Part shown: piece after piece, positions 1 through 64,000 of the stretch | Layout of the letters: each line of letters starts with the position of its first letter | Numbering within the stretch: the first letter of the stretch is position 1 | NCBI GenBank assembly: GCA_025201365.1 | Contig: JAIXMF010000007.1 | Span: 558,001-622,000, forward strand | Source of the DNA: Syncephalis plumigaleata | Taxonomy: Eukaryota; Zoopagomycota; Zoopagomycetes; Zoopagales; Piptocephalidaceae | DNA length: 64,000 nucleotides | Direction of reading: 5' to 3' | The notes under the pieces: generated by a model | Told to the model about the DNA's origin: nothing | Seen by the model: only the letters and a program-made list of their open reading frames with translations | The model's database searches: none | Position numbers and translations under genes: made by a program

Positions 1-703
1 TAATCCAGCCTTGAGCTAGTTGTACCATCTTCAGTTGATGCACCAACTCGGCCGAACCAGCAGTTGCCGCCTTGGGACGATTGCGCCTAGTTACAACTCG
101 TTGAGGCAGTCCAGGGCCATTGATAGTATTGCTTATGCCTGTGCCTGTACCTGTGCCTGTACCTGTGCCTGGACCTGTGCCTGGACCTGTGCTTGTACTT
201 GAGCTTGTACTGTAGTTGGCACTTCCATCTGCATGCGTCTTCTCCTGCATACGCATGCTAGCGAGTAGGTTAGGCTCCACTGACTGTGCACGCTCCATCT
301 GTTCGAGTAGGATTTGTGCTTCACTGCGTCCGCTATATCGATTATCCTCGTCAAGTAATGCATCGGTTGTATAGCCGGCAAACGACCCGGCTTGCACACT
401 TGATAGTATCGGTGAAACGGCCATATAAGTTGGTTTAGGTGATCGTTGTTCTGGTAACGCAGAAGGAGTAGACGCAATAGGCATGGATGAGAATGCATCT
501 GCAATTGTCGCAGATTCTAACATATCATCAAGCGCATAATCCGTATGGTTGGCGTGTGTAGTCGATGCAGCGTCATTATCATTACCGGTATCTTTCATTA
601 TATTGACTCCAACTAGTGAAACGGCACTCTTTGTATGCGTAGCTGTAGAGAAGGCCAGCATGTTTGTTGACGCTTGGTCAAACTCTGATCGATGATACTC
701 CAT
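1..703 (-). CDS. hypothetical protein, N-terminal part (runs off the window)
   Basis: An open frame of about 234 codons starts at the ATG at 703-701 (MEYHRSEFDQ...) and runs to the window edge without a stop; an in-frame TAG lies eight codons upstream of the ATG, which supports this start. The visible protein is polar and probably disordered: rich in Ser, Thr, Ala and Asp, with an acidic patch (DDMLES), then a Gly-Thr/Pro-Gly repeat coded by a hexanucleotide repeat, then a basic stretch (VVTRRNRPKAA) leading into what may be a helix (ELVHQLKMVQLAQ). No family is recognised. The missing C-terminus could hold a domain. The steady codon pattern and lack of stops over 700 nt, including the repeat, make it likely to be real; function is unknown. 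Confidence 0.6.
   Translation of the reverse strand, partial: MEYHRSEFDQASTNMLAFSTATHTKSAVSLVGVNIMKDTGNDNDAASTTHANHTDYALDDMLESATIADAFSSMPIASTPSALPEQRSPKPTYMAVSPILSSVQAGSFAGYTTDALLDEDNRYSGRSEAQILLEQMERAQSVEPNLLASMRMQEKTHADGSANYSTSSSTSTGPGTGPGTGTGTGTGTGISNTINGPGLPQRVVTRRNRPKAATAGSAELVHQLKMVQLAQGWI
137..212. repeat. hexanucleotide minisatellite inside a coding frame
   Basis: About twelve tandem copies of CCTGTG/CCTGTA/CCTGGA. In the minus-strand gene it codes a run of Gly-Thr and Pro-Gly pairs. The period is a multiple of three, so copy-number changes would keep the frame. Confidence 0.85.
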
Positions 704-2824
704 ACTATCTAGCACAATGTGTATCTAGTGATATACTTGTGAAACACTTCTTGAACCACTCGAGTATACCTCCTATTGACTACACACTTGTACGACTGCT
801 GTTGCTGCTGTTATTGTAGATGTTGTTGTAGTGTATTGATGGTAGTTTTCTAATTCGATCTACGTTAACTAATATTTGTATTTGGTGATGCGTCGTAGTA
901 CACGTTGGCCAACCTAATAGTTCCTTGATTTGGAAATATAAGATAGCTTAAAAAAGGTATTCATATAAGGCCTGTGTAGTATCCGTGCCAGCCGAAATTG
1001 TATCTTGCCTATGTACTATAGTACGTGAAATGAGAGAGAAATGAGAGAGAAGAGAGAGAAGAAAGAGAGAACGAAGGTATGATATCAAAACGCAATAAGA
1101 GCACACGATTCGGCCAAGTATACTTGCTATCATAAAGGTGATTAGTCTATCTATAACGAATTATCATTCTACTTACCAGTGAAAGATTGATGCAAGTGTA
1201 ATGAAGAGAATACTATATGAAATGAAGTGAAATAGAAAGTCGTAGTAGTAGTAGTAGCTGTAGCTGTTACAGTTATTGTAGTAGTAACAAACAAACAAAC
1301 AAGTAGTAGTAGTAATATATTATATTATAGCAGTAACAGTGGTTGTAGTGAGCAATAGATAAAGTTTAAGTGTAGGCAGAGTAAAGAAGGAGGTGTGTAA
1401 TTACGTTTGAACAAGAATATTCTCAACTGCGACGATGATTAGTATTGTTTTAAACTGGTAACAAGCCAGTTTGAAAAGAAAGAAAGAAAGAAAGAAGAGA
1501 GCGGAGAAACAGACTAGTGTGTTTATGGGTGAGGTTGCGCGGATAGAAAATGAGGAAAAAGATACGCACACACAGAGAAAGAGAGCAAGAGAGAGCAAGA
1601 GAGAGAGAGAACAACAAGTCTGCCATCACAAACACACAAACGAATGGAAATGAGCAGGCCAACGCTAAACGGGGTGATGCCAATGAAGGAATAATTCAGG
1701 CACACCATACTATACAAGATATTAGATACTGCCCTACACACACTGCATCACACATACACACATGTATACATACATACATACATAAAATATATACATGCAC
1801 GGTTAGTTAATTAGTTAGTAAGTAATCTATTAATATACTCCTACACTTGTATGAGTGTAGGAGTGTAAAGTTGAGTGTGAATATTAACAAGGAAATGCTA
1901 TTGGTCGGAGTTTAATGATACGATTTTAAAGAGTAGCACACTTTAGCTGGAGAACAAAGTGGATACACAAGATGTAATTGTACGGCTAAGGTGTACTTTT
2001 GTGTGTGTGTACGCGTGTGTGTGTGATCGAGACGCTTCTTTCTTCCTTTGTAGGGAAGCAGTCAGCTGTTATTGCTCTATGCCAATCTACGTGTACACAT
2101 GTATGAGTGTATGAGCATGTGTATGGCTGTATTGATGCACATGTATAGATACACGTGTAGAACAGTGACGATAGTACAAGGTGGTTTAGCAATGATATCT
2201 GTATTGGCATGGTCATTTAGCATTCTCATTGATTACATGTGGTTCTACTATTTGAAACAGCCAAACTGTAAAATGGCAATGGTTCAGGTTCAGGTTCAAA
2301 ATAAGCATTATTCCATCAGTGACAACAAGGAGATCCTCATACGCATTCTTAGATATTAATAGATGTTAGTAAAGGATCAAGTTGTATATACATAGATGCT
2401 AACTAAAAATATGCAAAATAGATAATGTTCATTGTTAAACTAAACAATGACAAATTGACTTGTCATAGAATCAACTATTATATACAAGCAACTACTACAT
2501 TCATGACATTTATAGAAATACAATAACATAGTGAATCTATGGTGTTTGTGTAAACTAGCATCACAGCCATAATCATTTATTGAAATAAATGATACGGTAG
2601 AAGAAAGAGAAAGAAAGAAAGAGAGAGAAAAAGAGATGTTACCATAATTATTATATGATAGGCAATGCACAAAAAAGAGAAAGAGAGAGAAAGAAGGATA
2701 ATGAATAAAAAAGTAAAGCGAGCAAGAGTACATGAAGTGGCAATATATATATATATACGTATATATATATATTCCTATTGGCATAGCAGCCATTATTATT
2801 ATTACTATTACGATAGAATAATGC
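704..2824. other. intergenic spacer with purine and microsatellite tracts
   Basis: No convincing gene is seen. The spacer holds GA-rich tracts (about 1030-1075 and 1560-1605), an AAAG run (about 1477-1497), a TACA run (about 1765-1785), GTGTGT stretches near 2000-2025 and an AT dinucleotide run near 2742-2772. Open frames here are translations of these simple repeats. It should contain the promoter of the leftmost gene (-) and the 3' flank of the RasGEF gene (-). Confidence 0.6.
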
Positions 2825-5800
2825 TTAACCTTCTCGTGGTTCTAAGCGTAGACTAGCTTGGTATAGTGTTTCTTGATCTCCACCCGTAATCGATTCATCA
2901 AACCATTTACGCATACTATTCTGAACGGGTGCCACCTCGGTCATCGGATAGGGCATCACCTGGAATCGTTGAATTTCATTGAGTAGTTGCACGGTTTTGA
3001 GGTATTTACTAAAGTTGATCATAATATGAGTGGCAGTTGTGCATCGTTTCAGCTTGGCGTTGCCGTCCTCGATGAACGTCAAGTCAGTGAGATACACGCC
3101 CATAAATGGCAAGCAAGGGGGGAGTTCCTGCTTGAGACGAGCACGATATGCGGCAAAGTTACGAGTACAATCACAGGCACGCGACAATGCATTGAATGAA
3201 GTCATTGATCGATTTGATATCAACTAAATGTGTGTATATACATGTATATTTGATGAGTTGATATACTTCATAGTCATGTTATTAGTGTGCTTACCTTCCA
3301 AGTACGTTTCAATCGTTGAATATTCGACGAGTTAAGTGCACTGAAAATGGCAAATACCGAGTTGTAATTCTTCAATTGTAGACAACGCTATAATGATGAA
3401 TCAATGGATTAGTTAATATCGTATATATAATCATAATCATAATCATTCTACTACGCCATTTACTTACATCGCCCACTTTAATGAAATACTTGATGAGATT
3501 GGCTCGTTTCTTAATGTCATTCTCATAGAGAATAGTCTCTGCCACCCATGTGGTCACTTGTGTACTAAGTGTACTCATGGCCTTGACATTTACCGCCAAG
3601 CTGTTCTCTTTCTTGGAGAACTCTTGACCGATCAATTCACGCGGTGTAATGGCACAGAATAACTTGCTATCCATTAGCGTCAATTGATTGGCAATCTCAT
3701 TGGCATCAATGGACAACACCGAGGTGGGCGCCTTTGACTTTGAGGATAAAAGCGAGGACATCGTACTTGATGAGGTGAGCGTGTCTGTAGCTGGAGGTGT
3801 ATCAGGCGAGGAGGATATCGCTACCGATTGACCAAATAGCGCTACCCTCGGACTCAATGGTACTGATGAATTAACAGCTGTACCCGCGACAGCCGGTAGA
3901 TTCAATTGTCCCATTGATATCTAGAAGAAGAATGGTAATAATGAGTGGTGAGATTGTTTCTAGAAAAGGGCAATGTCACACTTACACGTTTGTTGATCAA
4001 TTTAACGAGACGATCTGCTACGGCGGGTAGTTCGGGATGAACAACATCCGTAACAAATTCAAGCATGTCATCCAATACAACTGAATCCTCTTCCGGGATA
4101 AAATAGGCTTCAAGCCAACTCTTGGTAATATTAAATACACTACATTGTATAATGTAAACATGGTTAGTAATGTGGTGACATCTTATTGTTTGATATCAAT
4201 CTGACGAATAAATAATAAGCACTTACCGGAATCGTAATGGCACCAATTTCTTCCTGTGCCATTCCTCTTTTTCCTCCTCGGTCAAACCTGCCGGTGGTTG
4301 AAGGGTGAATCGATCTATTAGCAGTCTCAAGAGATGTTGCGGTGGACAGAAGCAACGGAAGCACAGAAGGAATGCCTTTGTGAAATCCATATCTGTAATA
4401 GATGAATATACACACACATTAATATGATGATGATCATCTACCTTTTCCATTATCAACTTACCTGCTGCTTGATCATGTAGGGTCAATCGTTCCACCAATG
4501 CCTCCAACGTACCACCGCTAACTTTATTATTATTGAACATAATGTCCTGTGCACGATAATCATAGCCGAGATACCATCCCTTGGGTTTTGGAATGCTCTA
4601 AATATGTCGTCGTGTTAGTCGTATGATTAATCAATATTAATAAAAAGTGTAGTCATTAGTTAATTACCTCTAAGAAATCTGGTGTTTCATTCGGTTCATC
4701 CTCTTCTTCTTCATCCTCTTCCTCTTCATCGTCTTCGTTCTCTTCCTCTTCATCCTCTTCATCTACTACTCCTTCATCTTCCTGACGACTACTCTGCTCA
4801 ATATCATTCTCTGTTGTCTCATTGTCATCATCATCGTCATCGTCATCATCATCGATTCTCTCGTCCAGATCGGAATCGGAGGTATTGCCCGTGAATTGAA
4901 CGCGTTTAGACGTGACTACTTGACGTTCGTCGGATTCTGACTCTTCGCTATGTTCACCGGTACTTGACGCGTTATTATCATCTTCAACCGTGGTCGAGTT
5001 GTTCACTGGATGATCGGCCATTGGTAGGAATTTAACACGTGGACCAGTTGATCTCGTCACATCCTTCTCATCGTCATCTTCCGCGGGCGTGGTTGTCTCC
5101 AATCGTTCCTCGTCCTCATCACTCGCTATATGACTGGTGTCGGGTGAGGTTACAGCTAGTGCAGCCGATGATGATGATTCCTCACTCTGACTATTGCTCA
5201 TACCAGTGGTAATAGTCGAGTCATCAGTTGAGGCAGAGTTACTAACGGGGAAGCCATCGACATGATTGGCCATTTCATTGAACTCTCCATTAGATGGTGA
5301 ACCACTGATGTCTCCGTTGAAGATACGCTTAGGAGATAGTTCAACGTTGGATTCAGTCCTGACATCCTCGGTTGATACATTGATGGGAGTAGGTGTCGTC
5401 GACTCGATGTTATCCGGTGTCAACTCCATCGCATCATAGCCGTATAATGAGCTGGACACCGTATCGATCGAGTTCTGCGATCGATTGTTAGATATATTCG
5501 ATATGATCGATTGTCGGTGTTGATTCACTTCTAGTTGTCCTAGTCTGGTCGGTTGAACAATCGGGGAAGACTTGTCGAGCGTCTCCTCTAATGGTGATAG
5601 TAATGACTCCTCCGGTACAGGCGAGGTAGGCATGGCCAACGAGCTAACAGGCTGATGACGACGTTGCACTTGTCCCACATTACTCGATGTCAATCCAGGA
5701 CGTGGCGAACTACCAATGGCGATGAATTCATTGAGTGACCCAACGCTACAGCTGCGTCCTCGCATGTTATACGACTTGCCCGGTGTTTGTTGAACAGGCA

Positions 5801-8189
5801 TCGGCAGCAAGTTATTATTATTATTAGAGGGAGCGTCATCATCCGATAGATCATCCGGAAATGATCGACTATGTGGACCGGCACTCTTTGGTGGCTCGGG
5901 CATCATTGGAAGTAGGCCCGGTGATGCGGGTGCCGTGTGTGGCGGTACAATAATGGAGGGCATCGATGGACGACGCTGACTTGTTGACCGTTTGCGTGGC
6001 TGTGCTCCCGGTGATCGTCGACCGGCAGCAACCATAGCGGCGGCATTAGATGGTGAATTCGGTGACAATGACCCTTGACTAATGGTACGACGTGGGTCCA
6101 CATTGAATGGTGGTGTAGTGGAAGGTGGCGGGGGAGGAATAAATATGTTGGCATCAGTTACACGACGTGTACGTGTCATGCGCGATACAAGCGATTCATT
6201 ATTTAATCGTTCGGCACTGCTGCGTGTAACCATACGGTGTTGCTGTCCTCCTGCCGTGCTAGGACTATCGACCGGTGGTAATAATGGCGACGAGGGTGTA
6301 GCCATAGTTATGGCGCTATTGGATCGAGAGCGTGACATCATTCGTACACTGTCTGACAATACATCCACGGTGTGATTACGATTAAATAAGGGTCGAGGTG
6401 GTAAGCCGGTCTGCGAGTTGCCGTTCGAACTTCTCGACTTTAATAATGGTACAGGGTTAAATTCGTTAGGGCTCAACTCGCCCGATGGTGTTCGTCGTAC
6501 ATTGCCGTCATGTGGCGGTGAGGCCAATGTGGCCGATTGCGGTGTGGGCAGTGTAGGTGTGGGCGGTACGGCCGGTATATTCATGGTGTCGACGACCATG
6601 GCACGCGACGCTTGTCCCACTACAACTTGACCCTCTGACGGTGTACCACGACGATGTGACAATGATCTTCGCGAGATAATGGCGAGATTTGTATTACCAC
6701 TGGTGGACATGCTTACTGTGTGTGCATTTCGTGGCGGATTAGCTTGTACTGCGCCATCATTAGCAACTCCATTACGTAGCTGACCAATACTCTTGACACG
6801 TCGACCTGAAATCATACGTGCCTCAAAGCTTATAGCTGCCGCAGCACTATTAGGCGGTGATCCTATCGTGCTGCAGCATTAGTCGTTGATAATGGTGATG
6901 TTGGTAAAGTGATATTGCTACTATTACTATTGCTAGCCATAGCAGTATTGTTGCTAGTAATATTACTGCTATTATTACCATTTTGCATATAATAATTGGG
7001 ATTATTGTCGCTAGGCTGACTACTAATGGAGATGGCAGAGTCATCTGCATCACTTGTAGGGGATGCCACTAAAGACACTTGGTCTCGTGCCAGTAAACGG
7101 GATAGCACCTCTTTCTGTCGGGCTACTGCTCGTGCACCGGCCACTGCAGCATCGGCCGCCTGAAGAATACGATTGGCTCGACTGATAAGTTCCGTGGTAG
7201 GCAGTGTCTCCCCCGTCGTTCTCGACTTTCTCACTGTAGACGAGAGTAGCTGTGCCTCTTGTAGTAATTGCGAGCGGATACCGTCCAATTCACGAAATGC
7301 ATCCATTAAGCGTTGTCCTCGATCGGCGTGAGTTGATATCGCGGCAGTGTCGATTAGTGCCTTTGGTAGCATAATACCCGCTAGTGCAGAATATAGTTGT
7401 TGAACTGTACTAAGCACGGATACTGATTGTGCGGTTAGCGAACCGGTAAGACGAATAAGATCCGGCGAGGTTAACGTAGTAGTGCCAATCTCGGCATTGT
7501 CATTATCGTTATCGTTATCACTGCTATGGTTATTATTGCTCGTCTCGGGTGTCTCCATAACATTGGCAATTGATTGTAGTGTGGCGAGGATACGCCCAAC
7601 TGCTGTGCCTGCTGCTTCGCGATGGTGTGCCGCCTGTGCAGTAAGCGCTAAATCCGTCAACGACGGCATACGCATCATCGGTGAGGTAATCGTGGCAACA
7701 GTAGGCGAGGTAGGAAACGACGATGAAGCGGGTGATGCCAGCGCGCTAGATGAATTCTCGCTAGCCGATGCAATCGAAGACATGCTACCTTTTGGTCGTG
7801 GTGACATCTTCAAGCCGGTAGGCGATGTAGCAATACCTATACCATTCGTGGCAACTGTATTTATATCATCAGATGGTGGTAGTATAGATACCGACTGATT
7901 GGTGCGATGCCTACTAAGGCTCTTACGCAGTTCATCGGTATTTTCTGCGTCTGCTAGTGTAGTCACGGCGGGTGCAGAGTCTGCGCGAGTCATCACACCG
8001 ATGGGATGAGCGGTAGTAGAATCGGTTACATCTGCGATGCCCTCGTCCAACTCATCGTCAGACATTATTAAATCACGCTGCGACTAATTAACACGATATT
8101 AGCATCGTCTAGTCACTATGATACATTATATAACTTACTTTACCCCGAGCAAGGTTTAGTTTAATGACATCGGATAGACTCCACGTCAT
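2825..8189 (-). CDS. Ras guanine-nucleotide exchange factor (RasGEF_N + CDC25/RasGEF domain)
   Basis: Activates Ras-type GTPases by promoting GDP release, at the plasma membrane. Proposed exons: 8189-8139, 8083-4668, 4597-4462, 4392-4227, 4139-3986, 3920-3468, 3387-3295, 3223-2825. The first ~1150 residues are mostly low-complexity Ser/Pro/Asn linker, with a helical block coded around 7600-7050 and a long Asp/Glu run coded around 4860-4690. The RasGEF_N domain follows (KVSGGTLEALVERLT, DFTKAFLLCFRCF), then the catalytic domain: IANQLTLMDSKLFCAI, NYNSVFAIFSALNSSNI, PFMGVYLTDLTFIEDG. These are standard CDC25/Sos motifs and splice phases agree across the 3' exons. One frame break lies near 6866, inside low-complexity sequence; an assembly indel or a missed short intron would explain it. 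The start (MTWSLSDV) is uncertain because donor-like signals further upstream suggest extra 5' exons. No SH3 domain was seen. Confidence 0.9.
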
Positions 8190-11100
8190 TGTGATGATTT
8201 AAATAAAGTAAGAAAATAATAATAGAAATAGTAAAAGTAACAGTAGAAGAAGTAGTAAAGGCGAACTAATGAATCAAAATGACTACAATAACAATTAGTA
8301 TTAGTAAGTGTATTGTAATATAATCATTGTTTATAATGTTGAAATGTATCATCATCTTACCTTTTGTGTTTTGTTTAACTTGCCAACTAATGCGAAATCA
8401 ATTTGATATAGCGTTGATAATGATGATAATAATAGTAGTAGCAGTAGTTACCGGTAAGCTTGCCAATAAATTACGATCATTGAAATAAGTATTTGACAAT
8501 GTGCTATGTATCTATAAAACAATAAGCATAAAATATTGAATTAGTTGTGCATACATTCAAATAATATGATAATGAATACGATACAAACAAAGAAGCATAA
8601 GAGGAAAGAAAAGGAGCAAGTCATATCAATGATATGTTATGAATTAAAAGCACAAAATACTAATGAAATCAAATCGACATCATAGACAAAGAAGAGAGAA
8701 AGAAATGAAGACATATCCAAATGATATAGATATATATAGCCGAAATGAACACAAACATGCATTATTCGAGTCAAGATTATTCTCATATCATGTTACATCT
8801 AGAGATCTAATTGTACACATTCATCATGTTCAATCGATCTTTGTCATATGATGCCACCGAGTATGCTAGCTGCTACTAGACATGATCGCAGTCTGATATA
8901 GGAGAGGAGTATGAATATAATATATCCTATTTAGACTCCGTTATCATTCACATTATTGCTACTGTTATACGAGTATAGTATCCGTAACAAACCCCATTCT
9001 ATAAGATACACCCAAAATAAATAGAGACATACTACTTACACGCTAGTTGACCGACTACAAAACTGCTCGAATAGATAGCGTGTTCTACACGGGCAATAAG
9101 GTAGAGCAGTATATTAAATAATAGATGGTCGGTGTAATTCGCTACTTGTTCGCTGATACGTGTGAACCACAAGCTTGCCTGGTTCTTTTCCTCCTTTCTC
9201 TCGCGTGAAAGAATAACACACACCCACAATAAATATCTAAGGGCTGTGCTATTCAAACGTCTAACTATGAACGTAATCAGACGTAATATACAAGTGAATA
9301 CACAGGCACTAATCCAATGGAGATGAAAGGTGAGCAACTACAATAAGTGGCAATACTAGTTGGCCTTTTGTCAGCTGACAGCGTAAAAAGGCACTAAAAG
9401 GAGTGTGAGTGAGTGAGCGAGTGAGTGAGTAACAACAAAAAGGGAGGACGAGAGGAAAGAGGAATACAGGAAATAGGAATGTGGTGTGGCCAAGCAGTAG
9501 GAAAGATGAGCGCGCCTATGCCAACTTCGTTGTCAATGAACAAAAACTTGTAACACCGACAAGTGACAATACGGCCAAGTGATTGCGGTGAGTGAGTGAG
9601 TGAGTGAGTGTAGAGGAAGAGAGAGGAAGAGAGGAGGAGAGAGAGAGAAATAGAAAAGGAAATAGTAATAATTGGTAGTGTTTAGAGATGGAATGTCAGC
9701 GGTGTAATAGTGGTATTGGCGTATGAGCACGTCTCTTCTTTAACCGCTGTGTAGAGTGGCGGAGTTTTACTAAGTAGACTACGTACTTGTAACCGAGATC
9801 AAGGAAAGTAATATAACGAAATAGATAAACAGTGTGAAAGATAAAGAAACACAAAGAAAGTGAGTAAGAAATGAACAACAATGACACTATACTGGATAGA
9901 ATGCCGGTACCACTTGTGTTGTGTGTGTGTTGTGCGCTGTGTGTGTATGTATGTACGTACTACTTTACTTGTTCATCCACGTTAGTGCTATCCGGAAACA
10001 CATGTCCACATGCTAGACTTACATTCACGCGATAAATGGCCAACACCCGCTCACGCTAGTACACCCTGTCCCATAAATGTGACGAAATACGCAGGATTGA
10101 TTGGTTGAGTTGGCGTTTAGTAGAGGAAAACAAGTGTACGAGTTAGTAAGCAAGTGTACGAGGCTACTTCGATGATGATAGTACAGAAGCCACTGTGATG
10201 AGTCCAGTCGTCGTGGCAAACCGGTTCAAACGAGGAAAACGTATAATAGTAACAACAATGGTAAATACGCTAGTTATCCTGCCTTGACCAACGATGCTTG
10301 ATGAATGACTTGAACAACTAGGCTGATCGATACCAATTAAGAAAAACAAGTTATAATATCCACAATAAGCGTAACAAAATAAAACTGAAGAAGATGAAGA
10401 TATCAATGTATTTCAACTATTTAAAATAAATAGCTTATGAGAAGATGACGGTTAATGTTGTTTAGAGATAAAAAGTAAAGAAGTAAAGAAGGAGGAAATA
10501 CGATATTATATCGTACATTAGTCATCTCATGCAAGTGTCATAGTGTACTACTGGCAGATAAATGCATCGTCTGCATGATAATGCTCAAACAACAGCATAG
10601 GCTAATAAGAAAGAATACCCACTATCGGATATTAGTGGGGTCTTGGCAAGCGAGGTAGCCGCATGTACTCGTCTCCGCATCCTTATTGCATACTATTGCA
10701 CGGCGATCCCTTTGCCAGAAATACGCAATGCAAGTGACAGGCAGCTTAAAATGGTCAAGTGATAATCACAATAACCGGAGTTTGAATACGTTACAAATGG
10801 AGTAAATTGGATGAAATGATGAACACGTTCAACATTTTGTTAAAGAATAGAATATAGATCACTTTGCAAATAAAGCCATTTATGTCAAGACACCGTATTA
10901 TTCATTGTATCGATTATTGTAGTGAATCTATTGATGCAGTATTACATGCATGAAGTGAGAGAGAATGAGAAAGCACTTGACCACAATGCATTACAGATGA
11001 GAATATGAACAACAACAGTACAAATAATAATAGCGAAAGCAATAATGACATCATGAACATGCGAATATCGTTGAACCTTACCCATCATAGATCAATGGGT

Positions 11101-11590
11101 ATACACTTGTTAATTAAAAGATGAATAAAGGGGAAACAGGATGCATTCACTTTAATTGAATTGCATACGTTTTCATAATGAAAACGGTTCATTTCTTTGG
11201 TAGACTGCGAAATACGAACATACATTAATCAATAATACGTAATGTCCATCCTATTAGTCCATTATTTCTTGTATGAATTGTTATTATAATATAAAACTAT
11301 CAGTAATCTACTAATGCTTAGTATGTCATGTGATATCACTATGTACCTAGTAAAGTATGCTACTGCACGACATTGATATCAGTAGAATGAATACTCGCAG
11401 TGAACACATGTCATCCAATTTATGCATGAATACATATTTCATCTCACTATTGTTACCATTCATATGCGGTGTAGCATAGCTAATGACCAATATTACTTTA
11501 TTAATCACTTATGACATATGTATATACACAATACAATAATATGCAAATGGTAGTTCGATACCGTATACTCTTATCTACATAATAGCTCGA
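8190..11590. other. spacer upstream of RasGEF, possible unresolved 5' exons
   Basis: Most of this looks non-coding. On the minus strand there are plausible exon pieces: an open stretch ending at a GTAAGT donor at 9039 (...VARVEHAIYSSSFVV-like, helical and hydrophobic), a piece at about 8516-8455 after a good acceptor, a 26 nt piece at about 8386-8361 between AG and GTAAG, and a donor near 10019. They cannot be joined in frame to MTWSLSDV, so they may be untranslated exons of the RasGEF gene or chance. GAGT and GA tracts lie at 9405-9440 and 9590-9650. From about 10400 to 11590 nothing was recognised. Confidence 0.35.
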
Positions 11591-13674
11591 TTAAACGTCC
11601 ATCACCTCGCCATAGCTCATTCTTCTTTCATCTTCAACGCGTTGACGAGATTTGGCCTCCATTTGCACTATAAATGGTGCTATAAATAAAAGCATTACCG
11701 CAAATATAACCATGTTGTATAGGAAACCGTATTGCACCATAATTATACCAGATAAAATTGGGCCTATTAGCATGCCTACATAGCCACAATGTTATAGGGT
11801 TATCATGTCGTGAAATAGTCAACAACACTTACCCAAACTATATGCCATATTCCATAGGGCAAACACTTGAGCATACGCACCACCACCACGCGCGGTTACT
11901 TGATTGGCCATATCAGGTAGAATAGGTGTCATTGCCTAGTGGATGCATGTAATATTGGTTAGAAACAAAAGAAAAACCAAATATTGTCGTATTATTATTA
12001 TTCACTTACAATGGCTGCAGTCAATCCGAATACCGCTAAACAAATTATCTCCGTGTTCAATTGACTTGGTAGAGCAATGGGTGGCGAGGCTAATGCAAAT
12101 AGTAGCATACCAATGGCAGCTACTGCCTTGCAACTAACTCGATCGCACAACCAGCCGACGACAGGTGTTGCAATCATATGAGGTAGCACGATCACCATGA
12201 ACAATAGACCAACAAGTGATGGATCAAGCTCGAAACGATCAATAAGATGCAACGGTAGGGTTGGCTCAATACCTAATGACATCAATACATGTACATGTAC
12301 ACATACACACACATACACGTATATCGGAAATAAACAAATGAGAAGCATCATCATTTTTACTAATGACTATACTATGTGTATATAGTTCACTTACCTGAAA
12401 ATACACTAGATGCCACCATAATAGTAATGCAATCTACAATAATGGCCTTGTCACACATCAGGCCAAGGAAGGTTAATGGCGTGCATACATGCGAGTTAAG
12501 CGATATGCGAGACAAGGCGAATTCCGAGTCTGCCTCCCAGTAGCCGCGCGCTAAACCATCCTCCACATCATGATCTACCAATGATTCCGCGTACATTTCA
12601 GAGGCGGTGGATAGACGACGTGCTTCACCCGATTCATAGTAGGACGGCCCGATAGATGGCGCTAGTAGTTCGTCCGATACTAGACACGCTGTATCCTCTC
12701 CTAGTACGGGCGGGATAACCACACTCGAGACGAGTAGTGTGATGAATGCACCAATGGCGCAAAATAGGAATGGCATCATGTAGCCACCGTATTCGAATAG
12801 GAATCCACCGATAGCCGGTCCCGCTAGAAAGCCGAAACTATTCCACACCAGCACGGAACTCATTGCCACGCCCAGTTGATGAGCGGGAAATGCATCGGCC
12901 ACCATACTTAGACTAATTGTCCATGAGGCACCACCCGCTATACCTTGTAGTATACGCGCTAATAATAACTGCCAGAAAGTGGCAGCAAAGGCAAAACAAA
13001 GCGTGGCAATCGCACAACACAATAGAGCCACCATCATGGGACGGCGACGCGTACGATATCGATCACTTAGAATGCCAAATATCGGTGTTGCCAGTAGAAT
13101 ACCAATGGCTAATAGTGATAGTAAAGGATTAGCTAGTTAGCTGGTTGAACGTCGATCGATAGGAGATGTGTACTTACCAGCACTACCAAATAAAAGGCCG
13201 ATACTTTTAGCATCACCGCCTAGACGTTCGCGTACAATCAAAGGCAGTACAGGCACCTTTACGTGGTTGTCGTTGTCAGTATTAGTATACGATGATTATT
13301 GGCATATTCGTTTACAATATACTTGCCACTACACCGTAAATAAGCATATCACTATTATGTATGTATGCTACAATGAATTAAACTGTTCAACGGTACACAT
13401 ATACTATTAATACTTACTTGAATAGCACGAGTGATACGAGAAACATGAGTGCAGTTCTTGAGCGTCGTGTCCGTTCATACCAACCACGTAGACCGGGTAT
13501 CTCCGAGTAAATACTAAGCTGAGTGGCTGTACTAGCACGTACATATGGGTCTACGGCGCCATAATATTCGTAATTCCGACTAGAACGTCGTGAACGTCGT
13601 GGATTCGTCTCGCGTGGACGTGGTACTTGAAGTGACGCGTTCGCCGTGTCATGTTGCTGATAATGTTCAGACAT
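11591..13674 (-). CDS. major facilitator superfamily transporter (DHA1/SLC18-like)
   Basis: A 541-residue, 12-helix proton-coupled antiporter-type membrane protein; substrate unknown. Exons: 13674-13418, 13351-13327, 13256-13178, 13108-12395, 12272-12010, 11935-11833, 11775-11591; the lengths sum to 1626 nt, exactly 542 codons with the stop. A basic cytosolic N-terminus of about 75 residues precedes helix 1 (LMFLVSLVLF, then NDMLIYGVVVPVLPLI). The loop 2-3 signature is GILSDRYRTRRRP, and helix 5 has GPAIGGFLFEYGGY, as in vesicular amine transporters and SLC18B1. The central loop after helix 6 is long and acidic. The second half has the repeat GWLCDRVSCKA. Exon 2 is only 25 nt and its downstream intron has a GC donor (GTG|GCAAGT). 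Without it the frame does not join and helix 1 loses its conserved Asp. Fungal multidrug transporters of the same superfamily are the main alternative. Confidence 0.9.
13327..13351 (-). other. 25-nt microexon followed by a GC-AG intron (MFS gene)
   Basis: The piece between acceptor AATAG and donor GCAAGT codes NDMLIYGVV together with the flanking exons. Including it repairs the phase of the whole transporter model (total length becomes a multiple of three) and restores the D-x-LIYG-VVPVLP motif of helix 1. Confidence 0.8.
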
Positions 13675-14976
13675 TGCTAACCAATGGATAGATGACGAGC
13701 GTAGTAGTTAACGAGGAATAGAGCGGACTATGAACACGCTCGACCCTTCTCTCTAGCATCACACACGAGCGCATATGGTTGACGACAAACTACGGGTTCT
13801 CGTTTCCCAAACGAGGGAAAGCAGAAAAAAGGGGAGAAGGAGCGGAGCAAATGGGTAAGTGATAGGACTGTCTGTTATCGACTATTGCGGTTAATGTCTA
13901 GCATAAGATAGAACAAACTATAGAGATATAGCAATACGATGAATGGAATAGTGACAGAGAACGAGAGAGAGAACGAGAGAGTAAAGGATTGATATATAAT
14001 GGAACAAGTCATTAATTAGCCTCTATGTATCTGGCCTTCTTGGTCGAGGTGGTCACGCGCTTACACTGTTCAACAATGAACATCATGACTAAAGCGGTGT
14101 TATTACGTATAAACATGTAAATAAAGATGTGACACTAACATCTTATGTGTCAGCATGACTATTATCAAGTGAGAGTCGTATAAATGCTTATGCTTTATTC
14201 CAGTAACCTAATCTTATTGCTGCTAACTGATATAGATTATCATATTTTGAATTACTGATTAATTAAGGGCTTAGTATACTAGACTTATCAGTATATTCAT
14301 CCTAGAGGCCTCTATTCAAATAGTCTGGGCACTCAGGAATGATAAATGATAGCATGCCTTGGAATAAACAACAACGAAAATACTATTGAAATACAAAGTG
14401 ACATAGAATGATTAGCATCTATGTTAGAATTAATTAGCTAACTATTCCTGTTGGATAATAAACTGCTTTAGCGGAATCATACTATATCGTAGTATCAATT
14501 TGTACAAGATCCTCGCCGGAGCAATTACTATTCGTAGTAACTCGCGATTGAATAGATGCTTACATGCTGACTTGTCCGAAACTAGCCCAATCCCCCACGA
14601 GGTGCAGCTCATGGCGCGTTTCGTTATTCTGAATTTAGAAACACAAGCTAATGAAAGAAAAACGTTCGTATTTTCTTTTATCCGTCTCTACTTAATAAGA
14701 GTAGTCTGCCATCGCCACTGTTACTACTGCCTTCTCCTTCTCCTTCTCCTTCTATTGGCATCTAACGCTTTTCTTTTTCTATAGTTTACTACTAAGTTAC
14801 TTCCACTATTGCTATTCTTTAGTCTTTCTAACGAATATAACGCATTTCACATTCACCTAGAAACAATACTCCTTGATATTGGTCGTTTTCACATACTTAT
14901 CTCCTTTCTCTCTCATTTACTTATTCTAACCGGTGGCTTGAAGTACTTTTAATTATCGTAATTGTTATAGCTAATT
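13675..14976. other. divergent spacer between transporter and first apyrase
   Basis: No gene was recognised in either strand. It should contain the promoters of the transporter (-) and of the apyrase (+). Small GAGA tracts lie near 13955-13980. A pyrimidine-rich block (CTTCTCCTTCTCC) lies at about 14728-14755, some 230 bp before the apyrase start. Confidence 0.5.
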
Positions 14977-16435
14977 ATGGCTACTTACACGTTAAACCGT
15001 GTAGTTAACGCGGTATTACTAACCGGAATCCTTGCACTTTATGTCGTTACACCAGTAGCTGCAGGAGTAACTGGCTGCAGTCAAAGCGCTTGTCGTACCA
15101 AGGCATCAACACCGACATCACCGACATCAACACCGACGACACCATCATCACCATCATCACCATCGTCACCATCGTCTGTTGATCAATTGGATTCAAGCAA
15201 TACCAGTTATGGTTTACTCATTGATGCCGGCAGCAGTGGTAGTCGTATTTATCCCTTCTACTGGAGTAGTATCAGTAGTAATAGAACACACGTTGCCGTA
15301 CACCCCTTACTTAACGCTGAAGGCACCGCACAACTGGAGGCCAAGGTGAAGCCGGGCCTGTCGAAGCAAACACCAGAATCGGTGGCAGCGTATCTAGAAC
15401 CGCTAATTAAGAGTGCCACCCAGTTCATCCCACAAAGCCATCATGCCAGCACGCCCATCTACCTTAAAGCGACAGCGGGTATGCGTCTAGTACCGCAGGA
15501 CGAGCGACAGGCGCTTATCAATGCTACCGTTGCCTTTATGAGCGACAAGAGCAAGGTGCCATTCGAGTTCGACGAGAAAGTAGGCGCTCAAGTGATTCCA
15601 GGTGAACAGGAGGGTGTTTACGGCTGGCTCGCCGCCAATACGCTGCTTGACGAATTACGCACGTCGAATCAGACAACGGTGGCTGCCTTGGATTTGGGCG
15701 GTGCCTCCACACAGATCACCTTCCAGCCAGCGGTGTCGCCACTTGAGGGCATGTACGCGGCACGAATTAACGGTACAAATCACAATCTATACACGCATTC
15801 TTACTTATGCTTGGTGCGGATGAAGCACGTAAACGCGTTGTAGCCTCCATGGTTGCCAATGCCACTACCGCCAATGGCAATAGTAATCGTGCCATTCGTG
15901 ATCCATGTCTATTCCATGGTATGAAGGCTAGCTTCCAATTGGACGCTAATCGTACCGTATCCCTTGTGGGTCAGGCCAATTCGAGCAATGTCGCGCGTCG
16001 TTGAACCACGTACTATTTGGACGTCGCAACTTTTGCGCCACTGAGCCATGCGCCATTAATGGTATTCATCAGCCTGATATCCCCGAGAATATGCCCATTT
16101 ACGCCACTAGTAGCTATTATCATACGGCTAAAGCGTTCAATTGCACCGGTACATCCACTCCTAACTGCGTGTTAAAGGCCGCCGAAACCAAGTGCAATCA
16201 ACTATCGAATGAAGCGGCGAAGCAAGCGTTCAACAACTCTCCCTTCCTAGACTCGTTATGCTTTAATGCCGCCCTTTCCATCGCCTTATTACACGATAGT
16301 TATCGTATTCCACTTGATCGTAAAGTCGAATTCGCCGACTCATTGCCAAAAGGCGTGCTTAATTGGGCACTTGGTGCGATGGTGAATATCGTTAATGACA
16401 TTGGCCTTAACTTGATAGAGAAAGTAGTTGAGTAA
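14977..16435 (+). CDS. secreted apyrase (GDA1/CD39 nucleoside phosphatase), frame-broken copy
   Basis: Hydrolyses nucleoside tri- and diphosphates in the secretory pathway or outside the cell. A signal peptide (VVNAVLLTGILALYVVTPVAAG) is followed by a Ser/Pro/Thr-rich stretch built on ACCATC-like repeats, then the apyrase conserved regions: ACR1 IDAGSSGSRIYPFYW, ACR2 KATAGMRLV, ACR3 PGEQEGVYGWLAAN, ACR4 LDLGGASTQITF, and a C-terminal LGAMVNIVNDIGL. Compared with the paralogue at 21663-23139 the frame slips twice: near 15811 (after HSYL, a 4-nt shorter stretch than in the paralogue) and at about 15975-16003 (around GGCC, before LFGRRNFCATEPC). Residues on either side stay well conserved, so recent loss of function or assembly indels are both possible. 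It has no intron where the paralogue has one. The Fanzor element starts about 410 bp downstream. Confidence 0.85.
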
Positions 16436-16847
16436 CATTAATGATTTGTCCTACTCTCCTCTTCACGAACAATCGAATATTCCTTTCAATAAACGACTCC
16501 GTTCTACGATATTAACAATCTATATTATTGCTCAACCCTTATCTATTACAGTAACAATATCAATTATTCCCACTCTTATGCTGATGATGATGCTGATGAG
16601 GATGGCATGTATTATCTGCATTAATTTAGCGAAACATCGCACTGTATACGCATGTATTGCGTATTCGTTCATTGCCACTTTCTATTCGTGATAAACCTGT
16701 TTATTCATGACGTGGAATGGCGGTGTTACATGTTCAACAACAAAAGAAGGAAGGGGCATAACAAAAAAAGAACATTCTTTCTTGTTAGAATACTATTATT
16801 CCTACTTTCTACTAAATACTACATATGCTGTTGCTCATTATTAACTA

Positions 16848-16873
16848 CAGACTTTTTCCATCCAATTTGCGCA
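16848..16873. repeat. left terminal inverted repeat of Fanzor element A
   Basis: Reads CAGACTTTTTCCATCCAATT followed by TGCGCA. It is the reverse complement of 20937-20962 except at two positions near the outer end. Confidence 0.85.
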
Positions 16874-16955
16874 GTTAGCCTTTTGTCTTTACGAACAAAT
16901 AATAGTTATAATAACACTTACGTATTTTCGTGAAAGATAGCTATAACTATCCCGG
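16848..16955 (-). ncRNA. candidate Fanzor guide-RNA scaffold (3' end of element A)
   Basis: In TnpB and Fanzor systems the guide RNA scaffold lies at the 3' end of the nuclease gene and reaches the element end, the guide being read from flanking DNA. Here the 108 bp between the Fanzor stop and the element end are matched, over about 95 bp, by the corresponding ends of elements D (from 42826) and E (from 55640). Shared blocks include AGTTAGCCTTTTGT, AATAATAGTTAT and CTTACGTATTT (plus-strand text). Transcription and fold were not tested; selection for transposase binding could also explain the conservation. Confidence 0.35.
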
Positions 16956-19290
16956 TTAATTTGATTTTCGTTGTTTGGACCCCCGTTGTCCTTGTCCTCC
17001 TCTCTTTGAACGCTTAGAAGGAACGGCACCTCGTTGGAATTGTGTTGGAATACCATCTCCATTGCGAGCACTGCGGATAATCTGAATGAAGTTCAGACAT
17101 GCAGCCATATCCCGATTCCATAAACGATACTCGAATTTTTTAATTGGCTTGTTGTCTTTATCCAGCTCGATCTCCTCGTCCTTCACGTCCTTCGTGCCCT
17201 CTTGATTCTTCTTGTCATCCACTTCCATCATATCCTCTTGCTCCTCCTCGTCATCTACGTCCATCATATCCTCTTGATTCTCCTTGTCCTTCTTGTCCTT
17301 CTCGGCCTTTATATCTTTCATGGCTTCTTTACAAGTTTGATGTGTGCATCTAATAAAATAATTAATTAATATATTGTAATAAATTGCAAAGTGTAATAAA
17401 TTGTACTTACCTTAAGAGGCCATGACAGATAATTTTATGCCTGTCTTCATCTTTCTTGGGTCGAGGATTTGTGACCATCCTGTACGTCTCGAGCGTGGGT
17501 TTGTTGCAGGCAGGGCAGCACTTACTGGTCATATACTCGTCGATTAGAAAGACTTTGAAATGTCGTTTCAAAAGCCTTCTAAAGCCAATACCACGTATGG
17601 GCTCGTGATATCTGGCATGAGGAGCGGACCAGTCGCCCATTACAAATACCGCATCCTCACCGAACTTCTCTCTTAACCCTTTGATCAGCTTTTGATCACT
17701 TTGCTGCTTAGTGATGTAGGCTGACAGTTTCAGCTTCCTGAAAAGAGGATGGTGGGTAGGATGGTCGGTGGTGGTATCACGGTAAAAGGTGGTGAGAACA
17801 TCTGTGTGCTGTGCTCGACACCTCAGATAGTCCTCATATTCCGGTAGAGATACAGAGTTGCCCTTGGATCTTGAGAGAGCTGCCTCGGCATCCAGCACCG
17901 CCTGATTTCCCTTTTTGCACTTCTCGCGAAGCTTGCGGTATCCCTTCGTCCTCCGCGTCTTGTCTTGACATGACTTTGTGTACCGATACTGGACCTTATC
18001 AGTAGATGTCGAGTCTTCGCGTACACAAAAGAGTAAATCCCTTCTTCCTGGGTCCACGGCCACGCATTTGTCTTTGAACTTTTGTTGTGCCGTAATACTT
18101 AAGTCGGTGAGATAGTCGAAGGACTCCTCTGTTGGTTTTGCTGCTGGTGACTTCGTTTCCCCTTCCTCGGTGTCCTCGTCGTCGTTCTCGTCGTCGTCAT
18201 TCTCGTCGTCGTCATTCTTTTCGTTCTCCTTTTTGATCTTCTTGAGGACCGTGACACCAACGCCATCGGTGTCAATCGAGCCAGAAAACTCGAGCTCACC
18301 TTCCTTTTGAGTATCGAACGGCTTCAACTCGAGATTCACGGCATCCTTCCAATAGTCCCTCATATAATCCATACTCACAAACTTGCGTTTTAAAAAGATC
18401 TCGCAAAGGATTTTGGTGTCGATATGGACGTAGCATGGTGAATAGGAACGGCGCAGGGGGAAGCAGTTGAAACCTTTTAAGCCGAGCTTCCTAAACAAGC
18501 GCGCAAGTTCAAGGAACGCTTTGAAATGCTTCACCGGGCGCGCTACACAGTCGTAGTAAATGCTCTTCTCAAACCTGTAGCGCTCAGGATACGCTTTTAA
18601 AACGGGCTCAAAGACGTCGAATGCCTCAGCAAGCTTAGGCATTTTCCTAAATGTCGTTCTACGCACACCTCGCTTGGCTATTTCCACCTTGAATGTTCTT
18701 ACTTCCTCAGTAATTTCCTTACTGATTTTGTTGCGAAGGTCAGTTTCAGTTAATTTCTTGTAGAATTGCTTCCTCATATCCTTTACCCGCTCCTTGACAT
18801 CGAAGTGCTTGTTGACGGCACGCCGAAGGAACTCGCCAAAGCGCAACCTGACGTTGTTGGTGTAAGCGACGTACATCTTCCTTGCCTCATAGGTTGCTGA
18901 TTGACCAGCATAGAGTAACACCAGCGGTTGATAGCGAGCAATGCGAAGGTAATCATCCAAATGGCTATAGATGACTGCGCGAAATTCTGCTGTTGTGCCT
19001 TTGGTGTGCTGTGTTTCCCGCTGGATTAATGCAAGCCATACTTCTTTGAAAAAGCCTACACTTATATACTTTTCGAACCTAAAGTTTGGCTTATCAAGTT
19101 CTTTGAGTAGGATATGTTTCGCGAAGGAGTAGGCGTGGAAGGTCGTGGTGTGTACGATGTTTACGAAGTCGCGTAAAACACCACGACGCTCCTCCTTCCA
19201 ACCAATGCCGGAAAGCGAGGACTTCACAGCCAGAACTCGTTCACTGTCGGCAGAAGTAGACGAGCCATGAGTGCCTGGCTGTGACGCCAT
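16956..19290 (-). CDS. Fanzor RNA-guided nuclease (eukaryotic TnpB homologue), apparently intact
   Basis: Fanzors are TnpB/Cas12-related nucleases that use a guide RNA to cut DNA, encoded by eukaryotic transposable elements. Two exons, 19290-17411 and 17349-16956 (2274 nt, 757 residues), are in frame. The ATG at 19290 sits in TCCATGG, with a TATATAAAG about 105 bp upstream. Order of parts: helical N-terminal half (residues 1-400) ending in an acidic stretch (about 357-379); RuvC-I CVAVDPG (D413); VMGDW (about 551-554) at the RuvC-II position; IDEYMTSK (E585, T588, S589); zinc ribbon C592-x2-C595 and C628-x4-C633; and RuvC-III WNRDMAACLN (D707). This fits the published Fanzor pattern D-x(125-275)-[TS][TS]-xx-C4-RD, except for about 60 extra acidic residues before RD. 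The intron falls inside the zinc ribbon, just before C628. The C-terminal tail is basic (KRSKRGGQGQRGSKQRK), possibly a nuclear signal. Confidence 0.93.
17172..17279 (-). repeat. three 12-residue acidic repeats inside Fanzor
   Basis: Residues 651-686 are three 36-nt units: NQEDMMDVDDEE, EQEDMMEVDDKK, NQEGTKDVKDEE. They lie between the zinc ribbon and the catalytic Asp. The Fanzor remnant in element E has no such insert, so this is probably a lineage-specific expansion. Confidence 0.85.
17350..17410 (-). other. Fanzor intron
   Basis: Donor GTAAGT (17410-17405) and acceptor TTATTAG (ending at 17350). Removing these 61 nt joins CHGLLR to CTHQTC in frame and completes the zinc ribbon. The acceptor is conserved in the decayed copy at 55943, so the intron is older than the split of the two copies. 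Confidence 0.85.
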
Positions 19291-19395
19291 GGATAAAATG
19301 GAATAGTATTTAATGCAATAGCAGTATGTTAAAACGAGCACAGTTACAATATGAAGGGTTAATTAATCTTTTATTTTATTGTAGTATAGACGCTT

Positions 19396-19404
19396 CTTTA
19401 TATA
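19396..19404 (-). promoter_or_regulatory. TATA-like box of the Fanzor gene
   Basis: TATATAAAG on the minus strand, about 105 bp upstream of the Fanzor ATG. Spacing suits a short 5' leader. Inferred from sequence alone. Confidence 0.45.
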
Positions 19405-20936
19405 CGTGGCACGTTGGTAGTACTAACTGCGTGGATCTGATGACGTAGGGGTGAAACGCTCGTGCAGACACATACAGGAAGGGTGAATCTATTATGGTAA
19501 GTAGTATCATTTACAGCGCAACACAGTAAGACTCGTATCATCTAGTGTCATTGTAGCAATGGTATAACGCCGCTTAGAACACAGCAATCGGTAAGCATTA
19601 AAGTACTAGTTAACACTTTATTAATGAAAGATTCGTTATTAATAAATGAACAGAGTCTTGTAATGGGTGTTAATATATTTATTTGCATTCTACTAATGCT
19701 ACCATTAGCAACTTCTCCTTATCTATTTGTTAACACTATTTGTTGTTGTTAATGGTTTACCAATCCACTCCAAGTATCCATTTCATTGTTGCTTCTCTTT
19801 CCCCTTTCCCTTTACTTCATTATCTACATTATTTCCTCCTCCTTTACTTCGTTAACAATTCTAATATATTTTCATTCCTCATTATCGACTGATGTATAAA
19901 CTCTTAATTTTCTTTATTAGTCAATAAAAGCATTCTCTCTCTTTCTCTTTACTATTGCTGTCTTTTTCGTACTAATCTCATTTCCCTTGTCACTCAGTAA
20001 CACACTTATTTGTGTCAACTACATTCCACTTGTCAGTAAACAATACGCGTCCACTTCTTCTTAACTATATGCTAGTTTTCTTCTTTCTTTTCTTTACCTA
20101 TTTACTTTCTCAGTAATACGCGTCTTCTTCGTGTCATTCACATTCCACTTACTTCCTCTTTCACTTTAGCATACACATTCCCAATAGCAGCTATTCTGTC
20201 ATACTATTTCTATGTCGTTTATTTATCTCTTTGTTTTCCTCTTGCTCTAAGCTATCTATATGCTCACTTGTCGTTATTATTACTATACCAATAAGCCTTG
20301 TTTATTGTTCGTTCTAGTCCTTTGTCTTCTATCACTGTCCTGCTTATTTATCAATGTTTAAGCGTTCACTACTCTCGTTGTAATATGCACCTTTTACTTT
20401 TACCGCTCTCTTCCGTCATCTGTTTGTATGCCACCCTTACGTCATGCTTTTATTTGTATTTTACTTGTTTACTGCCATCTCCATACTCTATTCACATACA
20501 AGCATACATTGCTTCTTCAAATAAACTGGCATACGTGTTCATGCACCCTTCCTCGCTCATTCCTTGCTCCTTCGTGACAAGTCAGTCATTCTACTAACTA
20601 CTGCTTGTTTATTACATTGTTTATCGTGTATTCTATTTGTTCACTCGTTGCTCTCTATGCAATTGACCGTAAGCATTATTACAATAGCTTATATATCATA
20701 CTAATCAATAGCTACTTGTAAGTACATGACATGGCAATATCCAACTATACTAGTACATTTGTATCATCTACCTTATAGAATTGATGATGATAGTTATCGC
20801 TATCAATAAATGATCCATTATTAATACTGAATTGTTATTATTATCATGCTGTGTCAATTGGCATTTCTACGCTAATAATGGTGTTAACAATTGTGCAAAT
20901 CCATTTATTAGTAAAGAGCAAACGTTAAAGGATAAA

Positions 20937-20962
20937 TGCGCAAATTGGATGGAAAAACACTG
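20937..20962. repeat. right terminal inverted repeat of Fanzor element A
   Basis: Ends ...GGATGGAAAAACACTG and is followed by TA. The same end is found, inverted, at 28481 (copy B). Confidence 0.85.
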
Positions 20963-21459
20963 TAGTTGAGTAATGATTGTAGAACAATTACACCACATCT
21001 AATACAATAATCACCATCATTATTAGACAAATAACGCCAACTCAATGTATTATCCCTCGTAATTTGTTAAGGTCGCTATTTTATAGTTACTGAACGATGA
21101 TCATTGGCAATCTAGATGAAACATGGATGGCGAGGTATCCGTCTTCCATTTGGCGCATACGAACTGGTATTGTACCAATTACTGCGCGGAATCATTCATT
21201 TTGTCACATGTTTGGCTGGATTCTTGTATAACCAGTACGGAAACACGGGCACACGCAGAGTAAAATAATTGAATGTCACCAGCGTAGTATAGCCGCTTAC
21301 GTGCGCCCACACAGACAGGCCAACAGACACATGCTAGAGGCCTTGTCCACATTCCTTACGAAGCGCATACTCCTCTTTTCACTTCCACATCATACAAATA
21401 GTGCAACTAATAAAAAAAGCGTAGAAATACTAGAACATCAAAGTGACTGGCTTCTTCCT

Positions 21460-21467
21460 TATAAATA
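21460..21467 (+). promoter_or_regulatory. TATA box of the second apyrase
   Basis: TATAAATA about 195 bp upstream of the ATG at 21663, followed by a pyrimidine-rich leader. A plausible core promoter. Confidence 0.5.
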
Positions 21468-21662
21468 GCCCCATCTGACTTTGCTTGCCAGTTTAATCGA
21501 ATATCCTACATTTTCTTTATTATTATCGTTGTCACTATTGTCATTCGCTTTCTATTATCGTAAAAAAGAAATATCCATTTCTTCTCCTCTCTTCTCTTCT
21601 CTCACTTGAGGGTACTATAGCGATATTAACGATACTCACTATACATCCTTCTTCTTTCCATT

Positions 21663-23139
21663 ATGAAGTTATTACTTCGTTTGATTGGAGCCAGCTGGGT
21701 CGCTTCAGTCGTGCTGGTCGCGACCAGTATGTCCAGGATGGCGGAGGCCACTCCAGTCGATGAGGTTAGTACTATGATCATCTATAATAAGACTAGATTA
21801 TTATTATTGTAAGCAGCAGTTGTTAAAACTTTTCTTTTTCTTTACAATACTTCATTGGATATAAAAGTCAGCAAAAGCCTCAGAGTCATCGAAATCATCG
21901 GTTAGCTATGGTTTAATGATTGACGCGGGTACAGGCGGTACTAGAATCTATCCATTCTACTGGCAAACTATCACTCGCAACAATCTATACGTTCAGGTGA
22001 ACCCAGTTCTAAAGAAGAGTGGCAAGAAACCACAAAAAGCCAAGGTGACGCCAGGCTTAGCATTAAAGAGTCCGAATGAAGTTGCCGCTTATCTACAGCC
22101 ACTCATCGACAAGGCTAAAGAGTTCATTCCGCAGGATCAACACGCGAACACACCTATTCTATTCAAAGCCACCGCTGGTATGCGTCTGCTGCCCGTGTCA
22201 CGTCGTAATGAAGTAATGCGTGCGGTTATTGCATTCCTTAATGATCGATCTCAGGTGCCGTTCCGATTTAACGCGGCCAACGGTGCTCAAATCATCTCAG
22301 GCGAGCAAGAGGGCGTGTACGGTTGGGTTACCACCAATGCCATGATGGGCACGCTACGTGGATCGAATACGCAACAAGTCACGTTTGCCAATATCGATCT
22401 AGGTCGTGGCTCAACGCAAATCACCTTTAAACCACCGGTCGTTCCACTTGAGAACGCTTACATCACTCGAGTCAACGGTACCGAGTATGAATTGTACTCG
22501 CATTCTTACCTGCGTATGGGTTTGGAGGAGGCTCGTAGCCGTGTTATAGCATCACTCGCCGGTAACAATAACAACAAAGTGGATGATCCATGCTTGTTCC
22601 GCGGTACCGTACAGAATTACTCGCTTAACGATCGTACCGTTCAACTCGTTGGTCAGGGTCAATTCGACAAGTGTCGCGATTTAGCTAGACAGGTTCTACT
22701 TGGTCGCAACACCTTCTGTGCCACTGAACCATGCGCCATTAATGGCGTGCATCAACCTGATATACCAGATGGCATGCCTATCTACGCCACTGGCAACTAT
22801 TTCGATATTGCCGATGCCCTTAAGTGTGCCGGTAAATCAAACATGAATTGCATCGCACAATCCGCTCAAGGCTTTTGCTCGGGATCCGAAGGCAATGTCA
22901 AGAAGGACAAGGCCAAGAGTACCAGTGACGATGATGAAGATGGCGAGACGGATAATACCACATGTTTCGGTGCCGCATTATCATTGGCACTAACGGTCGA
23001 CAGCTACCGTATTTCATTGGATCGCGAGGTCAACTTTGTCGACGAGATACCAGCCGGTAAATTCAGCTGGGGTCTAGGTGCCATGATTGATACAATTGAG
23101 AACATCGGACTCTCCATTGCTACTAAGCCTAGTGCTTAA
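21663..23139 (+). CDS. secreted apyrase (GDA1/CD39 nucleoside phosphatase), intact
   Basis: Nucleoside tri-/diphosphate hydrolase of the secretory pathway or cell surface. Two exons: 21663-21764 (34 codons, signal peptide MKLLLRLIGASWVASVVLVA) and 21868-23139; the predicted protein is 457 residues, usual for a soluble apyrase. ACR1 is IDAGTGGTRIYPFYW, ACR2 KATAGMRLL, ACR3 SGEQEGVYGWVTTN, ACR4 IDLGRGSTQITF; the C-terminus has LGAMIDTIENIGL. Cys-rich segments such as NTFCATEPCAINGVHQPD suggest disulphides. ACR4 normally reads DLGGAS or DMGGAS; here Gly-Ala is replaced by Arg-Gly, and ACR1 has Gly for Ser, which may alter activity. It is the paralogue of 14977-16435 in the same orientation, with the Fanzor element between them. 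No C-terminal membrane anchor. Confidence 0.93.
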
Positions 23140-23477
23140 TCATAAACACTAACTATATAATAAATAAATAATTAAGCGAACGTAGATAAGGCATACATGA
23201 CTAGCTTACTTCTTGTTATCGTCATCATCATCTAGTGGTAGTACACTATAATTATTATAATATTGTCATACTTGATGCAATTCAATTATTTTATTTTTCT
23301 CTAGTACTAATCGTAATAATGACAAAATAAAGAAACAATACTAATAACAACAACAGCAGCAATAATGATAATGATAATAGTCCCGGTATAAAGTATCAAT
23401 CAGTTCAAATTTCATGTAGGATATAATGATAAATGTTACAGTACGGTGAATGATGATGATGATGATGATGATGATGA
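23140..23477. other. convergent 3' spacer between apyrase and Munc13-like gene
   Basis: AT-rich, with possible AATAAA-type signals near 23159 and 23326 and a GAT repeat at about 23451-23476. No gene seen. Confidence 0.6.
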
Positions 23478-26400
23478 TCAAGCAGCAATTGTAGTAGTGG
23501 TGCCTGATGATGATGAAAATGACGATGTCGATGCTACCACCGTTTGATTCGATTCTTGAGTACTCTCAAGCGTTGTTGCTCGTTTATCCATGATGGTGGT
23601 TAGGAAGTTACGTGCCTCTTTATCCGCTGCTATTCTTAAACGAAGAATACGTAGAATACAATCAAGTTGATCGGTGCTATTCTCGGACTTCTTCTTAGCC
23701 AGTTGTTTAATGGTGCCCAGATTGCGTCGACCTAGTATACTTTTATTACGACGATTATTCGAATCGTGAGCATTCGCCTGCGCTTCTTCTATTTGTTGAT
23801 AGCGTGCAATAAGTGCATCGGTGGGTAGTTTGTACAGATCACGAATTAATAAAAGTAGTTGGTATTTAGGACTCTCCCATCGTGGTAATGAAATACCATG
23901 CTGATTATTATTATTGCCATCGAAATAGGTTTTAAATTGCTACAATAAACAAACAAATAAACATGTTAAACTATTAGAATGCTAATGATGCTTATTCCTC
24001 ACCTCTAGGCATGCAAACACACGACCTAATTCATCGGTGTTTAGCGGTTTCATCTTAGTTGGTTTCTCGGAAAGTGGTGGTACCATGAGATTCTCGAGAT
24101 TCTGTAGCATTTCCTTCCAAATCCTCGTAAATACCAAGGATGATACCTCTGGTCGTAAGTGTTCCGAGAACGCGCGTAGATTCTTGTCCAAATATTCTAT
24201 TAACGAGCTTTGTACGTCATTCTCATCATTCACCAGGACTGATGCTGAGTTTCTTCGATTCGACGCTCCATTCTTAAATATCGAGGTCATTTGACGGAAT
24301 GTCCCGCTACCATGCAACGCACGGAAGAATTCCTTTCGTGATAGACAATGACGTATATAACCGGACATCTGTGTACGTTAAACGAGTTCACCATTAGTTC
24401 ATCATTCTATTACTGTTTGTATTACGAAAGATTACCTCGTCCACAACAACTCGGACCATATCCGCTTGAGTTCGCTTCAAGGTACGGAACGTTTTGCCGA
24501 AATGAAATCGAATATCGTCTTTCTCACCCTCCATACTAACGCGTATTAGCAGTCGACCTTGAGGTTTCAAGTTAAGCCATATATCGTGCGCAAAGTAATC
24601 TTGAAACAATGAAGGATGCAGTCGGAATACCGCCTCGCCACAAATCTTGCTACGATGCATTATTATAGCGCTCACTTCTACGGCAACGGAAAGGGAGAAG
24701 GTAAACGATGCATCCCAGCTAGGATCGAGCGTATGGAAGATGGAGCGTGTACGTGCCATCTGCACAGTACCAGATTGCAGGATAACGTAGATGCCTTGCT
24801 GCATTGCTAGATCACCACCCGCCAAGTCTTCGCCTAGCACCACTTTTACATTGTATATAACATCGGAATTTCTATCGAGTGAATTGGTGGATAAAGATCT
24901 GCTACGTGGTAGTTTCCGCTCCAATATACAGCTCATCTCGTCGACATCCAAATCGTAGTACAAGTCATCCAGTTGTTGTCGAATGACTTCAAGGTTGTTC
25001 AAGCACATACATGACTAAATTCATTGATTAGCACATATAGATAAATGGTCATACGACACTTGCCACTTGCCTCGATTGCCACATCGATTGGATTCGACGT
25101 GGGTAGATGACTATTCTGATGATTACTAGACCCGAACCATCCCTGTTTCATTGCCGATGCGGATATAGCTATATCAGCTCCCTGACTAGTTATGTATCCT
25201 TCCAAAGCAGAACAATAAGTTTGAATTGCTATACTAAATATCTGGAATAAATAAAGTATGAGCGTTATTCATTAGATAGTGTTTTTGTAGAATAGTAAGC
25301 AATTATATATATATATATGCCATAAACCTACCTTGGACATTCGAGTGGCATAAATGGCCAATTCCTCTTCTACCGGCCATTGTAATGATAATAGAAATTT
25401 TGCCGCATTTTTCAACGTGTTCATCATTTCAATTGCTGATGATGAGTGCTTCACATCCGTAGATATAGGTAGGAACTAGAGAGAAATAATTAGTAATATT
25501 GCTATTAATCAATTGCAATTACTATTACTTACAGGATCTTTATTGATCAATTTCGTCACTGTATCTATCATAGATTTGGATAGATCGTCGAGCCATCGTT
25601 CAACTATACGCGAGAACCATCTACTTGGATCAAAATCTACCACACTACTTTAAAGAATTAGCCCGCTTACATGATAATCTCTCTTTTCTGCTAACACTTA
25701 CCCAAGATGCTTCTGTAATACAATATCCTTTAATGCCTTTAGTGAAAAGTACAATGGATAAACGGAATCCAGCGTATAATTAGGATCAGCGACAACTTCC
25801 TCTAACCATTCGTTCAATTTCAACTTCAAATGTAATAGATAGACCGTCAAGATAGTGGCCACTGCATCGACACTAATGTAGCATTTAGTTTCAGTTAATT
25901 CTTTGTTTTAGAAAAGTAAACAGATAGACTACATTAACTATGAACTTACTTGAATAGTGGTTTAGGAAAGCGAATTTGTAGGTCAAGCCAGTCTTGTTGT
26001 ATTGCGGTAATTAAATTCATCAATTGTTCCACGTCTATTTTGTTACTTGTGACGTACAAATGCGAGTGTGTAATTCGATTCCAGCGTACGTCGGCTGTGC
26101 TCTATTTTACAGTATTCGTGTATATAAGTTAAACTGCTAAATAAATACACGCTATCTTGATATATTCACCTTTAACAATGGGATAATACGTAGATGCTCG
26201 TTTCTAAACGATTCATCAGCATGGATGTACTCGAGCAGGGATACAAGCTCTTGCTCCTCATCGTTATGCGAAATCATATCATGCAATCTATCCTCTAATA
26301 ATTGGTGTAAAAGTCGATTAAGACGCACGCGTACCTTGTATGAATAACGTTTCTATGAGTGACATATTAGTTAAAAGTATCGATGAACCAGTCGAATTTG

Positions 26401-28285
26401 CTTACATCACTAAGTAGCGGACCACCTGCCATGGTTGCCGTAAAACCTTTATCTATAACATCCAAGGTACGCCTTATATGCGATAGTGCTACTGATCGCT
26501 CCGGTATATAATCGCATAAACAGTCCAGCAACCTAATCGTTATTATTATTATTATTATTAAGTCACTTTACGCAATAGTAGTACACAACCACTTACGTGA
26601 TATCTCGCGTTAACGTGTTGATACGCCAGCGAATAGCAATCTCACGCAAGAGTTTCAATGACATGGGAGCGAGTAACGAGTTATTTTCGTTTAGACGTAT
26701 GTACTGATGGATTTCATGATCGAGACACGCCTTCAAAACCACACGAAAACACTCTAGTGGATGTTCCGGAATAGCGACATAACGCGGATGACGTGGATCC
26801 TAATTTATAGATTAGTATATCGTTGCTAGTTATGAATAAGCATGCAACCTTTTTTTCCTACTTGCCTCGTCTTTACCATATGATATTACACCGTACTGAC
26901 ACCGTACCTGATTGCCAGATTCATTGTGATTATTAGTTTCTGATAGCAGTTTAGGATTCGCGGTTAATGCATAGGCAACAAGCTGATTCAGCTGTTGCTC
27001 CTCTCCCTGTCGCCACAACATGTACGCTTCCGTGTCGCTGAAATCGCATTGTTTTACAATAGGATGAACGTTGAAAGAGAGTGCTGCCAAGCAGCGCTGA
27101 TAATCTTCCACGCCACTCTAATGTTTCAATTAGTTAGTTATGTCGTCAGTGTCAATACTATCGTCCCGTTGTCATTGTCTTTACCTTGGGTGTACACGTT
27201 AGCTGTAGCTCTCTTATCGACAAGTCGTTCTCTAACGGATCTACTTTGAAAACCTTATGCGTCCATCCTACTAGACCATCCACATCGTAGAGCGTCATTT
27301 GATGGTCGCCATAAGGTGATGGTGGTAGTATATCAAATTTGCCAAATGCTTCGGAATACGGTCTAACAATTCTACTTGGCTTACGACGCATACCCAATGG
27401 CTTTTGCGCTGTTTTCTCGGCAGTCTCACGTACATAGTCGGCATAAGCGTTGAATTGATCAATGGAGGCAAGGATTTCCGTTGACGACACACATTGATGG
27501 CGCAGACAATCGACAGCTTCATTGCTTAGAACACGGATAAACTGGTATGGATGCTCGATGGCGGGTTGCCCGCAAAAAATAAGAAATTCCGTACCAAGAA
27601 ATGCTACCGTGCTACATTGTTGCATGCGATCCTTAAACGTGCGCTGTTTCATAACATCAACAACAAATTTACTTAGTTGTTCGACGATCATCGGCTCCGA
27701 CGTATCAAGTGGAGCCGCCTTTCCATCGGCTATCTTAACCATACGAGCGCGGAAACGACGAAGAAACGCTTTGGTTAACGGCTTACTAAGATCGCCACCA
27801 GGTATATCCATACGTTGAGAGGACGTGCTCTGCTCGTCTCCACCACTAGTAGCGGTATCCGGTGTACTCGACGTCGATAATGGAAGTGCAGGCGAGATAC
27901 GCTCACCGTCGTACGATTTCCGCTTCTCTTTCGACAACGCGGAACGTGGTGCCAACGTATTGCGTAACGATGTAAAGGGAAGTGTTACTAGCGGTTTGGA
28001 CGACGGAGCACTAGGACGCACTTCACTGTTAATGGCAAGGCCAAGCCGTTTCGATATATTCCTTAAGCTAAGTTTCGACTGAACTGGCTCGGTCAAACAT
28101 TGTCGTCCGTTGACCGACACGGGAGAAGGTGCCGCTGCTAAGAGCGCACAGCGTAAAGCAGCTCGATATGCAGCCTCCATAGACACATGCACAGGTGGCT
28201 CGGGTAAGGCACGATGCCCACTGGCTACCCGCAATGAATTCAATCTATTGCTGTCTGAAGAGACAACATCACCAGCTGACTGCAT
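23478..28285 (-). CDS. C2 domain / Munc13-homology (DUF810-type) protein
   Basis: Family members prime or tether secretory vesicles through MUN/MHD helices and a Ca/lipid-binding C2 domain. The gene has at least ten exons. It starts at the ATG at 28285 (MQSAGDVVSSD) and ends with a TGA at 23478-23480. The N-terminal third is Ser/Pro-rich; helical MHD-like segments follow, including PRYVAIPEHPLECFRVVLKA and RWRINTLTRDIT. A C2 domain is coded at about 24900-24540 (YNVKVVLGEDLAGGDLA, TLDPSWDASFTFSL, KICGEAVFRL). The MHD2 part is SSLIEYLDKNLRAFSEHL and FTRIWKEMLQNLENLMVPPL. The C-terminal tail is Thr/Ser-rich. C2 placed between the MHDs is the layout of fungal and animal Munc13-4/BAIAP3-like proteins. 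One intron (26865-26800) uses a GC donor. Exact middle exons were not all resolved. Confidence 0.85.
26800..26865 (-). other. GC-AG intron in the Munc13-like gene
   Basis: GACGAG|GCAAGT donor and ATTAG|GATCC acceptor. Joining here gives ...YGKDE-DPRHPRYVAIP in frame, whereas the nearby GT (TATG|GTAAAG) would break the frame. Confidence 0.75.
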
Positions 28286-28480
28286 ATTATTACAAGTTTA
28301 GGACTGTTTAACAAAGTGAAGGATGCAAATGAAAATAATACTGTTGACTGAGGAATGCGTTGGTTTAGTTTGGGGGAAGAGCGAAAATGAATTAAAGCGT
28401 ACAAGTCGTAGAATGGGGGCGTGCGTTCGTGGAGTAAAGATAAGGATAAGTTAGAACGATTCATTTTACATTTCGATATA

Positions 28481-29866
28481 CAGTGTTTTTCCATCCAATT
28501 TGCGCATTTATCCTTTAACATTTGCAGTTTATTAATAAATAGATTTACACAATTGTTAACACCATTATCATTATAGAAATGCCAATTGATATAGCATGAT
28601 AATAATAACAATCCATGTTTAGTAATGGATCATTTATTGATAATGATAACTATCATCATCAATTCTATAAGGTAGATGATACAAATGTACTAGTATAGTT
28701 GGATATTGCCATGTCATGTACTTACAAGTAGCTATTGATTAGTATGATATATAAGCTATTGTAATAATGCTTACGATTGATTGCATATGAGTAGCAACGA
28801 GTGAACAAATAGAATACACGATAAACAATGTAATAAACAAGCAGTAGTTAGTAGAATGACTGACTTGTCACGAATGAGCAAGGAATGAGCAAGGAAGGGT
28901 GCATGAACACGTATGCCAGTTTATTCGAAGAAGCAGTATATGCTTGTAGGTAGATAGAGTATGTAGATGGCAGTAAACAAGTAAAATACAAATAAAAGCA
29001 TGACGTAAGGGTGGCATACAAACAGATGACGGAAAAGAGCGGTAAAGTAAAAGGTACATATTACAACGAGAGCAATGAACGCTTAAACATTGATAAATAA
29101 GCAGGACAGTGATAGAAGACAAAGAACTAGAACGAACAATAAACAACACTTATTGGTATAGTAATAATAACGACAAGTGAGCATGTAGATAGGATAGAGG
29201 AAGAGGAAAACAAAGAGATAAATAAACGACATAGTGATAGTATGGCAGAATAGCTGCTATTGGGAATGTGTATGTTAAAGTGAAAGAGGAAGTAAGTGGA
29301 ATGTGAATGACACGAAGAAGGCGCGTATTACTGAGGAAGTAAGCAAGTAAATAAAAGAAAGAGAATGCGGTTGCCACAAAGAAGGCGCGTGTTGTTTACT
29401 GACAAGGAAAATGAGGTTAGCACAAAGGAGACAGTATTGGTAAAGAGGTAAAGGGAAAGGAAAACAAGGGAAACAACTGGAATGTAGTTGACACGAAGAA
29501 GACGCGTGCTGTGTAAAGAAGTAAATGGCAAGGGGAATGGGCAATAGGTGGAATAGTGAATATATGCAGTGTGAAATGGGAATAGTGGCAAGCATGTGTA
29601 TGTAGTGGAAAGGTAGAATGATGGAGATAAGCGTAGTGAACGGTATGAAGCAATGGACAATTTGTCTTTATTGCTATGCGTATAATGGTAGTAGAATGGA
29701 ATAAATGACTTGTATTACTGATAGAAATGCCAGAATAGTAGAATGAGTAATGTAGAATGGAATGATTGATGCTGGATGAAAGAGAGGAACGAGTAGACTA
29801 AGATACAATGGAGCAATAATGGAATAGGAAGGTATAGAATAGAAAGAGGAGTAATGCAAACGGTAT
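28481..29866 (-). mobile_element. incomplete Fanzor-family element (copy B, inverted)
   Basis: Starts at TA|CAGTGTTTTTCCATCCAATT and is the reverse complement of the right, non-coding part of element A (about 19700-20962), with many small differences. About 850 bp of it (28764-29622) is almost identical to copy C at 39280-40133. No Fanzor coding sequence and no second terminus were found. A tyrosine-recombinase retrotransposon adjoins or interrupts it at 29867. Confidence 0.75.
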
Positions 29867-30000
29867 GCAATAATAGCGCTATTTTAATTTTAAATAGCGT
29901 TTTATTGATGAGAGGCCAAAAATCTTTATAAAGGAGCCGGTGAGTCCAGCTCACCGGCGACCACTACTTTTCTCCTTTATTCGTTTGTTGGCCATCTCTC
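29867..30000 (+). repeat. 5' direct repeat of the DIRS/Ngaro-like element
   Basis: 134 bp, identical to 34079-34212. Contains two hairpins: AGCGCTATTT with AAATAGCGTT, and GCCGGTGAG-TCCA-GCTCACCGGC. A TATAAAG lies between them. Confidence 0.9.
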
Positions 30001-30102
30001 TCGGCAAACAACTGAATAAAGCGTTCTAGCAAGTCAAAATTTTTTATTGAAGAATATTCTTACCTTTATCTATCTATATTTCCATATATTTTATTTTATA
30101 AC

Positions 30103-31128
30103 ATGTCGGACGGGTCAAGTCAACAGAATTTCGAAGACGAAGAGCCTGCTGCTGTGCGCATATGTCAGGAGGATATGGCCGCAATAGCAGATCTAGTGTC
30201 TCAAAGGATGTTACAGAACCCCCATCGCCCAACTGGAGCTTCGGATCGTGCAAACAATAATGATCTGCAGGCGAACGGTACGAGGGCAGGTGCTAGTCAG
30301 GAGGCCGAAGCACCCGGTCTAATACAGGAGGGTGTCCAAGATGTTGAACGGGCACGACAGGTTGCACAGATTATGCAACGCGAGAGGGAACAGCGGGAGG
30401 CGAGCGAGAATCAGCTAGACCCTGATGAAGCGTCCGAGGACGAGGACCCTCGTGGGAATATAAAAATTACAAACGAAAAAGAAGCGGAAGTTCCAGTGGA
30501 GTTCGATCCAACATCGCCGCAATTTGTCGAATTTTTGCTTCGGATTACACATTTCTATGAATCGCCGTCGGAATATGCTCAGTCGCATGAATTATTGACT
30601 CCCTTCTTGGGTTTTATTCCCGTTGTTAATTATGTGGATCCACGGCCGCAAAATCTCTCAACCATTCACGATGAAATTTTCCCAAAGTTAACGGGAGAAG
30701 GACAGCGAGAGGGACGCGCGATGTTATCGCTGGTTTTGTACATCATCAGAACCATGCAGGCGTGGTCAGCTTGGAACGTTGAGTTGAAAAAAGGATCGCC
30801 TGGGTATTTGATAGTAGCCAGCATCCTACAGGTGATAGAGCGTACCGTACTTACCCGCTATTCGATGGTGAGAGCTCGTTTGGATTTGAGCGACGACGCT
30901 ATTCGACAGGTGGAGTCTAGATTGGATTCGGTCGGTATGATTCGATACACACACAATACCCAAGCTGAGATACTCCGTGCGCTGAGGAAGAAGGAAAGTA
31001 TGCAGGCTCATCGAACTGCAAACCAATCGTCTAGCAGCAAATCAAAGGCTTCAACGGCTACCGACGCCAAGAAACCCGCCAATACAACTCGAAATGGCGG
31101 TCCGGCGGGCGGTGCCGGTCATGCCTGA
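30103..31128 (+). CDS. retrotransposon ORF1, Gag-like
   Basis: First frame of the DIRS/Ngaro-like element, 341 residues. Acidic and polar N-terminal third, a helical middle (FVEFLLRITHFYESPSEYA, GRAMLSLVLYIIRTMQAW), and a basic Ser/Lys/Gly-rich tail. No zinc knuckle was seen. Called Gag-like from position and composition; it overlaps the start of the next frame by about 35 nt. Confidence 0.7.
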   Translation: MSDGSSQQNFEDEEPAAVRICQEDMAAIADLVSQRMLQNPHRPTGASDRANNNDLQANGTRAGASQEAEAPGLIQEGVQDVERARQVAQIMQREREQREASENQLDPDEASEDEDPRGNIKITNEKEAEVPVEFDPTSPQFVEFLLRITHFYESPSEYAQSHELLTPFLGFIPVVNYVDPRPQNLSTIHDEIFPKLTGEGQREGRAMLSLVLYIIRTMQAWSAWNVELKKGSPGYLIVASILQVIERTVLTRYSMVRARLDLSDDAIRQVESRLDSVGMIRYTHNTQAEILRALRKKESMQAHRTANQSSSSKSKASTATDAKKPANTTRNGGPAGGAGHA

Positions 31129-33100
31129 TTCGAACTCGCCACCTCCAGGCGATCGGCCCCTGCACTTAAGTGTAAGATCGGCCTGGAAACGGTGGCATCA
31201 TATAGGGGCGAACGGAAGAGTGTTGAAGTGGATCCGGCGTGGTGTGACGGTACCTTGGGCAGCAGCAGGCGCGCCCTCACCTTTTCATCATCAATCCTAC
31301 CAGGCCCGCGACCCAGCGGAAGTCCAGTTCCTCGAATTGGAAGTTCAACGGTTGTTGCAAGCCGGTGCAATAATCGAAATCCCAGAGAGTCAAGCCAAAT
31401 ACGTCTCACCAACCTTCTTGATTCCTCGCAAACCGCAAGGCTATCGACTGATAATCGACCTACGTTATTTGAATCAGCATTGTCAGGAAATGCCTATGCG
31501 ATACGAAGACCTGCGCGTGTTAAAATATCTGGCACAACCCAACGACTCCGCTATCGCCTTCGATTTAAAGGACGGCTATCTAGCAGTAGGAATCAGGCCC
31601 AGTCAGCAACAGTACTTCCAAACGAAGATACTAGGAAAGTATTACCAGTATCAGACTCTACCGTTCGGTTGGAACCTGTCTCCTTATTTCTTCGTCAAGG
31701 TAATGCGACCCATGGTACAGTATTTGCGCGGGCTAGGTTTGCGATGTCTAGCTTACTTGGACGATTTTCTGATCCTACTCGACCAGCAGCAGAAGAAGGA
31801 AGGATGGCCACAAAAGGTACAGCTACTGTTGAGGAGCTTAGGTCTACGAGCGCATCCAACAAAATGTACTTGGACACCTACGCAAGTCATAGATCATCTC
31901 GGTTATCGGTTAGATTTTGCAAAGATGGAGTTTCAATTAACCGACGCGTATCGCGAAAAAATAAAGCTTACCTTATTACACGCCTTAAAAGAGTGTGCCA
32001 AGAAGACGCGAAAGCTCGACGCAAAGCAGTTAGCTCAGGTTACAGGCATTGTCATAGCCGCACGACACGCGATTCCATACATCATGATACATCTCAGAGC
32101 GCTATACAACGATCTACGCGGAAAGGAAAGTTGGAAGGTCAAAGTCAAGGTCAGCAACGCCAGTATACGGGAGATGCGACGAATCTTACGAATCGTGAGC
32201 GATCAGCCAGCCGCACCGATAAAGCAACGTCCAGCACAGTTCACCATTACTACCGACGCGTCAGACGAAGGGTGGGGAGCGACAATGGTGGAAGAAGGAG
32301 GACGGGAAAGATTAGCTTACGGTCAGTGGTCAGAGGAGGAGAAAGAGTTGCACATTGTCCATCGAGAGGCGTTGGGGCTTTTATACGGCGTAACGGCCTT
32401 CAAGACTTTCCTACACAATTCCACAGCACAGGCCCGAATGGACGCGCAGGCATCGATTGGCGCGCTAAATGCACACGCATCTTCCAGCGCTTCCTTGCAC
32501 AGCATCGTGAGACGCGTATGGGAGCTATGTCAACGAAACAAGATACAGCTATTGGGGTTGATTCAATATTTGCCAGGAAGATACAACGTAGAAGCGGATT
32601 TCTTGTCGCGAATAATACAAAAATCAGATTGGCAACTACCCAAAGCAATGTTTCAAGAGATAGAAGACGCATACGGACCTCACACAATCGATCGATTCGC
32701 AGCCGGGTGGAACGCACAGCTACCGCGCTACAACTCGCTCAACGTCAACGATGGCTGCGAAGGAGTGGACGCTCTACAGTGGTCATGGAAAGGGGAGAAC
32801 AACTTCATCAACCCTCCTTTCGGACTCATCGGGGTAATCCTCAACAAGCTGGTAAGAGATCAGGCGCAGGCTACCGTCATATTGCCCAGATGGACCAGTC
32901 AACCTTGGTGGCCGTTGGTGCTCAAGCTGATGGTTTCCACATTGGAGGTAGACTCACCTCGGGTATGGGCGAACATATTGTCCAACACCGACGTAATGCC
33001 GGAGCCTCTCGTCAATCCCGCTTGGAAGATATTGGTAGCCCGGTTGGACGGAGCGAGACTTTGCGCGCCCAGATGGTGCGAAGTTGGATGCAACAACTGA
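31094..33100 (+). CDS. retrotransposon ORF2, reverse transcriptase and RNase H
   Basis: 668 residues. Reverse transcriptase motifs in order: VSPTFLIPRKPQGYRLIIDL, FDLKDGYLAVGI, LPFGWNLSPYFFVKVM and the active-site YLDD (CLAYLDDFLILL). RNase H-like part follows (ITTDASDEGWGATM, HIVHREALGLL). The C-terminal region has the DIRS-type motif TIDRFAAGWNAQLPRYNS and FINPPFGLI. Looks whole. The frame overlaps the recombinase frame at its 3' end. Confidence 0.88.
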   Translation: MAVRRAVPVMPDSNSPPPGDRPLHLSVRSAWKRWHHIGANGRVLKWIRRGVTVPWAAAGAPSPFHHQSYQARDPAEVQFLELEVQRLLQAGAIIEIPESQAKYVSPTFLIPRKPQGYRLIIDLRYLNQHCQEMPMRYEDLRVLKYLAQPNDSAIAFDLKDGYLAVGIRPSQQQYFQTKILGKYYQYQTLPFGWNLSPYFFVKVMRPMVQYLRGLGLRCLAYLDDFLILLDQQQKKEGWPQKVQLLLRSLGLRAHPTKCTWTPTQVIDHLGYRLDFAKMEFQLTDAYREKIKLTLLHALKECAKKTRKLDAKQLAQVTGIVIAARHAIPYIMIHLRALYNDLRGKESWKVKVKVSNASIREMRRILRIVSDQPAAPIKQRPAQFTITTDASDEGWGATMVEEGGRERLAYGQWSEEEKELHIVHREALGLLYGVTAFKTFLHNSTAQARMDAQASIGALNAHASSSASLHSIVRRVWELCQRNKIQLLGLIQYLPGRYNVEADFLSRIIQKSDWQLPKAMFQEIEDAYGPHTIDRFAAGWNAQLPRYNSLNVNDGCEGVDALQWSWKGENNFINPPFGLIGVILNKLVRDQAQATVILPRWTSQPWWPLVLKLMVSTLEVDSPRVWANILSNTDVMPEPLVNPAWKILVARLDGARLCAPRWCEVGCNN

Positions 33101-34062
33101 ATCTACCTGTCAACGTGAGCGATGAGCAGCGTGAGCGGCTTATGTTGTTATTCGAACGGCAGTATACAGCAGCATCGTGGAATACATACACTTCGCATGT
33201 GACTAATTATACGCGTTTTTGTGAGTTACATAACGAGCCGCCATTCCCTTTGCAGGTGGGTACATTAGCAGCTTACATCGCCACAGCCAGTCTGCGAGAA
33301 CTGGCTCCATCCACAATTCAATCGCGCCTTTCGGCGCTACGGTCAATCAACGAGCATCTCGGCTTCCCGGAAATCGAGGGCTCGTTGGTTGCACAACTAA
33401 CGAGAGGATACGCGTCGTGGTCGTACACTGAACGACCCACCGTATCCTCCAATCACAACTTTTTCGCATCCTCCTGGCTGGCCCCATTGGTGTCGGGGGA
33501 TACGCAGTCTCCAAGCCAAAAGGAGCTGCGCGACCTGGTGGTGGTTTTAGTAGGTTTATTGTGTGGGTTGCGCGCGTCCTCTCTGATGAAACTTCAGAAG
33601 AGTGACGTGCAATTGGTAGGCCCTACCCTACGGGTAGTGGTTCATGGTTCTAAGCGTCATACGCATGAACCTGGACGGCCTATCAACATCGACACCACTA
33701 AAACCATCGCCGCCCCCCTCATTCGCCGATACCTGGAGTCGGCATCATACATCAACAACACGGAACCAACGTTTTGGGTTCCCGTGTTCTCCTCTAAAGA
33801 GATATTTAGGAGCAGTGTTACAGTTACGGGGATTCTAAGAGAGGTGTTAAAGCAAGCGGGCGTGCCAGCAGCCGTTGCTAATTCGATGATGTCCCATAGC
33901 ATTCGACGTACATTCACTTCAGCTACACACAGTATTGGTGTAGACGCTTCGCGAATCATGCATTATGGTCTATGGGAGACCATAAGCTCGATGCAAAGGT
34001 ACGCGCGGCCAGAATATGTCCCTCATCCATTTGACTATGCTTTTTATAACTTCATGTTATAA
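33073..34062 (+). CDS. retrotransposon tyrosine recombinase
   Basis: About 329 residues. N-terminal SAM-like/core-binding part (RQYTAASWNTYTSHVTNY, PSTIQSRLSALRSINEHLGF), then the catalytic half with LLCGLRASSLMKLQKSDV (first catalytic Arg), SHSIRRTFTSAT (H-x-x-R box) and a terminal SMQRYARPE (nucleophile Tyr). This replaces the DDE integrase of LTR elements. The start is uncertain; expression may depend on overlap with ORF2, as known in the order. Looks whole. Confidence 0.85.
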   Translation: MVRSWMQQLNLPVNVSDEQRERLMLLFERQYTAASWNTYTSHVTNYTRFCELHNEPPFPLQVGTLAAYIATASLRELAPSTIQSRLSALRSINEHLGFPEIEGSLVAQLTRGYASWSYTERPTVSSNHNFFASSWLAPLVSGDTQSPSQKELRDLVVVLVGLLCGLRASSLMKLQKSDVQLVGPTLRVVVHGSKRHTHEPGRPINIDTTKTIAAPLIRRYLESASYINNTEPTFWVPVFSSKEIFRSSVTVTGILREVLKQAGVPAAVANSMMSHSIRRTFTSATHSIGVDASRIMHYGLWETISSMQRYARPEYVPHPFDYAFYNFML

Positions 34063-34078
34063 GACCTCCGGACAATAG

Positions 34079-34212
34079 GCAATAATAGCGCTATTTTAAT
34101 TTTAAATAGCGTTTTATTGATGAGAGGCCAAAAATCTTTATAAAGGAGCCGGTGAGTCCAGCTCACCGGCGACCACTACTTTTCTCCTTTATTCGTTTGT
34201 TGGCCATCTCTC
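34079..34212 (+). repeat. 3' direct repeat of the DIRS/Ngaro-like element
   Basis: Identical to 29867-30000. It starts 17 bp after the recombinase stop and is followed by about 160 bp of element-specific tail. Confidence 0.9.
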
Positions 34213-34373
34213 CCACCCATCCACAGACCCTTATGCCTGGTGCGGAGAGTTAACTTTTCTCCTTTATTGTCGGTTTCCTCTTTGCTCACTAGCCTACTAA
34301 TATTCCCTTTCACCCCCCATTAGCTCACATAGTTAACAAATTTTCAATAAAGTTTTTGGCCCCAGGCAATAAT

Positions 34374-36661
34374 GACATGTCGATATAGATCAAATTGATT
34401 CATGTTTATTAATATTGCTAGTGGATGCTTGTCAATGATGGATGGCAATGAGTGTTGGCAGTAAGCATTAGCATGGTTGATTATCCCGTCATGTCGTTGT
34501 TGTTGTTGAATATTAGTTGATTGACATTTAGAATGGGAATTAGTACATATTGCCTGGATGTTGTCACTTGCATTAGCAATGAATAGAAATGTCAACTTAC
34601 CGAATAGAATGGAAATAGTATGCAGTCAATATCGTTGACAGTTGGATGTTCTAATTGTAATATTGTTAGTATATCGTAATAAATGAACTTACCTGTAATT
34701 AATACTTATGAATAAATGAATGAATAAAGTAATAAAATATGTTATGTCCCCATCATATCCACACCGCACCACCTGCCATTTGTCGCGGAGCGAGTGCTAT
34801 GTTGAACGGTTGGATAGCCTTGCGACAATATACCACTATACTGCCGAACATTAATACAATAACGTTCAACAATAAAGCTATGGAGGCTGGCATATGGTCC
34901 ATTCATTACAAATGGCCATACACCTCATTGGCAGTATGAATGGCAGCCAGTGGCCAGCCAACCACCACCCACTGACAATGTTGCCGCTCCGTAGCGGTTC
35001 ATAGTATATTTAACCGAAGCGCATACGAGGGATCAGTAGATTAGCACATTGATACAAATGTATCTGTGCTAATGGGACATAACATAATAAATAAAAGGAT
35101 TGGGATGATGCAAAGGGAGGGTTTCGATGTATAAGCAAACATTACAAGATAATGTAAGTGGAGGAGATAGAAATACATAGAAGCATTATAGAGCAAAAAA
35201 CAGCAATAGAATATAATAGCGTAGACATTAAACATTGGAAATAAGCAAACATACGTTGGATTGAAGCAGTATTGGGACAGGATGATGCAGATAAGAATGA
35301 TTAGAAATACATAGGTATATTGCAGTTTGAATAGGATAGCGCGAATAGAATGATAAACACACACAAATACATATCATTAAATGAGGTCAGTCACCATAAT
35401 AACAAGTAAACTAGGCTTCCCTTCTCCCAGCGAAGGTAGCAACATGATGGTCAAATATCATGGCAAAGCGTCGTTTAAATGATACTATGATGGCAAATTG
35501 ACCTAAACACATATCAATACAGAATAAAGATATGCATTCAAGCATTTGCAAACCGTTACACTCCATAATATTCATATAATAGAGAGGCTACCCGGCTACA
35601 TTAACAACTTAATGACCTGTAGAAACAATGATGGTATCTCCTTCCTTCCATATTATATTTTTACTGGGGCGTTAAGTTCATTTATTCCCTCCATTGCTTT
35701 GCAGTAGCTTCATATTAGACAAATATGTGAATGTCCGCAAGCAAGTAGCGTAGAAGACCGACACCCGTTACAGGTACCGACATCTCACTGAGCTGGAATA
35801 ATGTCAACTACGCTCATTACCACACTCAGCGCTACGCTGCACGCAAACAGTTTACAGAGCACTGACCTATTTTACTATGTGTATGTTTAAACAAAGAAAA
35901 GGGAAAGCGAAAGTGAAGAATGAAGAATGAAAAGTAAAGAGAAAGAGAAAGAAGAAGTGGACAGTGGACAGTGGGATAGCCCTTATCGATAAAGGGAGTA
36001 TTGATTTGCTATGTGTGCTTCTCTGATTGGCTGATTATCACAGGACACCAAAGAGACGATAAGGCCTTCCTATTTAGTAAGATTGGTTTCAGTGATACGG
36101 ATAGCTATTCGTCCTTGGATTTACAGGATCAAACGACCTAAGCTGCGTTCCCCCAGTTGGGTGTGCAATGCCGTGATTACAGCGTACTAGAAAAAACCAG
36201 TATGGAAATAGGAGTAATAGCACACACGTTGTTGCAATACGTACATAAGCGTGCATGGTCCGTGCGATATACCTGTCCTTATTAACTAATCATAATAAAA
36301 TAAGTGACACTAGAACTTAGCGAGATAGTTACTCATAGTAAACAAGCTAATCATTTGCACGCAATCACCGCGTAGTAGCTGCTTCACGTGATTATAGCGC
36401 TCGTAGCAAGGATAGCAGCTTAACTCTGTGCGGATTGCGAGATCATTGGCCGAGAAGTGAGACATAGCGGCCCAATGATCGATCTCGTCTATCCGATCCA
36501 CTCCATCTCATTTCATCTATCCGATCCACTCCATCTCATATGCCTGACTCATCCACTTCCTCTATGACGAAATAACTTCTTTCTTTTTCTTTTCGCTTCT
36601 ATCAACTGCTATCTTCTTTACTAAGCATATCATTGCTTTACGTTACTATCGCCCTTACAAT
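34374..36661. other. spacer between retrotransposon and FHA-kinase
   Basis: No gene was recognised on either strand. The left part may be old element sequence. GA-rich tracts lie near 35885-35955. The last ~150 bp, pyrimidine-rich (TTCTTTCTTTTTCTTTTCG), should hold the kinase promoter. Confidence 0.5.
36488..36539. repeat. short tandem duplication, 28-bp period
   Basis: TCTATCCGATCCACTCCATC plus TCAT occurs twice, at 36488-36511 and 36516-36539, about 125 bp upstream of the kinase start. Confidence 0.85.
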
Positions 36662-38860
36662 ATGTCTGCTTCTACGTCCACCACAAACGCAAGCCTTGCT
36701 TCACCGCACAGTAATGAGCGGCTATACGTTAACCTACCAAAATGCTGGGATACGTTGCATAAAGTGAATAAGAAGAAGATAGTCGGATGGGTGCAAGTTA
36801 TTGACGCCGAGATTACAGGTATGTGCCGCTAGTGTTTATACGAATGACCACTAATTAGTACATAGAACCCATAGAATACACGTTGTCGCTAAATGAAACG
36901 CTCAAGTTTGGGTCCGACAAAACGAAGTGGTAAGTTCTACTATATTATTAGAGCCTCGTATATACTAATGATATCTCCGTTTTAAATAGTGATTACCCGC
37001 TCAAGATAAATAACTTGTCGGGCGTCTATTTTGAGCTGGCAGTGGTAAGTCAACAATAGCTGCTTCACAAGTATATCGCTAACTATAGTATACATTGATA
37101 AATTATACTTCAGATCAACCAGTGCATTACGTTTAAGGTAGGTAACATACTAAGGCGTTTATTACTAGCACTAACACCATAACTAGAACATAATGCTCCC
37201 ATCTGTAAAAGGTAAGTTACCCACGCCACCCAATACACAATGACTTATACGATATGTAGTTGAAGGAGCTGTAGTAAATACTGGCCATGAACAAAGAGTC
37301 CGAAAGGAGTGCCATATCGTCATTCCCAATTGCACAAGTAAGTAAACGGCTAATACAATCTACGGCCGTTATTAACCATACCTGTATTAATAGCAAAATT
37401 CGTTGTGCACCACCTACAACCGACCACTATCAAGGACAACAGCAACGATAAGAAATACAAGAAGGTAAGTTGTATGACGACCTGAAGATAATGATAATAA
37501 CGAATGCTGTATTATAGTTGGTGGACAAGAACTACATCATGACCAGCACGAAACTGGGATGGTAAATGATCTCTGAATGTTAATATTGACGAAAAGCTAA
37601 CCAATATTAATTGTTTAGGGGAACACAAGAATTAGTCTACCTGGGCATTAACCGCGCTACGGGTGAGCGTGTTGCGATCAAGTCCTCCCCACAAGGTCGC
37701 CACCAGCGTATGTTTTTACAAGAGGTGCGCATACTACAGGAGTTGATTGGCCGCCCACACTTTATCCAGCTGGTTGATGCACATGCTACCTCCCAGGCCA
37801 TGTATATCGTACTGCAACATGCCTGGGGGAGTCTGGGTCGTTACATTCGTCTTCATGGAACGATCCCAGAAGAATGTGCAAAGGAGATATTCAAACAGCT
37901 GTTGAAGGGCATCAAGGTAAGTTACATTATGATTAATAACACGATAGAATACTAATTATTTATTAGATCTTGCACGACAATGACATAGTGCACAGAGGTA
38001 AGCTATACTAATGTGTTCCTTATACTATTATTAACATATCATTTATTACTAACACTATTGCACCACCAGACATTAAGGTAAGTATTAATTTATTAGCGGT
38101 ACATCATAACACGGCTAACAATGTTCTTAATAGCCCCACAACATTTTGTTGTTGGAGTTCAGTGAGGCGCCCACGGCTGTCTACGCCGATTTTGGGTTAA
38201 TCTATCAGTTCGCGTCACCAGGGCTAGTTATTACTAGTTTCGCCGGTACAAAGGCTTATGTGGCCCCAGAAGTGATAAGAACAAATCACGACTGGGAGAA
38301 CATCAAGTCAAGAGTAGGAAGACTGGATTCGGTTATAGCCGAGCAGTTGGACTCGGAGCCCTTCATCGAAAGCGGCTACGACCAAGCTTCCGATATGTGG
38401 AGCTTGGGAGTGGTGCTATTTGAAATGGTATTCGGTAAGTGACTAAATAATTATAACTTACTTCTACTAATATCGATATTATTATTAGGATACTTGCCAT
38501 TTGGGGAGTCTGGCCAACTCCACTTCCAATTACACAACATCCTAGCAATGGATGTTAATGCTCATAACCAAGATGGGCAAGTAAAGGATGAGTGTAAGTA
38601 GAATAATTATAATGAGTTTGTTGCTTGCTAACTATTGATTAGGTATGGAGCTCATCCGAAATCTCCTCGTAGTAAATGCCGATGAGCGGTACACGGCAGA
38701 GGAAGCGCTGGCCTGCGCATGGCTAGCTGAGCCAGAGGAGGAAGCGAGCTCCTCTGCTCCTCCACAACAATCCCACCAGGGCAATCGCCGATTGCCCTTC
38801 CCTCCAACTCGCACCCATTACCCGCGCGAAGCTAAGCGCTTGCGTATTAGCTACAGATAG
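36662..38860 (+). CDS. FHA-domain Ser/Thr protein kinase (Chk2/Rad53-like layout)
   Basis: A kinase with an N-terminal forkhead-associated-like domain, the layout of DNA-damage checkpoint kinases Chk2/Rad53/Cds1. About 13 mostly small exons; first 36662-36818, 36866-36929, 36990-37044, 37114-37137, and last ending at the stop 38858-38860. FHA-like part: LNETLKFGSDKTKCDYPLKI then NNLSGVYFELAV. Kinase: Gly loop LGWGTQELV, VAIK lysine, FLQEVRIL (helix C Glu), HRDIKPHN, YADFGL, GTKAYVAPEVI, DMWSLGVVLFEMVFG, then a basic tail (REAKRLRISYR) that could be a nuclear signal. All catalytic residues are present. The FHA has Ser where the phosphopeptide-binding Arg of FGR normally is, so phospho-threonine binding may be weak or lost. 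An 8-nt microexon carries the catalytic Asp. The gene lies between two inverted ~850 bp element copies. Confidence 0.88.
38070..38077 (+). other. 8-nt microexon encoding D-I-K of the HRDIK motif
   Basis: ACATTAAG between CACCAG and GTAAGT. Preceded by exon 37967-37997 ending CACAGAG and followed by an exon starting CCCCACAAC. The join codes VHR-DIK-PHNILL exactly in phase, giving the canonical catalytic loop. No other reading supplies the motif. Confidence 0.88.
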
Positions 38861-39279
38861 TAAGTAAGCTTTTATTTCAATACATACATGACTAACATAT
38901 CATTAGTTAAATATGCACCGCTACATTCTTTCCTTCTTCTTGAATCACATCTTGCTTAACATGTATTTTATACTGAAATAAATTCTGTGCTTTATTCTAA
39001 TTCTCAATTACTCTTACAATCAAATGTCGTTGACAGCACACATACACAAATCATTAATAAATGCTTATACTGTTCCTTTATCACACGTGTAGTTGAATGC
39101 CTAGCATACTGGATCTATTTATTCAAGTGTTCGACAATATCAGCATACATATTTCATTTTAATCATTACTCTAAGCAGATACAACTAATATCATCTTGCT
39201 ACTCACCTCATTCCACTATTACTTTCATACACTCACTTTCGCTCTCTTTATTTATTATGACTATTTATTTCTATCATTC

Positions 39280-40133
39280 TATCTTATCCCACTACATACA
39301 CATGCTTGCCACTATTCCCATTTCACACTGCATGTATTCACTATTCCACCTATTGCCCATTCCCCTTGCCATTTACTTCTTTACACAGCACGCGTCTTCT
39401 TCGTGTCAACTACATTCCAGTTGTTTCCCTTGTTTTCCTTTCCCTTTACCTCTTTACCAATACTGTCTCCTTTGTGCTAACCTCATTTTCCTTGTCAGTA
39501 AACAACACGCGCCTTCTTTGTGGCAACCGCATTCTCTTTCTTTTATTTACTTGCTTACTTCCTCAGTAATACGCGCCTTCTTCGTGTCATTCACATTCCA
39601 CTTACTTCCTCTTTCACTTTAACATACACATTCCCAATAGCAGCTATTCTGCCATACTATCACTATGTCGTTTATTTATCTCTTTGTTTTCCTCTTCCTC
39701 TATCCTATCTACATGCTCACTTGTCGTTATTATTACTATACCAATAAGTGTTGTTTATTGTTCGTTCTAGTTCTTTGTCTTCTATCACTGTCCTGCTTAT
39801 TTATCAATGTTTAAGCGTTCATTGCTCTCGTTGTAATATGTACCTTTTACTTTACCGCTCTTTTCCGTCATCTGTTTGTATGCCACCCTTACGTCATGCT
39901 TTTATTTGTATTTTACTTGTTTACTGCCATCTACATACTCTATCTACCTACAAGCATATACTGCTTCTTCGAATAAACTGGCATACGTGTTCATGCACCC
40001 TTCCTTGCTCATTCCTTGCTCATTCGTGACAAGTCAGTCATTCTACTAACTACTGCTTGTTTATTACATTGTTTATCGTGTATTCTATTTGTTCACTCGT
40101 TGCTACTCCTATGCAATTAACCGTAAGCATTAT
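39280..40133 (+). mobile_element. partial Fanzor-family element (copy C)
   Basis: About 850 bp almost identical (only a handful of differences seen) to the reverse complement of 28764-29622, and clearly related to the non-coding half of element A (about 19950-20680). Similarity stops at GTAAGCATTAT near 40133; the terminus CAGTGTTTTTCC is missing. No coding sequence. With copy B it makes a large inverted repeat around the retrotransposon and kinase. Confidence 0.8.
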
Positions 40134-40435
40134 CATAATTTAATCTATGAATAACAAGTTATTATGCAATGCTACTACATAATGCATGCTTTATTAATTG
40201 ATAACTATCTCGATACTAATAGCAATAATAATAGGAATCAGATAACGCGCAACTATTAGTGTTCGTGGTATCATTGTTTTGATATTCATACGAATATATA
40301 CAGTCAAATGTGCTTTCCAATAAACTCATAATCGATAAGTTGTTGTATTGCTCGCTTCATCCTTGTAATAACACGGTCATATTCATCCGATCCTATCATC
40401 TATATATATATTCGCTTGCAACTGAACTATTCAGT
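40134..40435. other. spacer
   Basis: About 300 bp of AT-rich sequence with no recognisable feature. It forms the 3' flank of the TMEM230-like gene. Confidence 0.5.
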
Positions 40436-40994
40436 TTATTCTAGATCGGGTATTTGATCAAAGTCATAACCGTAATAGCCTTTCCACGCGTAATACGCTA
40501 ATCTGACATGATAGAAACCGGGAATAAAGATTAATGTGCCAAGAATCAGGATGGGTAATCCACTAGCTTTCCAATCCTATTTACGACATTATTAGCTATA
40601 CTACCATGAAAGCAGCAACAATAATCGGATGCTTTCTTCGTTTACTTACGGGAGTATCAATCATGCCAGATACAATTAGTGCTCCAATTACTACACCGAT
40701 AGCACCAAAGATGAAAAGCACTGAAGCTAGTATAATAGAATTCCATGGAACTAGACGACAATATCAAGGAAAGAAAGAGAGAAAGAAAAAGTACGAAGTG
40801 CGCATAGCAGTATCCATCGTTAGCAATGCTATTATAGTGTAATAAGTCTAGGTGAGATACTTACTAGGACTTGGTGGTTTAATGAATTGCTCGCGCGAAA
40901 AAGCTGACGCTTCCTCATGGAGACGCAAGTAGCGTAAACTCTCGCGTTGACTACGTTTAGAGCGTTTTGGTCCTTTGAAACGTTTGGGTAGCAT
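40436..40994 (-). CDS. TMEM230/TMEM134-family two-helix membrane protein
   Basis: Small endomembrane protein; the animal relative TMEM230 works in vesicle and retromer trafficking. Three exons: about 40994-40865 ([19 protein letters not shown]...), a middle exon with helix 1 ([20 protein letters not shown]) and a last exon with helix 2 ([20 protein letters not shown]) ending [17 protein letters not shown]-stop at 40436. The run [16 protein letters not shown] followed by DFDQIP is the hallmark of the family. The N-terminus is strongly basic and cytosolic. Length about 115-120 residues, normal for the family. It lies about 200 bp from the next gene, both on the minus strand. Confidence 0.88.
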
Positions 40995-41200
40995 CACAAT
41001 AGTAATAAGTAGATTGTAGCTAGAATAGCACGACAAGAAAGAAAAAGATGAGACACAAGACTACTGAATGAATGAGCGAATGAGTGAGTAAAAATGAACA
41101 TCAATATGCTGTTACAAAAAAACCGAAACCATTGACAACCTCCTTGGTTTCAGTCAATCATCATTTTATTATTACTATCGATTGACTTGCTTGAATGATG

Positions 41201-42717
41201 CTAATGCTGATGTTTTCGATAAATAAGCCAATCTCGTAATTGACCGTAAACTAGGAATGTAATAGCTGCTGCTGGTGCTGCCTTTAACATGCCGGGCACA
41301 TAACCGCGATACAAGCCAATAATGCCCTCGTGATGTACAATCTGACGGAAAGTAGTCATTAAACTGCCCATGTAACGTGGTACATCCTCAACCGCGTAAT
41401 AATGTCGACTGGGTCCTTGAATCTATATATATATATATATTTGTATATATACATTATCGCAATACAATTAGCACGGATACAACGAGACAATTCCTGTGGT
41501 AATAAATCATAACATGCTTACCTGAAGTCGTTTCCTTACTACATCTAGTGGAAATACACCAGTCTTACTAATAATACCCGCTGCCCCGCCACACGCCATA
41601 TCTCGTAGACCACTCGCCGTCCGATGACTAGTTGTATCGGTGGATTCCAGCTTGCATCAAAGAAGTTAGCATTACGCCACCTAACGGTGATGATTCGTTA
41701 TGCATGCTTACCGGCCAAAGACGTGCCAATGTCTCATAACTGCCGAACATCAGTCCCATATACGGTATAATCTGTAGGAGAGATGGACCAAGCCCACGAT
41801 ATAAACCGCGTATTCCCTCACTACGAACGATCTTACTGAATGCCGATACCATACTGCCATAGACGCGGTTGACACCCTGTGAAGCGTAGCGTGTACGTAG
41901 TAAATCTAATGGATAAGTGCACAGCGTAGCGAATGATCCGGCCAGCGCACCAACAAGAAACGATTGACCTGCTTCCGGTAGTTTATAATGGACAAGCGTT
42001 TGCTATACCGATCCCATTAGCTAATTGTATTAGCAGTAATGATAATAAGCTGTAAGCCTACCACTTCATTTACTAATTGATGGCTTTGTTGATAGGCAAG
42101 GAATTGCATTGCTCCATAGGCGAGATAAAGATACTCGGCGGCCAGATTACCTTTCCACAATGCCTATTCATTGCTAGATCAGATAAATGATCCTGTAGAT
42201 GATTGGATTTCGTGTATATACACATATACAAATAAAGGAGGATATCCTATCGTTTACTTACTAACAGTCCTTCCTCGCGTACAATCAATCGCATCGACTG
42301 GAATACGCCACGATACTTTGCCGTGGCAACAGGTCTACCTGTCATTGAACTACCTGCCTTGCCCCCTTGTACTGGCTCGTTCGCGATAGTATGTTGGCGA
42401 CTTAATAGAAACGGAGAAAGATGAGGTCGTGATCTACTTTGTAGCTAAGTGTTTACACATAGAAGACCCTTAATAGCAATACTTCATAAACAAGCTAGAG
42501 ATTACTTACTTGTAAACGAATCTTGACAACGTCCAACGGAGCTATCACAAATCTATCGATAGTAATTTGCCAGTAACCGGTGGTATTATAGCCCTATTAC
42601 GTGTATAAAAGTGTACATACGGTGCAGCACCTACCGAGATATGACACCGGCCGTTGCACCACAAGCAGCACTCTGCCAGCCGGACAGCTCGGTCGCCCGT
42701 TTATCTGGTGTAGTCAT
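41201..42717 (-). CDS. mitochondrial carrier, thiamine pyrophosphate type (Tpc1/SLC25A19-like)
   Basis: Inner-membrane carrier of three repeats, six helices. Exons run from the ATG at 42717 (MTTPDKRATELSG) to a TAG at 41201. The three signature motifs are APLDVVKIRLQ, YPLDLLRTRYASQG and FPLDVVRKRLQ. Other marks are GLYRGLGPSLLQIIPYMGLM and GLYRGYVPGMLKAAPAAAIT. YPLDLLRTR-A-QG in repeat two is characteristic of Tpc1 and its relatives, so the likely substrate is thiamine pyrophosphate exchanged for nucleotides. A Ser/Gly/Ala-rich insert (NEPVQGGKAGSSMTG) lies in the matrix loop of repeat one. The acceptor GATGCAAG|CTGG was chosen because it alone keeps repeat three in frame. Other adenine-nucleotide or CoA carriers are the alternative. 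Confidence 0.85.
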
Positions 42718-42825
42718 AACTAAGGGAATGAGGTATCACTAATATTGTGAATAAGGATAAGGCAATTGAACGTATTTATGGTTTATAAGGGAGAATAAAG
42801 AAAAGTAGAATAACAATATCATGTA

Positions 42826-43053
42826 CAGGGCTTCCATCCAATTTGCGCAGTTAACCTTCTATTTTACAAATAAATAATAGTTATGATAATAAAACTTACG
42901 TATTTAGATGTGAGTAGCGATAATCCTCAACTGCTAGGGCAATGACAACTACTCAATAATAATAGCAATGCGATAATGATGTTAACAATTGTACAAATCT
43001 ATATACTAATAAACACAAAAGACTAACATTGTTAATCAGTTGGAACAGCACTG
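42826..43053 (-). mobile_element. 228-bp miniature element derived from the Fanzor element (copy D)
   Basis: Flanked by TA (42824-42825, 43054-43055). Left end CAGGGCTTCCATCCAATTTG, right end ...CAGTTGGAACAGCACTG. The left ~95 bp match the Fanzor 3' end of element A (16848-16945), and the right ~80 bp match its other end (from GTTAACAATTGT inward). It is therefore an internal-deletion derivative with no coding sequence, keeping both termini and the putative guide-RNA scaffold. Confidence 0.85.
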
Positions 43054-43148
43054 TAGTTTGTTTAAAATGAAGCCATGCTTTATTAACGCAAAATGAAAGG
43101 TGAATTAGTCAACAACAATGATAATGAACGGCAATATATGATCGCAAT

Positions 43149-46100
43149 TTAATGCACTTTAGACGACGATGATGATGGTGTCGCTGGCGTATTAACGTTA
43201 CGACTTGTAGATTTGTTATTAGAAGTAGTAGTAGTGCTAGTGCTAGTGGTGGTAGTAGTAGTGGCATTGTTATTTCCCGATAAGTTTGCCAATTTCTGAC
43301 GTCGTTTCTTAAGCGCTTTCGTTAGCACTTGAGTGAGACCGGCAAGTAGATCGCTCATTTCGTATTGTTTGCAGAATTCCGCAGCTACCTTGGCTGGATT
43401 ATCATTCTAAATGTAGTAGATAGCATTAATTATGTTAATAATAGCAATGATAGAAAGTTACATATTACTACTTACCACATGAAGTAAAAGTAATTGTTTA
43501 CCGAAATGCTTGGTTTCAATGTTCAACTCGAGGGTGGATCGGCTTTTACGTGTTGTCGCATGGCTGGATGACATGTTCTTACGACGTAGTGCTGCACTAC
43601 TAGGCGATAGAAGGCTGTTGCTCTTGCCTTCACTCTGACTCGCGCTGTCAGCTCGACCCTTTAGCGATTTTGTCGTTTGTTTTCGCATAGGTGGCACTGG
43701 TAGTGAAACAGGTTCCTCGACTGCCTCCTCTACTGCTTCCTCGACCTCTTCCGATTCGGAACTAGAGACCGGCTGCTTGCTCTTGCTCTTTTTCTTGCTC
43801 GCCGCCTTCTCCTTCTTCTTTCTGCTCTTCTCCTTCTTCTTTGGCTCCGCTTCTTCTTCGCTGCTACTACTACTACTACTACTATCATCACTGCTGTGAT
43901 TATTCTTCTTTGTAAGCTTGGAGCGAGATTTCTTGGCACGACTAGTACGTTTCTCCTTGCGCATTGCCTTGTGACTGCTATCGGAATCGGAATCTGATTC
44001 GCTTTCAGATGATTCTGAGGTGGTGGTCACGTCACTGCTGCTGCTGCTGCTGCTCGATCGATGTGCCTTCTTGCCACTACGACGTGCGCTCTTTGATTTA
44101 CTATTACTCGATGAGCGATGAGCTGAAGAGCGTGATGATTTCGTTGTTGTCGTTATCTCATCCACCTCCTTCTCCTTTTCTTCTTCTTCCTGCTCTTTTA
44201 CCTTTGCCTTTTCTTCATTCTTCGCTACTACGGTTGATGTGGTAGTAGTGGTAGTAGTATTAGCAGCAGTGGCGGCATTAGTGTTATTCGCCGTTTGTTC
44301 ATTGGCTGATGCGTGTACTGGACAAATACAAGAAGATGACTCGTTGGCATCGATTGTCGAGGAGTGTACATCCGAGGTTGATTGATGCAACGAACTGGAC
44401 AGGGTGCTAGTGCCAGCAAGTGGACTATCACCATGAGCGCTTCTAGGGAAGAAGGAATAAGGTGCCGCAGTACCGTGTTGCTCCATCATCGAGTGAGTCA
44501 TGGATTTGTACACCAGTTTAGCATCGTGCACGCCGGATGGTTCTGCCCGTGTGTTCGTGTCATTCTCGTTACGTTCCTCTTCCTCGTCGGATGAGCCACT
44601 TAGATCGCTCTTTATATTACGCGTAAACCATGGTGTGGTAGGACTGCCCACGGATTTGGCAAGACCCGATGTTGAACCGGCAGTCGAACCGGGCAATGTA
44701 ACCTTACGCCACTCTTCGAATGTTTTCCATGGCCGTGTATCGACTGCTACTGGTGCTACTGCTACTGCTGTTGATTGTTCCATGGATTTAACTGGTTCCA
44801 TCAATTCTTGTTGCATCGCATTGTTAGCATCCAGCAATGACGCGTCCTCATTGAATTGATCCTTAATTTCTTCACCCCATCCTTGTGTTGTAAATTGTGA
44901 CAGAGCCGCTGCTGCTTCTTCTCCCGTTTGAGTAGTAGCTGTGGCTGTCGTGGCATCCGTACCAATGCCAATCTCCATTGTTTTCGCCTTTTGTTTCTGC
45001 TCTTCCATACGTCGCTCTTCAATTGTACGTGAGAATAGTTCCCGTTGTGCCTTGACAGCGTTCAATAAACCTGGATGATGCTCGCCCCATGGAATAGCTG
45101 GTCCTGCGGGTTTACCGAATCCACTTGTCGTTTCTGTAGCCTCCTCCTTCATCGCATCTGATAAACGACGTAGTGCTCTTTCGTTAGGCGTTTCTAACAT
45201 TCCCTCGTCGCTCCCTTCCTCCATTTCCTCGGTCACCGTCATCGAGTGTTGATGTGGCTGCACGCCAAATATGTCAACGTCAACATTGTTGTTAGCCAGT
45301 GGTGTATAGGCAACACGAGTGGCTTCACCGGCCGATATGCGACGCATCTCTGATGAACGACCACGTTGATGCACCGGCGGTTGTAATGGCGGCAACGACA
45401 CGGGCATTGGTGGCGATGGTGCTCGTACAGCCGTGGCTGCTGCCGCGAGAATAGCCGCTGCATTCGATACTGAAGAGGTGGTGGGCGGCGTACCAGCTAG
45501 GTCATTGATGGCGATGGCCGATAATCTTTCCTGCAACTCCTGATGAGTTATCTGGTGCAATTCTGCCGTTTTCTCTGCTGCCAACTCTAGCGTGTTGCTA
45601 CTTGCCCGTGTATCGCACACGAATGGATCAGCCGTCGGATGGTCTAGTGTAGCAACTGCCATTCCTAAGGCATTACCATTACCACTAGCACTATTGTTGT
45701 TATTCTCAGTGTTGATAGCAGTAGCAGCGGTAGTAACTGCAGTAGTGGTAGCTGAAGCTGCAGCGGCAGCGGCGGTGGCAGCAGCAAGATTATTAAGACT
45801 ATTATCGATGATTGGAATCAATTCTCGTGGTGATGCCATACCATTACTGATTGCCGCAAACATTTCACTTTGCTGTTGTTGTGATGCTTGCGATAAACGT
45901 CGCACACTAAGACTAGATGAAGTGTTCACCTTCAACAATGACGGACGTCTATCTTCATGGCCGTATTGTGTGGATGGTCTCGCTGGTAGTCGTGACGACT
46001 GACTACCGTGAACTGATGCGTTCCGCGAACTAGGCCGCGTTGCCGGATCCACCATAATCGACCATGCGGAATTAGGGGCCAATAATCCATTAGGACTGGT

Positions 46101-48434
46101 GTTACCACGATAATAGTCCAACATCATAGAGGACGATCCTAGTTGTACCGATGGCTGCGGTGGTGGCGGTGGACATACCGAACCGGCAATGCCCAAACGA
46201 CTAGACGTACGTGATATCGAGTCGAATGGCAATGGTAGACTAGGATAAAGTTGCTGATGACTCTCCGTATCGCTATAGGAACCGGACAACTCGCTGCGCA
46301 GGTCAATGCCGCGTTCATCGCCTACACGCGTTGTATTCTCTACACTGCTACTTGCTTCCTCGAGACCATTCAACTGACGACGGAAAAACTCGTACTCTTG
46401 CGGTGACTCGTTTGGTGGCGGCACCGGCGAGTGTAGTGGACGATATGGCAAATGTTCCATCGTATGCGGACGCGGTGCATGTTCCGAGAGTAAACGAGTA
46501 TTATGATTATGTGATTGATGCCCTAATATGAAAATGAATAAACCGTTAATTAATTAGTATCAATCCGTTATCTATCACTTTGGTTATTAGCGATTATGGC
46601 TTACCTGATAACATAGGGGAACGCACGTAGTAAGTGTGAGCGCCTGCTTGGTAAACTGATGTCTCGCCTTCATTTCCATCTGCTTCACCATAGGAATGCT
46701 CATTGTCGGTATGGGTCAAGTCGCCATCGGATCCATCGTCCGCATAAGGATGAGACGGTGTATACTCCATGGCGTAAGCTTCCATATTCTCTGACCCGGT
46801 TAATACTGCACGATTATGTTCGTCTATCACCATGGAATGATGCGGTGCATAATAGCTCATGGCCGGTGTCATGACACGATGAGGATGCGGCGACATTTGT
46901 CGATTCTCCGGTAATTCATTCGATGGTATATGCGAATAGCTAGATAGGCCCATTGAACCATTCAAATCGGTATCATACCCTGGATTGGAATGATGTGAAT
47001 GAGAAAGAGAAACATGATGAGGATGTGGATGTGGATGTGAATGCGAATGTGGATGTGGCGACATTGGTGCAGCCGGTATTAGATCGGTTCTATCGCCACC
47101 TACTGGTAACTGATAGTCGTGTTCATAACCATCACGATACATGTAACCGGTTGGATTACCTCGTTCATCTATCATTCCCTCATGATAAGCAATAGCTGAT
47201 GCTCGACGTTGCATCTCTGAATGATGCTGATGCTGATGATGTTGATGATGTTGATGGTGCTGATGTTGATGTTGATGCTGATACACATGAGATGATGCCA
47301 TTACACTAGTGTTAATAGGACGATCATTGTCATTACCATTAATTATATCTGGTACTGTCATTGACATGGTATCCTCATCTCGATCGGTCGTCACTCTATA
47401 GGAATGAACAGGTGGGTGTGACCATTCATGATGTGCTCCCACACGACCCTCTTGATCTTCCGGTGATATTACTCTAATAAACAAGCAAGCAAACAAACAA
47501 ACAACATATTAGCTTTGCTCAATTAGTTATCATTTCAGTATACGCACACACACCTAATCATGTCACCCCAATCGGATAGTTGAGCGGTATCGCCCAAGCT
47601 ATCACTATCACCATCATAGTATGGACCGTCTTCACCGGAACCATTGATGGGTAGCGGGTAACGTACAGGAGGCGCGGAAGAGTATTGATGATGATACTCT
47701 GGAGGATAATCGCCTTCCCCGCCATGCATATGCATTAGTCGATGCGCCTCCTTATCGGCCATCATTAAATCCTCATAGTGGACTACCTCGTATTCTTCGG
47801 TGAACTGCGAGCCATCTCGACCCATAACACTCGGTTGACTATGCCAGTCTGCCCAGCTAGCCGGTCTGCCGTAGTTGTAGTGTGGCGAACCATACATGGA
47901 GGCAGGTGGGTGCGACTCCATACGATGCATTGGTGCAAATCGATGACTACTACCGCCGCCGTGACCACCACCACCACCACCATCCTCGTCGATAACAACG
48001 CCCATATGGTAGGAGGGATGTGATGCTCTATAGTCTGGATGATGTCTATACATGATGTCAGTATGAACGGAAGTAACGGCCGACAAAGAAGGCGAGGCCA
48101 TTTGTTGCGGTGTTGTAAACATCGGTGTCGGTGTCATATGGTCAACGCCTAGCTCTCCTTCAACGCTCTCGGTTGCAGACGGTTGTGGTAGACGTACTTT
48201 AACATCATTACGAACATCTTTCGGTAAATTAACTACAACTGAACTAGGTGAAATGAGTGTGGCAGCACTGGTGGTAGCCGTCGAGGCAGTATTCGGACTG
48301 TTGAGATGAAGATCGCTTAGTAGGATCTTTTCGCGTACCGCCTTGTTTCCAGGTAGGTTAACCTGTAATATTTGCGGTGATGGCGGCATTAGTTGCGGTG
48401 ATGGAGCACCGCTTCTAAGGCAGCCATCATCCAT
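43149..48434 (-). CDS. large low-complexity protein of unknown function (1684 residues)
   Basis: Four exons, 48434-47554, 47473-46605, 46522-43476 and 43406-43149, sum to 5055 nt, exactly 1685 codons. The first intron has an unusual GTGTGT donor. Most of the protein is disordered: Pro/Ser-rich N-terminus, a His-rich block (HQHQHQHHQHHQ, coded near 47225-47280), Gly and Pro runs, Ala runs, a Lys/Glu/Ser-rich region with poly-Ser stretches, then a folded-looking C-terminal segment: HFGKQLLLLHVNDNPAKVAA followed by EFCKQYEM and LLAGLTQVLTKALKKR. That last segment looks like a small conserved alpha/beta unit and may be the functional anchor. No catalytic domain was seen. A scaffold or cytoskeletal/polarity role is possible but not shown. 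Confidence 0.75.
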
Positions 48435-49548
48435 GGTATATGCACGGATGGCTGCCTCTCACTTTAGTAAGTGGTCTTGGTAAATGAAATAGATTAATAA
48501 AGTAAATAGAAAACTGACACCACTATAAACTACGTGTAGTATACGAAAGAGAAAAAGAATTGAAAAAGAAAATGTGTGTGTGTGTATGCGTGCTTCCTTG
48601 CTTCCTTGCTTCCTCGCTTGCTTGTGTGATACTTGAGAGTGGATAAGCGTGTGTGTGTGCGTGTATGCGTGTATGCGTGAACAAGTAAGCGAACGAGTGA
48701 ATGAGTGAGTGAGTGAGGCAAGGCGGTCTCACTGCAATAGCGGCAATAATAATAAGAATAAAACAACAACAACAACAATAGGAAAGTAAGAACAATAATA
48801 AAACTTGTAACAATTATTGTTACTGCTATTCTGAACACGTGCAGCAACAGCAGCAGCAGGAGGAGGAGGAGGAGAAGGATAGGGTGAGTGAGTGCGTCAA
48901 TGTTCAAGGAACACACAACTTGATAACAAACGCCGTTGCTGCACCTGTTGCGTGTGGCACTTTCACTTTTACGCTACTACTACTGCTACTACTTTTACTT
49001 CTACTATAAGTAACACCACCTGTTCTATATACACGTGGCAATGAGTTCCACGTAACTAGTTTAAGCAATAGACAATAGTAGATAGATAGATAGATAGCAA
49101 ATACGTGCAAGACGATACGTTGTATGAATAGAAATGAAGATATGTTTATGTTGACCAACAAATGCAACGAGGAAAATAAGAAGAAAAATTACCCCGTCTA
49201 AATCCAATCCATTCAGCGTGGCGATGAAGGGATGATGCTGATAACAGCTGCCAATGCTACTTCTTTAGTAGTTGTGCAACATGGTCCGTACACCTGTCAT
49301 TTATCTTTTTAAGAAGAAGACACAATATTAAGCACATGTTGATTGTTTATTTGTTCAATTTATAAATTAATGCATGTATATATTTGTTGTTAATATAGTT
49401 CAAAAGTAGATTAGTAAAAAGGGGCATATATGTATAGGTGTATAATGAGAATGAAGTAAAAATGAAGTTTATTGTTTCCATTTGAATGAGCCGAGTAGTA
49501 AGGTATAATCAATATAGGCTGATGAATCACAAGAAAAAAAGGAATACA
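48435..49548. other. spacer with dense microsatellites
   Basis: Upstream region of the 1684-residue gene. It holds TTCC-CTTGC repeats (about 48591-48625), GT/GTATGC repeats (48645-48680), GAGT repeats (48690-48718), an AAC run, AGC/AGG runs (48842-48875) and a GATA run (49081-49097). No gene was recognised; open frames here are translated repeats. Confidence 0.6.
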
Positions 49549-51409
49549 TTATGCGTTGAACGCGTTAATATCGACATTCATACCGAACTCTTGTTGTAGT
49601 GCCGTGTTTGCCTTTTCATTAAGAGTATCCTCAAAACCGGCAACACTCCTTCCTAGAATCCATGATATCGTTTGCTGCCATGCACGTGTAATTAGAAATG
49701 ATACATTGATAACCGCGAGTGTTAGTCGAAAGTGAAGATACGTTAATCGTGCACGAATTGCATTCATTACACGATAAAGTAGGGAATGTCTAGCTCTCGT
49801 GCCGAGAACTCGTGAAGATGCCGGTGATATTGTTGACGCTGTTGTTCATTAGCATCCGTTGTCGGCTTATTCGATGGCCATTCATTCCAATTGGTACCTA
49901 ATCCACGTACAGCCCAATCAGCCATACGTCCAATACGATTGACGGGCGAGCCTAATGCCTGATTATAGGCGCGTATCATGTTCATGTTACGTGCCACTAG
50001 GATAAGCTCCGGTGGAAATTGCTGTTCATTAACAAGCAAGCTACGTATACGTTCTTTCGCTTGTAACTGCATCTCGTAAACATCATGGGCTTGAACCGGC
50101 GTGTTTAACGTGGCCACCGATTGACCTTGTCGATACGGTCGCATTAGTGTTGCACTGGCGAACATGCCGACCTCTTGGATGCCCCATTGACGACATATCT
50201 CCGTTAATTGATGATGATCATTCGTGAAGAGTGCCTTCCACAACTGGCAGTGTTCTCGTCGGAAACTATCGCGACATCGAAGGTAAAGCCCGTGATCCAG
50301 TAGAACGAGTTGAGCTCGTCGTACTGGACCATTGGGATGAGGACGTACGAGTAGATTACCCGGATGCGGATCACCTAACGAGAGGATAGATGTTAAATAA
50401 AGTGATGATCGTAATGTATTCTTGGTTAACCTTACTTACAATGAACGAATCCTGTAACGAATAGTTGATGTGCAAACAAATCCACCATAACCTTCATGAC
50501 CTCGGTCATGTTGTAGCCCATCGCTTTCAACTCTTCGATATCCGCCAAACGTCTACCGTCAATCCATTCGCAAGTGAGAACTTTCTTGCTAGAGTATTGA
50601 TCGAATACACATGGGATATAGACGCTGTCGGATAGTCGCGGTTCATCGGCAATGGCTTTAGCGCATGTTTTCGCGTTATTTGCCTCGCGTACAAAATCGA
50701 TCTCTTGTCGTAATGGTCTTGAAAGTAGGCGCCGGCCCAACTTACCGGCAAATCAAAGGTCCACTCGAAGAATTTCATTAGTAAAGTGTGGACACGTAGA
50801 TCCCATTCAATTTGCAGGGGATCTCGGTTTCTGAACCTTCACCGCTACATGTGTGCCATCCTTAAGTGTGGCACGATGCACTTGAGCGATAGACGCTGAC
50901 GCAATTGGTTGTTCCTCGAATGAATCGAACAATTCCATTGGTTGTGCGCCCAATTCGTCCTTGATAATTCGCTCCACTTCCAAGTAGGGCGAGGAGGGTG
51001 CGTCATCAAGTAGCACTTTCATAACATCGCTATACTCTTGCGGTAGTATGGCCGACTGCAAGGATAATGCCTGGCCGAATTTCGTGTAGAGACCGCTAAT
51101 CCACCGGTTAATACTATTGATGATATATGATAGATCGTATTATCGATTCAATACTTACCCGTTCTTTTGGCAAACATCAAGGATACGTTCGGCAGCACGC
51201 TGGTGAAGGGCTGACAACTCGTCCGCTGACCGGTCCGCCTGGAAGTTCCACTTGTAGTCCAGAGCGAGTTGGCCCGCTGCCCATATGGCCCGCGTATTAC
51301 GACTTAATACGCGTGCACCATACCACCGGTCCCATATCCATGCGGCGCTGCCCACCAACGCATACGGTAGCGCTCTTCTCGCCGTCCAATAGCCTAATCT
51401 CGTATGCAT
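49549..51409 (-). CDS. ABC1/ADCK1-like atypical kinase (Mcp2/COQ8 superfamily), frame-broken
   Basis: Mitochondrial UbiB-family protein; the closest layout is ADCK1/yeast Mcp2, linked to mitochondrial lipid and coenzyme Q balance. Motifs: YKWNFQADRSADELSALHQR, the KxGQ motif GLYTKFGQALSLQSAILPQE, PIASASIAQVHRA, VAVKVQ (ATP-binding Lys), RQEIDFVREANNA, LTCEWIDGRRL, the catalytic GDPHPGNLLV, and LLDHGLY in place of DFG. The C-terminus (ARLTYLHFRLTLAVINVSF) matches the ADCK1 tail. Start taken at 51409 (MHTRLGYW). Three frame slips are needed: near 50822, near 50748 and near 49770 (GTGTAATGAATG). All lie in or next to conserved sequence, which suggests assembly indels rather than decay. It is divergent with the EF-hand carrier. 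Confidence 0.85.
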
Positions 51410-52251
51410 AGCATGCGTTTTAAGCAATAGTCTATGGATGCGAAGAAGGAAAATGGTACGAGAAGGAAACAGTGAAGGAAACAATAAAGATGATACTATA
51501 CATTATTATATTGAGTAATTCCTTGATAAGTTCTACTTACCATGAGTACAGCGATTTTGATCAAGTAAACCATCTACCTAGTCGCCCCTTTTTCATCGAG
51601 CACTTTTATCCCTGAATTAGAAGAGAAACGTCAAGTGTAATTAATATGTTTGCAATAAAGCAATAAAGAAGAGAGGCTCAATGATAATAATAGCGGTAAT
51701 AATTGACACGTTTGTTACTAGTGTCTAATGTCATTAATGATTTACTAATCCATTTCCAAGTATTCATTTCATTGCTCCTTCTCTTTTCTCTTCTCAATAG
51801 TACGCGTCTTCTTTATGTCATTGATATTATATTATTAGTTTATTCATTATACTGATAATAAATTGGTAGATAATGAATTTGATCGATTTATCTATATGAT
51901 TCATTCATTGTCAGGTATATCGTCATAGATTGTAATAATAAAAACAACGCCTCAGTGCCTTTGTGGCAGCATTGTAACAACACGCGTCTACACTGAGATG
52001 TCTGCGTTCATGTGCCTACATACCATCCATGATAAGGAAGAAATATTATTCCATCTCCATTTAGCCATAAATAGAATCAAAGCATTTTAGAGCAATTTTA
52101 CGCACAAACTTTTCTTTTTCCGTGTTTATGTGGTAGCGATAGCGTCCAATTATAACTAACTAGCTAACCAACTAATCGCACCACTCGAATCCTAGTAGCA
52201 TTCCTTCTATTCTAACGGTAGCTTATTGTAGACTCCTCTAGAACTGTAAAC
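51410..52251. other. divergent promoter region with an old element scrap
   Basis: Spacer between the ABC1-like kinase (-) and the EF-hand carrier (+). A possible extra 5' exon of the kinase ends at a GTAAGT near 51538, but could not be joined in frame. A Fanzor-element fragment lies at about 51715-51830. The final 150 bp before the carrier start look like an ordinary leader. Confidence 0.5.
51715..51830 (+). repeat. fragment of the Fanzor element non-coding region (copy G)
   Basis: TTTACTAATCCATTTCCAAG, TATTCATTTCATTGCTCC and TACGCGTCTTCTTTATGTCA resemble element A at about 19750-19800 and its repeated ACGCGTCTTCTTCGTGTCA motif (20117). No termini, so it is a decayed or recombined scrap. Confidence 0.55.
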
Positions 52252-53999
52252 ATGGTCTCATTCTCCATTCCGTGGTTCTCTTCAAGCTCAAAGCAAACAA
52301 AAGAGAAAATTGTTACGGCGGAGTCATCGTCGGCGGAAATTGCAGCGGCAGCAGCAGCCGGCTTGGCGCGCGCTCGTACAACCGCTGAAGCAGCCGAGGA
52401 AACCGTATCGAATAATGACGCCAATGATACTGCGACTACCCCTGAGCCCGTGTCAGCTAGTGTTGCCGCGACAATGCATAAGGATGCGGAAACGCCGGCG
52501 AGCGAGAACAGCGTATTCGTAGTCTGTTCGAACGTATGGATACCAATCGAGCGGGATTCCTCCGTCCTATCGATATCGAACAAGGTGTAGGGAAGATCAC
52601 GGGCCAGGCATATGGCGCATTTGCCGCATCGGAACTCATCCGTGTCGCCGACCGTAGTAAAGACGGTGTGGTCGACTACGATGAGTTTCACGCGTTTATC
52701 GAGCGGAAGGAACGTGCGCTACGAAAGATTTTCGATGAAATGGACGAGAGCAAGGATCAAGTGTTGCAACCCGATGAATTAAAGGAAGTCTAATGCGTGC
52801 CGGCATCACCGTTAGCGATACGGATGTGGATCGATTCGTGCGTCTACTCGACACGGACGGCGATGGTAACATACAATTCGACGAGTGGCGTAATTTCCTC
52901 GTATTTCTACCGCGCGAAATCAATCTGAGCAACATCTATCGTCATTTACGTAGTATGGCACAGATTACAAGTGATGGCGAGGTGGTTATCACCACGGAGG
53001 TAGGCACTAAAAGCGGTTGGGCCCATTTAATGGCGGGTGCCGCAGCCGGTATGGTATCGCGTACGGCCACCGCTCCATTGGATCGATTGAAGATCTACCT
53101 GCAAACATACCCGCCGCGACCAAGTCAAGGCAATCCATTGTTGACTGCCGTGCATCAACTTTACAGCACCGGTGGTATTCGTAATTTCTTCCGAGGTAAC
53201 GGACTTAATGTACTCAAGATTGCACCCGAGTCCGGCATCAAATTCCTTAGTTACGATCGGTGTAAGCAATTGTTCGGCGCTGGTAGACGAAATGAAGACG
53301 GCACGCCAATTGAACTGGCCTAATTAGCAAGTTCATGGCGGGTGGTACGGCCGGTGTCATTTCGCAGGGCGCCATCTACCCGTTGGAGACGTTGAAAACA
53401 CGTATGATGGCGAGTTCAGGCGTGAAGGCATCGTCGAGTGGCGAGGCTGTATCGTCAAACGTTATGCTACGTGTAGCGACGGAGATGTGGCACGAGACAG
53501 GCATTCGCGCCTATTATCGCGGTATTATTCCATCGCTCGTTGGTGTATTCCCGTTTGCAGCGATTGATCTGGCCTGTTTTGAAACGCTAAAAACCACGTA
53601 TATCAAGCGTGGTCAGGCTAAATTGCCAGCTGGCGAGACATTTACACCATCGGTGTTTGGCACACTTGTATGCGGTATGATATCCGGTACAACAGGCGCA
53701 GTTGCCGTGTATCCGCTATCGTTGGTACGTACACGCTTACAAGCACAAGGTACACCGGGTCATCCTACAACTTATAGCGGCGCATTCGATGTGATACGCG
53801 TCACATTGCAACGAGAGGGTATTCGAGGATTCTACAAAGGATTGGTACCGACACTAGTAAAGGTACGTAACTTGCAATGGAGTAACTTGCAATCATTAAT
53901 CATTTTACTATTATTATTATTATCATTATTAATTAGGTGGTACCAGCGGTGGGTATCTCTTATACTGTCTATGAAAAAACCAAGACTTACTTGGATTAG
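52252..53999 (+). CDS. EF-hand mitochondrial ATP-Mg/phosphate carrier (SCaMC/Sal1-like), frame-broken
   Basis: Ca-regulated carrier of the inner mitochondrial membrane. The N-terminal half has four EF-hand-like units: FERMDTNRAGFLRPIDIEQG (degenerate), ADRSKDGVVDYDEF, MDESKDQVLQPDEL and LDTDGDGNIQFDEW (best match). The amphipathic linker FLPREINLSNIYRHL follows. The carrier half has PLDRLKIYLQT, YPLETLKTRMM and YPLSLVRTRLQAQG with GFYKGLVPTLVKVVPAVGIS. The last intron is 53863-53936 and the stop is at 53997-53999. Three frame slips are needed: near 52510 (before the first EF-hand), near 52793 (GTCTAATGCG) and near 53322 (GGCCTAATTAGC). Flanking residues are strongly conserved, so assembly indels are likely. 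The gene is convergent with the ZIP7-like gene, 122 bp apart. Confidence 0.9.
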
Positions 54000-54121
54000 A
54001 TTTATTAATAATCATACTAGTCATTATAATAAAAGAAACGCTACTTTTAAATGAATATAGTAAACGAGTATCATCATACATGTATATTAGGCATACTCAT
54101 TAACTTTTATTATTATTGCTA

Positions 54122-55509
54122 TTATTCGTTTAAAGCGATTAGTGCCATTAATCCTACACCTACTGACATGGCTAACAATTGAACGATGGATTGTCGAATG
54201 GTAACACCACGCGCAGCCAATAACTCTGGCACTACACCAACTGTAGCCACATAAATAAATCCACCTGCAGTAAATGGCATTACCAGATCGACATCATCGC
54301 CGTCATTGTCACTGGTAGATGCTTTGCTAATGTTGGATTTCAACCAAATACCAGCTGCAGTACCGGCAAATGCCCCCAATGCCGTAATAGCCTGCGCCAT
54401 AGCAGCACGGAATCGACTGAAACCACTTCGTAATAGAATGGCATAATCGCCAATCTCATGCGGTATTTCATGGAAGAAACAAGCAACAGCGGTGGTAATA
54501 CCCAATGAACGAGAAGCATAGAATGCGGCAGCTACCGCTAATCCATCGGTGAAATTATGAGTGGCATCAGCTAATAAGTTCAAATAAGCGCTTAGTTTCA
54601 AAGATAATGACGCGTCCGTTGATTTTGATGCAACGATATCACTAGTTGATGTTTGTTGTTGATTACCGGTGGATTTGGCTGATTTACGCTTACGTCCCTT
54701 TGTTTTAGCTGCTGTATCCACCGCCGAACTTTGTCCATCATATGACTCGTTATCATCTGTATAATCACTATGATTATCTTTGGAGATATGTTGATGACCG
54801 TGTTGATGACCGTGCTGATGATGTCCACCTTCAGATGATCCATTTAATAGACGCATACCACGATCTATACTAAAGAATACCATGAATCCGGCTAGAACTG
54901 CTAGACCAATATAAAGACCACGAGTATGGTCATGATGCTCGCCATGATGATGATGAGGATGATGCTCATGTTCATGTTCGTGTTCATGTTCGTGTTCGTG
55001 TTCGTGAGAATGAGGTGCAAATGCATGAGGCAATAGATGCAAGAATACATCACCGAGTAGACTGCCTACCGCAAATGATACAAGCGTATTAAGTGTTGCC
55101 TCGCTGGTTTCATTTGGGATAAAGAACAAAACAGCAATAGGTGCTAGAGAAACATAAGCGGTAGCAGTTAATGCGGCATAAGCAGGATCTTTCGGAAAGA
55201 AGGCGTGTAGCATAGCCAGTTGACTTGGTGAGTTTGTATGGCTATGGCTATGACTATGACTATGGTCGTGGTCTATGGTCGTGGCTATGCTCATGATATG
55301 CTCATGATATGACTATGACTATGACTATGTTCATGACTATGACTATGACTATGGTCGTGTTTAGACGTGTCTGCCTCTTTGGCTAGTGCAAACGGTCCAT
55401 AATTATTGTCATTGGCGGCTGTTATAATAATAATACCAAGGACTACTATCAGACTGACGAATAGTGTCAAGGATATTCTTCGACTATGAAAACTAGTAAA
55501 TATTCTCAT
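54122..55509 (-). CDS. ZIP7/Ke4-type zinc transporter (SLC39A7, Yke4-like)
   Basis: Moves zinc from the secretory pathway into the cytosol. A signal-anchor (ISLTLFVSLIVVLGIIIITA) is followed by His-rich luminal stretches (HDHSHSHSHEHSHSHSH; also coded near 54965-55010). Helices follow: SEATLNTLVSFAVGSLLGDV then FLHLLPHAF, YIGLAVLAGFMVFF, and the metal-binding pair DATHNFTDGLAVAAAF and FFHEIPHEIGDYAILL. HEIPHE is the ZIP signature. The end is GVVPELLAARGV and MSVGVGLMALIALNE. The N-terminal and main frames do not join directly: an 11-bp tandem duplication (55287-55308) shifts the frame between them; with one unit only they read straight through. That duplication could be a real allele or an assembly error. 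About 450 residues. Confidence 0.9.
55287..55308. repeat. 11-bp tandem duplication that shifts the ZIP7 frame
   Basis: ATGCTCATGAT occurs twice back to back in the His-codon-rich part of the gene. Removing one unit gives HSHIMSIATTIDHDH in one frame. Slippage in repetitive His codons is a likely cause. Confidence 0.8.
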
Positions 55510-55735
55510 CTTGTACTAGTGCCTAATAATAAAGTGAATAACTACTGGATAGGAATAAGGTAGAAAAAGAAAGAGTGCGATTTATAATGATATGATACGT
55601 GAAAGCAACGTGCTAGTCATTGATGGAATATAATTGGTACAAGATTTTCCTTCTGATTAACGCAGCTAGCCTTTTGTTTTTACGAATAAGTAATAGCAAT
55701 GATAATACATATTTAGACGTGAGTAGCGATAATCA

Positions 55736-56040
55736 TCACGGATAAGTTGTTTCTTGTTGTCCTTCATTTCTTGAACGTTTAGAAGTAATGACATTTTGAT
55801 GTAGTTGTGTTGGAACACCATTTCCATTGCAAATACTAAGAATAATTTGAATAACATTCAGACATGCTGCCATATCCCGATTCCATAAATAATACTCGAA
55901 TCCTTTACCATTCATGTCATCTTTACAATTCTGATGTGTGCATCTAATAGAATAATGAATTAGTCTATTGTTATAGATTATACTCATTTAAGAAGGCATG
56001 ACAAGTGACATAGGATATCTCGTCAATTAGAAAGACTTGA
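55736..56040 (-). pseudogene. Fanzor remnant (C-terminal part)
   Basis: From 55943 to 55736 the frame matches Fanzor exon 2: CTHQNCKDDMNGKG, EYYLWNRDMAACLNVIQIIL, GVPTQLHQN, KRSRNEGQQ. It has the same acceptor (TATTAG|ATGCACACATC). Upstream (about 56040-55990) is VFLIDE, as in the intact gene, but the first half of the zinc ribbon is deleted and everything before it is gone. The catalytic Asp of RuvC-III is kept. It lacks the ~60-residue acidic insert of copy A, so the short spacing between zinc ribbon and RD is probably ancestral. Confidence 0.85.
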
Positions 56041-56149
56041 ACACCATGCTTCATTGTTATCACGCTTGTGTATGATTTATTTGTGTATTCTTGATTAAAA
56101 TAACGTCATTGTATTTCTCTACCCCATATCGCCTTTCTTATTCCATTCC

Positions 56150-57612
56150 ACTATGTCTACTACTACTACTGAAATATCGAGTAATTCCAACTCGTCTTGT
56201 AGGTTACTATTTGTTGAATAGTCTTCCATTCATGACCAGGTGTCTTTCGTAGTCTACTTGGCATATGAATTATTGCGTTTATCAGCATGTTCTCGCTCGT
56301 TAAGAACAGTATTCGAAATGATAAGCATTATGGCAAGAACGATACATAGGGATTTCCTATCAGGACCTATTATACTAAAGAAATGGAATTCGTATTATGG
56401 TGTGTACGCACGGATGTCAACAATCCATGTACATCGGATAAACGAGCCGATCTACTAGAGAACGTGGACTGGTACAACACATATCGTCGACGAGTGAGCA
56501 CCAAGAATAATTGGCGATATGGACGATACAAGACCACACATATCGATATGAAATCTGACAAGAATGGAGTATGTTATGCCATAGAAGCCGAGTATAATAG
56601 TTTAGTTATTATACAACAAAATCGCCCAGACGAAACGCCAGATCACAGTTATATTTTAGAATATCTACCGCACTCAAACTTAGATCAGCAACAATACTGT
56701 ATATAACAGTACGTTATCTACATGCCAAATGTTCTTCTGCTGGATAGTGGTAATACAACTCAGGATGATTATGTTGCGGGTGACCATTACATAGCTGTAC
56801 GACCTGATGTATTCGAGAGTGATACCGACTTTAATGTAAAAATACTTACCCGTAAACATGGTGGTATTTTCACTACATTCGATGTTCCAGTACAATATCG
56901 ACTGGATACAATTGAGGGGAAATGGGCATTATTAGTGTATGAGAGAGATGGATTATTCCATGATTCACCAGTTTGTATACGTAAGTGTAGTAACTATACA
57001 ATAATGCAATATAATAGTACTAATAATCAATAATTCAGCGAGATAATGGTATTCGATATAGATAATAGTATTATGTGTCCGGAAACATTAATGATACATG
57101 GCATGCGATTCGTTTCTACAAAACAACCAATAATACAGCAATAGTATACATGGCAAGATTACTCAAGATAATGATACAGACGTATTGAATGGGCATTATA
57201 CCAATTCTCGAGCAATAATCCTGTTGTACAATTGCGAAGTGGTTGGTTTCAACTACCTGAAGGGATTAGAGCTGTGTCAATATTTGCTCAAAATTCATAC
57301 GATTCGCATATGCTAATTGAAATACTTGATTCTGTTCGTAGTGATCTATCCATAATACATAATATAGCATCCGATGGTCAAAGCCATACTCCACGTAATT
57401 GCTACACTATATCTAAGCAACACATGCCTATTCCATTATTAAAGGCTGGATGCAGATATTCAATGTTTGATTTCAAACCAACAAAAGTATGGACAGACTT
57501 ATTCTACAATGACGATCAGGTATTACGAATACCGGGTGCAGTATCCATAAGAAATCTTATTGGAGATCTCTATATTTTTATTACAAGAAACCATGATCGT
57601 ATAGAACGTTGA
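56150..57612 (+). pseudogene. broken F-box-like gene inside element E
   Basis: A run of plus-strand frames separated by stops looks like one decayed gene. First, an F-box-like helix set (YLAYELLRLSACSRSLRTVF). Then WYNTYRRRVSTKNNWRYGRY, which resembles the link after an F-box (W..Y..R....NW..G). Then beta-rich sequence (GVCYAIEAEYNSLVII, VLLLDSGNTTQDDYV, YRLDTIEGKWALLVYERDG, GWFQLPEGIRAVSIFAQNS) as in a propeller-type repeat domain. Main frames: 56383-56706, 56722-57033, 57232-57612. At least four breaks. The full-length source gene is not in this window. The F-box call is tentative; the beta-rich part is certain only as 'repetitive, propeller-like'. Confidence 0.5.
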
Positions 57613-58092
57613 TTGCTTGTAGACATCAATAGAAAAGAAATAATACGCAGACTGGACGTACCAAACACGGACATGCACTTCAATGATTTTGCAATGCTTG
57701 GTACGATAGGTAGTTCTCGTGACAGCGATGTACCGATAATACAAGAATACGGTGAACTATAGAAAGCATCAATAAATCATTGCAATTCATTATCATTTCT
57801 TATAATACAATGGCGTTAATAAAAGCTAAAAGCTAACGGCGCTAGTCAGTTGGAAAAACACTGTACTTGCAACTTATCCATTCATAGTAATGCTAGTGCT
57901 AATGCTAATGTCTATCAATGTGCATGTCCCATATTACAAATGACCCATGTTCCATGCGCCACGATTGAAGGGTATGACGTCGGAACTGAATTGACAACCA
58001 TTGTTGCGTCAGCACTTGTTTCCTTCATTCATCCAGTACTTGTCCGATCACTACAACCACCACCACAACAACAACAACACTTGTTATTCACA

Positions 58093-58315
58093 ATGACTAC
58101 GGTACTTAAGGCAGGCGAGGTTGATCTTGGTGTAAGTATGATGTCATAGCTATCTGCTACTTGCACTAGTATTCCTGTATATTGATGACAATCGTGTCTT
58201 GTAGACCACCATCATGGCGGTAGAATTTGAAGGTGGTGTCATTGTCGCTGCTGATTCTCGTACCACGATCGGTGTTAACATTGTCAATCCATTCCAGTAC
58301 ACATGTGATCATTGA
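58093..58315 (+). pseudogene. 5' fragment of a proteasome beta-1 subunit gene (Pre3/PSMB6-like)
   Basis: Exon 1 (58093-58131) codes MTTVLKAGEVDLG and exon 2 (58205 on) codes TTIMAVEFEGGVIVAADSRT, where the first Thr is the processing-exposed catalytic residue of the caspase-like site. The match ends after about 30 residues of the mature enzyme; NIVNPFQYTCDH and a TGA follow. The conserved continuation (the YVANRV-TDK region) was not found in the next 900 bp. So this is a truncated copy or a gene cut by a rearrangement. It lies 230 bp from the right end of element E. A missed long intron is the alternative. Confidence 0.7.
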
Positions 58316-59217
58316 GATTTCTACTTGGAACTACACGAATAAACATCCGATCCAGCATCATTTTAGCCGATTCTTCACTTTACTATATTTACTTCAATAT
58401 CATGCTAATTTTAGTTCAACCTATACAAATAGAATGTTCTTCCTTTTATTCTAGACAGTTCAATGACCAAATCAAACATAAAGGTCTTTAATCTCAGCTA
58501 ACTGAGTTATAACAGCTATGAATATGCGAATTCCATTAGGAACACTGCCAATTATAGCAGTGGTATATCCATTTTTACAAAGCTCTAATTGAATGGCATG
58601 CCAACGTGCCATGTAGCATGACAGCTGTAACATTCCGCAAACAAAGCGGCACTAGTATCATGTAATATTTACAAAGGCGACGATTGACTACGCTAATACC
58701 AGCTTGCAATGCCAACGCGCAATAGACAATGCAAGCAGCCATTCTATGGTGATATGTGTCTATACACACATACGCACAATACAGTCAATCCACCGTGTTA
58801 TATTTTTATATTTATGATTCTACACGATAATGCTTGCTTCCCACGTCTTATCCTAATGCGACACTTGCTATTATTTACAGAATGACTACGATTAATGAAT
58901 GGGTAAATCGTTTGATCATTCAAGGAATGAGATTATTGAGATACTAAAAAAGTCTACATGTTATCCATTTTTATTACTCTCCATTGAATTGCCTTAACCT
59001 TGTCGTTTTCACATTGTTAACTCATCGTCTGGCGAGATCATTATAAAAAGGCCGTCGTTCATCGTCATGAAGAGAACATATCATCACACACACACACAAC
59101 CAACAACCAGCTCTCTTCTCTAGTCAACTGTCTAATAATCACTTTTGATATTATATCGCAATACTATATACACACCTGTTCAACAATCAACCAATCAACC
59201 AACTAATTAATATCACC
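58316..59217. other. spacer and promoter of the small secreted protein gene
   Basis: No gene seen from 58316 to about 59000. The last 180 bp contain a TATA box (59042) and an A/C-rich leader with CACACA and CCAACAACC repeats, typical of a strongly expressed fungal gene. Confidence 0.55.
59042..59050 (+). promoter_or_regulatory. TATA box of the small secreted protein gene
   Basis: TATAAAAAG, 168 bp upstream of the ATG at 59218. The leader between is CA-rich and free of upstream ATGs after about 59070. Confidence 0.6.
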
Positions 59218-59406
59218 ATGAAGTTCTCCACTGTCATCTTCGCTGCTGCCGCCATCCTCATTGCCGCCGCTTCCGCCGAGGCTCGTCCTGGTTTCACCAA
59301 GCCACCAACCTCTGGTACCCCATGTGCTGCCGGATCTCCTCCAACTGCTGGTCTTACCTGCCAACCAAGCGGTGATGGCACTGGCTGGTGGACCTGGCGC
59401 TACTAG
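59218..59406 (+). CDS. small secreted protein, 62 residues
   Basis: Single exon in good initiation context (CACCATGAAG). A clean signal peptide (MKFSTVIFAAAAILIAAASA) is followed by about 42 residues: EARPGFTKPPTSGTPCAAG, then a second Cys and a C-terminal WWTWRY. Two cysteines could form one disulphide. Codon use is strongly skewed to C-ending codons (GCC, ATC, ACC), unlike its neighbours, which fits very high expression. It has a TATA box and CA-rich leader upstream, and polyadenylation-like AATAAA near 59522. No family recognised; it could be a secreted peptide, a cell-wall component or an effector-type protein. The WWTW end is distinctive. Confidence 0.75.
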   Translation: MKFSTVIFAAAAILIAAASAEARPGFTKPPTSGTPCAAGSPPTAGLTCQPSGDGTGWWTWRY

Positions 59407-59756
59407 ATTTAATCTGTATTGGCAGATTGATCCCAGCAGTTTATTGAGGAGTATCTGACATGCCTCATTACTTTGACTAATCGAGTCTGGTCCTATATAC
59501 ATATACACATATACATATTGTAATAAACTGCATTGATATATTCAAACTACATATATATACTACAGTATCAAATTATCATATTGTTAAATTTCCCTATTGA
59601 AATCATTAATACATCCAACAAATGCCAATCGGTTGTCAATGAAAGGAAGTGAATCGAGGAAAATCGTAACATTATGTTAAAAACAAATCAAAATTGATAG
59701 TAATTGCTAATGAGGGAGTAATTCTTTTCTCATTCTTTCGCATTCGCTTACGCAAC

Positions 59757-60848
59757 ATGTCTACTCAAGAAGCAACCAGTCTGACGGCGCAAATACTTCG
59801 AGCTACTCGTTCTGGTCATGATAAAACGGACAAGTTGGCGCAATTACGTTCAGTGACCGCACTCAGAGATGCTCGTCTTTATCGTCAACTGCTACGAGAC
59901 TTTTGGGCTGTCTACCAGTCGTTTGAAGCAGCCTGGTCGAAAATATTGCAGGATAATAGGAGTGCTGCCGACAAGGAACATCTAGGTCGTGTGCAGGAAA
60001 TACTCACTAACGTTTGGATGCCGGAATTGGCACGAACAGCGGCATTTGAGGTTGATTTAGAGTTTTATTACAAGGATGATGCACGATCATTACTGGCATC
60101 CAATGCAACAACAAGTATATCCGATAATGATGAAAATGATGCGTCATTCGACGAGATAACCATTGCGCGACGAGCATTGGAATTAGCCGAGGAAAGTATG
60201 AGTCCGGCTGCCAAAGCGTACAAGGTATAGGTTTCATTCATTCCACTATTACTTGATCATACACTAAACTACTCATCTAGACTCATATTGCGGAAATAGC
60301 CATTACTGAGCCTATTAGATTATTGGCCTATGCGTACACCATGTAGCTAGTTTACTTGACAATACGCTTATCGTGTAATAACCATGATATTTAGGTATTC
60401 TGCCATTACAGCTGGTGGTCAAATATTACGATCTCGTCTAGTAAAGCACTTATTGTTCTTTACACCAACAGATGAATCGCAATCAAATTTACCACGTTCT
60501 GCGTTACATCCGGAGTACGCGTTGAATGGACAGCAATTGTTTGATTTCTATCCAGTTGCAAATGTACGAGAGGATGCTGTGGAGGATTGGCGGCTTGAAC
60601 GTCCTATTCAACGCAAGCGACTTCGAACCGAGCTAAAACGTCGCTTGGACGCCTTCACATTGTCGCCATCCGAGATTGACACCATTATTGATGAGGCCAA
60701 TTACATTTTCGCTAATAATGCCAAGGTGCTAAGCGAAGCGAGTGATGGCGCCGGATGGTATCTCCTGCAATGGGCACTATCATGGGGTGCAATTACTGCC
60801 GCAGTGGCTGCAACAACCGTATGGCTATTCTACATCTGGAAACGATAG
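59757..60848 (+). CDS. heme oxygenase with C-terminal membrane anchor
   Basis: Breaks heme down to biliverdin, iron and CO at the ER membrane. Three exons, 59757-60224, 60281-60342 and 60395-60848, sum to 984 nt (327 residues). Motifs: LTAQILRATRSGHDKTDKLA with the proximal His candidate, RLYRQLLRDFWAVYQSFEAAW (coded as LYRQLLRDFW...), MPELARTAAFEVDLEFYY, EPIRLLAYAYTMYSAITAGG, and QIL, the distal-helix Gly-Gly that flexes over heme. The C-terminus has helix WGAITAAVAATTVWLFYIW plus KR, a tail anchor as in mammalian HO-1. A longer-than-usual loop (DNDENDASFDE) interrupts the middle. The ATG at 59757 is in CAACATGTCT context. A degenerate fungal heme oxygenase-like protein is possible, but His and GG are present. 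Confidence 0.88.
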
Positions 60849-60891
60849 CTTATATAGTTAAGAATTCATTATTGTATATAAATCTAATATA

Positions 60892-61185
60892 CATGGTTTT
60901 TCCAACCGATTAACACTGTTAGTCTTCAAGTTTTATCTTTATTAATAAATACATTCTTAGTGCAAGGTAAATTCTAGTTATGCAGAACGTTGTTTGATGC
61001 GGCCTTAATGGCATTCACATTGTGATAATAACATGAGATCAATGCTCAACAAAGAATAAAGCATCTACTAATGAAAGCTTCTATACTCACATAATGACAG
61101 CGACAAAGATGCTAACTATTATGTAAAAATATTTATTAGGAGCAAGAGTTAAAGGCTAGCAATGCTAATCGGTTGGAAAACACTG
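60892..61185. mobile_element. 294-bp miniature inverted-repeat element (copy F)
   Basis: TA-flanked (60890-60891, 61186-61187). Left end CATGGTTTTTCCAACCGATT, right end ...TAATCGGTTGGAAAACACTG. Termini match those of element E (CAACTGA/CAACCGA variant). The interior is non-coding, with no clear match to Fanzor. It lies 43 bp after the heme oxygenase stop. Confidence 0.85.
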
Positions 61186-61414
61186 TACGTTATATTACAT
61201 ACATCATTTCATACATTACCGTTGTTTACTAAATACCATTTTGTACTATAACACTCTACAAAGAAAATTGTTTGACAGCTAATTTGTAAATTTTATTCAT
61301 CAATTTAGATCATTGTATATGCGATTGACAAAAGCTGAATGATGATAGAATAAAAATAGTTTATTTGTAGTATGATTGTTTATTACTACTACTGTTATTA
61401 TCGTTGTTGCCGAT

Positions 61415-62629
61415 TTAGTTAGACATGCTTCTAGTAAGTGGAGGACGACCTGCTGCTTGTGGTAATGCCGCGCGATTATTCACCGTCTGTGGCATGGTAA
61501 TGCTAATATAAGGCGGTGGTTTATCGTGCCTCAAATAATTAGGCGGACTTGACCCTTGATTCAGGTCACATTCGAGCTTCAAATCGTCGTATAAAGTCCT
61601 AACCTGCTCTTCATTCTTTCCACCTTCGTCATAGATTTTGGAGTGGAATAGCCCGAGTAATTCGAACATTTTCTGGTTAATTTCCTTGACCATTTCATTT
61701 GCTTGAACAGCGTTGGTTGGATTAAGCTCCCTTAAATACTTGGATGCAACCTTTGAAAGATTTGAAAAGACAACCTTTCCAGAATTAAAGCATACTATAG
61801 CAATGTACATTCATGTATTAGATATCAATAATGCTAGCTGATTAGTATTTGGTATAGCTTACCGGAATCTATGGAAGTTTGAAGGAATAGATTTTCGTTT
61901 TTCATCTCACGTATAGCTAAAAACAACAGCAATTAGCCATTACCATTCTTCTTAGTATTTATCGTAATAGCTCCTTACTGCTTATAATTTGCGAAAATGC
62001 CCATCTCTTGTATCCAAATGGAAGCGTTTCAATTGTAGACATTTCTGTCCACCAATTCTTATCGCATCTATTCTCCAATATGAAACAGTACTCGCCGCTA
62101 GTCTCGAATCTCTTATGAAGCTTAGGAAAGTTATCCTTCAATCCCCTTAATGGTGAATTATTGGGAGCATTGTATAGTCGCTGTTAAACAATATCATCAA
62201 TTAGCTTTACTAATACTGTCGATTGTTTGTTTGTTTGTTCACTTACATTGATAAGGTAGTATGGCGTGTATTGTTTACCGAATTTTCTGCACACTAGTAT
62301 AGCATCCATTGGTGGTACACCTCTGGCACTGGTATACTGTCCGTAGGCGTATACACCATCATTCTCAGGCACGTTGAATTCGTGCCGTTGCAACTTAAAT
62401 CCGTTTTTTGTAAACTCATCTTGCTTTCCATAAACTGCATTATAGAATCCTTTGAAAAGTCCACCTAAATACAGAGGAGTGTCATGCGTTAGTATCGATA
62501 TCTAGTTTGCTTTCAATATATATATATGTATATATATGTATTACCACTGCCAGCTACAATATCAACGGCTGAACCGAGTACCAAAGCGCATAGCAATGAT
62601 TTGCTAATTGCATTAAGATTAAATAGCAT
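61415..62629 (-). CDS. secreted protein of unknown function
   Basis: Five exons from the ATG at 62629: 62629-62545, 62464-62247, 62180-61979, one near 61920-61863, and about 61800-61415. All joins stay in phase. The signal peptide is SKSLLCALVLGSAVDIVAGS. Mature part: FKGFYNAVYGKQDEF, VPENDGVYAYGQYTSARGVP, ILVCRKFGKQYTPYYLIN, GEYCFILENRCDKNWWTEM, then a helical C-terminal section (LRELNPTNAVQANEMVKEIN) and a Pro-rich end with PPPYISI. About 320 residues, 3-4 cysteines. No family was recognised. Promoter elements are not obvious. Confidence 0.75.
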
Positions 62630-63302
62630 CCTTACGGTATAATTCGTCAAACAATAGAAATAATCGTAAATAGAAAATAATAGAAAGAGAACAATGGATG
62701 CATTACTCGATGGCTAATTGCTTCGCTGAGCAGTATTTATAGCTAAACTAGCAGCATGCTTCTATCGCTCGTTTTATTCGGTGGATCATGCAATGGACAT
62801 GCAAATTTTCACTATACAATTGAATAGACATGTGGCAATTTCCGTAGCTGGATGTTATGACCATTTTTGTATCGAGTACACTACAAATGAGTATCACAGA
62901 TAAAGTAGGAGTAAACACGTTTTATTTTTGCCATTTTAAGGCCACTTCCAAATAAACACATCCAGAAGATCATTTATTATCCGCCAATAACTATGACGGC
63001 AATGGATATTGTCAATAATATTGGCTGGATTAGATCAACAAATACTTAATCATCGAGCATGTCCATGTAAATCATACTATGCATAGTAGTTTATAATTAC
63101 TTCTTTATCGCTCATTCGTTGTCATTCTATAACTATTTATATAGGACTAACAATCAATGAGTATGCTAGTATTATAATTATGATTGTTATTGTTATTATA
63201 ATGATGGAATTAGATCAGCGCGATGTGGTGACAAGTGAAATACATCAGTTTCAAAAGGAAATAGTAATGATGATATACGCGTAATGCTAATATCAATCCT
63301 AT
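62630..63302. other. spacer
   Basis: AT-rich, no gene recognised. It contains the promoter of the secreted-protein gene (-) and the 3' flank of the Dpb3-like gene (-). Confidence 0.55.
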
Positions 63303-64000
63303 TCAAGATGAAATATGTTCAGAGTATGTTCGATGTCCATTCATTTGGTTCTCGAACGCGGCCATGATTGTACCCGCCGTACTACTTTGATGATCTAGTT
63401 CACGCCGTTTCTTAGCAGCCTTAACAATAGGTAACGTTTGAGGAACAATGTCTAAAATGGATACTTTAGATTAGGAAAGGCACACACATATTATAGTATA
63501 TACTATACTATAGGATAGACCAAAACAAGACAAGACATACCCGATAAAAAGTCCAAATGATCCGTATCAGCTACAACATTAGCTATAGGATGGTTATAAA
63601 TTATATTAGCAACGACCATTACGCGCTAAGGTATCTCTCACGTGTAACTACAACTTACCAACATCCTTGTACGCAATAGTTTTCCGTTTCTCGTTATGTG
63701 CGTAATTAATGGAAGATTTGGCCATACGCTGTAGAAATAGTTCCTATTAGGATAAGAGAAGGTTGCATTACAACAACGTATATATTGTATGTTTAACAAG
63801 CTAGGAAAAGCAATAGAGCCTCGTCTAATTGAGAGGACAATAGGAATAGAGGTCTACTTACTGTAGCAATTGAAATGAGGAATACTGCATCAGCACTACA
63901 GGTCACGATATCGCGATCTTCCTTGATGATACGCTTAACGCGCGCGGCAGGAAATTGAGAAGTGCCCGTGGCATTATGCGAGCCATTAGACGCGTCTAGT
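63303..64000 (-). CDS. histone-fold protein, Dpb3/POLE4/CHRAC-like (5' end outside window)
   Basis: H2A/NF-YC-type histone-fold subunit of DNA polymerase epsilon or a CHRAC-type remodeller. Exons: 64000-63862 (cut by the window edge), 63743-63659, 63582-63541 and 63451-63303. Core: FPAARVKRIIKEDRDIVTCS, ADAVFLISIAT, ELFLQRMAKSSINYAHNEKR, KTIAYKDVANVVA, DHLDFLSDIVP, QTLPIVKAAKKRREL. The last helix and -IVPQTLP- segment match Dpb3/POLE4 better than NF-YC. Phases agree at each join. The missing N-terminus should be a short tail. Which complex it serves cannot be told from this. Confidence 0.82.

Follow-up and report, generated by a model that had tools for sequence, protein, structure and literature searches.

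A 4,115-bp element in the genome of the fungus Syncephalis plumigaleata carries an unbroken gene for a nuclease of the RNA-guided Fanzor1 type between mariner-like inverted ends. We consider it probable that, taken as a whole, it is a non-autonomous Tc1/mariner-type element in which Fanzor1 and an omegaRNA provide guided retention, while its mobility is borrowed. The element lies in a 64,000-nt stretch of contig JAIXMF010000007.1, hereafter the window, and the genes on either side of it are two GDA1/CD39 nucleoside-phosphatase genes. S. plumigaleata belongs to the Zoopagomycota, a fungal phylum other than that of Spizellomyces punctatus. Its assembly comprises 32.6 Mb in 383 contigs, many of the small ones haplotig-like in appearance, and we found no literature on S. 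plumigaleata transposable elements.

With its flanking TA dinucleotides the element spans positions 16846–20964 of the window, and its features are as follows.

16831..16845, minus strand: predicted guide, 5'-GTTAATAATGAGCAA-3', the first 15 nt beyond the left end, predicted from the element anatomy
16846..16847, no strand: left TA target duplication, read from the sequence; flank-TA-flank is found in empty sites of other copies
16846..16921, minus strand: predicted omegaRNA scaffold, 76 nt, GTAAGTG to ...CTGTA, a conserved block in 20 Fanzor copies
16848..16873, plus strand: left-type terminal inverted repeat, CAGAC..., alike to the right one at 24 of 26 positions
16956..17349, minus strand: Fanzor exon 2, with the rest of the zinc ribbon, an acidic linker (residues 637–700), D707, a basic tail and the stop
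17350..17410, minus strand: intron of 61 nt, GTAAGT...TTATTAG, the only splice choice tried that gives 757 amino acids
17411..19290, minus strand: Fanzor exon 1, with REC, WED and RuvC regions including D413 and E585, and the first cysteine pair
19291..20936, minus strand: 5' non-coding part, longest stop-free run 100 codons
20937..20962, minus strand: right-type terminal inverted repeat, CAGTG..., 24/26 to the left repeat
20963..20967, minus strand: TA target duplication and predicted target-adjacent motif 5'-AACTA-3', from the flank bias in 88 copies

An earlier, sequence-only reading of this DNA had proposed TA flanks, 26-bp inverted ends and a two-exon gene of 758 codons. All three were recovered: the TAs at 16846–16847 and 20963–20964, the two repeats listed above, and an open frame of 757 amino acids plus stop. 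The gene runs on the minus strand, which that reading had left unspecified. Support for the intron comes from an in-frame TAA at the intron point that matches to a Mucor relative read through in many copies. The Fanzor is the only sizeable gene in the element, as the 1.67 kb upstream of it hold no stop-free run longer than 100 codons, and no transposase gene was found between the ends. The element had also been called complete, which holds for its two termini and its intact gene; as it has no transposase gene, this completeness is that of a non-autonomous element.

Sequence searches identify the spliced protein as a Fanzor1, in agreement with the Fanzor identity first proposed. The best solved relative is the Fanzor1 of Parasitella parasitica (PpFz1, 9cf0; E = 2e-112), followed by that of S. 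punctatus (SpuFz1, 8gkh; E = 1.1e-39), while GtFz1 against the exon 1 protein alone reached an E-value of only 0.14. PpFz1 and SpuFz1 are biochemically proven nucleases. The RuvC triad D413/E585/D707 of the window protein lines up with their DPG/DPN, DEF/DEY and NRD motifs, and a C4 zinc ribbon precedes the last aspartate (C592-x2-C595 and C628-x4-C633). The motifs VDPG (D413), DEYMTSK (E585), C592/C595 with C628/C633, and WNRD (D707) thus follow one another in the order originally claimed, and homology to the solved structures suggests a RuvC fold. The profile search that had been suggested as a check turned out differently: no Pfam family matched the window protein above its cut-off (PF07282 scored 12.1 bits against a cut-off of 26.3), so a check against the Pfam library would have missed the Fanzor. 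A PF07282 profile search of the whole genome likewise gave 0 matches. Among 8000 candidates scored, which included 66 database relatives, the closest annotated protein was 64% identical; the window gene itself was therefore not met there as an annotated protein.

The element belongs to a large family. A 28-base end pattern (26 bases fixed, at most 3 mismatches) occurred 472 plus 464 times (936) in the 32.6-Mb genome and 0 times in a backwards-read control. The exact 35-base right end was found 96 plus 101 times and the exact 34-base left end 142 plus 128 times, again with 0 occurrences in the controls, so that the inverted ends are far beyond chance. The exon 1 protein gave 95 genome matches, which we merged by hand, haplotigs included, into about 41 Fanzor places; 11 of these are a single open match across the whole 626-residue query, and the copy closest to the window Fanzor is 88% identical in protein. 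Most of the family consists of gene-less copies, "ghosts" of 214–1226 bp among them. Complete pairs of ends cluster near 230, 545, 600 and 1,030–1,226 bp, a size distribution that is not a census, as pairs shorter than about 1.3 kb were preferred. One 4,185-bp pair is a ghost into which an RT/RNase H retroelement frame has inserted. Left ends of ghosts match those of different Fanzor lineages, with identities of 99% (L079 and L058), 99.6% (L027 and L033) and 99.3% (L003 and the window element).

Fanzor genes in this family are under purifying selection, with dN/dS values of 0.29–0.55 in all 55 pairs of the 11 open copies. This bears on whether the window element is a fossil, its gene intact merely through youth and not expressed. 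Sister copies are often broken or stop-bearing, as would be expected of fossils, but others are still open at dS values of 0.4–0.6, and no pair reaches a dN/dS of 0.56. The C-terminal 57 codons also evolve differently with and without the gene, at a dN/dS of 0.32 in 8 Fanzor copies versus 0.73 in 22 ghosts (51 of 81 rows having been dropped for indels or low identity). We therefore regard a fossil as very improbable. The unbroken frame, both termini, the intact omegaRNA-like end and the purifying selection in the family are consistent with a window copy that is still active.

Transposases of the DDE_3 family gave 31 matches in the genome. Five copies of 383 amino acids lie inside 4,525-bp mariner elements with exact ends TACAGGGTTTTTCCAACCAGTTGGCATT. 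These ends begin TACAGGGTTTTTCCAACC... and have TACAGNNTTTTTCCA in common with the ends of the Fanzor family, which makes the 4,525-bp mariner a candidate mobiliser, by its ends only. Given its TA duplication and ends related to those of the DDE_3 element, the window element can be classed, as far as sequence goes, as a non-autonomous member of Tc1/mariner. No Fanzor gene was found within the 4,525-bp mariner with the Mucor-relative query, the interior having been read over the lesser part of its length. Pfam DDE_1, the pogo type, had 0 matches in the genome and also 0 in control genomes, and its silence in the latter means that absence from the Syncephalis genome is not demonstrated.

Movement of the family is recorded in empty sites. 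For at least 7 of 54 flank-TA-flank probes, a clear uninterrupted site exists elsewhere in the assembly (92–99% identity across 70 or more of the 74 bases), and at least 3 further probes had weaker matches (86–93% identity); both counts are lower bounds from the best 40 of 121 candidates scored. Insertions are thus polymorphic, and the empty sites prove both the TA targets and the recent movement of the family.

The last ~76 nt before the left end are conserved in 20 Fanzor copies, GTAAGT being invariant in 20/20 and most of the remaining positions as well. A consensus fold (RNAalifold) contains a 7-bp pairing of GUAAGUG with UAUUUAU, and the window copy could form the equivalent stem GUAAGUG/UAUUUGU. 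No compensatory changes were seen in the proposed pairing (0 of 14 pairs with changes on both sides), and folding of the single window sequence was unexceptional (z = -0.34; 57 of 200 shuffles fold as well). According to the sections of the published work available to us, the scaffolds of PpFz1 and SpuFz1 have 75 nt and a 7-bp first stem, SL1 (PMC11423790, PMC10432273). In position, length and 7-bp stem, the 76-bp block at the gene's 3' end corresponds to such a scaffold, and we infer an omegaRNA role for it. Ghosts of 539–1226 bp mostly retain this end, with GTAAGT at 70–78 nt from the terminus in 45 of 48; in the ~230-bp class it was found there in 0 of 7.

We oriented the flanks of 52 independent elements by the left-type end and found a bias beside the opposite one. 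Before the right-end TA, position -5 was A in 27 elements, -4 was A in 32, and -3 was A in 26, C in 15 and T in 4. AA[A/C] preceded the TA in 16/52 on this 5' side, whereas its mirror image stood on the guide side in 4/52 (Fisher p 0.005; paired Wilcoxon p 0.0013). A replication set of 40 further right ends, 36 after duplicate removal, had the motif in 9 versus 1.55 expected. Combined, AA[A/C]TA occurs in 25/88 copies, against 455 of the 10,927 TAs in the window (4.2%), and the window element's own site is AACTA. Ghosts of ~230 bp that lack the 5' part of the scaffold had AA[A/C] in 2/10, too few to tell apart. If AA[A/C]TA is the target-adjacent motif of the Fanzor, sites that already hold the element should escape cutting, since its left end reads CTGTA at the motif position.

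The same bias might instead come from a transposase whose choice of target depends on orientation, the Fanzor being real but playing no part in retention. We lean against this possibility while taking it seriously. Left-type (AC/GC/CC) and right-type (TG/GG) ends differ consistently at two positions, with one of each in 56 of 59 distinct complete pairs, and the motif is as frequent in insertions with an empty allele as in others; the 26-bp ends are, however, otherwise identical, and the target preference of mariner elements is symmetric. The ATA core of the motif also fits the published target-adjacent motifs CATA of SpuFz1 and ATN of PpFz1 (PMC10432273, PMC11423790). In the available sections, the Cell paper swaps the SpuFz1 and GtFz1 motifs relative to the Nature paper (PMC10432273).

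In the guided-retention reading that we favour, Fanzor would bind the ~76-nt scaffold ending at 16848 and be aimed by the flank beyond that position, which would act as the guide. Guides in the SpuFz1 study are reportedly 14–15 nt long. The nuclease would cut TA sites at which an AA[A/C]TA-like motif is followed by the same flank. Such sites are those that have lost the insertion or never had it, and repair from the occupied copy would restore the element. Ghosts with the same end could supply further guides in trans, and a transposase from elsewhere, perhaps that of the DDE_3 mariner, would give mobility.

A retention model of this kind predicts that motif-bearing elements are heterozygous less often, which was not borne out. 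With allele classes assigned by hand, the motif score was 1.7 for 10 elements with an empty allele, 1.8 for 10 with both alleles occupied and 2.0 for 34 others (p 0.45). Two elements, L010 and L087, have the full motif, yet their empty allele is uncut. As the score is alike with or without an empty allele, strong homing gains no support.

At the window element's exact site, the 24.9-kb contig C106 carries a 545-bp ghost. Its flanks match those of the window over 812 bp on the left (2 mismatches) and 4018 bp on the right (33 mismatches). The arms have 98.2% identity with the window element, and two variants common to both occur in 0 of 26 other ghosts. C106 is probably the other haplotype of the window site. 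This ghost has the same deletion junction as those 26, which include a few allelic pairs and diverge in their arms by as much as about 20%. The 5 substitutions that separate it from the window element all fall within the 102 of 550 arm positions adjoining the junction (p 2e-4). A fresh deletion is unlikely to recreate the family junction, which suggests that the interior was exchanged by recombination with another copy.

The two forms would not be alleles if the assembly were in error or if a new deletion had recreated the family junction by chance. C106 is judged from the assembly, and by eye the breakpoints have a 2-base microhomology (TA). We nevertheless consider this improbable in view of the long flank matches, of a junction held in common by ghosts with such divergent arms, and of the unique window interior, whose next copy is the one at 88% protein identity.

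Beside the junction, the right arm is 96–100% identical to 27 ghosts and 84–92% identical to 14 other Fanzor copies, which fits exchange between ghost and Fanzor forms in either direction. Exchange is general in the family. Among 31 copies, Fanzor and ghost together, the left arms form a mosaic (a value as low in 0 of 5000 permutations). A non-coding module of 0.74 kb (20009–20745) has 88–91% identity with Fanzor copies that reach only 74–91% in their coding DNA, and it keeps this identity in 11 lineages with coding DNA 74–80% identical to that of the window. More tentatively, and on the unlikely side, Fanzor could be a trans retention device for a ghost population in which each ghost supplies its own guide, and the breaks left by Fanzor or by excision could allow gene conversion to carry Fanzor genes from one ghost site to another. 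On that view the window locus would be a ghost site at which the nuclease had been gained or lost in place.

Parts of this arrangement are already published, as far as the available sections of the papers cited here go: Fanzor1 in mariner-type elements (PMC3627910) and ghosts with an omegaRNA (PMC10432273). Bao and Jurka (2013; PMC3627910) described Fanzor-only elements with mariner-type terminal inverted repeats and TA duplications, such as PUl-4, in other hosts; the words "Syncephalis" and "MITE" are absent from the portion of their text available to us. In the same portions of PMC3627910 and PMC10432273, we met no site with both forms, no orientation-controlled flank bias and no measure of selection on such a family.

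PpFz1 has the same motifs as the window protein, together with a 75-nt omegaRNA, a 7-bp SL1 and the target-adjacent motif ATN (PMC11423790; 9cf0). Its cyclophilin-binding FRI insertion of ~100 residues is lacking from the window protein (query 509–517 against chain 987–1096), which has in turn an acidic linker, between the second cysteine pair and D707, that PpFz1 lacks. TnpB of IS200/IS605 has the same proposed working, with a guide from the flank, cutting of the element-free site and repair from the occupied one (PMC11870625). That system is bacterial and uses another transposase, and its drive was demonstrated by experiment (PMC11870625), whereas for Syncephalis we infer it.

A close parallel in organisation is SpuFz1 with the ghost Spu-1 of S. 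punctatus, likewise a Fanzor1 with inverted repeats and no transposase inside them, whose 75-nt omegaRNA scaffold lies over the 3' inverted repeat as predicted for the window element (PMC10432273). S. punctatus has 134 ghosts and 42 Fz loci; the ghosts, of around 550 nt like the 545-bp ones here, keep a working omegaRNA (PMC10432273), and many copies in Syncephalis are similarly without Fz. A conserved CA motif lies upstream of the 5' inverted repeat in S. punctatus (PMC10432273), as against AA[A/C]TA in Syncephalis. The window protein is distant from SpuFz1, and the Syncephalis ends are mariner-like with TA targets. Syncephalis differs further in having one site in both forms and in that flanks, empty sites and dN/dS have been measured, while its omegaRNA is predicted only. 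In the sections available, PMC10432273 calls the biological role of Fanzor unknown and suggests that ghosts are perhaps helped in trans. The Syncephalis genome offers material for testing such help: copies by the hundred, insertions that are polymorphic and have empty alleles, end-matched ghosts for several Fanzor lineages, a flank motif tied to orientation and predictive of the target-adjacent motif, a site present in both forms, and an intact nuclease that now has a predicted guide and a predicted target.

Five copies of a DDE_3 mariner that, by its ends, is a candidate mobiliser of the Fanzor element family were found in the genome with exact ends, all 4525 bp long.

4525-bp mariner copies in the genome
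G000:C39:1853-6377
G000:C90:380462-384986
G000:C116:3190-7714
G000:C344:8326-12850
G000:C362:900763-905287

The 383-aa transposase represents only about a quarter of this length. The mariner also occurs in two shorter versions, 2566 bp and 2621 bp long. Another DDE_3 mariner, with a 380-aa frame, splits the Fanzor gene of family copy L036 (G000:C1:568862-573526). At L065 (301-4485), a non-LTR-type reverse transcriptase and RNase H frame of 1163 aa splits a ghost, a Fanzor-less copy with both ends kept. Contig C182 seems to carry the same ghost without this insertion.

In the window, the Fanzor element sits between a tandem pair of GDA1/CD39 genes (14974-16435 and 21868-23136). Roughly 950 bp of its non-coding right module recur at 28479-29426 (91% identity) together with a right-type end, and no Fanzor gene was seen in this interval. 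Three further incomplete relatives were found.

Incomplete relatives in the window
39471-40139, right module piece, 90% identity to the Fanzor element
42832-43013, short ghost-like piece
55645-55979, diverged left-arm piece, 72-86% identity

Window positions 30016-34062 hold a retroelement in which a reverse transcriptase/RNase H, a match to a Dam-like methyltransferase and a tyrosine recombinase (Phage_integrase) lie in overlapping frames. We label it DIRS-like.
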